Position numbers and translations under genes: made by a program | In this document: positions 1 through 48,416 of the stretch, one piece after another | How positions within the stretch are numbered: position 1 is the first letter of the stretch | How the letters are laid out: each line of letters begins with the position of its first letter | NCBI GenBank assembly: GCA_002728255.1 | Contig: PBWV01000019.1 | Coordinates: 1 to 48,416 of the forward strand | Origin: Rhodospirillaceae bacterium | GTDB lineage: Bacteria; Pseudomonadota; Alphaproteobacteria; UBA7887 | DNA: 48,416 bases | Direction of reading: 5' to 3' | Notes under the pieces: generated by a model | The model's input: only the letters and a program-made list of their open reading frames with translations | Database searches by the model: none | Told to the model about the DNA's origin: nothing

Positions 1-2
1 GG

Positions 3-563
3 GGCTTTAAGCTGCCCAGCAATCCTGTTGCCCTTGTAAAGAAACCCAAAGAAAACAAGCCAAGAGATCGAAGGCTCGTTGAGGGGGAATACGAACGATT
101 GGTCCAGGAGTGTGGAAGAAGAAACAATCACTGGTTCAAACCTCTTGTAGTGGTGGCTCTGGAAACCGGAATGAGACGAGGAGAATTACTTTCTCTGGAA
201 TGGAGACACGTACATCTGGATAAGAACTGGGCACACCTGCCCCTGACCAAGAACGGAGAAGAGAGAAATCTTCCCCTCTCCCAGAAGGCTTGTGAAGAAC
301 TCCAGGCTCTCCCAAGAGATATCTCCGGAGTTGTCTTTCCTATTTCGACTAGTGCCCTGAGAGGACTCTGGGATAGATCTATGAAAAGAGCTGATCTACA
401 AGATCTTCATTTCCATGACCTGAGACACGAAGCTACCAGCAGGTTCTTTGAGCTAGGTCTGAATGTTGTGGAAGTAGCAGCAATAACAGGCCACAAGGAT
501 TTAAAGATGCTGCAGAGGTATACCCATCTCAGGGCAGAGGATTTAGCTAGGAAGTTACGGTAG
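3..563 (+). CDS. Tyrosine recombinase/integrase, C-terminal part (5' end outside window)
   Basis: The reading frame is open to the left edge, so the N-terminal arm and core-binding domain are mostly missing and the true start lies outside. The visible part is the catalytic domain of a phage-type tyrosine recombinase. It shows the first Arg in TGMRRGELLSLEW, a Lys in LTKNGEERNLPLS, the HxxR box in FHDLRHEATSRF, the second His in ITGHKDLKMLQ and the nucleophile Tyr in RYTHL. Such enzymes cut and rejoin DNA at att sites. About 16 of 20 Arg codons are AGA or AGG, unlike the CGN-richer neighbours, which suggests recent transfer. The catalytic set looks intact, so it may be active. Its mobile element, if any, would lie to the left. 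Confidence 0.88.
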   Translation, partial: GFKLPSNPVALVKKPKENKPRDRRLVEGEYERLVQECGRRNNHWFKPLVVVALETGMRRGELLSLEWRHVHLDKNWAHLPLTKNGEERNLPLSQKACEELQALPRDISGVVFPISTSALRGLWDRSMKRADLQDLHFHDLRHEATSRFFELGLNVVEVAAITGHKDLKMLQRYTHLRAEDLARKLR

Positions 564-876
564 AAAAAAAGGGGTTAGTAACGTCTTTAGTTAGGTTCTA
601 ATCCTGTTATTTATGTGGCCACGTATGGGAAAGTGCAGAATCAGGCTCTATTGCCCTATTTTCCGTGTGAGATTAAAATTTATCTGTGCCTAACTAACTG
701 TTTCACCCATCTTTAACCAAACCATTTTGCGTTTCTCTCGGTTTTCTGACATTCTGAGCCAATATTGTATTCTGAGTACAAATAGTAATTGCGCGATTAT
801 ACCCATGTGCCCTACCACTTGGATCCACACCGGTACAGTGCTAATAGCCTAATGCCCAAGGAGGCAGCACAAACCT
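564..876. other. Intergenic region between integrase and rnd
   Basis: A 313-base gap with no credible coding frame and no tRNA. It is AT-rich and holds a possible sigma-70 promoter for rnd near 746-773 and a purine-rich ribosome-binding site (AAGGAGG) at 858-864. I saw no copy of a tRNA 3' end that would mark an integration site. It probably marks the border between acquired and core DNA, but no direct repeat was found to prove this. Confidence 0.5.
746..773 (+). promoter_or_regulatory. Possible sigma-70 promoter for rnd
   Basis: CTGACA at 746-751 and TATTCT at 768-773 are separated by 16 bases. Each hexamer has one or two mismatches to TTGACA/TATAAT. It lies about 100 bases before the rnd start in an otherwise empty gap. 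This is sequence resemblance only. Confidence 0.3.
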
Positions 877-1488
877 ATGAATATATATCTTCACGAAAAT
901 GACCTCCCAAAAGACCTTAAATTTTCCGGAACTATAGCGGTTGACACGGAAACCACCGGGTTGAACCTAAAGCGCGATCGGCTATGTTTAGTCCAACTTT
1001 CCAGTGGTGATGGAAGCGCCCACCTTATTCGCTTTTCAAACCAAGGCTATGCTGCTCCAAACCTTTCGGCTTTGCTCCAAAACCCCGACAGTGAAAAAAT
1101 ATTCCACTTTGCTCGTTTCGATGTCGCGGTCCTCTTCGAGCATCTCAGGGTTTGGTGTGAGCCCGTATATTGTACAAAGATAGCCTCCAAGATTGCTAGA
1201 ACCTATACCGATAGGCATGGCCTCAAAGATTTGTGCCGGGAGCTCCTAGGCCAAGACCTCTCCAAGGCACAACAGAGTTCTGATTGGGGAGCAGAAATCC
1301 TGTCCGCAGAGCAGAAAGCATATGCTGCTCACGACGTGCTTCACCTCCACGAACTTAGAAAACAATTGAATTTAATGCTTGAACGCGAGGGAAGAAAATC
1401 TCTAGCTTTGGAGTGCTTTTCTTTTATTAAAACCCGCGCAAAATTAGACCTAGCAGGCTGGGGAGCCAGCGATATTTTTTCCCACTAA
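877..1488 (+). CDS. rnd: Ribonuclease D (short, exonuclease domain only)
   Basis: A DEDDy-type 3'-5' exoribonuclease involved in tRNA 3' maturation and RNA turnover. The 203 residues are just the DnaQ-like exonuclease fold. D23 and E25 sit in AVDTETTGL, D82 in HFARFDVAVL, and Y149/D153 in the YxxxD box of KAYAAHDVLHL. The C-terminal HRDC domains of the longer E. coli enzyme (about 375 aa) are absent, as is common for short alphaproteobacterial RNase D. The ATG is preceded by AAGGAGG with a rather long 12-base spacer. It sits directly before kdsD-lptCAB, a usual alphaproteobacterial order. Confidence 0.9.
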   Translation: MNIYLHENDLPKDLKFSGTIAVDTETTGLNLKRDRLCLVQLSSGDGSAHLIRFSNQGYAAPNLSALLQNPDSEKIFHFARFDVAVLFEHLRVWCEPVYCTKIASKIARTYTDRHGLKDLCRELLGQDLSKAQQSSDWGAEILSAEQKAYAAHDVLHLHELRKQLNLMLEREGRKSLALECFSFIKTRAKLDLAGWGASDIFSH

Positions 1489-1660
1489 CAGGGCCTATTT
1501 ATATTCTGAGTGTCGATTGATTTATTCTAGTCATTCGCGCATTATTTGGACTACAGCGATGATGTAATGGTTATGGTCAACCTTTCCAGATAAGGATCGC
1601 TGCGGGTCATTATTTATAACAAGTTATCTGAGAATAAATACTGCGGATACTACCATAATT

Positions 1661-2647
1661 ATGAACAATGACACTGGCACAAGTCCCAAAGAAAAGCCTG
1701 ATGATCTATCGATAGGCCGGCGAGTTTTAGAGAACGAGGCCCGGGCGCTCGAGAATTTATCCTCCTCCCTCGGCCCAAGCTTCATAGCTGCAGTCGAAGC
1801 TTTGTCAGCCGCTAAAGGGCGGGTTGTCATTACTGGCATGGGTAAGAGTGGTCACATAGGACGTAAAATAGCAGCTACCATGGCATCCACTGGAACACCC
1901 TCATTGTTTGTCCATCCGGCTGAAGCGAGCCATGGGGACCTTGGCATGATCACACGAGATGATATCGTTATTGCCCTATCTAATTCGGGAGAAACTACCG
2001 AACTCAACGATATAGTCCAATACACCAAAAGATTTAATATAACTCTGATCACTGTTATCGGGCGGGGAGGTACCTCCCTGGAATCAAATTCCGACATATC
2101 CATGGTGTTGCCCGACTCGCCGGAAGCGTGCCCCCTTGGCCTTGCTCCTACTACCTCTACAACAATGACCCTAGCACTTGGGGATGCTTTGGCTGTGGCA
2201 CTCTTGGAAAGGGCATCATTTTCGCCTTCGATGTTTCAAGAACTCCATCCGGGGGGGAGTCTTGGACATCATTTAGTGACAGTTAAGGACATTATGCACC
2301 ACGGCAACGAAATGCCACTTGTAGAGAGTGGGCTTTTGGTTTCGGATGCCATTCTAGTTATGACAGCTAAGGCCTTTGGTTGTGTTGGGGTTATTGATAA
2401 CCGGGGTCACCTGAACGGGATTATCACAGATGGCGACCTACGAAGAAATATGGCCTCTGATTTGCTAAGGCTCCAAGTGGAGATGATAATGACCCCGTCC
2501 CCCAAAACAATACTTCCAAACGCACTGGCCGCCGAAGCCGTGTGGACCATGAACCAAAACTCAATCACTAGCTTATTCGTCGCAGAAAATAGCAAGCCAC
2601 TTGGTATACTTCATATGCATGATTGTCTGCGCGCAGCTGTAGCGTGA
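1661..2647 (+). CDS. kdsD: Arabinose-5-phosphate isomerase (KdsD/KpsF family)
   Basis: Interconverts ribulose-5-phosphate and arabinose-5-phosphate, the first committed step toward the Kdo sugar of lipopolysaccharide. At 328 residues it has the normal length. An N-terminal SIS sugar-isomerase domain (about 40-185) carries GMGKSGHIGRK, the family motif EASHGDLGMIT and a TTSTTM segment. Two CBS domains follow from about residue 208 (VKDIMHHG, then VEMIMTPSP). The stop codon overlaps the likely GTG start of lptC by four bases, indicating coupled expression with the export genes. No strong Shine-Dalgarno sequence precedes the ATG. Confidence 0.94.
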   Translation: MNNDTGTSPKEKPDDLSIGRRVLENEARALENLSSSLGPSFIAAVEALSAAKGRVVITGMGKSGHIGRKIAATMASTGTPSLFVHPAEASHGDLGMITRDDIVIALSNSGETTELNDIVQYTKRFNITLITVIGRGGTSLESNSDISMVLPDSPEACPLGLAPTTSTTMTLALGDALAVALLERASFSPSMFQELHPGGSLGHHLVTVKDIMHHGNEMPLVESGLLVSDAILVMTAKAFGCVGVIDNRGHLNGIITDGDLRRNMASDLLRLQVEMIMTPSPKTILPNALAAEAVWTMNQNSITSLFVAENSKPLGILHMHDCLRAAVA

Positions 2648-3357
2648 GTGGGAAGACACCCGAAATCAGCCAACCTCGAGAGGGTGACATAGCTCCTGAA
2701 AGCAAAAGATTTCTGAGAAGATGGCATGGACGATATCTCGGAATCGACCAAATTCGGGTGCAGTTTGAAAATCAGAAGCAGGCCAGAGCACTAAAGTGGC
2801 TTTTGCCGATGATCGCCCTAACTATAGTTGGCATAATAACTTTTGCCTGGATCAATCCGACAACTAAGTCCTTTCGATTGGATTATGCTACCCGACATAT
2901 GGATTTTTCAGGACAGGACGAAATGTTGCGACCTCAATTTCTAGGCGTAGACGATAAGCAGCAGCGCTATACCGTCACCGCTGAAGTCGCAATGCGCCCT
3001 GAGAGAGGGCACCAACAGGTGTTCCTGATGAAACCCGCCGCAGACATCACCTTAGCTAATGGAGATTGGTTGACACTTAAAGCCGAGCAAGGCATCTATG
3101 ACGGAGAGACCAAAACCCTAGAACTGCAGGGAGCTGTGAGCATGTATGTGGACAATGGTTTCGAAATGCATACGGAAAAGGTGGAGTTTGACCTCGCTCA
3201 GGGTAGCGCTCATGGGGATGAGCCAGTCCTTAGCCAGAGCCCTTGGGGCATCCTCAAAGCCAATGGTTTCCAATACTCACCTGATGGCCAAGTCTTTCTG
3301 TTCTCCGGCCGTCCTGTTCTTTTGCTGCACGGACACCAAGAAGTCGGAATAAAATGA
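2644..3357 (+). CDS. lptC: LptC, lipopolysaccharide export bitopic inner-membrane protein
   Basis: LptC accepts lipopolysaccharide from the LptBFG transporter and passes it to periplasmic LptA. One transmembrane helix (about residues 51-70, around LLPMIALTIVGIITFAWI) is followed by a beta-rich periplasmic domain. I chose GTG at 2644 because it overlaps the kdsD stop as GTGA. A TTG at 2623 in the same frame would run deeper into kdsD and is less likely. The stop overlaps the lptA start as ATGA. The sequence is divergent, as is usual for LptC, so the call leans on topology and gene order. Confidence 0.87.
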   Translation: MSGKTPEISQPREGDIAPESKRFLRRWHGRYLGIDQIRVQFENQKQARALKWLLPMIALTIVGIITFAWINPTTKSFRLDYATRHMDFSGQDEMLRPQFLGVDDKQQRYTVTAEVAMRPERGHQQVFLMKPAADITLANGDWLTLKAEQGIYDGETKTLELQGAVSMYVDNGFEMHTEKVEFDLAQGSAHGDEPVLSQSPWGILKANGFQYSPDGQVFLFSGRPVLLLHGHQEVGIK

Positions 3358-3902
3358 CCTTTAACGGAAAAATATTGGGGCTGGTGGGGCTTTACGTTTT
3401 TCACTTCCACGCCAATCTGGACACCTCCTACGCTCAATTTGAGAGTGACTCAGCCGCACCCATTGAAATTGTTGCAGATTCGATGGAATGGCTAAATGAG
3501 GAAAAAATAGCAATAGCGAGAGGGAATGCCGACGCTGTACAGGGTCGGTACACCCTCAGCGCTCATGTTTTAATTGCCCATATCGCCGATGAGCCGAATG
3601 GTAACCAAGAACCAAACTCGCAAATCAGCCTCATTGAGGCTGAGGGCGACGTGTTATTAATCACGCCAAATGAAAAAGCACGCGGGAGTATAGGCATATA
3701 CGATGTGCGGAATAAAACCGCAGTCCTCACAGGGAGTGTAGTGCTCACTCAGGGCGAGAATGTACTTCACGGGGAACGGCTAACCATGGACTTAAATACA
3801 GGGCACAGCCGGCTTGAAGGCGCGACGGGGCCCACAGACCCGACAGACGATGGGCGCGTGAAAGCTATTTTCAATCCCGAAAATGTGAATGAACCCCAAT
3901 AG
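3354..3902 (+). CDS. lptA: LptA, periplasmic lipopolysaccharide-bridging protein
   Basis: An OstA-like protein that forms the periplasmic bridge for lipopolysaccharide between LptC and LptD. The first 28 residues look like a secretion signal ending near SYAQF, though the hydrophobic core is interrupted by His and Phe. The rest shows the expected beta-strand pattern (VADSMEWLNEEKIAIARGNA, then VLTQGENVLHGERLTMDL), which matches the family theme of removing and adding lipid-binding strands. It overlaps lptC by four bases and lies 21 bases before lptB. Length (182 aa) fits the family. Confidence 0.88.
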   Translation: MTFNGKILGLVGLYVFHFHANLDTSYAQFESDSAAPIEIVADSMEWLNEEKIAIARGNADAVQGRYTLSAHVLIAHIADEPNGNQEPNSQISLIEAEGDVLLITPNEKARGSIGIYDVRNKTAVLTGSVVLTQGENVLHGERLTMDLNTGHSRLEGATGPTDPTDDGRVKAIFNPENVNEPQ

Positions 3903-3923
3903 AAAACTTTGGCGTAAACCAAT

Positions 3924-4724
3924 ATGAGCGACCTTTTCGGCCTTCGGCAACATATTACTGACGGAATTATGAACAACGAAGAAACCCCGCTAGCTGCGGA
4001 AAATCAAGGACTAGTCGCCCAACACATTGGAAAATCATATAAAAAGCGACCCGCCCTCCGAGACGTGAGCTTGCACGTGCAACGCGGTGAAGCCGTGGGA
4101 CTTCTTGGACCCAATGGCGCAGGTAAAACTACATGCTTTTATGTAATCACTGGCCTGGTTTCCGCTGATTACGGGAATGTATTATTGGATGGACATGATA
4201 TTACTTCCTTGCCAATGTATCGTCGGGCTAGAGTGGGGATTGGTTACCTGCCCCAGGAAGCCTCCATTTTCCGCGGCATGTCTGTAGAAGACAATATTCG
4301 GGCAGTTCTGGAAGTAGTCGAACCAGTCAGGGACAAGAGAGAGGCTCTACTAGACGATTTGCTCACGGAATTCTCCGTAAATCACCTTAGACGAACACCC
4401 GCCCTCGCGCTGTCTGGTGGAGAGCGCCGCCGAGTCGAAATCGCAAGAGCACTTGCGTCTCAACCAAGCTTTATGCTTCTTGATGAACCCTTAGCGGGCA
4501 TAGACCCAATTGCAGTTGGAGAGATACGAACATTGGTCTCCCACCTGAGAGACCGGGGAATCGGCGTTTTAATAACTGAACACAATGTCCAAGAAACATT
4601 AAAAATAGTAGATCGTGCCTATATTTTGCATGAAGGAAAATTACTTATGGAAGGCTCGCCAACCGAAATAGTTGCCGACGAGGGCGTACGGAAGGTGTAC
4701 CTTGGCGAGCGCTTCCGCCTCTAG
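3924..4724 (+). CDS. lptB: LptB, ATPase of the lipopolysaccharide export ABC transporter
   Basis: Cytoplasmic ATP-binding subunit that powers lipopolysaccharide extraction by LptFG. Walker A is GPNGAGKTT (62-70), the signature is LSGGERRRVEIARAL, Walker B is FMLLDEPLAGIDP, and the switch His is in ITEHNVQETL. The family-typical body starts near residue 25, so ATG 3969 (residue 16) is an alternative start. lptF and lptG are not in this window, as is usual. In many alphaproteobacteria rpoN follows directly. Here the next 118 bases are empty and ptsN follows. Confidence 0.95.
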   Translation: MSDLFGLRQHITDGIMNNEETPLAAENQGLVAQHIGKSYKKRPALRDVSLHVQRGEAVGLLGPNGAGKTTCFYVITGLVSADYGNVLLDGHDITSLPMYRRARVGIGYLPQEASIFRGMSVEDNIRAVLEVVEPVRDKREALLDDLLTEFSVNHLRRTPALALSGGERRRVEIARALASQPSFMLLDEPLAGIDPIAVGEIRTLVSHLRDRGIGVLITEHNVQETLKIVDRAYILHEGKLLMEGSPTEIVADEGVRKVYLGERFRL

Positions 4725-4842
4725 ATGGCTTAAAAGCGCATAAAAACCTGCTAGGCGACGCAGAGATTTGCACCACAAATATTGCTAGATCAAAAAAAGC
4801 CTACAAACTTAAATTAAAAACCCTCGAGGCCACTTAGAAAAT

Positions 4843-5295
4843 ATGCCAATCGATACAATAATCTCTCCAGAAGCTATAGTCCCCCTGCTCAGAGGAACAA
4901 GTGAACGTAGCGTAACCTCCACCCTGGCAAAAAAAGCCAGCAACGTCATTGAGATAGATAGCAGTCAAATGTCTGATGCCATACGGAGCCAAACCCCAAG
5001 TGCTCTGCAACACCTATCAACGGGCGCAGCCATACTGCACATTACCCTACCCAACCAAAAGACCCCGCGTGCTGTCTTCGCTCGGCTAGCCACCCGCGTG
5101 GAATTCACGACAGCTAAGGACGAGCCATTTGATTTGATTTTACTCCTTGTTACCGGGGAATCTAAAAACAACCAGCATCTCCAACTCTTGGCTGAAATAT
5201 CTCGCTTGTTTCGCGATAGATCTCTCTGCGATAAACTCCGCGGAAGCACAACGTCTGATGCCATTTATGCGCTCCTCACAGGCCGCTCAAGTTAA
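4843..5295 (+). CDS. ptsN: PTS IIA-like nitrogen regulatory protein PtsN
   Basis: The EIIA-Ntr type protein of the regulatory (non-transporting) phosphotransferase system. The fold is recognisable over 150 residues, ending in the family pattern HLQLLAEISRLFRD. The phosphorylatable histidine is probably H66 in TGAAILHITLP. The usual motif has Pro immediately before this His (AIPH), whereas Leu is found here. The usual upstream neighbours rpoN and hpf are absent, and no HPr or enzyme I gene is nearby. Whether it is still phosphorylated cannot be told from sequence. Confidence 0.85.
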   Translation: MPIDTIISPEAIVPLLRGTSERSVTSTLAKKASNVIEIDSSQMSDAIRSQTPSALQHLSTGAAILHITLPNQKTPRAVFARLATRVEFTTAKDEPFDLILLLVTGESKNNQHLQLLAEISRLFRDRSLCDKLRGSTTSDAIYALLTGRSS

Positions 5296-5504
5296 AACGC
5301 GCGCAAATAAATATTATAAGAGATAGTATTATGCCATTATCATCCCTCAAGAAACTTTTAGGTAGAAATAAAGCATCAAAGCTCCTGCTGTCCCGTTAAC
5401 CGAAATTAGATTAGGGGTGCGGAACCCCGGCGGCTGCGTTTTCTAGTCAGCAACCTCCGAAAGAGAGTTAGTCTATTCGATGGTAAAAAAGAGGAACAAT
5501 AAGG

Positions 5505-6362
5505 ATGGCAAGTAACCTCCTTCTCGTGACAGGACTATCTGGAGCTGGCAAAAGTACAGTCTTAAACGTCTTAGAAGACTTGCAATATGAAGTAGTTGAT
5601 AACCTTCCTATTCGACTCCTTCACTCTTTCGTGGACGGCAGCAAAGACGGGGCCAAGCTAGCAGTAGGGGTCGATTCGCGCAGCAGAGGATTTTCAATTA
5701 AAACCTTTTTGGCTGCGGTGCGAAGCATTCAGACTACCCGGAGCATCCAGCTCAAAATCATTTTCCTGACCAGCGACAGCGATGTTCTCCGTTTGAGATT
5801 CACTGAAACACGCCGGCGTCACCCCTTAGCCGTTGACCGACCCGTAGTAGATGGGATCGCACTCGAGCTGCAAATGATGGAACCTCTAAAAACACAAGCT
5901 GACTACATCTTCGATACGACCCACCTATCTATCGCAGCCCTGCGCCAGCTAGTCGAGGGTCAGTTTCTGGTGGGCCATCCCGCCCCAATAACCATTAGCG
6001 TTGTCTCTTTCGCTTTTCGGCTAGGTCTTCCCCGCGAGGCAGATCTTGTATTTGACGTCCGTTTTTTAAGGAATCCGTACTATGTAGAAGCACTACGTGA
6101 ATTTAGTGGGTTAGATGAAAAGGTTTGCCACTATATCAGCTCTGACCCCGCCTATTCCCAGTTTTTTTGCCGGATGCACAAGATGTTGCAACCCTTGCTA
6201 CCCCTTTACAAAAATGAAGGCAAACGCTACCTCACTATCGCTATAGGGTGCACGGGCGGCCGCCATCGGTCTGTGATGGTTGCAGAAAAACTTGGAGCGC
6301 AACTGATCCGGGAGGAATACGAGGCAACAGTTCGGCACAGAGATCTCGCTTTGTCAGGCTAA
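5505..6362 (+). CDS. rapZ: RapZ-like RNase adapter / nucleotide-binding protein (YvcJ family)
   Basis: A P-loop protein of the RapZ/YvcJ family. In E. coli RapZ binds small RNAs and recruits RNase E to control amino-sugar synthesis. The role in alphaproteobacteria is less certain. Walker A is GLSGAGKST (10-18), followed by VLEDLQYEVVDNLP. A Walker B-like segment reads KIIFLTSD, and the conserved C-terminal box GCTGGRHRSV is present. At 285 residues it is full length. The ATG follows a GAGGAACAATAAGG leader. It lies 209 bases after ptsN. The hprK, EIIA-Man and HPr genes that often flank alphaproteobacterial rapZ are missing. Confidence 0.93.
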   Translation: MASNLLLVTGLSGAGKSTVLNVLEDLQYEVVDNLPIRLLHSFVDGSKDGAKLAVGVDSRSRGFSIKTFLAAVRSIQTTRSIQLKIIFLTSDSDVLRLRFTETRRRHPLAVDRPVVDGIALELQMMEPLKTQADYIFDTTHLSIAALRQLVEGQFLVGHPAPITISVVSFAFRLGLPREADLVFDVRFLRNPYYVEALREFSGLDEKVCHYISSDPAYSQFFCRMHKMLQPLLPLYKNEGKRYLTIAIGCTGGRHRSVMVAEKLGAQLIREEYEATVRHRDLALSG

Positions 6363-6481
6363 AATATGATAGTTTCAACCCTAATGATTAGACTACACGG
6401 CTTATTTTGTGGCCACTGCTACATAATGGTCCCACCTCCACTAATTTCATCAAACTTTCTAAAACCGTAGGATTAACGCAA

Positions 6482-7777
6482 ATGCCGAAAACCATAGATT
6501 ACAAAGTGGCTGACTTATCTCTTGCTGATTGGGGCCATAAAGAAATTGAGATTGCTCAAGCGGAGATGCCTGGTCTAATGGCCATAAGAGAAGAGTACCG
6601 AGGACAGGAGCCCCTAAAGGGGGCGCGGATTGCCGGCTGTCTACATATGACAATACAAACAGCCGTCCTTATAGAAACACTGAAAGACCTAGGTGCCGAC
6701 CTGAGGTGGAGCTCTTGCAATATTTTTTCTACTCAAGACCATGCAGCCGCCGCAGTAGCAGATTTAGGAGTGCCGGTATTCGCCTGGAAAGGCGAATCAG
6801 AAGAAGAATTTTGGTGGTGCATTGAACAAACTATCAGTGGCCCAAACAACTGGACCCCCAACATGATTTTAGATGACGGGGGAGATCTGACTAAATTGAT
6901 GCACGAGAAATACCCTACCCTACTAACAAAGGTAAAAGGGATCTCCGAAGAAACAACAACCGGTGTCCATCGACTATATGAAATGGAGCATGATGGCTCC
7001 TTAAAGGTTCCAGCGTTTAATGTTAATGATTCCGTAACTAAGTCTAAGTTCGACAACCTATATGGCTGCCGAGAGAGCTTAGTAGACGGAATTCGGCGAG
7101 CTACAGATGTTATGTTATCTGGAAAGGTAGCTGTGGTATGCGGTTATGGCGGGGTCGGAAAAGGCTCAGCCGAATCTCTTCGATCGGCTGGCGCTCGGGT
7201 CCTCGTTACTGAGATTGACCCCATTTGCGCCCTGCAAGCAGCGATGGAGGGATACGAGGTTGTAGACATGAGTGCCGCTGCGGGCCAAGGAGATATCTTC
7301 GTAACTGCAACTGGGAATGTGGACGTGATTACTCTCGACCACATGCGCGAGATGAAAGATTTGGCGATAATTTGTAATATTGGCCACTTCGACTCGGAAA
7401 TCCAAATTGATTCTCTATCAAACCTTGAATGGACGGAAATAAAGCCTCAAGTCGATCAGGTGACTTTTCCTGACGGGAAACGACTAATAGTGCTAGCGCA
7501 AGGACGCTTGGTAAATCTAGGCTGCGCCACTGGGCACCCTAGTTTTGTTATGAGTGCGTCCTTTACCAACCAGGTATTAGCCCAAATTGAACTCTGGACT
7601 AACTCAGATAATTATGAGCCCAAAGTATACATTCTGCCCAAACATTTAGATGAAAAAGTCGCTCTTTTACACCTTGAGAAAGTGGGGGCAGTCTTAACTA
7701 CATTATCTGAGAAGCAAGCAGACTACATAGGTGTCGCTCAAGCAGGACCATTTAAGCCGGCTCATTACCGATATTAA
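6482..7777 (+). CDS. ahcY: Adenosylhomocysteinase
   Basis: Reversibly hydrolyses S-adenosylhomocysteine to adenosine and homocysteine, clearing the inhibitory product of SAM-dependent methylation. I chose ATG 6482, giving the usual N-terminus [18 protein letters not shown]. Upstream in-frame TTG codons would add non-conserved residues. The NAD-binding loop is [13 protein letters not shown], the substrate region contains [14 protein letters not shown], and the C-terminus ends in the invariant HYRY. At 431 residues it lacks the roughly 35-40 residue insertion between LDDGGD and EETTTGV found in many alphaproteobacterial enzymes. No SAM or SAH riboswitch was recognised in the 119-base leader. 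Confidence 0.97.
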
Positions 7778-7816
7778 TACTATAGGCGACAAATTTGGAA
7801 AGACAGGTCTACACTA

Positions 7817-8290
7817 ATGAACGCATTGTTAGACCTGTCACTCCCTAACTTAAAGGCAACAAGGAAGTTGGCTGATACATTGGCCCCCTTGCTGCACCCG
7901 GGCGACGTGGTGACATTGGAAGGCTGTATCGGCACTGGGAAAACAACCTTCATTCGCGCGTTACTAGAAACGTTAGGTTGTATCGAAGAGGTGCCCAGCC
8001 CAACATTTAATTTACTACATACTTATGAGCTCGGCTCCGTAACTTTCTGGCATTTTGATCTATTTAGAATAGAGCGTTTGTCTGATGTATATGAACTAGG
8101 GGTAGAAGATGCGCTCGAAAATGGCATCTGTCTTATTGAGTGGCCAAAAATTATGGCCACGATTCTTCCAACAAAACGACTGGAACTCGAGTTTTTTTAC
8201 CAGGAAGATTGCTCTCGGAAGGTATTGTTAAGATGCGACGGAGCCTGGAAGCAACGCCTGCACAAAGTTGGGATCCATTTGAATGAGTAG
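7817..8290 (+). CDS. tsaE: tRNA N6-threonylcarbamoyladenosine synthesis ATPase TsaE
   Basis: ATPase partner of TsaB-TsaD in t6A modification of tRNAs that read ANN codons. The P-loop is GCIGTGKTT (36-44). The family usually has GDLGAGKTT, so the Asp is replaced by Cys. The signature VPSPTFNLLHTYE, the HFDLFRIE box and the C-terminal LIEWPKI are present. Length 157 is normal. It overlaps amgK by eight bases, and in some proteobacteria the two are fused. tsaD is found separately at 35935 in this window. Confidence 0.93.
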   Translation: MNALLDLSLPNLKATRKLADTLAPLLHPGDVVTLEGCIGTGKTTFIRALLETLGCIEEVPSPTFNLLHTYELGSVTFWHFDLFRIERLSDVYELGVEDALENGICLIEWPKIMATILPTKRLELEFFYQEDCSRKVLLRCDGAWKQRLHKVGIHLNE

Positions 8291-9281
8291 GGCAAAAGAG
8301 CAAAAGGAGTTTCTCCAATCACAAGGCCTCACTCAGTCGAATCAAACAATTTTGGCGGCAGATGCGTCCTTCCGGACCTATTACAGAATACAGAAAGATG
8401 GCAAGTCTTGGGTGCTAATGGATGCTCCTCCAGCCAAAGAAAGTACTCAGGAATTTATCGCAATTGCCAAATATTTACGTGGCATTGGGATAAACGCTCC
8501 ACAAATTTTTGGAGAGGACGCGGAGAATGGTTTCTTATTGATCGAGGACTTTGGCGACCAAAAGTTTAGTACAATATTAGAAATCTCCAACCATGAAGAG
8601 GAACACAGACTGTACGGCGCTGCCATTTCCCTTCTACTTGCGCTGCAAAACTCCTCGCCCCCATCGTGGCTCCCCCGTTACACAACTGAAATTCTTATGG
8701 AAGAAGTCGGTCTTTTCATTAATTGGTTTTGGCCGATGGCAAAACTTTCCCCCATAACTACCTCAGCACTTAAAGAATATCGGGAGGCATGGAAAAATGT
8801 CCTAGCCACCACCGACACTCTAGGAAACGTCGTGGTATTACGCGACTTTCACGTCGATAACTTGATGTGGATAACTAATCGCACAGGACCCAAGCAGATA
8901 GGCATCTTGGATTTCCAAGATGCTTTATCCGGATCACCAATTTATGACTTAGTGTCACTTCTCGAAGACGTTAGGCGGGATGTTCGCAAAGATTTGGTCC
9001 ATGATCTAAAAAACCAGTACCTTGCATCCTGCAAACTGGCACCTGATGAGTTTGAATACGTCTATGCTGCTTTGAGCGCACAACGCAACACGAAAATTCT
9101 TGGTATTTTTACCCGGCTTTGGAGGAGGGATGGCAAAAGCCAGTATTTGGAGCTTTTGCCACGGACATGGCGGCTTCTTGACCACAGCTTAAAAAACCCG
9201 GCCTTATCTACCCTCCAGAAGTGGTTTGGGGAACATTTCCCGCAAAGCACCAGAGCCTTAAGGCATAGTGGCACCTTGTGA
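8283..9281 (+). CDS. amgK: Anomeric MurNAc/GlcNAc kinase AmgK-like phosphotransferase
   Basis: An aminoglycoside-phosphotransferase-fold kinase. In Pseudomonas and relatives AmgK phosphorylates MurNAc at the anomeric carbon in a peptidoglycan recycling route that bypasses GlmU/MurA. The catalytic loop is LRDFHVDNLMWI (HxD...N) and the metal-binding Asp is in ILDFQDALSGSPIYDL. The N-lobe has SFRTYYRI and WVLMDAPP, typical of the family. It overlaps tsaE at its start and murU by four bases at its end, matching the tsaE-amgK-murU module. Substrate is inferred from context. Confidence 0.87.
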   Translation: MSRAKEQKEFLQSQGLTQSNQTILAADASFRTYYRIQKDGKSWVLMDAPPAKESTQEFIAIAKYLRGIGINAPQIFGEDAENGFLLIEDFGDQKFSTILEISNHEEEHRLYGAAISLLLALQNSSPPSWLPRYTTEILMEEVGLFINWFWPMAKLSPITTSALKEYREAWKNVLATTDTLGNVVVLRDFHVDNLMWITNRTGPKQIGILDFQDALSGSPIYDLVSLLEDVRRDVRKDLVHDLKNQYLASCKLAPDEFEYVYAALSAQRNTKILGIFTRLWRRDGKSQYLELLPRTWRLLDHSLKNPALSTLQKWFGEHFPQSTRALRHSGTL

Positions 9282-9994
9282 AAAACGAGCCAATGAACGC
9301 AATGATTCTCGCAGCCGGCCTTGGCTTGCGAATGCGCCCCTTAACAAACGTTACTCCGAAGCCGCTCCTAGAAGTGGGTGGAATAACGATGATTGATAGA
9401 ATGTTAGCTCACTTAAAAAGAGGGGGAATTAAGACCATTGTGATCAACACCCATTATCTAGCGGAAAAAGTTGTGGATCATCTCAGAAAAAAAATCGGGT
9501 TTCACATAAAGCTCGTGCACGAGGCACAACTCCTCGACACGGGTGGAGGAGTAGCAAATGCCTTGCCAACCCTCAATGGCGAATCATTCATAGTAGCAAA
9601 CAGTGATGTAGTTATTATAAGTGGCAAAAAACCTCTAATAACCAGGATGATTGAAGCCTGGGATCCGACACGAATGGATGCATTACTCCTAGTTCAGCCC
9701 TTCACTAAATCTTTCGGTTTCAGTGGTCAGGGAGACTTCCACATGAACGTCAACGGACTACTAAAACGGGAAGTTAAACCATCTTCGGCCCCATTCGTAT
9801 TTACGGGCGTACAAATACTGAAAAGAAGCTTGTTCCATTCTCTTCCCATAGGGGCATTTTCACTAAACTTGTTGTATGATCGGGCCCAGAAAAACGAAAC
9901 TCTCTTTGGCCTGGTCCATGATAGCCATTGGTTACATGTGGGAACTCCTGAAGCCTTAGGAAATGCCCAAGCTTACCTTAGGGACCTGAAATGA
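9278..9994 (+). CDS. murU: N-acetylmuramate-1-phosphate uridylyltransferase MurU-like
   Basis: Nucleotidyltransferase that would make UDP-MurNAc from MurNAc-1-phosphate and UTP, the step after AmgK in peptidoglycan recycling. The signature AAGLGLRMRPLTNVTPKPLLEVGG lies at the N-terminus, a metal-binding ANSDVV segment near residue 108, and the family-like HVGTPEALGNAQAYL at the C-terminus. The GTG at 9278 overlaps the amgK stop as GTGA. ATG at 9293 is an alternative giving MNAMILAAG. Length 238 fits. It could act on another sugar phosphate, but the amgK coupling favours MurU. Confidence 0.88.
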   Translation: MKNEPMNAMILAAGLGLRMRPLTNVTPKPLLEVGGITMIDRMLAHLKRGGIKTIVINTHYLAEKVVDHLRKKIGFHIKLVHEAQLLDTGGGVANALPTLNGESFIVANSDVVIISGKKPLITRMIEAWDPTRMDALLLVQPFTKSFGFSGQGDFHMNVNGLLKREVKPSSAPFVFTGVQILKRSLFHSLPIGAFSLNLLYDRAQKNETLFGLVHDSHWLHVGTPEALGNAQAYLRDLK

Positions 9995-10004
9995 ATCGCA
10001 AAGT

Positions 10005-12989
10005 ATGAGGAACTCTTTTCCCAAAATAAGTGCCGTAGCGCTTGGAACGCCCTTTCTTGACAATCTTGCAAGCGGCCTGCTGGCTAGGCACGAGACATTT
10101 AATTTAGGAAATACAGTAATCATATTGCCCGCTGAGGAGGCTCGCCGCAATTTACTCAAACTTCTAACCATAATGGCTAAACCCAAGGCATTACTGCTTC
10201 CCCGGACGTATATTGTTTCCGAAAGTCTGCCGCTTAAAAGACCTCACCGCGAGGGAGACCTGGACTTGATTCTTCCTTGTAACCTTTTGCCCGATACGCT
10301 CCCCATACCCTCAGTATATCGAGATCTCCTCTTAGGAAGGCTGATCTTCCAATGGCAAAAAGGGCCTGACCAAACTAATTCTCAGTCTTTACATCGTTGT
10401 CTAAAAATTGCACCTACCCTAGGCTCTTTCTTTGATGAATTGCAGTCCTTTCAAACCAACTATTTGTCCTTGGACGATTCTTTTACATCAGATGATGCCT
10501 TACACTGGGAGTCCATAAACAAATTTCTTAAAATTATCATAAAACAGTGGCCCCTCATTCTGAGTGAACAAATTTGGCAAGACCCTATTTTGTATGATCA
10601 ACTTATTACAAAATTACTAATCCAGCACTGGGAAAAAGAACCGCCTAAAAATAATATCATAGTTGCCGGTTTCACGGGAAATCTTCCTCACATTGCTAAT
10701 CTCTTATCGTTCATTGCTTCACTGCCAACAGGACACGTGGTAATACCCAGCTTGGATCATAAACTGGGCAAAAAGACCTGGGAAAATCTCCCAGAAGATC
10801 ATCCGCAACACGCACTAAAGAAACTCCTAGTTGACCTGAAAATTGAAAACAACCTAGTGCCAGAGTGGTTTAGTCCGTTTGGTTATTCAAATTCCAGTGC
10901 TCCACCCAAGCATCCGGTTAACTTTATTACATCTGTCTTTAGCCCGCGAGAAGACGAGCAGGCTACTAACACTGGACGAAAAACATCGAGTGATCTGACC
11001 ATGATCACGGCTCACAACATCTACAGTGAGGCTCAAACAATTTCGCTTATTATCAAAGAGTTCCTCACCACCAATAAGGGGGATGTGAGCCTTTTTGCCG
11101 AGGACCAAAACCTCGTAAAACAAGTTGCGCTGCAACTTCGACGCTGGAACCTTGATCTTTGCAACTATATAGCTCACAGCCCCGACCCAGCGGGCGCCGG
11201 GTCTTTCCTTCAATTAGTTGGAGAAATGATATGTTCAGCTGTTTCGCCGGTTTCCTTGTTGTCGACCCTTAAACACCCAATGTGCACTGGTCATACTTCT
11301 TTAACCCTTTTCAAGAATTTGCGTAACGAGCTAGAACTGAAATGCTTGAGGGGCATCAGGCCAGAACCTGGGTTTTCTGGCATAATAGCTTCACTAAACA
11401 ATAGCGCCGACAAAAATAGGGAATTAATAACTTGGCTCCAAAGCCTTGAAAAAGCCTCCCTTTATTTCTGCCGACTGGTGAAAAGCAAAAAGGCGCCACT
11501 CAAGAGTCTCCTGGCCGCCCATATCGATTTTTCAATATGGCTTTCCGAGACGGGAAAGTATCCTGCAACGCGGCTCTGGAAATCTTATGAAGGCAAACGT
11601 CTTAACCAACATCTACTTTCGCTATGTTCCACCTTAAAAAACTCGTTTATTATAGAGGGAACTGAATACTCGGATATCTTTAAGTGCCTTCTCCACAATA
11701 TTCCAAATGACACTCAAGATTTTGATACCACTCGTATCTATGCTTATGATCCGAAACGAACACTGTTCAGTTCTTCGCCCTTACACATTTTAGCAGGAAT
11801 GAACGAAACAACCTGGCCCTCGTTTTCACAGAACGATGAGTGGCTCAGTCCACAAATGCGGAGAGCCCTCAGCTTACCTAGCAAAAAGAAAACGAAGGCC
11901 TTTGCTAATCTCCATATCTGCCAGGCATCCACAGCCTCCAAAATAGTTCTTACTCGAAGCAAAGTGGCTAACGGGGTTCAGACCACCCCAGCCTATCACT
12001 TCGCACGTATAGAGAACGCCGCGAAAAAGGAAGGAATGCACGAAGCTGTAGACAAAAGCCGCTACTGGGATCACATGGGTCAAAATTTAGAACACAAAAC
12101 ACTCAGTATTCCACAAAGCCGCCGCCCTGCGCCGACCCCACCCATATCGGCACGGCCCCGAACCTTGTCTGCAACCCAGATTGAACGTTGGATGCAGGAT
12201 CCATATGGCATTTTTGTATCTACAATTCTTAAAATTAGACCACTTCGGTCTATCGATGCGAAAGTAAATCCATCTGACTATGGCCGAATGGTCCACCAAG
12301 CCCTGGAAAGATTTTTACAAACCTACCCCACAAATCTACCACCCAACCCCTATCAGAAATTACTCGAATTCGGCCAGATTTCTTTTAGGAAAGTGCGGAC
12401 GCAGCCGGAAGCATACGCATTCTGGTGGCCCCGCTTTGAAAGATTAGCACGATATTTTATAGACCAAGAGAACAAAAGCCGGAAACATATTACCGCCGCC
12501 TATGCAGAAGTTAGTGGCACCACTACCATAGATTTACCCTCTGGCCCATTTACCCTAACTACAAGGGCAGATCGTATAAATATACGTGTCGATAGAAAAG
12601 TGGACATAATCGAATACAAAACTGGTGCATTACCAACAACTCCTAAGATACTAAATGGGAGCAAGCCTCAGCTTTTGCTAGAAGCCCTGATTATCTTAAA
12701 TAATGGCTTCGAAGAAATTGACACGAGAGCAATCAACTCCATTGTTTCAACCCAATTGAGCGGAGCGTTAACTGCTGGAAATCGCCGGACGATCGAAAAA
12801 GGGATTTCAACAAAAGCCACAGAACTTTTATCCACGATCATCGAATTGATCGAATCCTTTGATAATGAAAATACACCTTATTACTTCGTGCCTCACAATG
12901 ATTTTGCACCTCAATACAACGAATTTGAGCACCTTGCCCGAATGAAGGAATGGATAGCACTTAGCCAAAAACAGAGAACGGAAGAATGA
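10005..12989 (+). CDS. addB: Double-strand break repair nuclease subunit AddB
   Basis: Subunit of the AddAB helicase-nuclease that resects DNA ends before RecA loading. The 994 residues follow the alphaproteobacterial AddB layout: an inactivated helicase-like N-terminal region and a C-terminal PD-(D/E)XK nuclease. The nuclease motifs are all present: H764 in GRMVHQALERF, D856 in RADRINI, and E870/K872 in IIEYKTG, followed by PQLLLEALI. The middle motif is usually DYK and is EYK here, an allowed variant. It starts 11 bases after murU and overlaps addA by four bases (ATGA). Confidence 0.93.
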   Translation: MRNSFPKISAVALGTPFLDNLASGLLARHETFNLGNTVIILPAEEARRNLLKLLTIMAKPKALLLPRTYIVSESLPLKRPHREGDLDLILPCNLLPDTLPIPSVYRDLLLGRLIFQWQKGPDQTNSQSLHRCLKIAPTLGSFFDELQSFQTNYLSLDDSFTSDDALHWESINKFLKIIIKQWPLILSEQIWQDPILYDQLITKLLIQHWEKEPPKNNIIVAGFTGNLPHIANLLSFIASLPTGHVVIPSLDHKLGKKTWENLPEDHPQHALKKLLVDLKIENNLVPEWFSPFGYSNSSAPPKHPVNFITSVFSPREDEQATNTGRKTSSDLTMITAHNIYSEAQTISLIIKEFLTTNKGDVSLFAEDQNLVKQVALQLRRWNLDLCNYIAHSPDPAGAGSFLQLVGEMICSAVSPVSLLSTLKHPMCTGHTSLTLFKNLRNELELKCLRGIRPEPGFSGIIASLNNSADKNRELITWLQSLEKASLYFCRLVKSKKAPLKSLLAAHIDFSIWLSETGKYPATRLWKSYEGKRLNQHLLSLCSTLKNSFIIEGTEYSDIFKCLLHNIPNDTQDFDTTRIYAYDPKRTLFSSSPLHILAGMNETTWPSFSQNDEWLSPQMRRALSLPSKKKTKAFANLHICQASTASKIVLTRSKVANGVQTTPAYHFARIENAAKKEGMHEAVDKSRYWDHMGQNLEHKTLSIPQSRRPAPTPPISARPRTLSATQIERWMQDPYGIFVSTILKIRPLRSIDAKVNPSDYGRMVHQALERFLQTYPTNLPPNPYQKLLEFGQISFRKVRTQPEAYAFWWPRFERLARYFIDQENKSRKHITAAYAEVSGTTTIDLPSGPFTLTTRADRINIRVDRKVDIIEYKTGALPTTPKILNGSKPQLLLEALIILNNGFEEIDTRAINSIVSTQLSGALTAGNRRTIEKGISTKATELLSTIIELIESFDNENTPYYFVPHNDFAPQYNEFEHLARMKEWIALSQKQRTEE

Positions 12990-15900
12990 AATCGGGACTT
13001 CCCAAGATTAATTCGCTGCAACAGAAAGCGGCTGATCCAGTAACATCTGCATGGGTTGAGGCGTCAGCTGGTACCGGAAAAACCAAAGTGCTTGTAGATC
13101 GAGTCCTCCGACTCTTACTTCACGGCAATCAACCATCTAATATATTGTGCCTTACATATACTCGTTCAGCGGCTGCGGAGATGCAGGAGCGCTTAAACGA
13201 GCGCCTCCTTTCATGGTCAACCATGTCCAAACAAGCGCTCCAAAATGACCTTGAATCTCTGACTGCAAGAGCTGTCGACTCACACCAATTAGGGGCCGCC
13301 GAGACTCTTTATGAACGCGTGGCTAACTCTGAATTTCAGCCAAAATTTCATACTATCCATTCATTCTGTGAAACCCTTTTAAGAAGGTTTCCTCAAGAAG
13401 CGGGTGTTGATACTAACTTTACCATACTAGATGAGCATGGCGCCAAAACCCTTCTGCGAACAGCCAGCGAACTCATATTACAACAACTCCAAGGTCCAAA
13501 AAGCAACAAATCCGAAGGCGATATTTCCTGCATTAGCCAATATGTTAATAACGAAAGTTTTTCTCGTCTCCTGGATCTATTAGTCGCCGATAGATGGCGA
13601 CTAGAAAAATTTCTTAGGAACAACGATGAAAATCGAATATCATGTGCAATTGCAGAAATGCTGGGCCTATCAAGGCTAACCTCTCCTGACCTGCTAGTCC
13701 AAGTCGCATGTGCAAACACCCATATCGATGCCGAAAGTTGGCGATCTTCAGTATGCTACCTACAAGCCGGCTCCAAAACAGACCACGCCCGAGCGCAAAC
13801 AATTGATGAATGGATCTCTGCTTCACAACATACACGAAGAGAGTTATTCGAAAAATATTGTGCTGCCTTTCTCACACGCGACCAATTGCCGATAAAAACA
13901 TTGGTGTCAGCGTCCACCCTCGCAAAGAAACCAGATGCTCTACTAGCTCTCAGAGCCGAGCAATCTCGTCTTCTAGAAATCACCACCAAAATTAAACGGG
14001 CTAAAATCGTCCAATGTAGCTCGGCCTTATTAAATTTAACCAAAAAAATCCTGGAGCAGTTTAGTCAGGAAAAAATTAAACAAAATTGCTTGGATTACAA
14101 TGACTTAATCATTAAATCTGGCATCATCTTAACATCGGCCGACGTGTCATCGTGGGTGCTCTATAAGGTTGATAGAAGTGTTGATCACCTTCTGATAGAT
14201 GAAGCCCAGGATACTAGTTTGGACCAGTGGGAAATTATCCGCGCCCTGGCATCCGAATTCTTTGCGGGAGAAGGAGCGGAAGAACACCCAAGAACAATTT
14301 TCGCGGTTGGGGATTATAAACAATCCATCTATAGCTTCCAACGTGCAAATCCCGAGTCCTTCAACAAGATGCGTGATTATTTTAGAGATCGCGCTAATAA
14401 CGCATCAGCTCCCTGGGCTGATATTGGCCTTCAGGTCTCATTTAGATCCACCTCCCCAATATTAGAATCCGTTGACCTTGTCTTCGATGAAGTCTTCGCT
14501 GCGCCAGTTGAATTTTCTGATGAAACACTGCCTCCTCTCAAGCATTTTTGTTGGCGCGATGGAGCCCCTGGCTTAGTTGAGGTTTGGCCCATAATACAGC
14601 CCAGTAGAGACCCAAAGCCAGCTGCAAGGCGGCTCCCGACCCACGTGTCTGCAGAGCGCTCTTCACGAACAACACTTGCCCAAATTGTGGCCAGCAAAAT
14701 AAATGAGATCTTGTCGGACAGCAGGCGCGGCCATTCCAACTGTTTTCTACCTGAAGATATCATGGTTTTAGTGAGGCGTCGTGGGCCGTTCGTCTTAGAT
14801 TTGCTGAAAGCACTTAAGAACTTGAAGATACCAGTGACTGGGCTCGATGGAATGGCTCTAACGGACAATATTGCGGTCATGGACCTTATCTCTGTGGGGC
14901 ATTTCTTACTTAATCCTGATGATGACCTCAGCCTGGCCGAAGTTCTTAAAAGCCCTCTATGCAACTTAGGTGACGAAGATCTATTTAAGCTCGCCCATAA
15001 TAGACATGGTTCGATATGGCACTCACTCTGCGATTGGGATACCACCAATTCACAATTTCAGGAGGCTCGTTTCCTACTGGAAGACTTGATAGAGAAGTCA
15101 AAAATTTTTACTCCCTCCGAATTATATGCAGATTTACTTTTAACACGGAATTATAAAAAATACTTTGTATCTAAAATTGGAATTGAATGTATCGACCCCA
15201 TAAATGCATTTCTCAATAAAAGCATTGAATACGAGGCTAAAAATAATTCATCTCTTGAAGGCTTTATTCATTGGTTTGAGAACAATGGCGCCATCAGCAC
15301 ACGCGAACCAGCCCTAAAAAGAAATAATGCCGTTAAAATTCTTACGGTGCATGGTGCGAAGGGGTTAGAATCACCCGTTGTATTTCTTCCAGACACGGTC
15401 CAGAAGAGTCGGGCCCACAATCCTGTTTTTTGGCCCGACAAAGCACCCTTCCCTATCTGGATCCCAAATGCCACTCTTTTGGACCCACTGACCAGAAAGT
15501 GGGTCCTGGAGAAAAAAAAGCGAGAAGCGGAGGAATACAAGCGACTACTATATGTGGCGATGACGAGAGCGAAGGATCAACTCTATATATGTGGTTGGAG
15601 TGAGACATCCAATATAGCATCCGATTGTTGGCACACTATTGTCAGCCAAACGTTGGAAAAAGTTGTTGAAGAAACTGATACAAACATCCCAGACAGCGCA
15701 CAAAAGAATGGGATTTCTAGCATTTTACGCCTTGCTAATTTTACGCCTGGGAAAAAAACTATCGCCTATCCTGGGCCTCCGTTCAAAAACCCCACCCCTC
15801 TCCCCACCTGGATTAACTCAAACTTAACGAGGCATGACCACCAATCCATACACCGGACTTCCCCCACATTTGGAACATCAGGCACCTTTATGGGCAATAA

Positions 15901-16408
15901 ACAACCCATCGAAGCATTAATCGCCCAGTTAGTCGACTCCCTTTACCACATAACTGAATCTGAAAGAGAACAGACCGCCAATAAATTTGTATCTCGCCTT
16001 TCCTACAGGCACGACACAAACTTACTCCATGCGATCAAAGAGTGGGCCCTAAAGATTCTTGGAACCAAAACTCTCTCCTTTCTATTTCAAGATAATACGC
16101 GAGGATGTCTCCCCATCTCTGGTCCCATAAGATATCGTGAGCGGACTTTGTTATTTCATGAAACCATTGAAAGGCTTGTCGACTCGGATGATTCCTTATT
16201 GCTGGTGAATTTTCTAGTTGGAAACAACTCTCACACAAACAGGCCCGGCCCTCCGCTTCCGGCCGCTTTCTTACGAAAAATTGCTGTAAGGGCATCTTTA
16301 GCCAAATTAGTGTTCCCACAAAAGGATGTAACTTCGGCGATCCTTTGGGTAGATGAACAAAAGCTTCAACATCTCTCCAGTGATCTGCTCAAGAAATGCC
16401 TATCTTGA
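12986..16408 (+). CDS. addA: Helicase subunit AddA with degenerate nuclease domain
   Basis: UvrD-type helicase motor of AddAB. Helicase motifs are complete: Walker A in [42 protein letters not shown], Walker B in [46 protein letters not shown] and [13 protein letters not shown]. The C-terminal nuclease domain can be aligned by its flanks, but its catalytic residues are gone. The usual GRIDRL reads ETIERL (around 1059-1064), the usual LDYKT reads VNFLV (1074-1078), and the His box reads [11 protein letters not shown]. The 1140-residue length is near normal, so the domain is present as a scaffold. No frameshift is visible. Confidence 0.93.
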
Positions 16409-16485
16409 CGATAGACCTCGACAACCTTAAGTTTCGGCGACTGAGTTTGCCCTACAGGCTGTATAATGCGATGAAAGGATGTGGA

Positions 16486-16806
16486 ATGACCTCTAATAAA
16501 GTTACTGATTCATCATTTGAGGCCGATGTCATTAAATCGGAGAAACCTGTTCTGGTGGACTTTTGGGCTGAATGGTGTGGGCCATGTGTACAAATCGCCC
16601 CGATGCTGGAAGAACTAGCAAATGAGTACAAAGACAGCCTGACCGTGGCAAAGGTTAACATAGATGAGAACCCTGAGACGCCGGCTAAATATGGAGTACG
16701 AGGAATCCCTACTCTAATCCTTTTTAAGAATGGCGAAATTGCCGCCACAAAAGTTGGCGCGGCTCCTAAGCGACAACTATCGGAGTGGATAAGCACTTCT
16801 CTATAA
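16486..16806 (+). CDS. trxA: Thioredoxin
   Basis: A small dithiol oxidoreductase keeping cytoplasmic protein cysteines reduced. With ATG at 16486 the protein is 106 residues, the standard size, and carries the active site WCGPC (C31 and C34) in [11 protein letters not shown] plus the cis-Pro loop [12 protein letters not shown]. An AAGGAT Shine-Dalgarno-like element lies about eight bases upstream. In-frame ATGs at 16396 and 16471 would add an unrelated N-terminal stretch and are rejected. It ends the addBA run and is convergent with folC. Confidence 0.96.
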
Positions 16807-16924
16807 GTCGCCTTTGGCGGACTAATCCACAAACTGGCGAAGCCACCAACCTCCGGAATATGAATAAATGTGGATCGAGTAATCAGTTGAAAAACCTGGG
16901 CCCAAGTTGGACACCGGTATTGCG

Positions 16925-18211
16925 TCAATTTATATACTCATCGTTCATTGATAAAACTTGACCAGCCAGATAGAGAGATCCACACACTACTATATTCTTA
17001 TTCCCCTCAGAACCTGCCTGTTGGACGGCCGCCTCTAATGAACCGCTGCAGAGAACCGGGGCTCCTACCTCCCTGAGTTGGGTGGCCAAAGCCGCTTCAG
17101 TCAGACCTGCCTCTGCATCGAGGGTAATAGGATACACTTTTTCAACCCATGGTAATAGCGGTGCGATAAACTCAGCAGGCGACTTAGTTTGCAGCATTCC
17201 TAGAATGAGAACAACGGGCTCACCTCCCAAATTAATCCTGATCGCCTCCGCCAAAGCCTCCCCTGCAGAGGCGTTATGGCCCCCATCAACCCAAATTTTT
17301 GTGCTCGGCCCCACCATATTTTTAAGGCTACCCGGGCCCAAAATCTGCAATCTAGCAGGCCATTTCACTCTGCATATGCCCCGGCGTACTGCTCGACTGG
17401 AAACCGGAAATTGGTGCAAAAAATCTAATGCCGCTACCGCCACAGCAGCATTATCACGCTGATGAAGCCCCAACAATCCGGGAAGAGGCAGTATTCTTCG
17501 ACTAGATAAGGACTCGAAAACTGATCCAAATTTTCTGTGACTTACCTTCCATTCGCATCCATACCGCCATAAGGGGACCCCTTTTTGTCTGGCGGCCATC
17601 TCTAGGACCCTAGAACCCTCTGGACTCTGTTTAGATACAATAGCGGGCCGGCCACGCTTTAATATACCCGCCTTTTCCTTCGCTATTCGCCTAATTCCTT
17701 GCCCAAGATAAAACTCATGATCAACGGATATTGGGGTTAAGATCGACACCTCTGGCTGCTTGATCAAGTTCGTGGCATCCAAACGACCGCCTAAACCCGT
17801 CTCTATCAAGCATATATCAGCGGGAGTTTGACTAAACGCAAGGAATGCCGCAGCAGTTATAATCTCAAAGAAAGTTATCGGCCTTCCCCGATTGAGGCGG
17901 AGGCAGGTCTTTAAGAACCGCTGTAGCTCTTCATCTGCAATGAGCCTGCCGCCCAACCTTATTCGCTCATTATAACGAACCAAATGCGGCGATGTGTAGA
18001 CGTGGACTGTATACCCGCCTTCTTCAAGAATACTCCGCAGGAAGGCAATCACAGAACCTTTGCCATTGGTTCCAGCTACATGTACTACGGGCGGCATATA
18101 CCTGTGGGGCGAGCCCAACGACCTCAAAAGCCGCCCCATCCGAGCCAAATTTAAGTCTATAGAAACTGGGAGCGTTTCATCAAAAACCTCCAGAATTGAA
18201 TGAGATGGCAC
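16925..18211 (-). CDS. folC: Bifunctional folylpolyglutamate/dihydrofolate synthase
   Basis: Joins glutamate to dihydropteroate and extends the folate polyglutamate tail. The Mur-ligase-type P-loop is VAGTNGKGSVIAFL near residues 44-57. The folate and Mg-binding parts follow (TSPHLVRYNERIRLGG, FEIITAAAFLAF, ETGLGGRLDATN). DGGHNASAG marks the C-terminal domain. The start is a GTG at 18211 with an AGGGGG element five bases upstream. It follows accD after eight bases, the usual trpBA-accD-folC order. Length 428 is normal. Confidence 0.95.
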   Translation of the reverse strand: MPSHSILEVFDETLPVSIDLNLARMGRLLRSLGSPHRYMPPVVHVAGTNGKGSVIAFLRSILEEGGYTVHVYTSPHLVRYNERIRLGGRLIADEELQRFLKTCLRLNRGRPITFFEIITAAAFLAFSQTPADICLIETGLGGRLDATNLIKQPEVSILTPISVDHEFYLGQGIRRIAKEKAGILKRGRPAIVSKQSPEGSRVLEMAARQKGVPLWRYGCEWKVSHRKFGSVFESLSSRRILPLPGLLGLHQRDNAAVAVAALDFLHQFPVSSRAVRRGICRVKWPARLQILGPGSLKNMVGPSTKIWVDGGHNASAGEALAEAIRINLGGEPVVLILGMLQTKSPAEFIAPLLPWVEKVYPITLDAEAGLTEAALATQLREVGAPVLCSGSLEAAVQQAGSEGNKNIVVCGSLYLAGQVLSMNDEYIN

Positions 18212-18219
18212 GCAGCCCC

Positions 18220-19182
18220 CTAACCAACTCCAGCCTGGTTGCCGATGGAGCTCTCTTCATCTACCAACTGGCTACCTACCTGCGTTCCCCGAAGTTCTGT
18301 TCGGGAAGTCAACGAGCCCTGCGATAGCTTTAATTCTTTGTTTACGAAAAGATCTATTAAAACCCCTAGCTCCTCTCTCAACTGAGACCTAGGTATCACT
18401 CTATCTACCATTCCATGATCTTCCAAATACTCAGATCTCTGGAATCCGTCTGGCAACTTTTCCCGAATAGTATCCTCAATAACACGCGGTCCTGCGAATC
18501 CAACTAAAGCGCCTGGCTCCGCAAGTGTTATGTCGCCCAGCATCGCGAACGACGCGGTAACCCCACCAGTAGTAGGATTGGTTAGCACGACAATATAGGG
18601 AAGACTTGCCTCTTTAACTGCAGTCAGACCTACAATAGTGCGCGGCATCTGCATCAAACTCAGGGCTCCTTCCTGCATACGAGCACCTCCGGAAGCCGTG
18701 AAAACCACGAAGGGTGCCCTGCGATCCACTGCCACATGTGCCGCACTTAAAAACCCACTGCCGACCGCAACTCCCATCGAACCAGCCATAAACGCAAAAT
18801 CCAACACACAAACCACGCATGGATTACCGCAAACCTTACCATAAGCAGCAACAATGGCATCCTTATCTGTAATCCCTGAGCGAGCCTCTTTAAGTCGGTC
18901 GGTATAACGTTTTCGATCCTTGAACTTAAGTGGGTCTGATATCGCTGTAGGTAAAACCAACCTCTCATAGTCGCTGTCGTCAAATAAATGGGACAACCGC
19001 TCTTCGGGACTAAAAAACATATGGTGTTCACAATGGGGGCAAACTTTCATCCGCTCATCCAGCTCTCGATGAAATATCATCTGATCGCACTCTGGACACT
19101 TTTCCCACAGGGACTCACGAACACGCTTTGGACGGACCAGAGCCCGGATTTTTGGTCGAACAAAATTAGTTAACCAACTCAT
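18220..19182 (-). CDS. accD: Acetyl-CoA carboxylase carboxyltransferase subunit beta
   Basis: Beta subunit of the carboxyltransferase that makes malonyl-CoA, the first step of fatty acid synthesis. A four-Cys zinc ribbon (C29, C32, C48, C51 in KCPECDQM and VCPHCEHH) is followed by the crotonase-like carboxyltransferase fold with [17 protein letters not shown] and [17 protein letters not shown]. It overlaps trpA by four bases, so its translation is probably coupled to tryptophan synthase. accA is not in the window. Confidence 0.97.
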
Positions 19183-20024
19183 CGCTTAGCTCCTCTGCGA
19201 GCTGCCCGGATGCCACTAGAGAGATCTTTAACAAACATAAGCGCTGCCCCTACCGGATCTCCACCCACTCTCTCACTTTCCGCAATTTTTTCGACTAAGG
19301 CCGACCCAACAACCGCCGCATCCGCGTGCCTCGCAACATCTGCCGCCTGCTCCGGCGTCTTAATGCCAAAGCCTACCGCTATAGGAAGATCGGTATGGGG
19401 GCGTAAAAACTGCAAGGCTGTCTTGACCTTATCTGTACTGGCAGTCCCAGCTCCCGTTATTCCTGTTATGGAAACGTAGTAGAGAAATCCTGTAGTGTTC
19501 TTCAGAACAGTTGGTAGCCGACTGGCATTAGTAGTAGGCGTTGCCAAACGGATAAAATGAACGCCTGCCTCAAGAGCTGGCAAACATAACTCCGCATCCT
19601 CCTCAGGAGGTAAGTCAACGACGATTAGCCCATCAACACCGGCCGCCTTTGCATTCTTCAAAAACCTCGCCACTCCATATGAATATATTGGATTGTAATA
19701 TCCCATTAATATCACCGGTGTCTCCACATCCTCCTTGCGCAATTCTTCCACCATTGACAATGTCAAGGCCATTGTGTGGCCGCCCTTCAAGGATCTGAGA
19801 GCCGAAGCCTGAATTGACGGCCCATCAGCCATGGGATCAGTAAAGGGCATTCCTAGTTCAATGAAGTCAGCACCAGCACCTGGCAACCCTTTCATGATTC
19901 GGCAGCTACGCGCGAAATCAGGGTCACCCGCTGTTATAAAAGTCACCAAGCCACCCCTATTCTCACGGCGAAGTAAATCAAACCGGCTGATCAGACGATC
20001 ATCCTGTAGCGGAAGGCCGCTCAT
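19179..20024 (-). CDS. trpA: Tryptophan synthase alpha chain
   Basis: Cleaves indole-3-glycerol phosphate to indole and glyceraldehyde-3-phosphate, and indole is channelled to TrpB. The TIM barrel has the catalytic Glu in [17 protein letters not shown] and the phosphate loop near [10 protein letters not shown]. The loop [10 protein letters not shown] and the [11 protein letters not shown] strand are typical. It overlaps trpB upstream and accD downstream, each by four bases. Length 281 is slightly above the usual 265-270. Confidence 0.97.
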
Positions 20025-21238
20025 ATACTAACCCCCAATGCTTCCGCCACGGTATAGATGTCTTTGTCCCCACGTCCACACATATTCATCACAATAATAT
20101 GGCTGCCCGGCAATTTAGGGGCGATTTTTACAACCTGGGCAAGAGCATGAGCTGGCTCCAACGCCGGTAGTATCCCCTCCAATCTAGAGCATAATTGGAA
20201 CGCTCTAAGAGCCTCTTCATCTGTAATAGAAACGTACTCCGCCCTACCGTTATTATGTAGCCACGCGTGTTCAGGGCCAATTCCCGGATAATCGAGGCCA
20301 GCAGAAATAGAATGGGCATCGAGAATTTGGCCATCCTCATTTTGCAATAAATAAGTCCTATTGCCATGCAAAACACCTGGACGCCCCCCTTCCAGAGAGG
20401 CCGCATGATTGCCACTAGCAATGCCCTTCCCCCCAGCCTCAACGCCGATTAAACCGACGTTTGTGTCATCAAGAAACGGGTAAAATAACCCCATGGCATT
20501 GGACCCGCCGCCTACCGCGGCGACCAATGTATCTGGCAATCGCTCTGAACCTTCTAAATCTTTTAGCTGACTTTTGACCTCTTCTCCTATAACAGCCTGG
20601 AAGTCTCTGACCATTTCCGGATATGGATGAGGACCCGCCACCGTGCCAATAAGATAATATGTATTTTCAACGTTTGTTACCCAATCGCGCAAAGCTTCAT
20701 TCATGGCATCTTTCAAAGTACGAGAGCCTGAGGCCACTGAGCGAACCTCAGCCCCTAGCATTTTCATTCGAAAAACATTTGGTTGCTGTCGTTCAATATC
20801 AACCTCACCCATATATATGACACATGGCAAGTCGAATAATGCACAAACAGTTGCAGTTGCTACTCCGTGTTGCCCGGCTCCAGTTTCTGCAATTATTCTG
20901 GTTTTTCCCATTTTTTTAGCCAAAAGAATTTGACCGATGCAATTGTTGATCTTATGAGCGCCTGTATGGTTGAGCTCATCTCGTTTGAAATAGATCTTTG
21001 CTCCACCAAGATGCGGCGTCAGTCTCTCTGCGAAGTACAAGGGACTGGGACGCCCCACGTAGTGCTTGAGATATCTCTCCATTTCCAAGTGAAAGCTTGG
21101 GTCAACCTTGGCCGCCCGATAAGCCTCATCTAATTCCAAAATTAGAGGCATCAAAGTCTCAGCGACAAAACGGCCTCCAAAAACTCCAAATCGGCCATCT
21201 TTTTCAGGCCCACTTCTGTATGTATTAAGATGCTTCAT
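20021..21238 (-). CDS. trpB: Tryptophan synthase beta chain
   Basis: PLP enzyme that condenses indole with serine. K96 in HTGAHKINN is the Schiff-base lysine. The PLP phosphate loop GGGSNAMG and the N-terminal [15 protein letters not shown] are present. ATG at 21238 is the conserved start. It has no good Shine-Dalgarno sequence: an AGGA lies only about two bases away. A short reading frame in the same frame ends with TAG one codon before it, so coupled reinitiation is possible. Length 405 is normal. Confidence 0.97.
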
Positions 21239-21359
21239 GTCCTAGGTGATACGTCCACTGGTAAAAAATGAGCCAAAATAGCCGCCCTTATGGTCGAAAT
21301 TATTCAGGGAGGAGGGCAACGGGGCCATTATAGCGTTCATGTTGGCCGGCCCTCGAATC

Positions 21360-22010
21360 CTACAACGTTTTTGTGATTGAGAGAAATTCCTCGATCTTAT
21401 GACTACTCTTGAAACCGGGTGCATCCTCAACTCCTGAAGAAACGTCAACTACTTTCGCCCCTGTAATGTCGACTGCACTAGCAACATTATCAACTGTAAG
21501 CCCACCCGACAAAATCCAGGGCAAGGGCACGTAAGCACCCGCTAACAAGTTCCAGTCGAATGCTACAGCGTTTCCTCCTGGAAGACTATTTAAATCGGTA
21601 ACTTTTGCGTCGAACAATAACATATCAGCAGCTCTCTCATAACCAAGAGCCTCCTCCAAGTCTTGGCTGCCCTGCACCCTCACCGCCTTAATTACTCGGC
21701 AATTAAACTTGCTTTTTATTTGGGCAACACGGTAGGGTTCCTCTGTCCCGTGGAGCTGAACAACCAAGCTGGGCAGGCTTTTTTTTACCCGAGCCAAATC
21801 ATCATCCGTAGGGTCCACAAACACGCCTACCGGAATAATATACTCCGGCAGTTGGTCCAGCAAAGATTTTGCTACGTCCAAAACAATTGCCCGGGGGGAA
21901 GGGTCATAAAAAACAAACCCAGCATATCGAGCCCCAAAACTGACAACACTCGCAACGTCCTGCTTTGTTCTTAACCCACATATTTTAGCATCTACGCCTG
22001 ATCCAATCAT
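21360..22010 (-). CDS. trpF: Phosphoribosylanthranilate isomerase
   Basis: Amadori rearrangement step of tryptophan synthesis. The general base Cys is C11 in KICGLRT, and the general acid Asp is in LLFDAKV. The N-terminal repeat GARYAGFVFYDPSPRAI and the phosphate-binding LSGGLTVDN and VDVSSGVED motifs are clear. The gene follows pyrF after two bases, so it probably shares its transcript. The 216 residues are the family size. The product lies 121 bases before trpB. Confidence 0.95.
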   Translation of the reverse strand: MIGSGVDAKICGLRTKQDVASVVSFGARYAGFVFYDPSPRAIVLDVAKSLLDQLPEYIIPVGVFVDPTDDDLARVKKSLPSLVVQLHGTEEPYRVAQIKSKFNCRVIKAVRVQGSQDLEEALGYERAADMLLFDAKVTDLNSLPGGNAVAFDWNLLAGAYVPLPWILSGGLTVDNVASAVDITGAKVVDVSSGVEDAPGFKSSHKIEEFLSITKTL

Positions 22011-22012
22011 TT

Positions 22013-22744
22013 TCAGGTATCCAAAGCCCTTTCCACTTCACGTGCAATCTCCCTAGCCGAGTGTTCAATATTCGGTGCTTTCGTGATCGGCCTACCAATT
22101 ACTAAAAAATCTGCCCCAGCCGCCATAGCTTCATAGGGGGTCATTATACGCTTTTGATCATTGGTGTCCGCTCCATGAGGCCGTATGCCGGGCACGACAA
22201 GCTTAAAGTCACTGCTGCACACACCTCGCAGCCTTCGGAGCTCGTGCGCAGAACAAACTACCCCATCAAGACCTGTTCTCTCAGAAAGCTCCGCAAGGCG
22301 CAAAACTTGATCATCAACCGTACCTTTGACACCTAAACTAGCTAAGTCTCGCTGCCCAAAACTTGTTAGAACCGTCACACCCAACAAAGTAGGTGGTTCC
22401 ATACCCAATCTCAGTGCAGCTTCTTTGTTGCTATCAACCGCGGCCTTTATCATATTCTCCCCACCGGCTGCGTGAAGGGTGATCAAGGAAGGACGACAAC
22501 TGGCCACAGCGGTAACAGCACCGGCGACGGTATTCGGAATATCAAAAAATTTCAAATCTAGGAAAATGGATGTTCCCAAACCCAAAAGGCGGTGCACACC
22601 ATTAGGCCCATGCCGACCAAAGAACTCCAAACCCAGTTTCACCCCAGCAATATGCTCTCTCACTTCCTCCACTATAGATACAGCCAAATCGATATCCACT
22701 GTGTCTATGGCACAAAAAACACGAGAATTTCTGTCCGTATTCAT
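22013..22744 (-). CDS. pyrF: Orotidine 5'-phosphate decarboxylase
   Basis: Last step of UMP synthesis. The catalytic signature DLKFFDIPNT (K65 and D68 included) and the phosphate-binding VPGIRPHGADTNDQKR and VIGRPITKAP loops are present. 243 residues is normal for the bacterial enzyme. It sits between lapA and trpF. The lapA-pyrF adjacency resembles the enterobacterial region and is common in proteobacteria. Confidence 0.96.
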   Translation of the reverse strand: MNTDRNSRVFCAIDTVDIDLAVSIVEEVREHIAGVKLGLEFFGRHGPNGVHRLLGLGTSIFLDLKFFDIPNTVAGAVTAVASCRPSLITLHAAGGENMIKAAVDSNKEAALRLGMEPPTLLGVTVLTSFGQRDLASLGVKGTVDDQVLRLAELSERTGLDGVVCSAHELRRLRGVCSSDFKLVVPGIRPHGADTNDQKRIMTPYEAMAAGADFLVIGRPITKAPNIEHSAREIAREVERALDT

Positions 22745-22795
22745 AAAGTCAGCAACAAAATAGGAAATTAAAAGAATTCGACACGATCAACCTTT

Positions 22796-23107
22796 TTAGT
22801 CACCCGGTGGAAGAACACCATTATTTTCTCCAGATGGCGGAAACCGCTTGCCTGATGTCCTTTTTTGACGGTTCGCGGAACGCAGAGCAAGTCGAGCCCC
22901 AAAGCTGGAGGCAAAAGCTACAAATCCGCCTACCAAAACTCCAATAAATAAAACGCCGATTAATGCTAGATAGATGGGCAATTCAACAACAACTGCCAAA
23001 GGAAACAAATCTAACTCCATCAACCCCCTGTTCGAAACCGCGAATACTACTAGGGTGATTAAGACTAAAAATGCTACTGCATACTCAAAGATCCGAACAA
23101 AACCCAA
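22796..23107 (-). CDS. lapA: LapA-domain (DUF1049) inner-membrane protein
   Basis: A small two-helix membrane protein of the LapA family. In E. coli LapA works with LapB (YciM) in controlling LpxC levels and lipopolysaccharide assembly. Helices are about 8-27 (FEYAVAFLVLITLVVFAVS) and 45-70, with the family-type NRG after the first helix. The start is probably TTG at 23107 with GGAGGAG four bases upstream. The tail is basic and Gly/Pro rich. No lapB follows it here. Position after ihfB supports the call. Confidence 0.82.
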   Translation of the reverse strand: MGFVRIFEYAVAFLVLITLVVFAVSNRGLMELDLFPLAVVVELPIYLALIGVLFIGVLVGGFVAFASSFGARLALRSANRQKRTSGKRFPPSGENNGVLPPGD

Positions 23108-23136
23108 AACTCCTCCGTATACCAGAAGCCAAAAAG

Positions 23137-23418
23137 CTATGTTTCATTGAGACGCTTGCGTAAAGCCTTGCCTGGCTTAAAATAGGGAACAACTTTCTCC
23201 GGTACATCCACAGCCGCTCCTGTCCTAGGGTTTCGTCCTGCGCGAGCGCTTCGCCTTTTGGTCGAAAACGCCCCGAAACCCCTCAACTCAACGCGCTCAC
23301 CCTTCTCTAGAGCAGCCGACATATGTTCAAAAATGGTAGACACAATCCTCTCAACATCTCGTTGGTACAAGTGCGGATTACGTGTCGCCAACGCAAGAAT
23401 AAGTTCTGACTTGGTCAT
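23137..23418 (-). CDS. ihfB: Integration host factor subunit beta
   Basis: A histone-like protein that sharply bends DNA as the IhfA/IhfB heterodimer. The 93 residues show [17 protein letters not shown], the [13 protein letters not shown] core and the DNA-intercalating arm [13 protein letters not shown], with [16 protein letters not shown] at the end. Position downstream of rpsA (with sppA in between) and upstream of lapA-pyrF favours IhfB over HU or IhfA. Confidence 0.95.
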
Positions 23419-23511
23419 CTCTCGCTCCCAAAAAGGCCCTCACGGTGCTTTACCATACTCTTGCACACCAAACTAACTGCTCGAAGGCAAAACCAGTGTC
23501 AAAAGTGAGGC

Positions 23512-24432
23512 TTACGGCGCCGACCCTACAGAAGGGTGCCAAACCGAAACAAGCCCGTCAAGAGTAAGCCTACCTACAAAATCAGACCTCCCTGTCAAAA
23601 AAGCGCCTGCCCATTCAGACAGGCCCACAGAGTGACCTGTTTCTATTTCACGCTCTGCGCCTTTATCCGAGATCCCATACGTCTCCTTAAGCCAAACGCG
23701 CGCCTCCGCCATGCCTCCAATGGCATCAATAAGGCCGTTTTGATAAGCGCTTACGCCACTAAATACCCTCCCATCAGTAATGTCGTCCAACTTTTCACCC
23801 TGCAAGCCTCTGCGTTCACCAACGATTTTTCGGAACATCTGGTGGACATCCTCAACGAGGCTCTGACCCATTTCTCTCCCGGCCGGCGACATGGGCTCAA
23901 GAGGGTTTGGCTGGGCCTTAAGAGGACCGCTTCGCAAAGTTTCATGCCCAATTCCAGCCATCCGCATTAGCTCAACGAAGTTAGTCACCTCTAATACAAC
24001 ACCAATAGATCCTGTAACGGTACTTTCTCTAGCAAATATGCGCTCAGCAGCTACAGCTGCCAAGTAGCCTCCAGAAGCCGCCACACCGCCCATCACCGTT
24101 ACCACAGGCTTCACATTAGCTAGACGATGGAGAGACCTGTACAAGGACTCGCTGGCCGCTGAACTCCCGCCAGGACTGTTCACGTAAATGATTAAAGCAC
24201 TTAGGTCAGGGTCCTCGAGCAAAGCATCAATTGCCCTGGCACGCCTCCTATCGTCAATAATAACTCCTTCAATTGTCAGTAGGCCAACGTAAGCGCCACG
24301 ATCGAATATCCCCTCTTTACCAAGCAACGCACTTACAAATAGCACGACAACAATCGCAGATATCGCACGCCAAAAAAACACGGTTCGTTGCAGACGTCGT
24401 CGGTCCGCCACCATATCAGTTAGTAATGACAT
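23512..24432 (-). CDS. sppA: Signal peptide peptidase SppA (short form)
   Basis: Inner-membrane serine protease that degrades cleaved signal peptides. One membrane anchor (about 17-37) precedes a single ClpP-like domain. The nucleophile is S120 in GGVAASGGYLAA and the general base is probably K172 in RSGPLKAQP. The 52-residue spacing equals that of the Ser/Lys pair in Bacillus SppA. At 306 residues this is the short, octamer-forming type, unlike the duplicated 67-kDa E. coli enzyme. It is inserted between rpsA and ihfB. Confidence 0.92.
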   Translation of the reverse strand: MSLLTDMVADRRRLQRTVFFWRAISAIVVVLFVSALLGKEGIFDRGAYVGLLTIEGVIIDDRRRARAIDALLEDPDLSALIIYVNSPGGSSAASESLYRSLHRLANVKPVVTVMGGVAASGGYLAAVAAERIFARESTVTGSIGVVLEVTNFVELMRMAGIGHETLRSGPLKAQPNPLEPMSPAGREMGQSLVEDVHQMFRKIVGERRGLQGEKLDDITDGRVFSGVSAYQNGLIDAIGGMAEARVWLKETYGISDKGAEREIETGHSVGLSEWAGAFLTGRSDFVGRLTLDGLVSVWHPSVGSAP

Positions 24433-24603
24433 ATTCCCTTCAAGCCCAATACACTAGACAGATGTCTATGAATAGATGCATACCAACTATATTTGTTCGT
24501 AGGTTTCATTAGGGTGCCCAATTAGGCCCCTCCGCACTTTGCTGGCCGGGAGTGGATGCAGGAAACCAACATAAATTTATTGGTCTTTGGCCCTCAAAAA
24601 TAC

Positions 24604-26415
24604 CTATTTGCTGTCCTCACTACCCGGGTTCAAATCAGGACTATCTCCGCCCTCTGAAGACCCACCGCCCCCATCTGTACGATTACTTTCTCCGTCGCTT
24701 TGGGATTCCTCTTCCTTTTGGCTGATAGCGGCGCCTAGTATTTCCCCTAAACTGGCCCCACTAGAGGACGATCCATATTCCTCCATCGCCCGTTTTTCCT
24801 CTTCAATTTCCAGAGCTTTAACAGACAGAGTGATCTTCCTTCCTCCCTGGTCAACATTGCTAATTTTTGCATCCAGCTTTTCACCAACAGAAAATCGATC
24901 AGATCTCTGATCACGCCGATCCCGAGCAAGATCCGCCCGCCGAATATTTCCGATCACGCCGTCGGCTAGGGTCACTTCAAGGCCACTCTCGAGCACCTTC
25001 GAAATTATGCAGGTCACAACCTGATTTTTCTTTAGAGTTTCAGCAGCCCCAGCAAATGGATCCTCTGTCAATTGTTTGATCCCCAAGCTAACGCGCTCCT
25101 TTTCCACATCAATATCGAGAACCCGGGCTTTGATTTGATCACCCTTTTTATACTGCTCAACAGACCCTTCCCCTGAGTTATCCCAGGCAACATCACTAAG
25201 ATGAACTAACCCGTCCACGTCGCCAACCAATCCAACAAAAAGGCCAAATTCAGTAATATTTTTGATCTCGCCTTCTACTATTGTTCCCACCGGGGTCTTC
25301 TGAAGAATATCCTCCCAAGGATTGGCCTCACATTGTTTTAGTCCTAGACTAATGCGGCGTTTCTCTGGATCCACATCTAGCACCATTACCTGGACCTGCT
25401 CGCTTGTAGATACAATCTTCCCAGGATGAATGTTTTTCTTCGTCCAACTCATCTCGGACACATGAACCAAGCCTTCCACTCCAGCCTCCAACTCCACAAA
25501 AGCCCCGTAGTCGGTAATATTCGTTACGCGCCCCGTAAACTTACCCCCTTCGGGATATTTTGCTGCCGCTCCATCCCACGGATCTTGTTCAAGTTGTTTC
25601 ATGCCCAGACTAATACGTTCGGTTTCTAGATTGAAACGTATCACCTGCACCTTTACAGACTGCCCAATTGTCAGGGCTTCAGAAGGATGGCTAATTCTCC
25701 TCCAAGCGATATCAGTCACATGGAGCAAGCCATCCACCTCTCCCAAATCAACAAAGGCTCCGTAGTCTGTAATATTTTTGACAACTCCGTCCAGCACTTG
25801 TCCCTCTTTTAATCCTGAAAGAAGTTCTGCTCTTGCCTCGGCACGAGATTCCTCCATTACCGCACGTCTAGACACCACAATATTGCCCCGGCGCCTATCC
25901 ATTTTAAGGATCTGAAAAGACTGTTTGTTTGCCATAAGTGGGGAAATGTCGCGCACCGGCCGAACATCAACCTGACTTTGAGGCAGAAATGCTACCACCC
26001 CGCCAAGGTCCACCGTAAACCCGCCTTTAACCCGACCGAAAATCGTGCCCTCTACCCGGCTCGTATCAGCAAAGGCTTTTTCCAACAAAACCCATGCCTC
26101 CTCCCGCCTAGCTCGCTCCCTACTAAGGCCGGCCTCACCATTCCGGTTCTCCATACGATCTAGAAACACTTCAACCTTATCGCCGACCCCGATTTGAGGG
26201 ATTTGACCCGGCGCCGCAAACTCCCTTATTGGAACACGACCTTCGGCTTTTAGACCAACATCGATCACCGCCGCATCATTCTCTATGGCAATTACTGTGC
26301 CCTCTACAACGGTCCCCTCAAGCTTTTCAGAAGCCATTAAGGACTCCTCGAAGAGGGCAGCAAAATCCTCCTCCGTTACATTTTGACTAGAACGGTCTGT
26401 TGGTAAATCATTCAT
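24604..26415 (-). CDS. rpsA: 30S ribosomal protein S1
   Basis: Binds mRNA and helps start translation on structured or weakly Shine-Dalgarno messages. Six S1 repeats can be followed, for example GAFVDLGEVDGLLHVTDIAW and GAFVELEAGVEGLVHVSEMSW. An acidic N-terminal tail (MNDLPTDRSSQNVTEEDFAALF) is typical. The 603 residues exceed the usual 560-570 because of a Ser/Gly/Asp/Glu-rich low-complexity tail after the last repeat. Located downstream of cmk, the common cmk-rpsA order. Confidence 0.97.
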   Translation of the reverse strand: MNDLPTDRSSQNVTEEDFAALFEESLMASEKLEGTVVEGTVIAIENDAAVIDVGLKAEGRVPIREFAAPGQIPQIGVGDKVEVFLDRMENRNGEAGLSRERARREEAWVLLEKAFADTSRVEGTIFGRVKGGFTVDLGGVVAFLPQSQVDVRPVRDISPLMANKQSFQILKMDRRRGNIVVSRRAVMEESRAEARAELLSGLKEGQVLDGVVKNITDYGAFVDLGEVDGLLHVTDIAWRRISHPSEALTIGQSVKVQVIRFNLETERISLGMKQLEQDPWDGAAAKYPEGGKFTGRVTNITDYGAFVELEAGVEGLVHVSEMSWTKKNIHPGKIVSTSEQVQVMVLDVDPEKRRISLGLKQCEANPWEDILQKTPVGTIVEGEIKNITEFGLFVGLVGDVDGLVHLSDVAWDNSGEGSVEQYKKGDQIKARVLDIDVEKERVSLGIKQLTEDPFAGAAETLKKNQVVTCIISKVLESGLEVTLADGVIGNIRRADLARDRRDQRSDRFSVGEKLDAKISNVDQGGRKITLSVKALEIEEEKRAMEEYGSSSSGASLGEILGAAISQKEEESQSDGESNRTDGGGGSSEGGDSPDLNPGSEDSK

Positions 26416-26499
26416 CTTCTTTGTCTATCCCATACCTCATTAACCTATTTCCGCGACCCTGTGTAACCACTTAACCCCATACCAATATACGATACTTAA

Positions 26500-27141
26500 T
26501 CACCTAGCCCCACCTACCCGGCCCACCAACTCCTTCGCCGCATTGAAAGCAGAGCCGACATCCATCTCCGTGGTATCCAACAAAAACGCGTCCTTCGCGG
26601 GAACCAAAGGGGAAAGTTCGCGGCGGCTGTCCCGCTCATCCCGCTCCCTGATTTCCTGAAGAACCTTGGACCTTATACTTGGTACGCCTCGAGCAAGCAA
26701 CTCCCTATATCGGCGCCCCGCCCGGGCCTCTTGGCTCGCCGTAACAAAAATTTTCACATCGGCGTTCGGTAGGACCACCGAACCGATGTCACGCCCATCT
26801 AGGATAGCCCCGAGGGCTGAGCCAGGCGGAGCCTCAGAAAATTCCCTTTGGTATTTCAAAAGGGCTAACCTGACTTCCTTCTGGATTGCGATAACAGAAG
26901 CAACTAAACCTACTCTTTCTTCCCTTAGCTCCCTCTCGGTGGCCTTAATCTTGCCAATGGCCCTAGCTACTTCTGAGACTGCTTTCTCATCTAGAGGGTC
27001 CAAATCCAAGGATATTACCCTCGCAGCCACGGAACGATATAGCAAACCTGTGTCCAAATGAGCCAAAAAGAACTCCGCAGCGAGTCCGCGCGAAAGAGTT
27101 CCCTTTCCCGAAGCAGCGGGCCCATCTATTGCTATTATCAT
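26500..27141 (-). CDS. cmk: Cytidylate kinase
   Basis: Phosphorylates CMP and dCMP using ATP. The P-loop is DGPAASGKGTLSR (5-17), DTGLLYRSVA binds nucleotide, LDGRDIGSVVLPNADVKIF is the CMP-binding segment, and RDERDSRRELSPL is the lid-side motif. The 213 residues are normal. It lies 19 bases after aroA and 84 bases before rpsA, so the three probably share a message. Confidence 0.96.
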   Translation of the reverse strand: MIIAIDGPAASGKGTLSRGLAAEFFLAHLDTGLLYRSVAARVISLDLDPLDEKAVSEVARAIGKIKATERELREERVGLVASVIAIQKEVRLALLKYQREFSEAPPGSALGAILDGRDIGSVVLPNADVKIFVTASQEARAGRRYRELLARGVPSIRSKVLQEIRERDERDSRRELSPLVPAKDAFLLDTTEMDVGSAFNAAKELVGRVGGAR

Positions 27142-27160
27142 AGATCCGCTCTCTCAGCCA

Positions 27161-28495
27161 TTACAACCGGACCCCCAAAAGCGCCATATCATCAGCAAAC
27201 CCAGGATAACTTGTCGCAACCATAGACATATCATCTATCGTTATTGGATACGGGCAAGTGAGCCCCATTACGAAGAAAGCCATTGCGATTCTATGATCCC
27301 CGTGAGTGAGAATCTTGGGCATCTGACGCCAACTAGCCCGGCTCTCCCCCCCAATAATGGTCATTACGTCTCCCTCCTCTTCAACCTTTACCCCACATTT
27401 AGTTAAACCCTCAACAATTGAAGCAAAACGGTTGCTCTCTTTGACCCGGAGCTCTCCCAAGCCCTGCATCACAGTGGCCCCATCGGCACAGGCCGCAGCC
27501 ACAGCTAGGATTGGATACTCATCAATCATACTAGGGGCCCGGTCTGCCGAAACATTGATGCCCTTGAGCGCCGAAGTCCGTGCCGTGATGTCTGCGACCG
27601 GCTCCCCCCCAACTGCCCCGCGTGAGATCACTTGAAGATCTGCCCCCATTTCACGCAAACAATCAAATAACCCCATACGGGTCCTGTTAACCCCAACCCC
27701 CTTCACACAAACTTCTGAATCTTTTGTTAGAAGCGCTGCAACTATTGGGAAAGCTGCCGACGAAGGATCCCCGGCTATCACCAGATCTTGGGGGACTAAT
27801 TCGGGTTGACCTGATATGCAAATATGATGCCCACCATTGAGCGCCTCCACCTGGACGTCTGCCCCAAATTTTGCAAGCAGGTTTTCTGTGTGATCTCGTG
27901 TTCGCCTATCCTCCGTAACACTGGTTACTCCCGGGCAATGCAAGCCAGCCAACAGAATAGATGATTTTACTTGGGCGGAGGCAATGGGGAGGTGATACTC
28001 AATAGGAAGTAGACTATCCTTTCCCTTGACAGTAGCAGGCAGCCCGCCACTTTTAGAAAGGCTGATGCTCGCCCCCATGTCTGTTAAAGGGCCAACAACC
28101 CGGCCCATGGGTCGGCGGCTCAAAGATTCATCCCCAATAAAGACAGCCTCGATTGGATTCCCTGCCACCACCCCCATTAGTAGACGGGCAGCAGTCCCGC
28201 TGTTACCAAGGTTCAAAGGACCCACTGGGTCAATTAATCCGCCGATGCCTGCACCATGAACAAAAACACTACTCCCCTCAGGCTCAGAAATTTGGATTCC
28301 AAGCTGCCTTAATGCTTCGATAGTGCACCTGACATCGTCTGACATTAAAAGCCCTGTAAGCCGGCTGCATCCGGCCGATAATGCCGCTATTATCAAGGCC
28401 CTATGGGAAATTGACTTATCGCCCGAACCAGAAAGGACACCGCACAAGTTGTTGTTGGAGGATACTTCAATAGGGGTCACAGCGTTTTGTCCCAT
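27161..28495 (-). CDS. aroA: 3-phosphoshikimate 1-carboxyvinyltransferase (EPSP synthase)
   Basis: Transfers enolpyruvate from PEP to shikimate-3-phosphate in the chorismate pathway. Substrate-binding motifs are SGDKSISHRALI near the N-terminus, LGNSGTAARLLMG near residue 97, SAQVKSSILLAGL, and the C-terminal LRVKESNR and GDHRIAMAF. LGNSGTAARL has Ala at the position after Thr, as seen in the class II type. I did not test glyphosate sensitivity class. It begins the minus-strand run and is divergent from the TIGR02300 gene. Confidence 0.96.
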   Translation of the reverse strand: MGQNAVTPIEVSSNNNLCGVLSGSGDKSISHRALIIAALSAGCSRLTGLLMSDDVRCTIEALRQLGIQISEPEGSSVFVHGAGIGGLIDPVGPLNLGNSGTAARLLMGVVAGNPIEAVFIGDESLSRRPMGRVVGPLTDMGASISLSKSGGLPATVKGKDSLLPIEYHLPIASAQVKSSILLAGLHCPGVTSVTEDRRTRDHTENLLAKFGADVQVEALNGGHHICISGQPELVPQDLVIAGDPSSAAFPIVAALLTKDSEVCVKGVGVNRTRMGLFDCLREMGADLQVISRGAVGGEPVADITARTSALKGINVSADRAPSMIDEYPILAVAAACADGATVMQGLGELRVKESNRFASIVEGLTKCGVKVEEEGDVMTIIGGESRASWRQMPKILTHGDHRIAMAFFVMGLTCPYPITIDDMSMVATSYPGFADDMALLGVRL

Positions 28496-28652
28496 TGCTA
28501 TATATCTGTGTTTGGAATGATAAACATCTCTGTACCACAGCTTCCAAGTGGTTGCGACTGGAAGATGGATTTCTTTTTTGCTTTGACAGGCGCGCGTTAT
28601 CGTGGCAAAGGGCGCTACATAGGTATAAATACCATGTTAGATGAGGCACGCT

Positions 28653-28979
28653 GTGGCAAAATATGAATGGGGCAATAAGTACACTTGCATCGATTGTGGT
28701 GCTGTCTTTTACGACATGATGAAATCTCCAGCGTCTTGTCCTTCATGCGGCACCAAAATTAAATCATCCAATCGAGGAGCGCCGCAACCCCAGCCCAAAG
28801 CAGTCGTCCCTGAGAAACCTGTACGAGCGGAAAATTCACTTGACCTTGAGAGCGACGACGAAATAGCTATAACTGACGACACCGAAGACAAGGAGCTTTT
28901 GGAACAGGAAGAGGATGATGTAGAAGGCGATGTTAACGAGGTAATAGAAGCTGGGGTGGGTGACAAGCCTAACGACTAA
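28653..28979 (+). CDS. TIGR02300 family zinc-ribbon protein
   Basis: A small alphaproteobacterial protein family of unknown function: an N-terminal zinc ribbon, a linker and a strongly acidic tail. Four Cys in CIDCG and CPSCG (first 40 residues) should bind zinc. The name-giving FYDLN-type motif reads FYDMM. The tail is about half Asp/Glu. I favour GTG at 28653 because GAGG lies six bases before it and AKYEWGNKYTC matches the family start. ATG 28641 would add four residues. It precedes tRNA-Ala, a common context. Confidence 0.85.
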   Translation: MAKYEWGNKYTCIDCGAVFYDMMKSPASCPSCGTKIKSSNRGAPQPQPKAVVPEKPVRAENSLDLESDDEIAITDDTEDKELLEQEEDDVEGDVNEVIEAGVGDKPND

Positions 28980-29056
28980 GTAAGAGCGTCTGGGAAACTG
29001 GACCACCACAAACTTGAGTGAACGCGCACTTGGCCGGTGAAAGGAATAATAGGAAA

Positions 29057-29132
<76 letters not shown>

Positions 29133-29258
29133 CTATTTAAGGCTGTTCAGTATACTGTCCATAATAGTCAAACCCCCTTGTGCAAGAAATTAATTTGCGC
29201 CCTTGCCTAGTAGAAGCTTAACCTTGCTGAGAAACAGCAGTGTGATTACCAGTGAACT

Positions 29259-29291
29259 AAGGGTCTAACGGTGATGGTCCCGTTGACCCTT
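29259..29291. other. Strong inverted repeat (RNA hairpin candidate)
   Basis: AAGGGTC pairs with GACCCTT, and inside it AACGG pairs with CCGTT. That gives 12 base pairs with a one-base bulge (T at 29266) around the loop TGATGGTC. There is no T-rich tract on either side. A smaller hairpin TGCTG-AGAAA-CAGCA lies just upstream at 29225-29239. Confidence 0.6.
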
Positions 29292-29296
29292 GCTGT

Positions 29297-29397
29297 AGCT
29301 TGCACCACGCACACTGATACCGAGCATTTTTGCCGTACCAACACCCTCCAGAACTCCTTAGACCATATACTCACCAACGTTTATCAAGCTTGCACCA
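29297..29397. repeat. Direct repeat pair AGCTTGCACCA
   Basis: The 11-mer occurs at 29297-29307 and again at 29387-29397, exactly 90 bases apart start to start. This could be a pair of protein-binding sites or chance. It lies 170-270 bases before the hlyD-like start. Confidence 0.45.
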
Positions 29398-29426
29398 TAT
29401 TTACAAATGTCTATTCGAACGTCTAT
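29376..29426. repeat. Three AAYGTYTAT units upstream of the hlyD-like gene
   Basis: AACGTTTAT (29376-29384), AATGTCTAT (29406-29414) and AACGTCTAT (29418-29426) share seven of nine bases. Starts are 30 and 12 bases apart, close to whole helical turns. They could be an operator for the adaptor gene. No regulator gene is nearby. Confidence 0.35.
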
Positions 29427-29568
29427 AGGTGTGCAAAAAACGCAGGACTGGGTTGCGACTAGATGGCTTGCTGTCACCACGCGAAACTAATATCTTTGCC
29501 CACCCGTAGGAGCTATCCGCTAACTCGCGGCCCCCGGAATTTCTGAGGCAACTTGAACTAGAGTAAGC

Positions 29569-30675
29569 ATGAAACTTAAGACTGCGTTTTTTAGTGTTGT
29601 GTTTTTGGCCGCCATCGCAGGCGGAGGCACCTATGGACTTAGCTGGTGGAAGCTAAATAAGGACCTTGTGACAACTGATAATGCCTATATTCGCGGGCAC
29701 GTTACAGTAATAAGCGCCCTCGTAACCGGGGAGATAGAAGATGTTCACGTTATAAATAACGATTCCGTAAGGGCTGGTGAGCCGCTGGTGAGTTTCAAAC
29801 CGGCGGGTTACGAGGCCGCCGTGGACGCGGAACGGGCTAAACTTCGTGCTGCCAATGCCGATATTCAGGTCGGGCTCGCTGACGTTGATAATTTGAAAGC
29901 AAAACGAAGGCTTCAGAAGTCACTAATAGCTCAAGCTCAAGCTCAACTTTCTTCGGCCGAGGCTAAATCCCAAAATGCAGAGCGAGAGTTTCTCCGATAT
30001 GAAGAACTCTTTGAACGGAAAATTGGGACCCGCCAAAAATACGAACAAGTTCTTACTGGGCGCGATATGGCCCTGGCCGGTGTAAGTCAGGCTATTGCGG
30101 AACTCGCAGCAGCACAAGACGAAATTGCTGTCATTGATACCGAAATAAGACGAATGGAAAGTGAGGTTGAGCGCCTGCTTGCCGAGGTAAGCCAGGCAGA
30201 AGCTGTTGTCGACAAAAGCGAGCTCGCGCTCTCGGATACAATTGTTTATGCTCCGCAGGACGGGATTATCAGCAATCGCAAAGTGGAACCCGGCATGTAC
30301 CTAGAAGCAGGGTGGCCGATGATGTCGTTGGTACCCCTGCAACAAACATGGGTTATAGCCAACTTTAAGGAGACCCAGCTAGAAAATGTCCGGGCCGGCC
30401 AAACCGCTCTAGTGAAGATCGATGCGTTTCCTAACGAACCCATTATTGGACACGTAGATAGCATGGCACCTGCTAGTGCAGCCGAGTTTAGCCTTCTTCC
30501 ACCCCAGAATACTACTGGCAATTTCATTAAAGTTGTTCAACGAATTCCAGTACGTATCCTATACGATCTTCCGCCAACGTTGCAGGGGCGCGTCGTCCCG
30601 GGTATGTCCGTCATAATTACTATCGACACAAGTTTGGACTCAAAGGTCGGACCCAACCTAGCGGCAAAGCAATAA
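29569..30675 (+). CDS. HlyD/EmrA-family periplasmic adaptor protein
   Basis: Membrane-fusion protein of the EmrA/HlyD type, which links an inner-membrane pump to an outer-membrane channel. The order is an N-terminal anchor (about 7-26), TTDNAYIRGHVTVIS (the EmrA-like start of the lipoyl half-domain), a long coiled coil (about 80-215, Ala/Glu/Lys-rich heptads), then the second lipoyl half with DTIVYAPQDGIISNRKVEPGMYL and a beta-barrel. Length 368 is normal. The partner MFS pump (EmrB) that usually follows is absent: the next gene is convergent. Its pump must be encoded elsewhere, or it has been lost. Confidence 0.9.
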   Translation: MKLKTAFFSVVFLAAIAGGGTYGLSWWKLNKDLVTTDNAYIRGHVTVISALVTGEIEDVHVINNDSVRAGEPLVSFKPAGYEAAVDAERAKLRAANADIQVGLADVDNLKAKRRLQKSLIAQAQAQLSSAEAKSQNAEREFLRYEELFERKIGTRQKYEQVLTGRDMALAGVSQAIAELAAAQDEIAVIDTEIRRMESEVERLLAEVSQAEAVVDKSELALSDTIVYAPQDGIISNRKVEPGMYLEAGWPMMSLVPLQQTWVIANFKETQLENVRAGQTALVKIDAFPNEPIIGHVDSMAPASAAEFSLLPPQNTTGNFIKVVQRIPVRILYDLPPTLQGRVVPGMSVIITIDTSLDSKVGPNLAAKQ

Positions 30676-30739
30676 GGTACTTGCTGTCTCAAAATGGTGG
30701 TCTTTGTGCTCAGTAGAACAGCGACATCAGACTCGGAAC

Positions 30740-31534
30740 TCACTTGCCCAAAAACTTAGCCTGTCGTCTCTCAACGAAGGAAGCAAGTCCCTCTGCCGCA
30801 TCAACAGAGTTCAACAACAAATTCTGAACCGACACAAACTCTCTGGCAGCAGCCCCCCTATTTTTTTCTAGAGCTGTTTGGGCCGAGCGCATAGTCTCTC
30901 TAACCGCAAGGGGTGCTTGGCTCGCGATCTTCTCTGCAACTTCGATGGCACGGGCTAGTTCTGTACCTCTATCTACAACCTCTTGGACAAAGTTCATTCT
31001 TAACGCGGTTTCAGCACTAAACTCATCGCCAGTCAGTAAGAAATTCATTGCGTTTCCCCACCCAGCGCGCTCCACCATACGTATAGTCGCCCCACCTGTT
31101 GCCATGACGCCACGTCGGACTTCCAACTGACTAAATCTTGTGTCATTTGCTGCGATTACGATATCAGCTGCAAGCATTAACTCTATCCCAAGGGTGTAAC
31201 AGTAACCCTTCACCGCAACCACTAACGGGGTAGTCCGTATGGGAGGTCGCAACCCAAATGGATCGACGTATTCTTGCGGAACTAGCTCCTTGCCTGACTT
31301 CATTAAGGAAGAAAATTTTGGAAGATCCAAGCCAGCGGTAAACGAGCCGCCATTAGCGTACAATACACCACACCTAAACCTATTGGACTCCAGTACATTG
31401 TACGCGGATCCAAGTTCCTCAAACATCTTCGGAGTAAAACCATTTAATTTTTTTGGCCGGTCAATTTCAATTAAAAGCAAGTCTCCCTTTGCTTCAACCC
31501 TCACCGTACCATTCTCATCGCCTTCACTACCCAT
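30740..31534 (-). CDS. Enoyl-CoA hydratase/isomerase (crotonase) family protein
   Basis: The crotonase fold is clear. The oxyanion-hole segments are GGSFTAGLDLPKF and KGYCYTLGIELMLAADIVIA. An Asp/Glu-bearing segment reads FSQLEVRRGVMATGGATIRM, where classical hydratases have a Pro-Gly-Ala-Gly loop. One of the two catalytic Glu of hydratases may be kept, the other is not obvious. The reaction cannot be fixed, so an isomerase or another acyl-CoA reaction is possible. ATG 31534 is preferred over TTG 31537, with AAGGAG about ten bases upstream. It stands alone, convergent with the hlyD-like gene. Confidence 0.85.
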   Translation of the reverse strand: MGSEGDENGTVRVEAKGDLLLIEIDRPKKLNGFTPKMFEELGSAYNVLESNRFRCGVLYANGGSFTAGLDLPKFSSLMKSGKELVPQEYVDPFGLRPPIRTTPLVVAVKGYCYTLGIELMLAADIVIAANDTRFSQLEVRRGVMATGGATIRMVERAGWGNAMNFLLTGDEFSAETALRMNFVQEVVDRGTELARAIEVAEKIASQAPLAVRETMRSAQTALEKNRGAAAREFVSVQNLLLNSVDAAEGLASFVERRQAKFLGK

Positions 31535-31653
31535 CAAGCTGACGTCTCCTTCTTAAAAAAACTAACTATATTGGGGATGCTATTATGTGGGCACCAGGTG
31601 ATTCAACGAAATTCCTTTGAATTAACTAACCAAGCAATGTCACCAAAACTACT

Positions 31654-33018
31654 TTACTTTATTGCCATCCCGATATTTCCAATCGGACCTTCTTCAAGTA
31701 GTTGCGAACCCTGCCAGGAACTGGGGCTCTGCTTCTGGACTAACGTCCATTGCAACGAGTCTATCGCTTTACAAGAACGACATTCTACTGTCCAGCCCGA
31801 GCTCACAACACTGCAAACTCCGCAACTCCACTGTGGTTGATCTTGTGCTTTCGTGGCCTTGAGCAGCCATTGGCGAGCGGCATCTTCGTCCCCATGCTCC
31901 AATTGTTCCAATCTGGCCATAAGTCGACACAGCCTCCGGTCTGGCTGAGCCTCCACTATCCTTCCCAATTTTTCCCGAGCCGTCCCCCATAGGGAGGCAT
32001 TTAGTGCGGCATCCGCTGTTATTAGCAACGCTTCTGGATGGTAAGGATTAGAAGCAACCAATGTCTCCAAAGCGCGTAGGCGGTCGAGGGAGGTTTCAGG
32101 CTCAAATATTTTGACATATAATTCAGCCACCTCGGGATGTTTCTCTACTTCCCAGGCATCCCTAACCAATAGCTTGGCCTTTCTCGGGCGATCACTGCAT
32201 AAGAGCAGGCGCACGCCTAACCTTACTGCAGGCAAAAATCCGGGCCTCAGACGCAAGGCTCGGAGCACCAAGCGCTCCGCCCGCCTTTGAAAACCTTCTT
32301 CAAGCACAGTTGTAGCCCGATGAAAAAGGATCAGGGCTAGACGCTTTGGAAACTCGGATGAATTAATAATCTTTCGGCGTTGAGCAGTATGCAGAACTTT
32401 TTCAGCCTCAGACCAATTCCTCCCGCGTATTTCCAGCTCGATAAGGTTGCGTAAAACCCAGTCTGCATCCGAATTAAGTCGATACGCTTCGCGGGCCAAG
32501 TCTATCGACCGCTCTACCTCTCCATTTCGCAATGCCTGGACGAGCAAGCCCCTCAACCCCAAAAAGGCGCTTTCTGGATCTGATAGCATCGATTGAAAAC
32601 TCTCATTGGCACCGGCGTTATCCCCAGCTAGCAGTGAACTCTGGGCTGAAAGAAGGAGGCGAAGTGGTCGCGCAACATCCAGGGCCTCAACACGTTTTGC
32701 TTCTTTTTCTGCGGCACTGGCGTCTCCCGCAGCAACAGCAACCATACCACGCATCAAAGCCCTGTACCCCCTAGTCTGCGCTCTAGCCTTTCTAGCCTTA
32801 AATAATCTCTTAGGGGCTCCTACGATAATCCTGACAAGCTCGAAAACAAGTATAGAGAAAACAACTACAGCAATAGCCAACCAAAAAAAAACTGTTACAG
32901 AAGCTTCCACCAGGTAGCCACCCCAAATCATCCGGATATGCCCAGATTGTTCAGCTATCCAAACAGCAACAAAGGCTGCCGCAAAAGTTACTCCGAAAAA
33001 TATGAGTATGCGAAGCAT
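31654..33018 (-). CDS. hemY: HemY-like TPR membrane protein
   Basis: HemY N-terminal domain protein: two membrane helices (about 1-20 and 38-65) with the segment IRMIWGGYLVEASV between them, then a TPR-like helical region. Its biochemical role is unresolved. In E. coli it lies in the hem operon but is not the protoporphyrinogen oxidase of Bacillus. Near the C-terminus are two Cys pairs (WSCGVC and CRSCKA) that could bind zinc, as in other alphaproteobacterial HemY. It is the last gene of hemC-hemD-mic60-hemY. 454 residues. Confidence 0.88.
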   Translation of the reverse strand: MLRILIFFGVTFAAAFVAVWIAEQSGHIRMIWGGYLVEASVTVFFWLAIAVVVFSILVFELVRIIVGAPKRLFKARKARAQTRGYRALMRGMVAVAAGDASAAEKEAKRVEALDVARPLRLLLSAQSSLLAGDNAGANESFQSMLSDPESAFLGLRGLLVQALRNGEVERSIDLAREAYRLNSDADWVLRNLIELEIRGRNWSEAEKVLHTAQRRKIINSSEFPKRLALILFHRATTVLEEGFQRRAERLVLRALRLRPGFLPAVRLGVRLLLCSDRPRKAKLLVRDAWEVEKHPEVAELYVKIFEPETSLDRLRALETLVASNPYHPEALLITADAALNASLWGTAREKLGRIVEAQPDRRLCRLMARLEQLEHGDEDAARQWLLKATKAQDQPQWSCGVCSVVSSGWTVECRSCKAIDSLQWTLVQKQSPSSWQGSQLLEEGPIGNIGMAIK

Positions 33019-33036
33019 ATAACGTCCCGAAGATGT

Positions 33037-34041
33037 CTACTCATTTTGGCCTGAAGTTTTGTCAGTTTCCTTAATAAGCACCTCTATTATCTGGTCTATC
33101 GTCTCAATAGCCGTAACACTCTGCTTCAGAGAATTGATCCAACCCACACCTTCCCCGTTTGCCACACTTAATTTTTCAATTGTGGCTAGAGCATCAGCCA
33201 AATTACCAGATATCAATAATGCCTGGGTTTTCCCCAAGATATCGGCTGGCCTTCGGCTGTTACCCCCTGGGTTTATAGGACGGATCGTAACCAGGCGTCT
33301 AAAAACACCATGGATTTTATCCCACCAACCCCCATCAGCTGATTCACCGGAAAGAGGCATCATGTCATTAATCACCAAACGGAATTCGCGTTCTAATTCA
33401 CTTCTGGTCATTATCCCATTTTCGCAAGGTGATCTTAAGGTCTCGAGAAGCTCTATAAGGTCCTCCATCTCAACTACCAAACTTCTTACACTTTCTAGCT
33501 GAACCCCACAGGGACGGCCCTGCAACAAATCAACCCGCAACCGGGCCAACAACAACAAAGCTCCCCCTCTAGAAAATTTTTGTCCGCTGCTCCTCTCCTG
33601 CAAAGCGACAAACTCTCGACGTAATTTACTGACCTGTGATGCAACACGTCTGTACCTTGCTTCCCATTCACGAGTGCCTCCCTGACTTGCCTGTATAGAT
33701 GCCAGTTCACCGCTCAAGGTATCGACCCTTTGCCCTAACTTGGAAGCCTTGGTGTCTATTCGTTCAAGCTCCGCATCTAAATTAGCTAAAGCTAAATTGA
33801 GACGATCCTGCTCCATCAATATAATATCCACTATCTCAAACCGCTCCAATGTCTCCATGTGTTGCCTCTGTTGGACATCCCAGAGCAACTTGCCACCAAA
33901 CAAAAGCCCACTGATTGCAGTCACTGCTAAAACGCTAATAACAACCAACCTCTGCCCCTGTCCTTTGGACGCGAGTGGGGACCCGCCTGAGCTACCCTTG
34001 CCAGCCCTAGGGTCGTTCCCGCTGCTAGACACGATCGTCAC
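33037..34041 (-). CDS. Mitofilin/Mic60-like inner-membrane protein (COG4223)
   Basis: A bitopic inner-membrane protein related to mitochondrial Mic60. Bacterial homologues have been linked to membrane curvature and intracytoplasmic membranes. One helix (about residues 35-55, VVISVLAVTAISGLLFGGKLL) is followed by a coiled coil (about 70-145) and a C-terminal helical domain (ADILGKTQALLISGNLADALATIEKL). The start is uncertain. TTG 34059 overlaps hemD by 35 bases. I prefer GTG 34041, which lies seven bases after AAAAGG. The place between hemD and hemY is the standard alphaproteobacterial one. Confidence 0.82.
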   Translation of the reverse strand: MTIVSSSGNDPRAGKGSSGGSPLASKGQGQRLVVISVLAVTAISGLLFGGKLLWDVQQRQHMETLERFEIVDIILMEQDRLNLALANLDAELERIDTKASKLGQRVDTLSGELASIQASQGGTREWEARYRRVASQVSKLRREFVALQERSSGQKFSRGGALLLLARLRVDLLQGRPCGVQLESVRSLVVEMEDLIELLETLRSPCENGIMTRSELEREFRLVINDMMPLSGESADGGWWDKIHGVFRRLVTIRPINPGGNSRRPADILGKTQALLISGNLADALATIEKLSVANGEGVGWINSLKQSVTAIETIDQIIEVLIKETDKTSGQNE

Positions 34042-34780
34042 CACGCTGCCTTTTACCAAGCGCCGAAACCGACTCTATTAGGCTAACCATGGTTGGTTGC
34101 TCGCTGATCAGGATCTTCTCCCACCCAGCAGTTTCGGTTTCGTGAGCAACTGCAGTACTAAGACAAACCGCAGTCACCCTTCTCAAGGAGAAAGTGTGTT
34201 GTTGCAAATTTACCAACCTCACAAAGGTTCGAGCTGATCTGGGAGAGAAAAACAATACTCCACCAACTTCACCCCCCTTAAATGCTGAAATGGTTGACGA
34301 CAAAAATGTTGTTGCTTCACGTACCCGATAAATTCCGACATGTTCTGCACAAAAACCACGGACGCGGAGGGTTTCAACTAAATCACCAGCCACCTCCTCA
34401 CTTCCCAAATGCAAAAGCCGCCCACTCGATGGGTCCGCTACACTTGCGATGAGATCCACCAGAGTCAATACATCCCCTTGGGCGGATCTGACATTGCGGA
34501 ACCCATGCTGTAAAGCAGTCTTTGCCGTTGTATCGCCCACCGCATAAATGGGGATTGTTACATCAGAGACATAATTGCCTAACAATTCTGCAGCAGCCAC
34601 ACTCGTAATAGCTAGCGCCTGGCAGGTTGGTATCTCGACACCGCTATTGGCTAGAGGTTCTATCGTCAACATTGGATCACAGACAGCCGTGATACAACAA
34701 GCTGCCAACGCATTGATCGTTGCCGGAATCCGTCCAACCGGCCTCGTAACGAGTACCTTCAATTGCACCTCACTGGACAA
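34025..34780 (-). CDS. hemD: Uroporphyrinogen-III synthase
   Basis: Closes and inverts ring D of hydroxymethylbilane to give uroporphyrinogen III. The family is poorly conserved. LVTRPVGRIPATINAL at the start, IYAVGDTTAKTALQHGF, and FFSPRSARTFVRLV are the recognisable marks. The start is probably TTG 34780, with GAGGGG eight bases upstream. Gene order behind hemC supports it. The 251-residue length fits. It overlaps the mic60-like gene. Confidence 0.87.
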   Translation of the reverse strand: MSSEVQLKVLVTRPVGRIPATINALAACCITAVCDPMLTIEPLANSGVEIPTCQALAITSVAAAELLGNYVSDVTIPIYAVGDTTAKTALQHGFRNVRSAQGDVLTLVDLIASVADPSSGRLLHLGSEEVAGDLVETLRVRGFCAEHVGIYRVREATTFLSSTISAFKGGEVGGVLFFSPRSARTFVRLVNLQQHTFSLRRVTAVCLSTAVAHETETAGWEKILISEQPTMVSLIESVSALGKRQRGDDRV

Positions 34781-34871
34781 AATATTATCCCCTCACAACT
34801 GCTAGCCCTAAGAAGGTAACTACTAAAATACTCGCGCTCCGCATTAAAAAAGAAATAAAAAAACATCCAAA

Positions 34872-35813
34872 TCACCTCGAAGGCAATAAAAAGTCCGAAC
34901 CAGCTTCTGCGAGAAGCTCCGCACCAAGTGACCGCCCAAGATCAACCGCTGAAGCGATTTCACCCACCGACTCTCCCCTAACAACTCTGCTACCATCTGG
35001 GGCAGCCAACAGCCCAGAGAGAACCATTTTGCCCGCACCTTTTATTTTAGCCAATGCCGCTATAGGCGTTTGGCATGACCCATCGAGATGCTCCAAGAAC
35101 GCCCGTTCGGCTGTCACGGAAGACAAAGTCTCAGGATGATTCAGATCCTGCAGAACCTCTATGGTCTCACTATCACTAGCTCTACAAACTACAGCAATGG
35201 CCCCCTGTGCCACAGCGGGCAACATGTCGTCTGTTGATAATATTTCGGTGATAGCATCTACACGCCCTAACCTCTTCAGACCCGCGACAGCCAACAAGGT
35301 CGCATCTACCAACCCCGCCTCAAGCTTTGCCAGCCTTGTTTCGACATTCCCTCGCAAGGCTACCACCTGGACATCGGGTCGATGGGCTAGGAGCTGTGAA
35401 CAACGCCGCAGAGAAGCGCTACCGATGACAGCATTTGTTGGCAAGTCCGCATAACAAACCCCATTCCGAGCAATCAAAGCATCCCTAGGATCCTCCCTAG
35501 GCAACACACATGCGATAATTATTCCACTGGGTAACACGGTAGGCATATCCTTCATCGAATGAACAGCTATGTCTATTTCTGCCGCAAGAAGAGCAGCATC
35601 TAGCTCCTTGGTAAACAGGCCTTTCCCTCCTATCGTGGAGAGCGTCTTCCCTTGAATTTTATCTCCAGAGGTTTGAATGGGCACTATCTCAGTAGCATCA
35701 ACTGTTAGATCAACGTGATAAAAGCGCAACAGCCTTTCAACGTAACGGGCTTGGATTAGTGCGAGGGGGCTACCTCGGCTCCCTATTCGGATTGGTTTTT
35801 TCAAATCACTCAT
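34872..35813 (-). CDS. hemC: Porphobilinogen deaminase (hydroxymethylbilane synthase)
   Basis: Polymerises four porphobilinogens. The dipyrromethane cofactor is carried by C247 in LDGSCQTPIAA. IGSRGSPLALIQARYV, HSMKDMPTVLP, and GSASLRRCSQL are the substrate-binding motifs. I chose ATG 35813, since the extra 13 residues from GTG 35852 are not family-like. It begins the haem operon, divergent from tsaD, with about 120 bases between them that must hold both promoters. 313 residues is normal. Confidence 0.96.
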   Translation of the reverse strand: MSDLKKPIRIGSRGSPLALIQARYVERLLRFYHVDLTVDATEIVPIQTSGDKIQGKTLSTIGGKGLFTKELDAALLAAEIDIAVHSMKDMPTVLPSGIIIACVLPREDPRDALIARNGVCYADLPTNAVIGSASLRRCSQLLAHRPDVQVVALRGNVETRLAKLEAGLVDATLLAVAGLKRLGRVDAITEILSTDDMLPAVAQGAIAVVCRASDSETIEVLQDLNHPETLSSVTAERAFLEHLDGSCQTPIAALAKIKGAGKMVLSGLLAAPDGSRVVRGESVGEIASAVDLGRSLGAELLAEAGSDFLLPSR

Positions 35814-35934
35814 GGCTTCACCAACATGCTTCGTGTTATGTGTAGAGGACACACCACTTCAGGGTAGCACATATAGTTGAAAAAAAAGAATTCCTATCAC
35901 TGGGGCAGGACTGCTAAACTAAATGTATTAAAAA

Positions 35935-36993
35935 ATGATTGTCTTAGGCATAGAAACTAGTTGTGACGAGACTGCAGCGGCCATAGTTAATGGCCAAACC
36001 ATTCTTAGTAATTTGGTCTATTCACAGATTGCGGAACATGGACCTTATGGTGGAGTGGTTCCCGAAATTGCTGCACGTAGCCATGTACACCACTTAGATA
36101 TCCTAATTAAAGAAGCCATGCGGGAAGCCCATGTCGGTTTCAAGCAAATAGATGGTGTTGCCGCTACAGCTGGGCCGGGGTTAATTGGTGGACTAATGGT
36201 GGGCCTGACCATGGGAAAAGCTATCGCACTAGTACATAACCTGCCTTTCGTGGCAGCAAACCATCTTGAAGCCCACGCACTGAGTGCTCGATTGACCCAT
36301 AGCACTGATTTTCCATACCTGTTACTTCTTGCTTCCGGCGGCCACTGCCAATTCTTGGTTGTAAATGGGGTCTCCAACTACCAACGTTTAGGAACCACCT
36401 TGGATGATGCTCCTGGTGAAGCCTTTGACAAGGTGGCAAGAATGTTAGGCCTCGGATATCCAGGGGGCCCAGCCATCGAAGAACAAGCTCTGGAGGGAGA
36501 TCCAAAGCGTTACCAACTGCCGCGGCCGCTGAAAGGCAGGAAGGGGTGCGACTTCTCCTTCTCAGGGCTGAAAACAGCGGTAGCTAACATTATAGCAAAA
36601 CACGGTGAGGATAACGACTTTTTATCTGATCTGTGTGCTAGCTTCCAAGAAGCGATTGCAGACGTCTTTGTGGATCGCCTGGAGAGTGCCCAAGCCCTTA
36701 TCAACCAACCAGAGGGCATGCCAATCAGCAGCTTAGTTTTAGCAGGAGGGGTAGGCGCCAATAAATGCATCCGTGACCGACTGTCAAAAAGGGCTACCCA
36801 GTTAGGCTTAAATTTCATTGTACCACCCGCAAACCTATGCACGGACAATGCAGCGATGGTTGCGTGGGTTGGCTACGAAAGCATATCACTTGGATTGGTT
36901 GATAGCATGCACACACCCGCTCGTGCTCGTTGGCCGCTAGAACCCATACCTCACGTGTGTGTAGCAAAAAATGGTAATGGCTGCGGTGAATGA
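35935..36993 (+). CDS. tsaD: tRNA N6-threonylcarbamoyladenosine transferase TsaD
   Basis: Transfers the threonylcarbamoyl group to A37 of tRNAs. The ASKHA-type ATPase begins GIETSCDETAAAIV. The metal-site region SHVHHLDI, the DDAPGEAFDKVARMLGLGYPGGP block, SFSGLKTAV and LAGGVGANKCIRD are all present. 352 residues is normal. The ATG has an A-run before it and no strong Shine-Dalgarno sequence. It overlaps the gpsA start. Its partner TsaE is at 7817. Confidence 0.97.
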   Translation: MIVLGIETSCDETAAAIVNGQTILSNLVYSQIAEHGPYGGVVPEIAARSHVHHLDILIKEAMREAHVGFKQIDGVAATAGPGLIGGLMVGLTMGKAIALVHNLPFVAANHLEAHALSARLTHSTDFPYLLLLASGGHCQFLVVNGVSNYQRLGTTLDDAPGEAFDKVARMLGLGYPGGPAIEEQALEGDPKRYQLPRPLKGRKGCDFSFSGLKTAVANIIAKHGEDNDFLSDLCASFQEAIADVFVDRLESAQALINQPEGMPISSLVLAGGVGANKCIRDRLSKRATQLGLNFIVPPANLCTDNAAMVAWVGYESISLGLVDSMHTPARARWPLEPIPHVCVAKNGNGCGE

Positions 36994-37972
36994 AGTAGGA
37001 ATACTTGGTGCAGGCGCCTGGGGAACCGCGCTAGCGACCGTTGCCGCGCGAAATAATCATCGGGTGGTCCTATGGGATATTAATCCTATTATCGCCGGCT
37101 GCATAAATGATGTTCATAAACACCCGTTTGCACTGTCCAACGTGAAGTTAAGTCCCTTGATAAGAGGAACCTCTCGTATAGAAGAGGTGGGTAATTGTCC
37201 ACTAATCTTAGGTGTTGTTCCGGCACAGCTAATGCGCTCTGGATTAACCCAACTAGCCGCACATATTCAAAACCCATCTTCACTTACCCTCTGTGCTAAG
37301 GGGATAGAGACAGACACTGGCTGTTTAATGACAGATGTCTTAGAAGAAACGATGCCTGGCACTCGCGCCGTTGTTCTCTCTGGCCCCACTTTCGCTGGAG
37401 AGGTGGCACTAGGCCTTCCGACTGCAATTACTCTGGCAGCAAAGGACCCCAGGGACGCATCTTATGTAGCCAAAATCATGGGCGGTACCCGATTTCGCGC
37501 CTACGTCTCAAATGACCCCATTGGCGCCCAGGTTGCTGGAGCAACAAAAAACGTGCTGGCTATAGCGTGTGGGATCGCAGAGGGGAGGTCCCTAGGACAA
37601 AATGCTATAGCAGCAATTATTACTCGTGGAATCGTAGAAATTGGGCGCCTTACCGCAGCACTCGGCGGATCAACAGGGTCTATGATGGAACCATCTGGGG
37701 TAGGAGATGTCGTGCTCACATGCACGAGCTCGCAATCTCGTAATTTCTCGTTCGGCTCTCGCGTTGGCCAAGAGCGGACCTCAATCAGTGACCTTATTAA
37801 ATCGAGTGGCACCGTGGAAGGATTTGGTACCGCCGCCTCGATAGCTCACTTATCTCAAAGACTTCAAATAGAAATGCCAATAATGCAGGCTGTGGCGCAA
37901 GTATTACACCAAGGGGCTAATATTGATGACACTATTTCCAATCTACTTGCCCGATCCTCTACGGACATCTGA
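36971..37972 (+). CDS. gpsA: Glycerol-3-phosphate dehydrogenase (NAD(P)+)
   Basis: Makes sn-glycerol-3-phosphate from dihydroxyacetone phosphate for phospholipids. The Rossmann motif is ILGAGAWGTALA, with the catalytic Lys in GATKNVLAIACGIAEG and CAKGIE in the middle. The C-terminal helical domain is complete. The start is ambiguous among ATG 36971, ATG 36977 and GTG 36986, all inside the tsaD end. The overlap implies coupling. 333 residues. Confidence 0.95.
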   Translation: MVMAAVNEVGILGAGAWGTALATVAARNNHRVVLWDINPIIAGCINDVHKHPFALSNVKLSPLIRGTSRIEEVGNCPLILGVVPAQLMRSGLTQLAAHIQNPSSLTLCAKGIETDTGCLMTDVLEETMPGTRAVVLSGPTFAGEVALGLPTAITLAAKDPRDASYVAKIMGGTRFRAYVSNDPIGAQVAGATKNVLAIACGIAEGRSLGQNAIAAIITRGIVEIGRLTAALGGSTGSMMEPSGVGDVVLTCTSSQSRNFSFGSRVGQERTSISDLIKSSGTVEGFGTAASIAHLSQRLQIEMPIMQAVAQVLHQGANIDDTISNLLARSSTDI

Positions 37973-38017
37973 CAAAACTGTCCAAAAATAGCCCTAACAT
38001 ATGTAACTAACTTTAAC

Positions 38018-38860
38018 CTAATCCCGCAACAGTTCATTTATCGAAGTTTTCGCCCTGGTTCCTGCGTCCACTCGTTTAACAATTACTGCACAATAGAGGG
38101 AAGGTTCAGACGCAGAGCTCTTCGTACCCTGACGAGACATGGAGCCAGGCACTACAACAGAGTATGCGGGAACACGCCCCCGGAATATCTCTCCAGTATC
38201 GCGATCAATTATTTTGGTGGAGGCCCCAATGTAAACCCCCATCGATAAAACCGACCCTTCCTCTATGATCACTCCCTCAGCCACCTCACTCCTAGCACCT
38301 ATGAAACAATTATCTTCTACAATCACAGGCTCAGCCTGCAAGGGCTCTAATACCCCGCCTATCCCGGCCCCTCCCGAAATATGGCAATTTTTTCCAATTT
38401 GGGCGCAGGAACCAACAGTAGCCCAAGTGTCTACCATCGTACCTTCGTCAACGTAGGCACCAAGGTTAACAAAAGATGGCATCAGCACTACTCCCGGGGC
38501 GATAAACGCTGAGTGCCTAACCACACTCCCGGGGACAGCCCTGAAGGCAGCGTTTTCAAACTCATCCGCCCCCCAACCGGCAAATTTCGAGGATACCTTA
38601 TCAAACCAGTTTGCACTCTCCGGAGCACCACTAATCAGCCCCATGTTGGACAAACGAAAAGATAGCAAAACCGCCTTTTTCAACCACTGATGTACTACCC
38701 ACTCTCCATTCTGTTTTTCCGCAACACGATGCACCCCCGCATCTAAGCCCTCCAACGATTCTCGAACGGCGTCGCGCACCCCTCCCATGGTTTTTGGCGT
38801 CACCGAATCTCGATCTTCCCACGCTTTGTTTATGGATTCTTGTAAATCATCAATGTTCAT
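38018..38860 (-). CDS. dapD: 2,3,4,5-tetrahydropyridine-2,6-dicarboxylate N-succinyltransferase
   Basis: Succinylase step of lysine/diaminopimelate synthesis. A left-handed beta-helix runs from about residue 100 to 235, with hexapeptide turns such as [32 protein letters not shown] and [18 protein letters not shown]. The [13 protein letters not shown] end is typical. 280 residues is normal. It is the last gene of the argB-HAD-dapD run and convergent with gpsA. dapE is not in the window. Confidence 0.96.
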
Positions 38861-38928
38861 TTTAGTTTCACCTTATAAGCTGCCCCGAAAAATGTACTAA
38901 TTCTTCACCTCTGTGCTGTTTTTTGCCC

Positions 38929-39633
38929 TCAAGCTCCGCCCATGGCACTCCGAATCTGGTTTAACCAGTCCGCCAAATTTTCCGTTACAAAATCAATATG
39001 TGGCTCCAAAATATTACTATCCCATCGGGCATTTTTCACCCACACCGTGGTAATTCCAAGATTAGCTGCCGGCAAAAGATTTTTCGGTATATCATCCAGC
39101 ATGACACTCGTTTTGGGCAAGATCCCAAACCGAGAAATTATTTTAGAATATGCCAAAGGGTTGGGCTTGGGAATATAATTGGTCGCCTTGATATCCTGAA
39201 TCCCGGCAAACCGTTCAGATATTCCCAGCCTGGCCATTACCTTTTCAGCGTGAGCAACTGATCCATTTGTAAAAATGTACTTCTTTCCAGGCAAGTTTTT
39301 TAGAAGTTTGTTGAGCGTTGGGGAGGGGTCGATCACTGACAGATCAATCTGATGCACATAATCCAAATATGCATCGGCGTCGATCCCATGATTCTGTATC
39401 AAGCCTGATAATGTGGTTCCATACTTCATATAATAATTTTTCTGGATAACACGGGCTTCCTGACGATCTACCTTTAGTATTTTGGATATATACGATCCCA
39501 TCCGATCGTCTACCTGCGAAAATAAGTCAGAGTCCGCCGGATAAAGAGTGTTATCAAGATCAAACAACCAAAATTCAGGCAACTCCTTAGGGACACCAAA
39601 TTTTTTCTCACACTGAGCATAATTCTGTTTCAT
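38929..39633 (-). CDS. HAD-family pyrimidine 5'-nucleotidase-like hydrolase
   Basis: A haloacid dehalogenase-superfamily phosphatase. The nucleophile/acid pair D25 and D27 sits in FWLFDLDNTLYP. The second motif Thr/Ser is in KYIFTNGSVAHAE, the Lys is near YIPKPNPLAY, and the metal-binding acids are in VMLDDIPKNLLPA. This is the SDT1/PynA-like type seen between argB and dapD in many alphaproteobacteria. Substrate is not deducible from sequence, and a nucleotide is likely. 234 residues. Confidence 0.88.
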   Translation of the reverse strand: MKQNYAQCEKKFGVPKELPEFWLFDLDNTLYPADSDLFSQVDDRMGSYISKILKVDRQEARVIQKNYYMKYGTTLSGLIQNHGIDADAYLDYVHQIDLSVIDPSPTLNKLLKNLPGKKYIFTNGSVAHAEKVMARLGISERFAGIQDIKATNYIPKPNPLAYSKIISRFGILPKTSVMLDDIPKNLLPAANLGITTVWVKNARWDSNILEPHIDFVTENLADWLNQIRSAMGGA

Positions 39634-39723
39634 AAAAAGCCCATAATATTCCTATCCATAACCGGTTAGCGACAGACAGCCAATCCACAAGCTGCCCAAA
39701 ATCCTAACCAGCACGAAACTTAG

Positions 39724-40632
39724 CTATTCTGCCTTAATCATGGTACCAACGCCATGTTCCGTAAATATTTCTAACAGCAAGACATGGGGCACGCGACCAT
39801 CCAAAATGTGGGCGGCCTCTGTTTTTCCTTGTATGGCAGCAATACAGGTTTCAATCTTTGGGATCATACCTCCAGAAATTGTCCCATCACGCAACATGGT
39901 AGCTGCTTCTACCTCTGTCAATCTTGGCACTAATTGACCAGAACTATCCATAAGACCTTCTACATCAGTCATCATCACAAGCTTTGCTGCACCAACTGCA
40001 GAAGCCACTGCCCCCGCAACTGTGTCCGCATTGATATTAAAGGTCTGCCCTTCCTCGCCCAATCCAATGGGGGCAATTACCGGTATAATATCTGCAGCGG
40101 CAAACTTATTTAGAACTGTCGGATCAATGTCACTCGGATCTCCAACAAACCCAAGATCCAAAACCCTTTCAATTTGAGAGTCTGGATCCTTCGACGTCCT
40201 TTTAAGAGGCACAGCACTGATAAGATTTGCGTCCTTGCCAGATAACCCCACAGCGCAACCCCCAGCCCTATTAATAGCTGTAACCACTTGCTTATTAATT
40301 GATCCGGCAAGCACCATCTCTACAATTTCAACTGTGGCAGAGTCGGTGACACGAAGCCCATCCACAAAAGAACTTTTAATCCGAAGCCGTTCAAGCATTT
40401 TACCTATCTGGGGCCCTCCGCCATGGACCACCACCGGATTGATCCCAACATGCTTAAGAAGCACCACATCTCGGGCGAATAAATCTGCTAAATTGTTATC
40501 ACCCATTGCATGCCCACCAAACTTAATTACAAACGTCCTGCCTTTGAAACGGCGCATAAAGGGCAACGCCTCTGACAGTGTTTGGGCAATTCGTAGCTTC
40601 TCTGGCTCCTGCTTGGTGTGCTCGTTTGTCAT
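39724..40632 (-). CDS. argB: Acetylglutamate kinase
   Basis: Phosphorylates N-acetylglutamate in arginine synthesis and is usually the arginine-inhibited step. FVIKFGGHAM is the nucleotide-binding start, VVHGGGPQIGKML the acetylglutamate site, NINADTVAGAVASAVGAAKLVMMTD the ATP site, and SGGMIPKIETC the C-terminal Lys region. ATG 40632 is preferred over an in-frame TTG at 40641. 302 residues. It follows engB by 22 bases. An N-terminal arginine-sensing helix (about 1-25) is present. Confidence 0.96.
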   Translation of the reverse strand: MTNEHTKQEPEKLRIAQTLSEALPFMRRFKGRTFVIKFGGHAMGDNNLADLFARDVVLLKHVGINPVVVHGGGPQIGKMLERLRIKSSFVDGLRVTDSATVEIVEMVLAGSINKQVVTAINRAGGCAVGLSGKDANLISAVPLKRTSKDPDSQIERVLDLGFVGDPSDIDPTVLNKFAAADIIPVIAPIGLGEEGQTFNINADTVAGAVASAVGAAKLVMMTDVEGLMDSSGQLVPRLTEVEAATMLRDGTISGGMIPKIETCIAAIQGKTEAAHILDGRVPHVLLLEIFTEHGVGTMIKAE

Positions 40633-40654
40633 ACCTACCAAATCCTAACCACTC

Positions 40655-41296
40655 TTATACTTCTTCAGAAGGTGGGCTGGCACCCGCCAGAAGTATTTTT
40701 AGTTCCGTAAGTCCCGAATTGCTAGCAGCACTAGTTGCAACAACCGACGGGAATGCAGCGGGCCTTTTTGATATTGCTGCATTAACTCTGCCCTTTCGCT
40801 CCTCCATTTGATGGGGAGCTATTTTATCCGCTTTAGTCAAAACAATCATATAAGATACTGCAGCCTCATCCAATAATGACATCACCTCCACATCAGAAGG
40901 CTTGGTATCATGGCGTGCATCAAGCAACAAACATACCCTGCGAAGGCACGGACGAAATCTCAAATAGGTATCAACCAAGCGCGCCCATTCTAAAATTTCG
41001 GTTTTTGGAGCGCTCGCGAAACCATAGCCAGGTAAGTCCACCAACATAAGTTCACCGGCAAGATTAAAAAAGTTTATTTGCCGAGTCCTACCGGGAGTAT
41101 TGGAGGCGCGGGCCAGGTTTTTTCGTCCCAGGAGAGCATTAATTAGGCTCGACTTACCCACATTGGACCGCCCAGCGAAAGCAATCTCATTTAAGCTCGC
41201 AGGCGGCAGCTGACTATAGTCAGCTGCCCCAGTCACAAACGTACACCGCTGTGTAAAGAGACGCCGAGCGTTCTCTCCAGCCTCGCAGGCCATCAT
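40655..41296 (-). CDS. engB: Ribosome biogenesis GTPase EngB/YihA/YsxC
   Basis: GTPase required for large-subunit ribosome assembly. G1 is GRSNVGKSS (42-50), followed by the G2 region ASNTPGRTRQINFF, then G3 DLPGYG, G4 LTKADK and a G5-like SAAS. 213 residues fits the family. It lies four bases after yidC. ATG at 41293 is an equivalent start. Confidence 0.96.
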   Translation of the reverse strand: MMACEAGENARRLFTQRCTFVTGAADYSQLPPASLNEIAFAGRSNVGKSSLINALLGRKNLARASNTPGRTRQINFFNLAGELMLVDLPGYGFASAPKTEILEWARLVDTYLRFRPCLRRVCLLLDARHDTKPSDVEVMSLLDEAAVSYMIVLTKADKIAPHQMEERKGRVNAAISKRPAAFPSVVATSAASNSGLTELKILLAGASPPSEEV

Positions 41297-41300
41297 TGCC

Positions 41301-43022
41301 CTAGGCCTTTACACCCATCCGCCGCATAATTACCCATTGCTGGATGATAGAGAGAATATTATTCCAAGTCCAATAAATCACTAGCCCCGAAGCAAACCGG
41401 GCACAAATAAAGGTAAACACTATCGGCAACAGCATCATGATCCGCGCCTGCATGGGGTCAGGGGGGGCGGGATTGAGTTTTTGCTGCATCCACATCGTCA
41501 CTCCCATTGCCAACGGCCAAATACCTATAATTAGAAACTCTGGTGGAGTATATGGCAGCACTCCAAATAAATTAAAAAATGTGGTTGGATCCGGCGCGGA
41601 GAGATCTTTTATCCAACCATAAAATGGTGCGTGCCGCATTTCTATAGTTACGAAGAGAACCTTATACAGCGCAAAAAACACTGGTATCTGTATAATTATC
41701 GGCAGGCAACCTGCTAAAGGGTTGGCGCCCTCCCTCTTATACAACCCCATCATTTCAGTATTCAGCTTTACTTTGTCATCACCATATTGCTCGCGCAACT
41801 TCATCATTTGAGGTTGAAGCTTTTTGAGACGGCTCATAGCCGCATAGGATTTGTTAGCTAAAGGAAAGAAGATAAGCTTAATTATCACCGTTACAGACAA
41901 AATCGCCAAACCAATGTTGCCTAGATAACCCGTCAAATAATGAATTAAGTAAAATAGAGGTTTGGTTAAAAAATAAAACCAACCAAAATCTACGGCTAAA
42001 TCAAATCTCTGGATCCCTAGTGTCTCTTCGTATCTATCTAGTAGTGTTACCACCTTTGCCCCTGCGAACAGGTGATTGGTTACCTCAATACTCTGTCCAC
42101 TACTAATATTTTTTCCAGTGAGCCTATACTCCACTTGAAATTTTTCACCATCGGATCCCTCCTTATAACGAAACCTCCCTCGCATTGGAGTGGTTTGATC
42201 CGGAATTAATGCAGCCAGCCAGTACTTATCCGTTATGCCAATCCAACCACCTGTCGTTTCAATAGACTCCGAACGTGAATCCCGCAGATCATCATAGTCA
42301 ACCTCTTTCAGTGTACCATTAAACACTCCAAGGGGGCCTTCATGCAGTATAAAGAACCCCAAGGTGGCAGGCTCATGAGTCCTTCGTATCAGACCATAAG
42401 GGTATAATAGGAGAGGGCCATCAGTTATATTCTGGACACGGTCCGTAATCGTAAACATATAATCATCATCAATGGCTATTAACCTCTCAAACCTGAGGCC
42501 TTCACCATTGTCCCAAGTCAAGAGAACCGGATGCCCTGGGAGCAAAGTGGAATCTTCGGACTGCCAATGGGTGCCAGGTCCAGGTAATTTCACGTCAACC
42601 CCCTCCTCTGCAACCCACCCGAACTCCGCGAAATATGGCTTTTCAGAAGCACTTGCGGCAAATAAGACTATGTTCGAGCTGTCCGGGGAAATCGACTCCC
42701 GATATCCTTCTAGAATTATTTGATCAATACGAGCACCTTGAAGTCTTATTGAGCCTGACAAGGCCGCTGCAGGATCTCCTCCATTGATCAAAATTCGCGG
42801 CTGCTCTTCCTCAACAGCCTCTGCTTCTTCCATTCCAGATACATCCGGTGTAGAGGCTCGCTCCGCACCTCGGTTTTTTGGAGCCGTTGGAGCACCGAGG
42901 GGTTCCTCAAAATTTCCCGCCCTCTGAGACGTGGGAATTTTTGGCCCAAAAGCAAACTGAAACCCCATTAAGATGGCTACGGAGATGACTATGGCCAGAA
43001 TAAGATTACGCTGCTCACTCAT
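41301..43022 (-). CDS. yidC: Membrane protein insertase YidC
   Basis: Inserts and folds inner-membrane proteins alone or with SecYEG. An N-terminal helix (about 5-25) is followed by a large periplasmic domain (about 90-350) and the five-helix insertase core. The cytoplasmic hairpin has KKLQPQMMKLREQYGDDK. The block GCLPIIIQIPVFFALYKVL is highly conserved. 573 residues is normal for a Gram-negative YidC. A Glu/Pro-rich linker (residues 30-75) precedes the periplasmic domain. It overlaps yidD by four bases. Confidence 0.97.
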   Translation of the reverse strand: MSEQRNLILAIVISVAILMGFQFAFGPKIPTSQRAGNFEEPLGAPTAPKNRGAERASTPDVSGMEEAEAVEEEQPRILINGGDPAAALSGSIRLQGARIDQIILEGYRESISPDSSNIVLFAASASEKPYFAEFGWVAEEGVDVKLPGPGTHWQSEDSTLLPGHPVLLTWDNGEGLRFERLIAIDDDYMFTITDRVQNITDGPLLLYPYGLIRRTHEPATLGFFILHEGPLGVFNGTLKEVDYDDLRDSRSESIETTGGWIGITDKYWLAALIPDQTTPMRGRFRYKEGSDGEKFQVEYRLTGKNISSGQSIEVTNHLFAGAKVVTLLDRYEETLGIQRFDLAVDFGWFYFLTKPLFYLIHYLTGYLGNIGLAILSVTVIIKLIFFPLANKSYAAMSRLKKLQPQMMKLREQYGDDKVKLNTEMMGLYKREGANPLAGCLPIIIQIPVFFALYKVLFVTIEMRHAPFYGWIKDLSAPDPTTFFNLFGVLPYTPPEFLIIGIWPLAMGVTMWMQQKLNPAPPDPMQARIMMLLPIVFTFICARFASGLVIYWTWNNILSIIQQWVIMRRMGVKA

Positions 43023-43285
43023 GGGTTTTTCTCATCTGTTGGGATTGTTTGCCTTGATCTGCCTCTTTTCTTGACTGGGTCAAAACCTGCGCCTCCCCAA
43101 GGTTGACATCTAGCTATCCGTTTAATCGTATAAACCATACCCAGAATAGCTCCATGCTCTGCTATAGCTTCCAGAGCATATTTTGAACAGGATGGATAAA
43201 ACCTGCATGAAGAAGGTAGATATGGAGATACTGTTAAGCGATACACAGTCACCAAACCACGTAGACCTGAAGCAAGTGGACTCAT
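43019..43285 (-). CDS. yidD: Membrane protein insertion efficiency factor YidD
   Basis: A small conserved protein that helps YidC-dependent insertion. The 88 residues carry the three-Cys motif CRFYPSCSKYALEAIAEHG and RIARCQPWGGAGFDPV. Four-base overlaps with rnpA upstream and yidC downstream show translational coupling in the standard rpmH-rnpA-yidD-yidC order. Confidence 0.96.
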   Translation of the reverse strand: MSPLASGLRGLVTVYRLTVSPYLPSSCRFYPSCSKYALEAIAEHGAILGMVYTIKRIARCQPWGGAGFDPVKKRGRSRQTIPTDEKNP

Positions 43286-43662
43286 TCCGAAACCTTCACC
43301 AATCCATCCTCTGCCGGCAGAACCTTTATTTGTGCTCTCTCAAGAAGAGTCCGAAGCTCCAAAATGAGGTCGGAAAATCGCGCCTCTAATATTGGTTTTC
43401 GAGCTAGCAACACACAGTCAAGGTCCTGAACCGCATATCCAGAAAGAATCGTTGCAGCCAAAACCCTCATCCTTCGCCGGGCTCTATTTCGTTCGACGGC
43501 CTTGCCTAACCTTTTTGTCGCAGTGAATCCCACTCTACAAAGAGCCTCATTCTTCAAACTCGGAACCGCGGATGCTATCTGCAAAGAAAGAAAACGGCCC
43601 CCAGTTCGTTTTCCAGTCTCCCTGACGCGCACAAAATCGCGCCTCTTCCGAAGACGTTTCAT
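43282..43662 (-). CDS. rnpA: Ribonuclease P protein component
   Basis: Basic protein subunit of RNase P, which removes tRNA 5' leaders. With ATG 43662 the protein is 126 residues beginning MKRLRKRRDFVRVRETGKR. The RNA-binding RNR motif is in AVERNRARRRMR. The same frame continues upstream through rpmH to about 43791, but those residues are read out of frame across a real gene and are not family-like, so the internal ATG is chosen. It starts 17 bases after the rpmH stop. Confidence 0.94.
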   Translation of the reverse strand: MKRLRKRRDFVRVRETGKRTGGRFLSLQIASAVPSLKNEALCRVGFTATKRLGKAVERNRARRRMRVLAATILSGYAVQDLDCVLLARKPILEARFSDLILELRTLLERAQIKVLPAEDGLVKVSE

Positions 43663-43678
43663 GGATCTTTCGCCCAAG

Positions 43679-43813
43679 TTACGCAGAAAGGCGTTTACGT
43701 CCCTTCGCCCGCCTCCTCGATAACACCCGACGACCAGCGGCGGAGGCCATGCGAGCGCGAAAACCATGCCTCCGCTTACGCACCAATACACTTGGCTGAA
43801 ACGTTCTTTTCAT
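43679..43813 (-). CDS. rpmH: 50S ribosomal protein L34
   Basis: A 44-residue ribosomal protein. It begins [19 protein letters not shown], continues with [19 protein letters not shown] and ends RKRLSA. This matches L34, with the usual N at FQPSN changed to V. It has a strong Shine-Dalgarno sequence (GGGAGG, seven-base spacer) and a near-ideal promoter about 45 bases upstream. It heads the rnpA-yidD-yidC run. Confidence 0.96.
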
Positions 43814-43936
43814 TCAACCGCCTCCCATTCAATCCAACAAGAAATAAGGTCAGCGGCTGTATACGAGTTCAGAGTGCGTTAGTCAATTCAGATTGGTGGG
43901 GCCAACCAGTTTAAGACTGTTCACTTGGCTGAAACG
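43789..43936. repeat. 15-bp direct repeat CACTTGGCTGAAACG
   Basis: The same 15-mer lies at 43789-43803, inside the first codons of rpmH, and at 43922-43936, upstream of the rpmH promoter. On the minus strand the outer copy falls in a tiny frame (43940-43911) that reads MAFQPSEQS, echoing MKRTFQPS of L34. It looks like a small local duplication of the gene start. Confidence 0.5.
43858..43886 (-). promoter_or_regulatory. Sigma-70 promoter of the rpmH-rnpA-yidDC run
   Basis: On the minus strand TTGACT (43886-43881) and TATACA (43863-43858) are separated by exactly 17 bases. Both hexamers have five or four of six consensus bases. Transcription would start near 43851, giving a leader of about 38 bases that contains the GGGAGG ribosome site of rpmH. 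Confidence 0.7.
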
Positions 43937-43994
43937 CCATATAACGATAGTTTGCAATGGATTTTGCCCCCTTCGACGCTATTATGATCGTTGC

Positions 43995-44741
43995 ATGACC
44001 CAACAACCCCAAGAAAACGATCAAAATGCCAAAGAACCCCGCTTACCTAGCCGGGTTCTTTTTGCACGGGTAGCCGCCACTGTTATGGTCAGTGGCGCAA
44101 TTCTAGCCACTTTAATGCTAGATCTGCCAAATTTTTTTACCATGGACACTCTTAAAACCCATCAGTCTACTCTTACAGGTTGGGTTGAAGCCCAAAAGTT
44201 TAAGGCTGCTCTAGCATATGTCGCATTGTACATGCTACTGGTGCTATTTCTCATTCCTGGGCCATTTTTTGCCACCTTAATAGGAGGATTTCTATTTGGA
44301 CCCGTACAGGGGACGCTGCTCACAGTATTCGGGGCCACAAGTGGTGCAGTTTGCGTGTTTTTTATAGCCAAAAGCGCAGCCGGGAACCTACTCCGCAAGT
44401 GGGCTGGCCAACGAACACATGATTTCGCATCTGGCTTTCATAAAAATGCGCTTAGCTACATGTTTGTCCTCCGACTGATACCGATCTTTCCTTTTAGCCT
44501 GGTAACGATTTGTGCTGCTATGTTAGAAGTTAAAGCAACGATATTCTTTGTAGCAACAAGCCTGGGAATCATTCCGGCTGTTTACTTCGTATCTCTTGCG
44601 GGATCTAGCATTTCTGCCTTATTAGACAGCGATAAGGCCCTGACCTCTGCTAACGTCTTCACACCTGAAGCTATTGCTGCTATTGCTGGCTTGGCCCTTC
44701 TGAGTACCCTCCCAGCAATCTACAAGAAAGTCAGGCGCTAG
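43995..44741 (+). CDS. VTT-domain (TVP38/TMEM64, DedA-related) membrane protein
   Basis: An integral membrane protein of the VTT/SNARE-associated group, whose bacterial members are implicated in lipid transport or membrane homeostasis. Four or five helices are predicted (for example about 21-43, 66-90, 100-125, 165-190, 225-240). Family marks are GGFLFGPVQGTLLTVFGATSG and LRLIPIFPFSLVTICAAM. I chose ATG 43995, giving MTQQPQEND. The longer frame from 43893 adds a Cys/Arg-rich stretch that does not look like family sequence. No specific substrate can be named. Confidence 0.85.
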   Translation: MTQQPQENDQNAKEPRLPSRVLFARVAATVMVSGAILATLMLDLPNFFTMDTLKTHQSTLTGWVEAQKFKAALAYVALYMLLVLFLIPGPFFATLIGGFLFGPVQGTLLTVFGATSGAVCVFFIAKSAAGNLLRKWAGQRTHDFASGFHKNALSYMFVLRLIPIFPFSLVTICAAMLEVKATIFFVATSLGIIPAVYFVSLAGSSISALLDSDKALTSANVFTPEAIAAIAGLALLSTLPAIYKKVRR

Positions 44742-44881
44742 CGTGATTTATTGGACCACCACAGTTAACCTAACCCATGGATCAGTCTTTTTGTTTCCCC
44801 TACAAAACGATCCCCATATCTTGGCTAGAATAATTAAGCTGTTATGCCTTAAGGATGTGGACTTGGGTTCAACAGGTAAAA

Positions 44882-45643
44882 ATGTCTGAACCGATAGTCC
44901 AAGTATGTGGGCTCAATAAGAAGTTTGGCTCCGTCCTAGCAGTCAAAAATATCAGTTTCACCCTTGCTTCCGGGGAGACCATAGGTCTCTTGGGAGGCAA
45001 CGGAGCTGGGAAAAGTACTACTCTCGCTATGCTGCTTGGACTTTTGCTGCCCACTTCCGGAGATATATTTGTGCTTGGATACAATATGCTCCAAAATCGG
45101 TATAAAGCCCTACCACACATGAATTTCTCTTCGCCATATGTCGACCTACCTCACCGGTTGACTGTGAGAGAAAACCTAAAGATATACGGTTGCCTTTACG
45201 GCGTTCAGAAGATCAATGAACGCATCGTAGACTTATCGCAAGATTTTGGCCTAAATCAATTTCTTGATAGGCCTTCAGGCAAACTATCAGCAGGACAGAA
45301 AACTCGTGTTGCTCTGGCAAAAGCTCTGTTAAACGAGCCAAAGTTGCTACTACTGGACGAGCCAACCGCATCTATGGATCCTGATACAGCGGACGTAATA
45401 CGGCAGCATTTAATACGGTACCAGCGAGACACTGACGCCACCATTATTCTAGCCTCACACAATATGACAGAGATCGAGGAATTATGCCAAAACGTGCTGA
45501 TCATGAAAAAGGGTGAAATAGTCGCCCAAGGCTCCCCCGCCAACCTTGTTGCTAAATTCCGACGCAAAAATCTAGAGCAAGTCTTTATAGATATTGCTCG
45601 ACACCATGAACCGATGCGACAAAAAAACGAGGACGCAGGATGA
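44882..45643 (+). CDS. ABC transporter ATP-binding protein (ABC-2 type exporter)
   Basis: ATPase of a two-part exporter. Walker A is GGNGAGKSTT (38-47), the signature KLSAGQKTRVALAKAL, Walker B LLLLDEPTASMDP, and the switch His is in LASHNMTEIEEL. The C-terminal extension IVAQGSPANLVAKFRRKNLEQVFIDIA is typical of DrrA/NodI-like subunits. ATG 44882 fits the family start better than the frame opening at 44855. It overlaps the permease gene as ATGA. Cargo cannot be deduced. Confidence 0.92.
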   Translation: MSEPIVQVCGLNKKFGSVLAVKNISFTLASGETIGLLGGNGAGKSTTLAMLLGLLLPTSGDIFVLGYNMLQNRYKALPHMNFSSPYVDLPHRLTVRENLKIYGCLYGVQKINERIVDLSQDFGLNQFLDRPSGKLSAGQKTRVALAKALLNEPKLLLLDEPTASMDPDTADVIRQHLIRYQRDTDATIILASHNMTEIEELCQNVLIMKKGEIVAQGSPANLVAKFRRKNLEQVFIDIARHHEPMRQKNEDAG

Positions 45644-46446
45644 ACACTGTATCGCACTCCGCTATTCGCATTTGGGGGTTAGCACTCCGACACTACTTTT
45701 TGATTAAAGGTTCGTGGCCGCGGATTCTTGAACTAGTTTACTGGCCGGCATTACAGATGACGCTGTGGGGTTTCATTACGATTTTTTTTGAAACTCACAG
45801 TTCCTGGTTAGCGCAAGCGGGCGGCATACTAATAACAGCCATATTATTATGGGACATAATGTTTCGGAGCCAATTGAGCTTTTTCCTGAGTTTTCTTGAG
45901 GAAATTTGGTCTCGGAATTTAGGCCATATTTTCGTCAGCCCCATACGCCCTTTCGAAATCATAGCAGCCCTATTGATGGTAAGCCTAATCCGTACCCTCG
46001 TTGGGGTAGGCGCTGCAGCTCTATTAGCCATTTTGATATTTGACGTATCTATTTTTTCCCTGGGAGCTCCCCTGGCCCTCTTCTTCTTGAACTTGACCCT
46101 GATGGGCTGGAGCCTTGGACTAGTAGTGAGCGCGTTAGTACTTAGATTCGGCCAAGGGGCTGAGAGCCTAGGCTGGGCTGCGATCTTTCTTCTTCAGCCA
46201 ATTAGTGGAGTGTTTTACCCCATCAATGTTCTGCCCGAGTGGCTTCAGCCTGTTGCCTTTTTAATTCCTGTTTCGCATATATTTGAGGGCCTACGATCCA
46301 TTCTTATAGAGCAAACGTTCCGAGCAGATCTTTTACTCAACGCCTTTAGCCTTAATCTAGTCTTTGTTTTGTTGAGCCTAACAGTTTTTTTTGTGATATT
46401 AAGGTATGCGCGCATACATGGGCAACTACTTCAAATGGGCGAATGA
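45640..46446 (+). CDS. ABC-2 type transporter permease
   Basis: A six-helix permease of the NodJ/DrrB type: 268 residues with hydrophobic segments at about 25-50, 60-85, 110-140, 143-170, 178-200 and 240-262. The ABC-2 signature region is GLVVSALVLRFGQGAESLGWA, followed by PISGVFYPINVLPEWLQ. It overlaps the ATPase gene before it and the phosphatase gene after it by four bases each. With its ATPase it would form a homodimeric exporter of lipid, polysaccharide or drug. Confidence 0.9.
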   Translation: MNTVSHSAIRIWGLALRHYFLIKGSWPRILELVYWPALQMTLWGFITIFFETHSSWLAQAGGILITAILLWDIMFRSQLSFFLSFLEEIWSRNLGHIFVSPIRPFEIIAALLMVSLIRTLVGVGAAALLAILIFDVSIFSLGAPLALFFLNLTLMGWSLGLVVSALVLRFGQGAESLGWAAIFLLQPISGVFYPINVLPEWLQPVAFLIPVSHIFEGLRSILIEQTFRADLLLNAFSLNLVFVLLSLTVFFVILRYARIHGQLLQMGE

Positions 46447-47093
46447 CTGATAAGGTAGATAAAAATGGGACTTCTTGCACTCGTTGGTGGTGGGTACGAC
46501 ATGCACCGGTAACCGCGAACAAAGGGCGCATGTATGGCGCATCAGACCCGAAAGCTGATATAGCTACTCCAGAAATATATAAGGGCTTAGCTGCGCTTCT
46601 TCCTAACGAAGGAATTTGTGTAACTAGCGCTCTTCAGCGCACACAACAAACTCTACAGGAAATCCGCACTCATGGTTTAATAGCAGATAAAGCAAGGGTG
46701 GAACCCGGGTTGTCTGAGCAAAATTTTGGAATATGGCAGGGACGCCCATATGAACAAATACCAAGTCTCGCAGCGCCCCGGTTGCATAAATATTGGTTCA
46801 CAACTGCCGACCATGCCCCACCGGAAGGAGAGAGCTTTATAGATCTCACAATCAGAGTTAAAGAGGTGATCAAAAGGCTAACAAACCAGTATAGAGGAAG
46901 AGACATTATTGCGGTCGCACATGGCGGACCGATCCGTGCAGCTCTTGGCCATGCCCTCAACCTAAGCGCAACAAATTGTCTAGGCTTCGAAACCGAAAAC
47001 CTATCAGTGACACGCCTAGATTTTGAGCCCAATTCCAAGCCGGGGCTAGATTGGTATGTAAGGTTTACCAATCTAGTGCCTAAAGACTTCTAG
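46443..47093 (+). CDS. Histidine phosphatase family protein (CobC/PGAM-like)
   Basis: A branch-1 histidine phosphatase. The phospho-accepting His is H20 in WWVRHAPVTANKGRMYG. A conserved Glu is in GLSEQNFGIWQGRPYEQ, and the second His is in VAHGGPIRAALGHAL. 216 residues. Alpha-ribazole phosphatase (CobC) is one possible function, and the CobD/CbiB-like fragment at the right edge is weakly supportive. Phosphoglycerate mutase activity is less likely. Coupled translation with the ABC exporter is unexplained by a cobalamin role. Confidence 0.87.
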   Translation: MTDKVDKNGTSCTRWWWVRHAPVTANKGRMYGASDPKADIATPEIYKGLAALLPNEGICVTSALQRTQQTLQEIRTHGLIADKARVEPGLSEQNFGIWQGRPYEQIPSLAAPRLHKYWFTTADHAPPEGESFIDLTIRVKEVIKRLTNQYRGRDIIAVAHGGPIRAALGHALNLSATNCLGFETENLSVTRLDFEPNSKPGLDWYVRFTNLVPKDF

Positions 47094-47371
47094 CCGGGTC
47101 CCGAAAACGTTATGATTTAACATGATTATTAATCCCTAGGATTCTTTATCCGTCAAATCACTAGATGATGAGGTGCACAGAAATTATTTTTACCCCGCTT
47201 TAATGCAAATCTCGACTCATTGGCCCACACAAATCCAAAAATTTTAGCCAAAGAGCCAAGGTTTGCATCAAAAGGAACACAAATTCCGGGTCACAACCCA
47301 CTTAGTTTTTTGATCACAAGGATCAATAGTGGATGCACGAAACATCCAATGACAAACAGGGTAGTACTATA

Positions 47372-48055
47372 ATGCATAAACTTCGTTTGCTCCAATTTAT
47401 TGCAGCACTTGCGTATTCCATCTTCGGTACTGTTGGGCCGGGCAATGCGCAAGACCCCCAAAAACTAGTTGAGGATTCCGCCGCATTAGCCAAATCACTT
47501 TTGGCAGATCCAGTCTGGGCTATCTACCAGGAACAATTTCGACAGGCTAAGGGTGTGGTCATAGCACCTGATATATTGAAGGCAGGACTATTAGTAGGTG
47601 CGGGCGGAGGCCAGTGCCTCGTTTTGGCACGAAATGAATCGGGGACGAACGGTTGGTCCTCGCCATCGTTTTGCGGCATTGGAGAAGCTAGCATTGGGCT
47701 CCAGATAGGAATTCAGAAACTCGAGGTGATGTTATTAGTCATGAATGAACAGGCGCTCCAATACATTGCCTCCGGGACAGCAACGTTAGGGGGCGAAGCT
47801 GGAATGTCTGTGGGCCTGATAGGAAGCACCATAGAAAGTTCTACCACCTTAAATCTAGATTACGATATCGTTGCCTTTGCCCGAGGCAAAGGATTTTATG
47901 GCGGCGTCGTATTAGATGGTGGGTACATCGGCCCCGACAAGGCATACAATAAGGCCTACTACGGCCGAGCCATAACGGCAAAACAGATACTGTTCTCTGA
48001 TACCTCAGACAACGGGAGAGCTACGACATTGCAGGCAGCCCTGGCAACCCAATAG
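47372..48055 (+). CDS. SYLF/Ysc84-domain lipid-binding protein, secreted
   Basis: A periplasmic protein with a SYLF domain, a phosphoinositide/lipid-binding fold known from Ysc84 in yeast and found in many proteobacteria. A signal peptide covers about residues 1-27 (LRLLQFIAALAYSIFG, cleavage near GNAQ). Family marks include AKGVVIAPDILKAGLLVGAGGG, SSPSFCGIGEASIGLQIG and ARGKGFYGGVVLDGG. ATG 47372 gives a clean signal. ATG 47333, with AAGGA upstream, would put 13 hydrophilic residues before it and remains possible. Role is unknown. Confidence 0.85.
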   Translation: MHKLRLLQFIAALAYSIFGTVGPGNAQDPQKLVEDSAALAKSLLADPVWAIYQEQFRQAKGVVIAPDILKAGLLVGAGGGQCLVLARNESGTNGWSSPSFCGIGEASIGLQIGIQKLEVMLLVMNEQALQYIASGTATLGGEAGMSVGLIGSTIESSTTLNLDYDIVAFARGKGFYGGVVLDGGYIGPDKAYNKAYYGRAITAKQILFSDTSDNGRATTLQAALATQ

Positions 48056-48064
48056 AGCTTGACG

Positions 48065-48415
48065 CTAAAAAAACGGGGCGCAGGCTAAAATTAAAAGAGC
48101 AGTTATGCCTGCGGCTGTTAGGGCTAGTTTGACAACTTGGACCAAATCTTTTGGGGAGGGAGGCGGACCATCTCCCAAATATGGTCTCTCAACCTGGCCA
48201 GAAAGATAACGTCTTGGGCCCTCTAGAGTGATATCTAGTGCTCCCGCTATCACTGATTTTGCTAACCTATACTTAATACCTTGACCTACTAAAATCATTC
48301 TTCGTCCCTGAAGCAGGGCGCCTATAGCAGAGGTTTCTGAGAACAATAAGATAGCACATAGCAGCAATATCGAACCTAACCATGATAAGAGCCCATCCAC
48401 CGCAACTATAAGGCC
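48065..48415 (-). CDS. CobD/CbiB-like cobalamin biosynthesis protein, C-terminal part (5' end outside window)
   Basis: The frame stays open to the right edge, so the GTG at 48400 need not be the start. The visible 116 residues match the end of adenosylcobinamide-phosphate synthase. A hydrophobic helix is followed by VIAGALDITLEGPRRYLSG and VERPYLGDGPPPSPKDL, which parallels the family's MAGAL...GGPRxY...xPWLGDG pattern. The highly conserved SPNAGWPE segment just before it is not recognisable (GQGIKYRLAKS). The protein may be a divergent paralogue or decaying. A last helix ends near LILACAPFF. Confidence 0.6.
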   Translation of the reverse strand, partial: GLIVAVDGLLSWLGSILLLCAILLFSETSAIGALLQGRRMILVGQGIKYRLAKSVIAGALDITLEGPRRYLSGQVERPYLGDGPPPSPKDLVQVVKLALTAAGITALLILACAPFF

Positions 48416-48416
48416 T

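Follow-up and report, generated by a model that had tools for sequence, protein, structure and literature searches.

The addAB locus and its two nuclease domains

Within a 48,416-nucleotide stretch of alphaproteobacterial DNA, the whole of which we call the window, addB and addA adjoin on the + strand, with the start of addA overlapping the end of addB by 4 bases. The partner subunit gene addB (10005-12989) encodes a protein of 994 aa that matches the profile TIGR02786 (addB_alphas) at 542.7 bits, above its cut-off. The addA gene (12986-16408) is one unbroken open reading frame (ORF) for 1140 aa, in agreement with a first-pass annotation of this DNA that saw no frameshift in it. A profile search matched residues 12-1128 of AddA to NCBIfam addA_alphas (TIGR02784) at 879.7 bits, the curated cut-off being 860.75 bits, and Pfam UvrD-helicase and UvrD_C were matched as well. 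SF1A helicase motifs I to VI, placed by motif position and by columns invariant in two alignments, are all present and intact across 13061-15571 (+), as had also been claimed. They are followed by a linker (15740-15907, +) and a degenerate RecB-type PD-(D/E)XK domain (15908-16405, +), and an ORF for trxA (16396-16806, +) lies downstream.

An active RecB-type nuclease carries His, Asp, Asp/Glu and Lys together with a QxxxY motif; the corresponding positions of this AddA read A980, E1062, N1075 and L1077, and K1098xxxR1102. The His-motif region is occupied by EALIAQL (residues 976-982; 15911-15931), in which alignment places Ala980 (GCC, 15923-15925, +) at the former His, so that the altered His box reported earlier is indeed altered. 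ETIERL (residues 1059-1064; 16160-16177, +) contains, by alignment with relatives, a Gly to Glu1059 change at its first residue and an Asp to Glu1062 change (codon 16169-16171); the first-pass annotation had derived this motif from GRIDRL, and the replacement stands, the motif of the aligned relatives being given as GQIDRL. Its reading of VNFLV for LDYKT (16205-16219) is likewise recovered within LVNFLVG (residues 1073-1079; 16202-16222), where alignment sets N1075-F-L1077 (16208-16216, +) in place of DYK through Asp to Asn1075 (16208-16210) and Lys to Leu1077 (16214-16216). To these we add loss of the QxxxY pair, since the aligned residues, K1098xxxR1102 (16277-16291, +), reflect Gln to Lys1098 (16277-16279) and Tyr to Arg1102 (16289-16291). 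Pfam PDDEXK_1 gave no match to the AddA C-terminal domain, and an HMM of intact alphaproteobacterial AddA nuclease domains scored 60 bits here versus about 150-245 bits for most intact domains.

In AddB, on the other hand, the PD-(D/E)XK nuclease domain (12162-12713, +; PF12705, 57.4 bits) is intact: a family alignment upholds the proposal that H764, D856 and an EYK at 870-872 are kept, H764, D856, E870 and K872 all being in place. The EYK conforms to the standard (D/E)xK pattern, and the sister species reads DYK. The H/D/(D/E)/K set is present in all eight family genomes that cover the region and, more widely, 94 of 97 surveyed loci keep these residues in AddB, the rest being two partial alignments and one Asp to Asn change. 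In the latter (L061), AddB reads NYK for DYK and the accompanying AddA keeps all of its catalytic residues, which may be a mirror-image loss or an error in metagenome assembly. Given that AddB is intact in 94 of 97 loci and that its one Asp to Asn case has an intact AddA, nuclease loss is biased to AddA. Judged by sequence, the protein encoded in the window is an AddA by descent, although it lacks the residues of a RecB-type nuclease; the AddA catalytic residues that belong to a dual-nuclease AddAB are missing, and the complex should not be classed as one.

Distribution of the loss among Alphaproteobacteria

AddA was found in 259 of 289 genomes of the class, and nearly all among the matches listed, which were the stronger ones, reach the end of the profile. 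The residues H/D/D/K are present in 97 of 103 aligned AddA nuclease domains, indicating that their loss here is not due to chance; the six exceptions comprise four from this family, one domain cut by a contig end and one conservative EYK. Most of 20 further, distant class members retain a catalytic set. Two of them with small genomes (G014, 1.7 Mb, L139; G027, 1.6 Mb, L136) encode an AddA without a recognisable nuclease domain and still have an AddB-like ORF that matches PDDEXK_1; these represent apparently independent AddA nuclease losses in two other small-genome families.

The order to which the window genome (G000) belongs was sampled as one family of nine genomes. Its closest relative, the single-cell genome AG-404-I19 (G001), is of the same genus (g1), and the two AddA proteins are 76% identical; the plate of this cell appears in a list of marine single cells that were sorted together with Prochlorococcus (PMC6122165). 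G001 has no normal DYK and shows the same loss, reading A, D, N, L, K and R at the His, Asp, Asp, Lys, Gln and Tyr positions, with Asp still at residue 1062. An assembly or sequencing artefact deserves mention, because the window genome is a 53-contig draft whose contamination is estimated at 4.84%, yet the ORF is intact and the differences are in-frame, involve multiple codons and extend across the domain. Sequencing error is ruled out by the same state in G001, which is independently assembled and a different species, and we consider the chance of an artefact of any kind to be negligible.

A tree of the helicase region places G000 and G001 as sister to four genomes of genus g5, in one clade with support of 100/98. 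In this tree the g1 branch is very long, at 1.6 changes per column (window 12986-15740), far exceeding the branches of relatives. The AddA nuclease is defective in all six genomes of g1 and g5, in graded states, and is intact in three other genera of the family (G002, G003 and G004). Within g5, G005 keeps His, Asp and Lys and has lost the Asp of DYK alone, which is Tyr; G008 has H to S, D to N and K to L, and shares NFL with g1; and in G006 and G007 AddA ends at residue 919, the domain being cleanly deleted and trxA, which also adjoins these truncated genes, beginning shortly after. No remnant of the nuclease domain was found in any frame before trxA in G006 and G007, and a frameshift that split the domain in these two genomes is thereby ruled out. 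Loss of the AddA nuclease is a trait of the clade, something that the first-pass annotation had not anticipated, just as it had not anticipated the selection on the dead domain described below.

Intact relatives encode the DYK Asp by GAT or GAC; g1 and G008 have AAT at this codon and G005 has TAT, and single-base steps alone would suffice for a founding Asp to Asn change followed by Asn to Tyr in G005. Ancestry, convergence or exchange may each account for the N-F-L common to G008 and g1. A tree of the nuclease domain groups G008 with g1 (support 99/96), and a constraint that keeps G008 with G005 in this tree is not rejected (p-AU 0.131).

Constraint and predicted fold of the degenerate domain

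A graded series that ends in clean deletion in G006 and G007 is what plain decay would produce, the AddA nuclease having become dispensable on one occasion and its domain drifting since then towards deletion with no retained role. In support of this, identity of the defective domains to intact relatives falls to 20-24%, as compared to near 40% for the helicase. Yet four of the six defective genomes have neither stop nor frameshift, and in g1 constraint on the domain matches that on the helicase, with 79.0% identity between G000 and G001 versus 77.5%, and a dN/dS of 0.18 (0.11-0.29) versus 0.22. Were the 101 base differences between the two dead domains spread randomly, 66.7 +/- 3.9 changed codons would be expected; 35 are observed, far from the neutral expectation. 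The dead domain is under purifying selection within g1, as measured from one species pair (G000/G001), and plain decay is to us the less convincing account, to which we would nonetheless allow perhaps a minor share of credence. Between the same two species the linker (15740-15907) is fast-evolving: identity is 49%, so that about half of its residues differ, and dN/dS is about 1.9 (0.8-6.2) over 59 codons. The helicase of G006 and G007 also has a dN/dS of 0.22, denoting purifying selection without a nuclease domain.

An AlphaFold2 model of the domain (221 residues) has a core pLDDT above 90, and its best PDB matches in Foldseek are to Bacillus AddA (4cej and 3u44). The dead domain is thus predicted to fold like an AddA nuclease, the model having the fold of a RecB nuclease, and residues 1062, 1075 and 1077 (model 143, 156 and 158) map to the two strands on which the family has its active site. 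PD-(D/E)XK enzymes are known to shift their catalytic residues, and E1059, E1062 and D1066 are close to the former site, with K1098 and R1102 conserved in G001; the domain might therefore still be an active nuclease by means of relocated acidic or basic residues. No set of catalytic residues at shifted positions was found, however, and the DYK strand has Asn for Asp and Leu for Lys, with Ala replacing the His and KxxxR replacing QxxxY. Furthermore, G008 shares NFL and G006 and G007 live without the domain, and we view a relocated active site as very improbable. The central claim of the first-pass annotation, that AddA has lost its nuclease residues while AddB has kept its own, draws concordant support from the alignment, the single-cell relative, decay and deletion in sister species, and the structure model.

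A candidate single-nuclease AddAB and its relation to known systems

We favor, with a probability of roughly 0.7, a single-nuclease AddAB in which AddA is a motor with a pseudonuclease and AddB is the sole active nuclease, cutting the 5'-ended strand. The two nucleases of Bacillus AddAB divide the strands between them, AddA cutting the 3'-ended one and AddB the 5'-ended one, and Chi, when bound by AddB, shields the 3' strand from the AddA nuclease to yield a 3' overhang (PMC4824097, PMC4027173). By extrapolation from this biochemistry, the complex here would cut one strand only. AddA would still be its 3'-to-5' motor, and the nuclease domain would be a folded pseudonuclease without metal-binding and catalytic residues. 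Ends would be unwound and the 5'-ended strand alone degraded by AddB, presenting a 3' single strand to RecA from the outset. With the 3'-strand nuclease of AddA dead, protection of the 3' strand would not depend on Chi, and the complex would start out in the mode that AddAB normally enters after Chi. This would probably make ends ready for recombination everywhere, at the probable cost of a weaker destruction of linear foreign DNA. In the account of Helicobacter relayed by PMC4224334 (Amundsen 2009), nuclease-domain loss lowers exonuclease activity and repair can still operate.

In the cell the outcome may not be the same as for the isolated complex, since other nucleases could trim the ends, RecJ being present. 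It has to be considered, then, whether both strands are still cut because another nuclease replaces that of AddA in trans. The family has RecJ and G000 encodes an extra stand-alone PDDEXK_1 protein, but nothing corresponding to this protein is among the PDDEXK_1 matches of G001 and G005-G008, genomes with an intact AddA have RecJ too, and neither tracks the loss. We therefore consider replacement in trans to be improbable. The stand-alone protein (318 aa; G000:C14:5096-5755, L002) adjoins an ORF resembling the urease accessory gene ureG and is possibly on a contaminant contig. A link of RecJ or RecF to the loss is ruled out, both being present in nearly all genomes, and so is compensation by Ku-type end joining, as Ku was absent from all 11 genomes searched. 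G000 has two above-cut-off recF matches (C48:442-1416 and C19:55759-56787), which contamination, estimated at 4.84%, or a second recF may explain; two are present in G008 as well.

Returning to the single-nuclease AddAB, the dead domain would probably line or guide the exit channel of the 3' strand, or stabilize the complex, until lost as in G006 and G007. More tentatively, and with less confidence than we place in the loss of one nuclease, the complex could carry out Chi-independent resection of one strand with the dead domain in a new, selected role, as a guide for the 3' strand or a RecA-loading surface, mirroring RecC. A role as a retained scaffold conflicts in part with G006 and G007, whose constrained helicase lacks the domain.

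Bacillus subtilis AddAB (3u44, 4cej) has the same subunits, helicase motifs and AddA C-terminal fold as the system described here; it differs in having an active nuclease in each subunit, one per strand (PMC4824097, PMC4027173), while here the AddB residues alone remain. Caulobacter AddAB, also alphaproteobacterial, acts at chromosome breaks and is regulated by putative Chi sites (PMC5443536), whereas a dead 3'-strand nuclease predicts little need for Chi. The lineage offers a natural test of the two-nuclease, Chi-shielding model of AddAB, as the model predicts that it resects without Chi, destroys less foreign DNA and, perhaps, no longer shows Chi enrichment.

Loss of the AddA nuclease by truncation is already published, for Wolbachia of isopods, likewise Alphaproteobacteria, in which the rest of addA is under purifying selection (PMC4224334). 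Those losses arose by premature stop in endosymbionts (PMC4224334), unlike the point losses, domain kept under selection and clean deletions in sister species observed here, in a lineage known from marine plankton. In the open-access literature that we searched, we found no report that describes this lineage or an AddA pseudonuclease retained under selection. RecBCD similarly pairs an active RecB-family nuclease domain with a dead one (PMC1185551); its dead domain is in the AddB-like RecC, where it is kept in the path of the DNA, whereas here it is the RecB-like AddA that is dead. A passage from two nucleases to one has been proposed for the origin of RecBCD, with the opposite subunit inactivated (PMC1185551), and the present clade provides a series from two nucleases to one, through loss of one residue, of most residues and of the whole domain.
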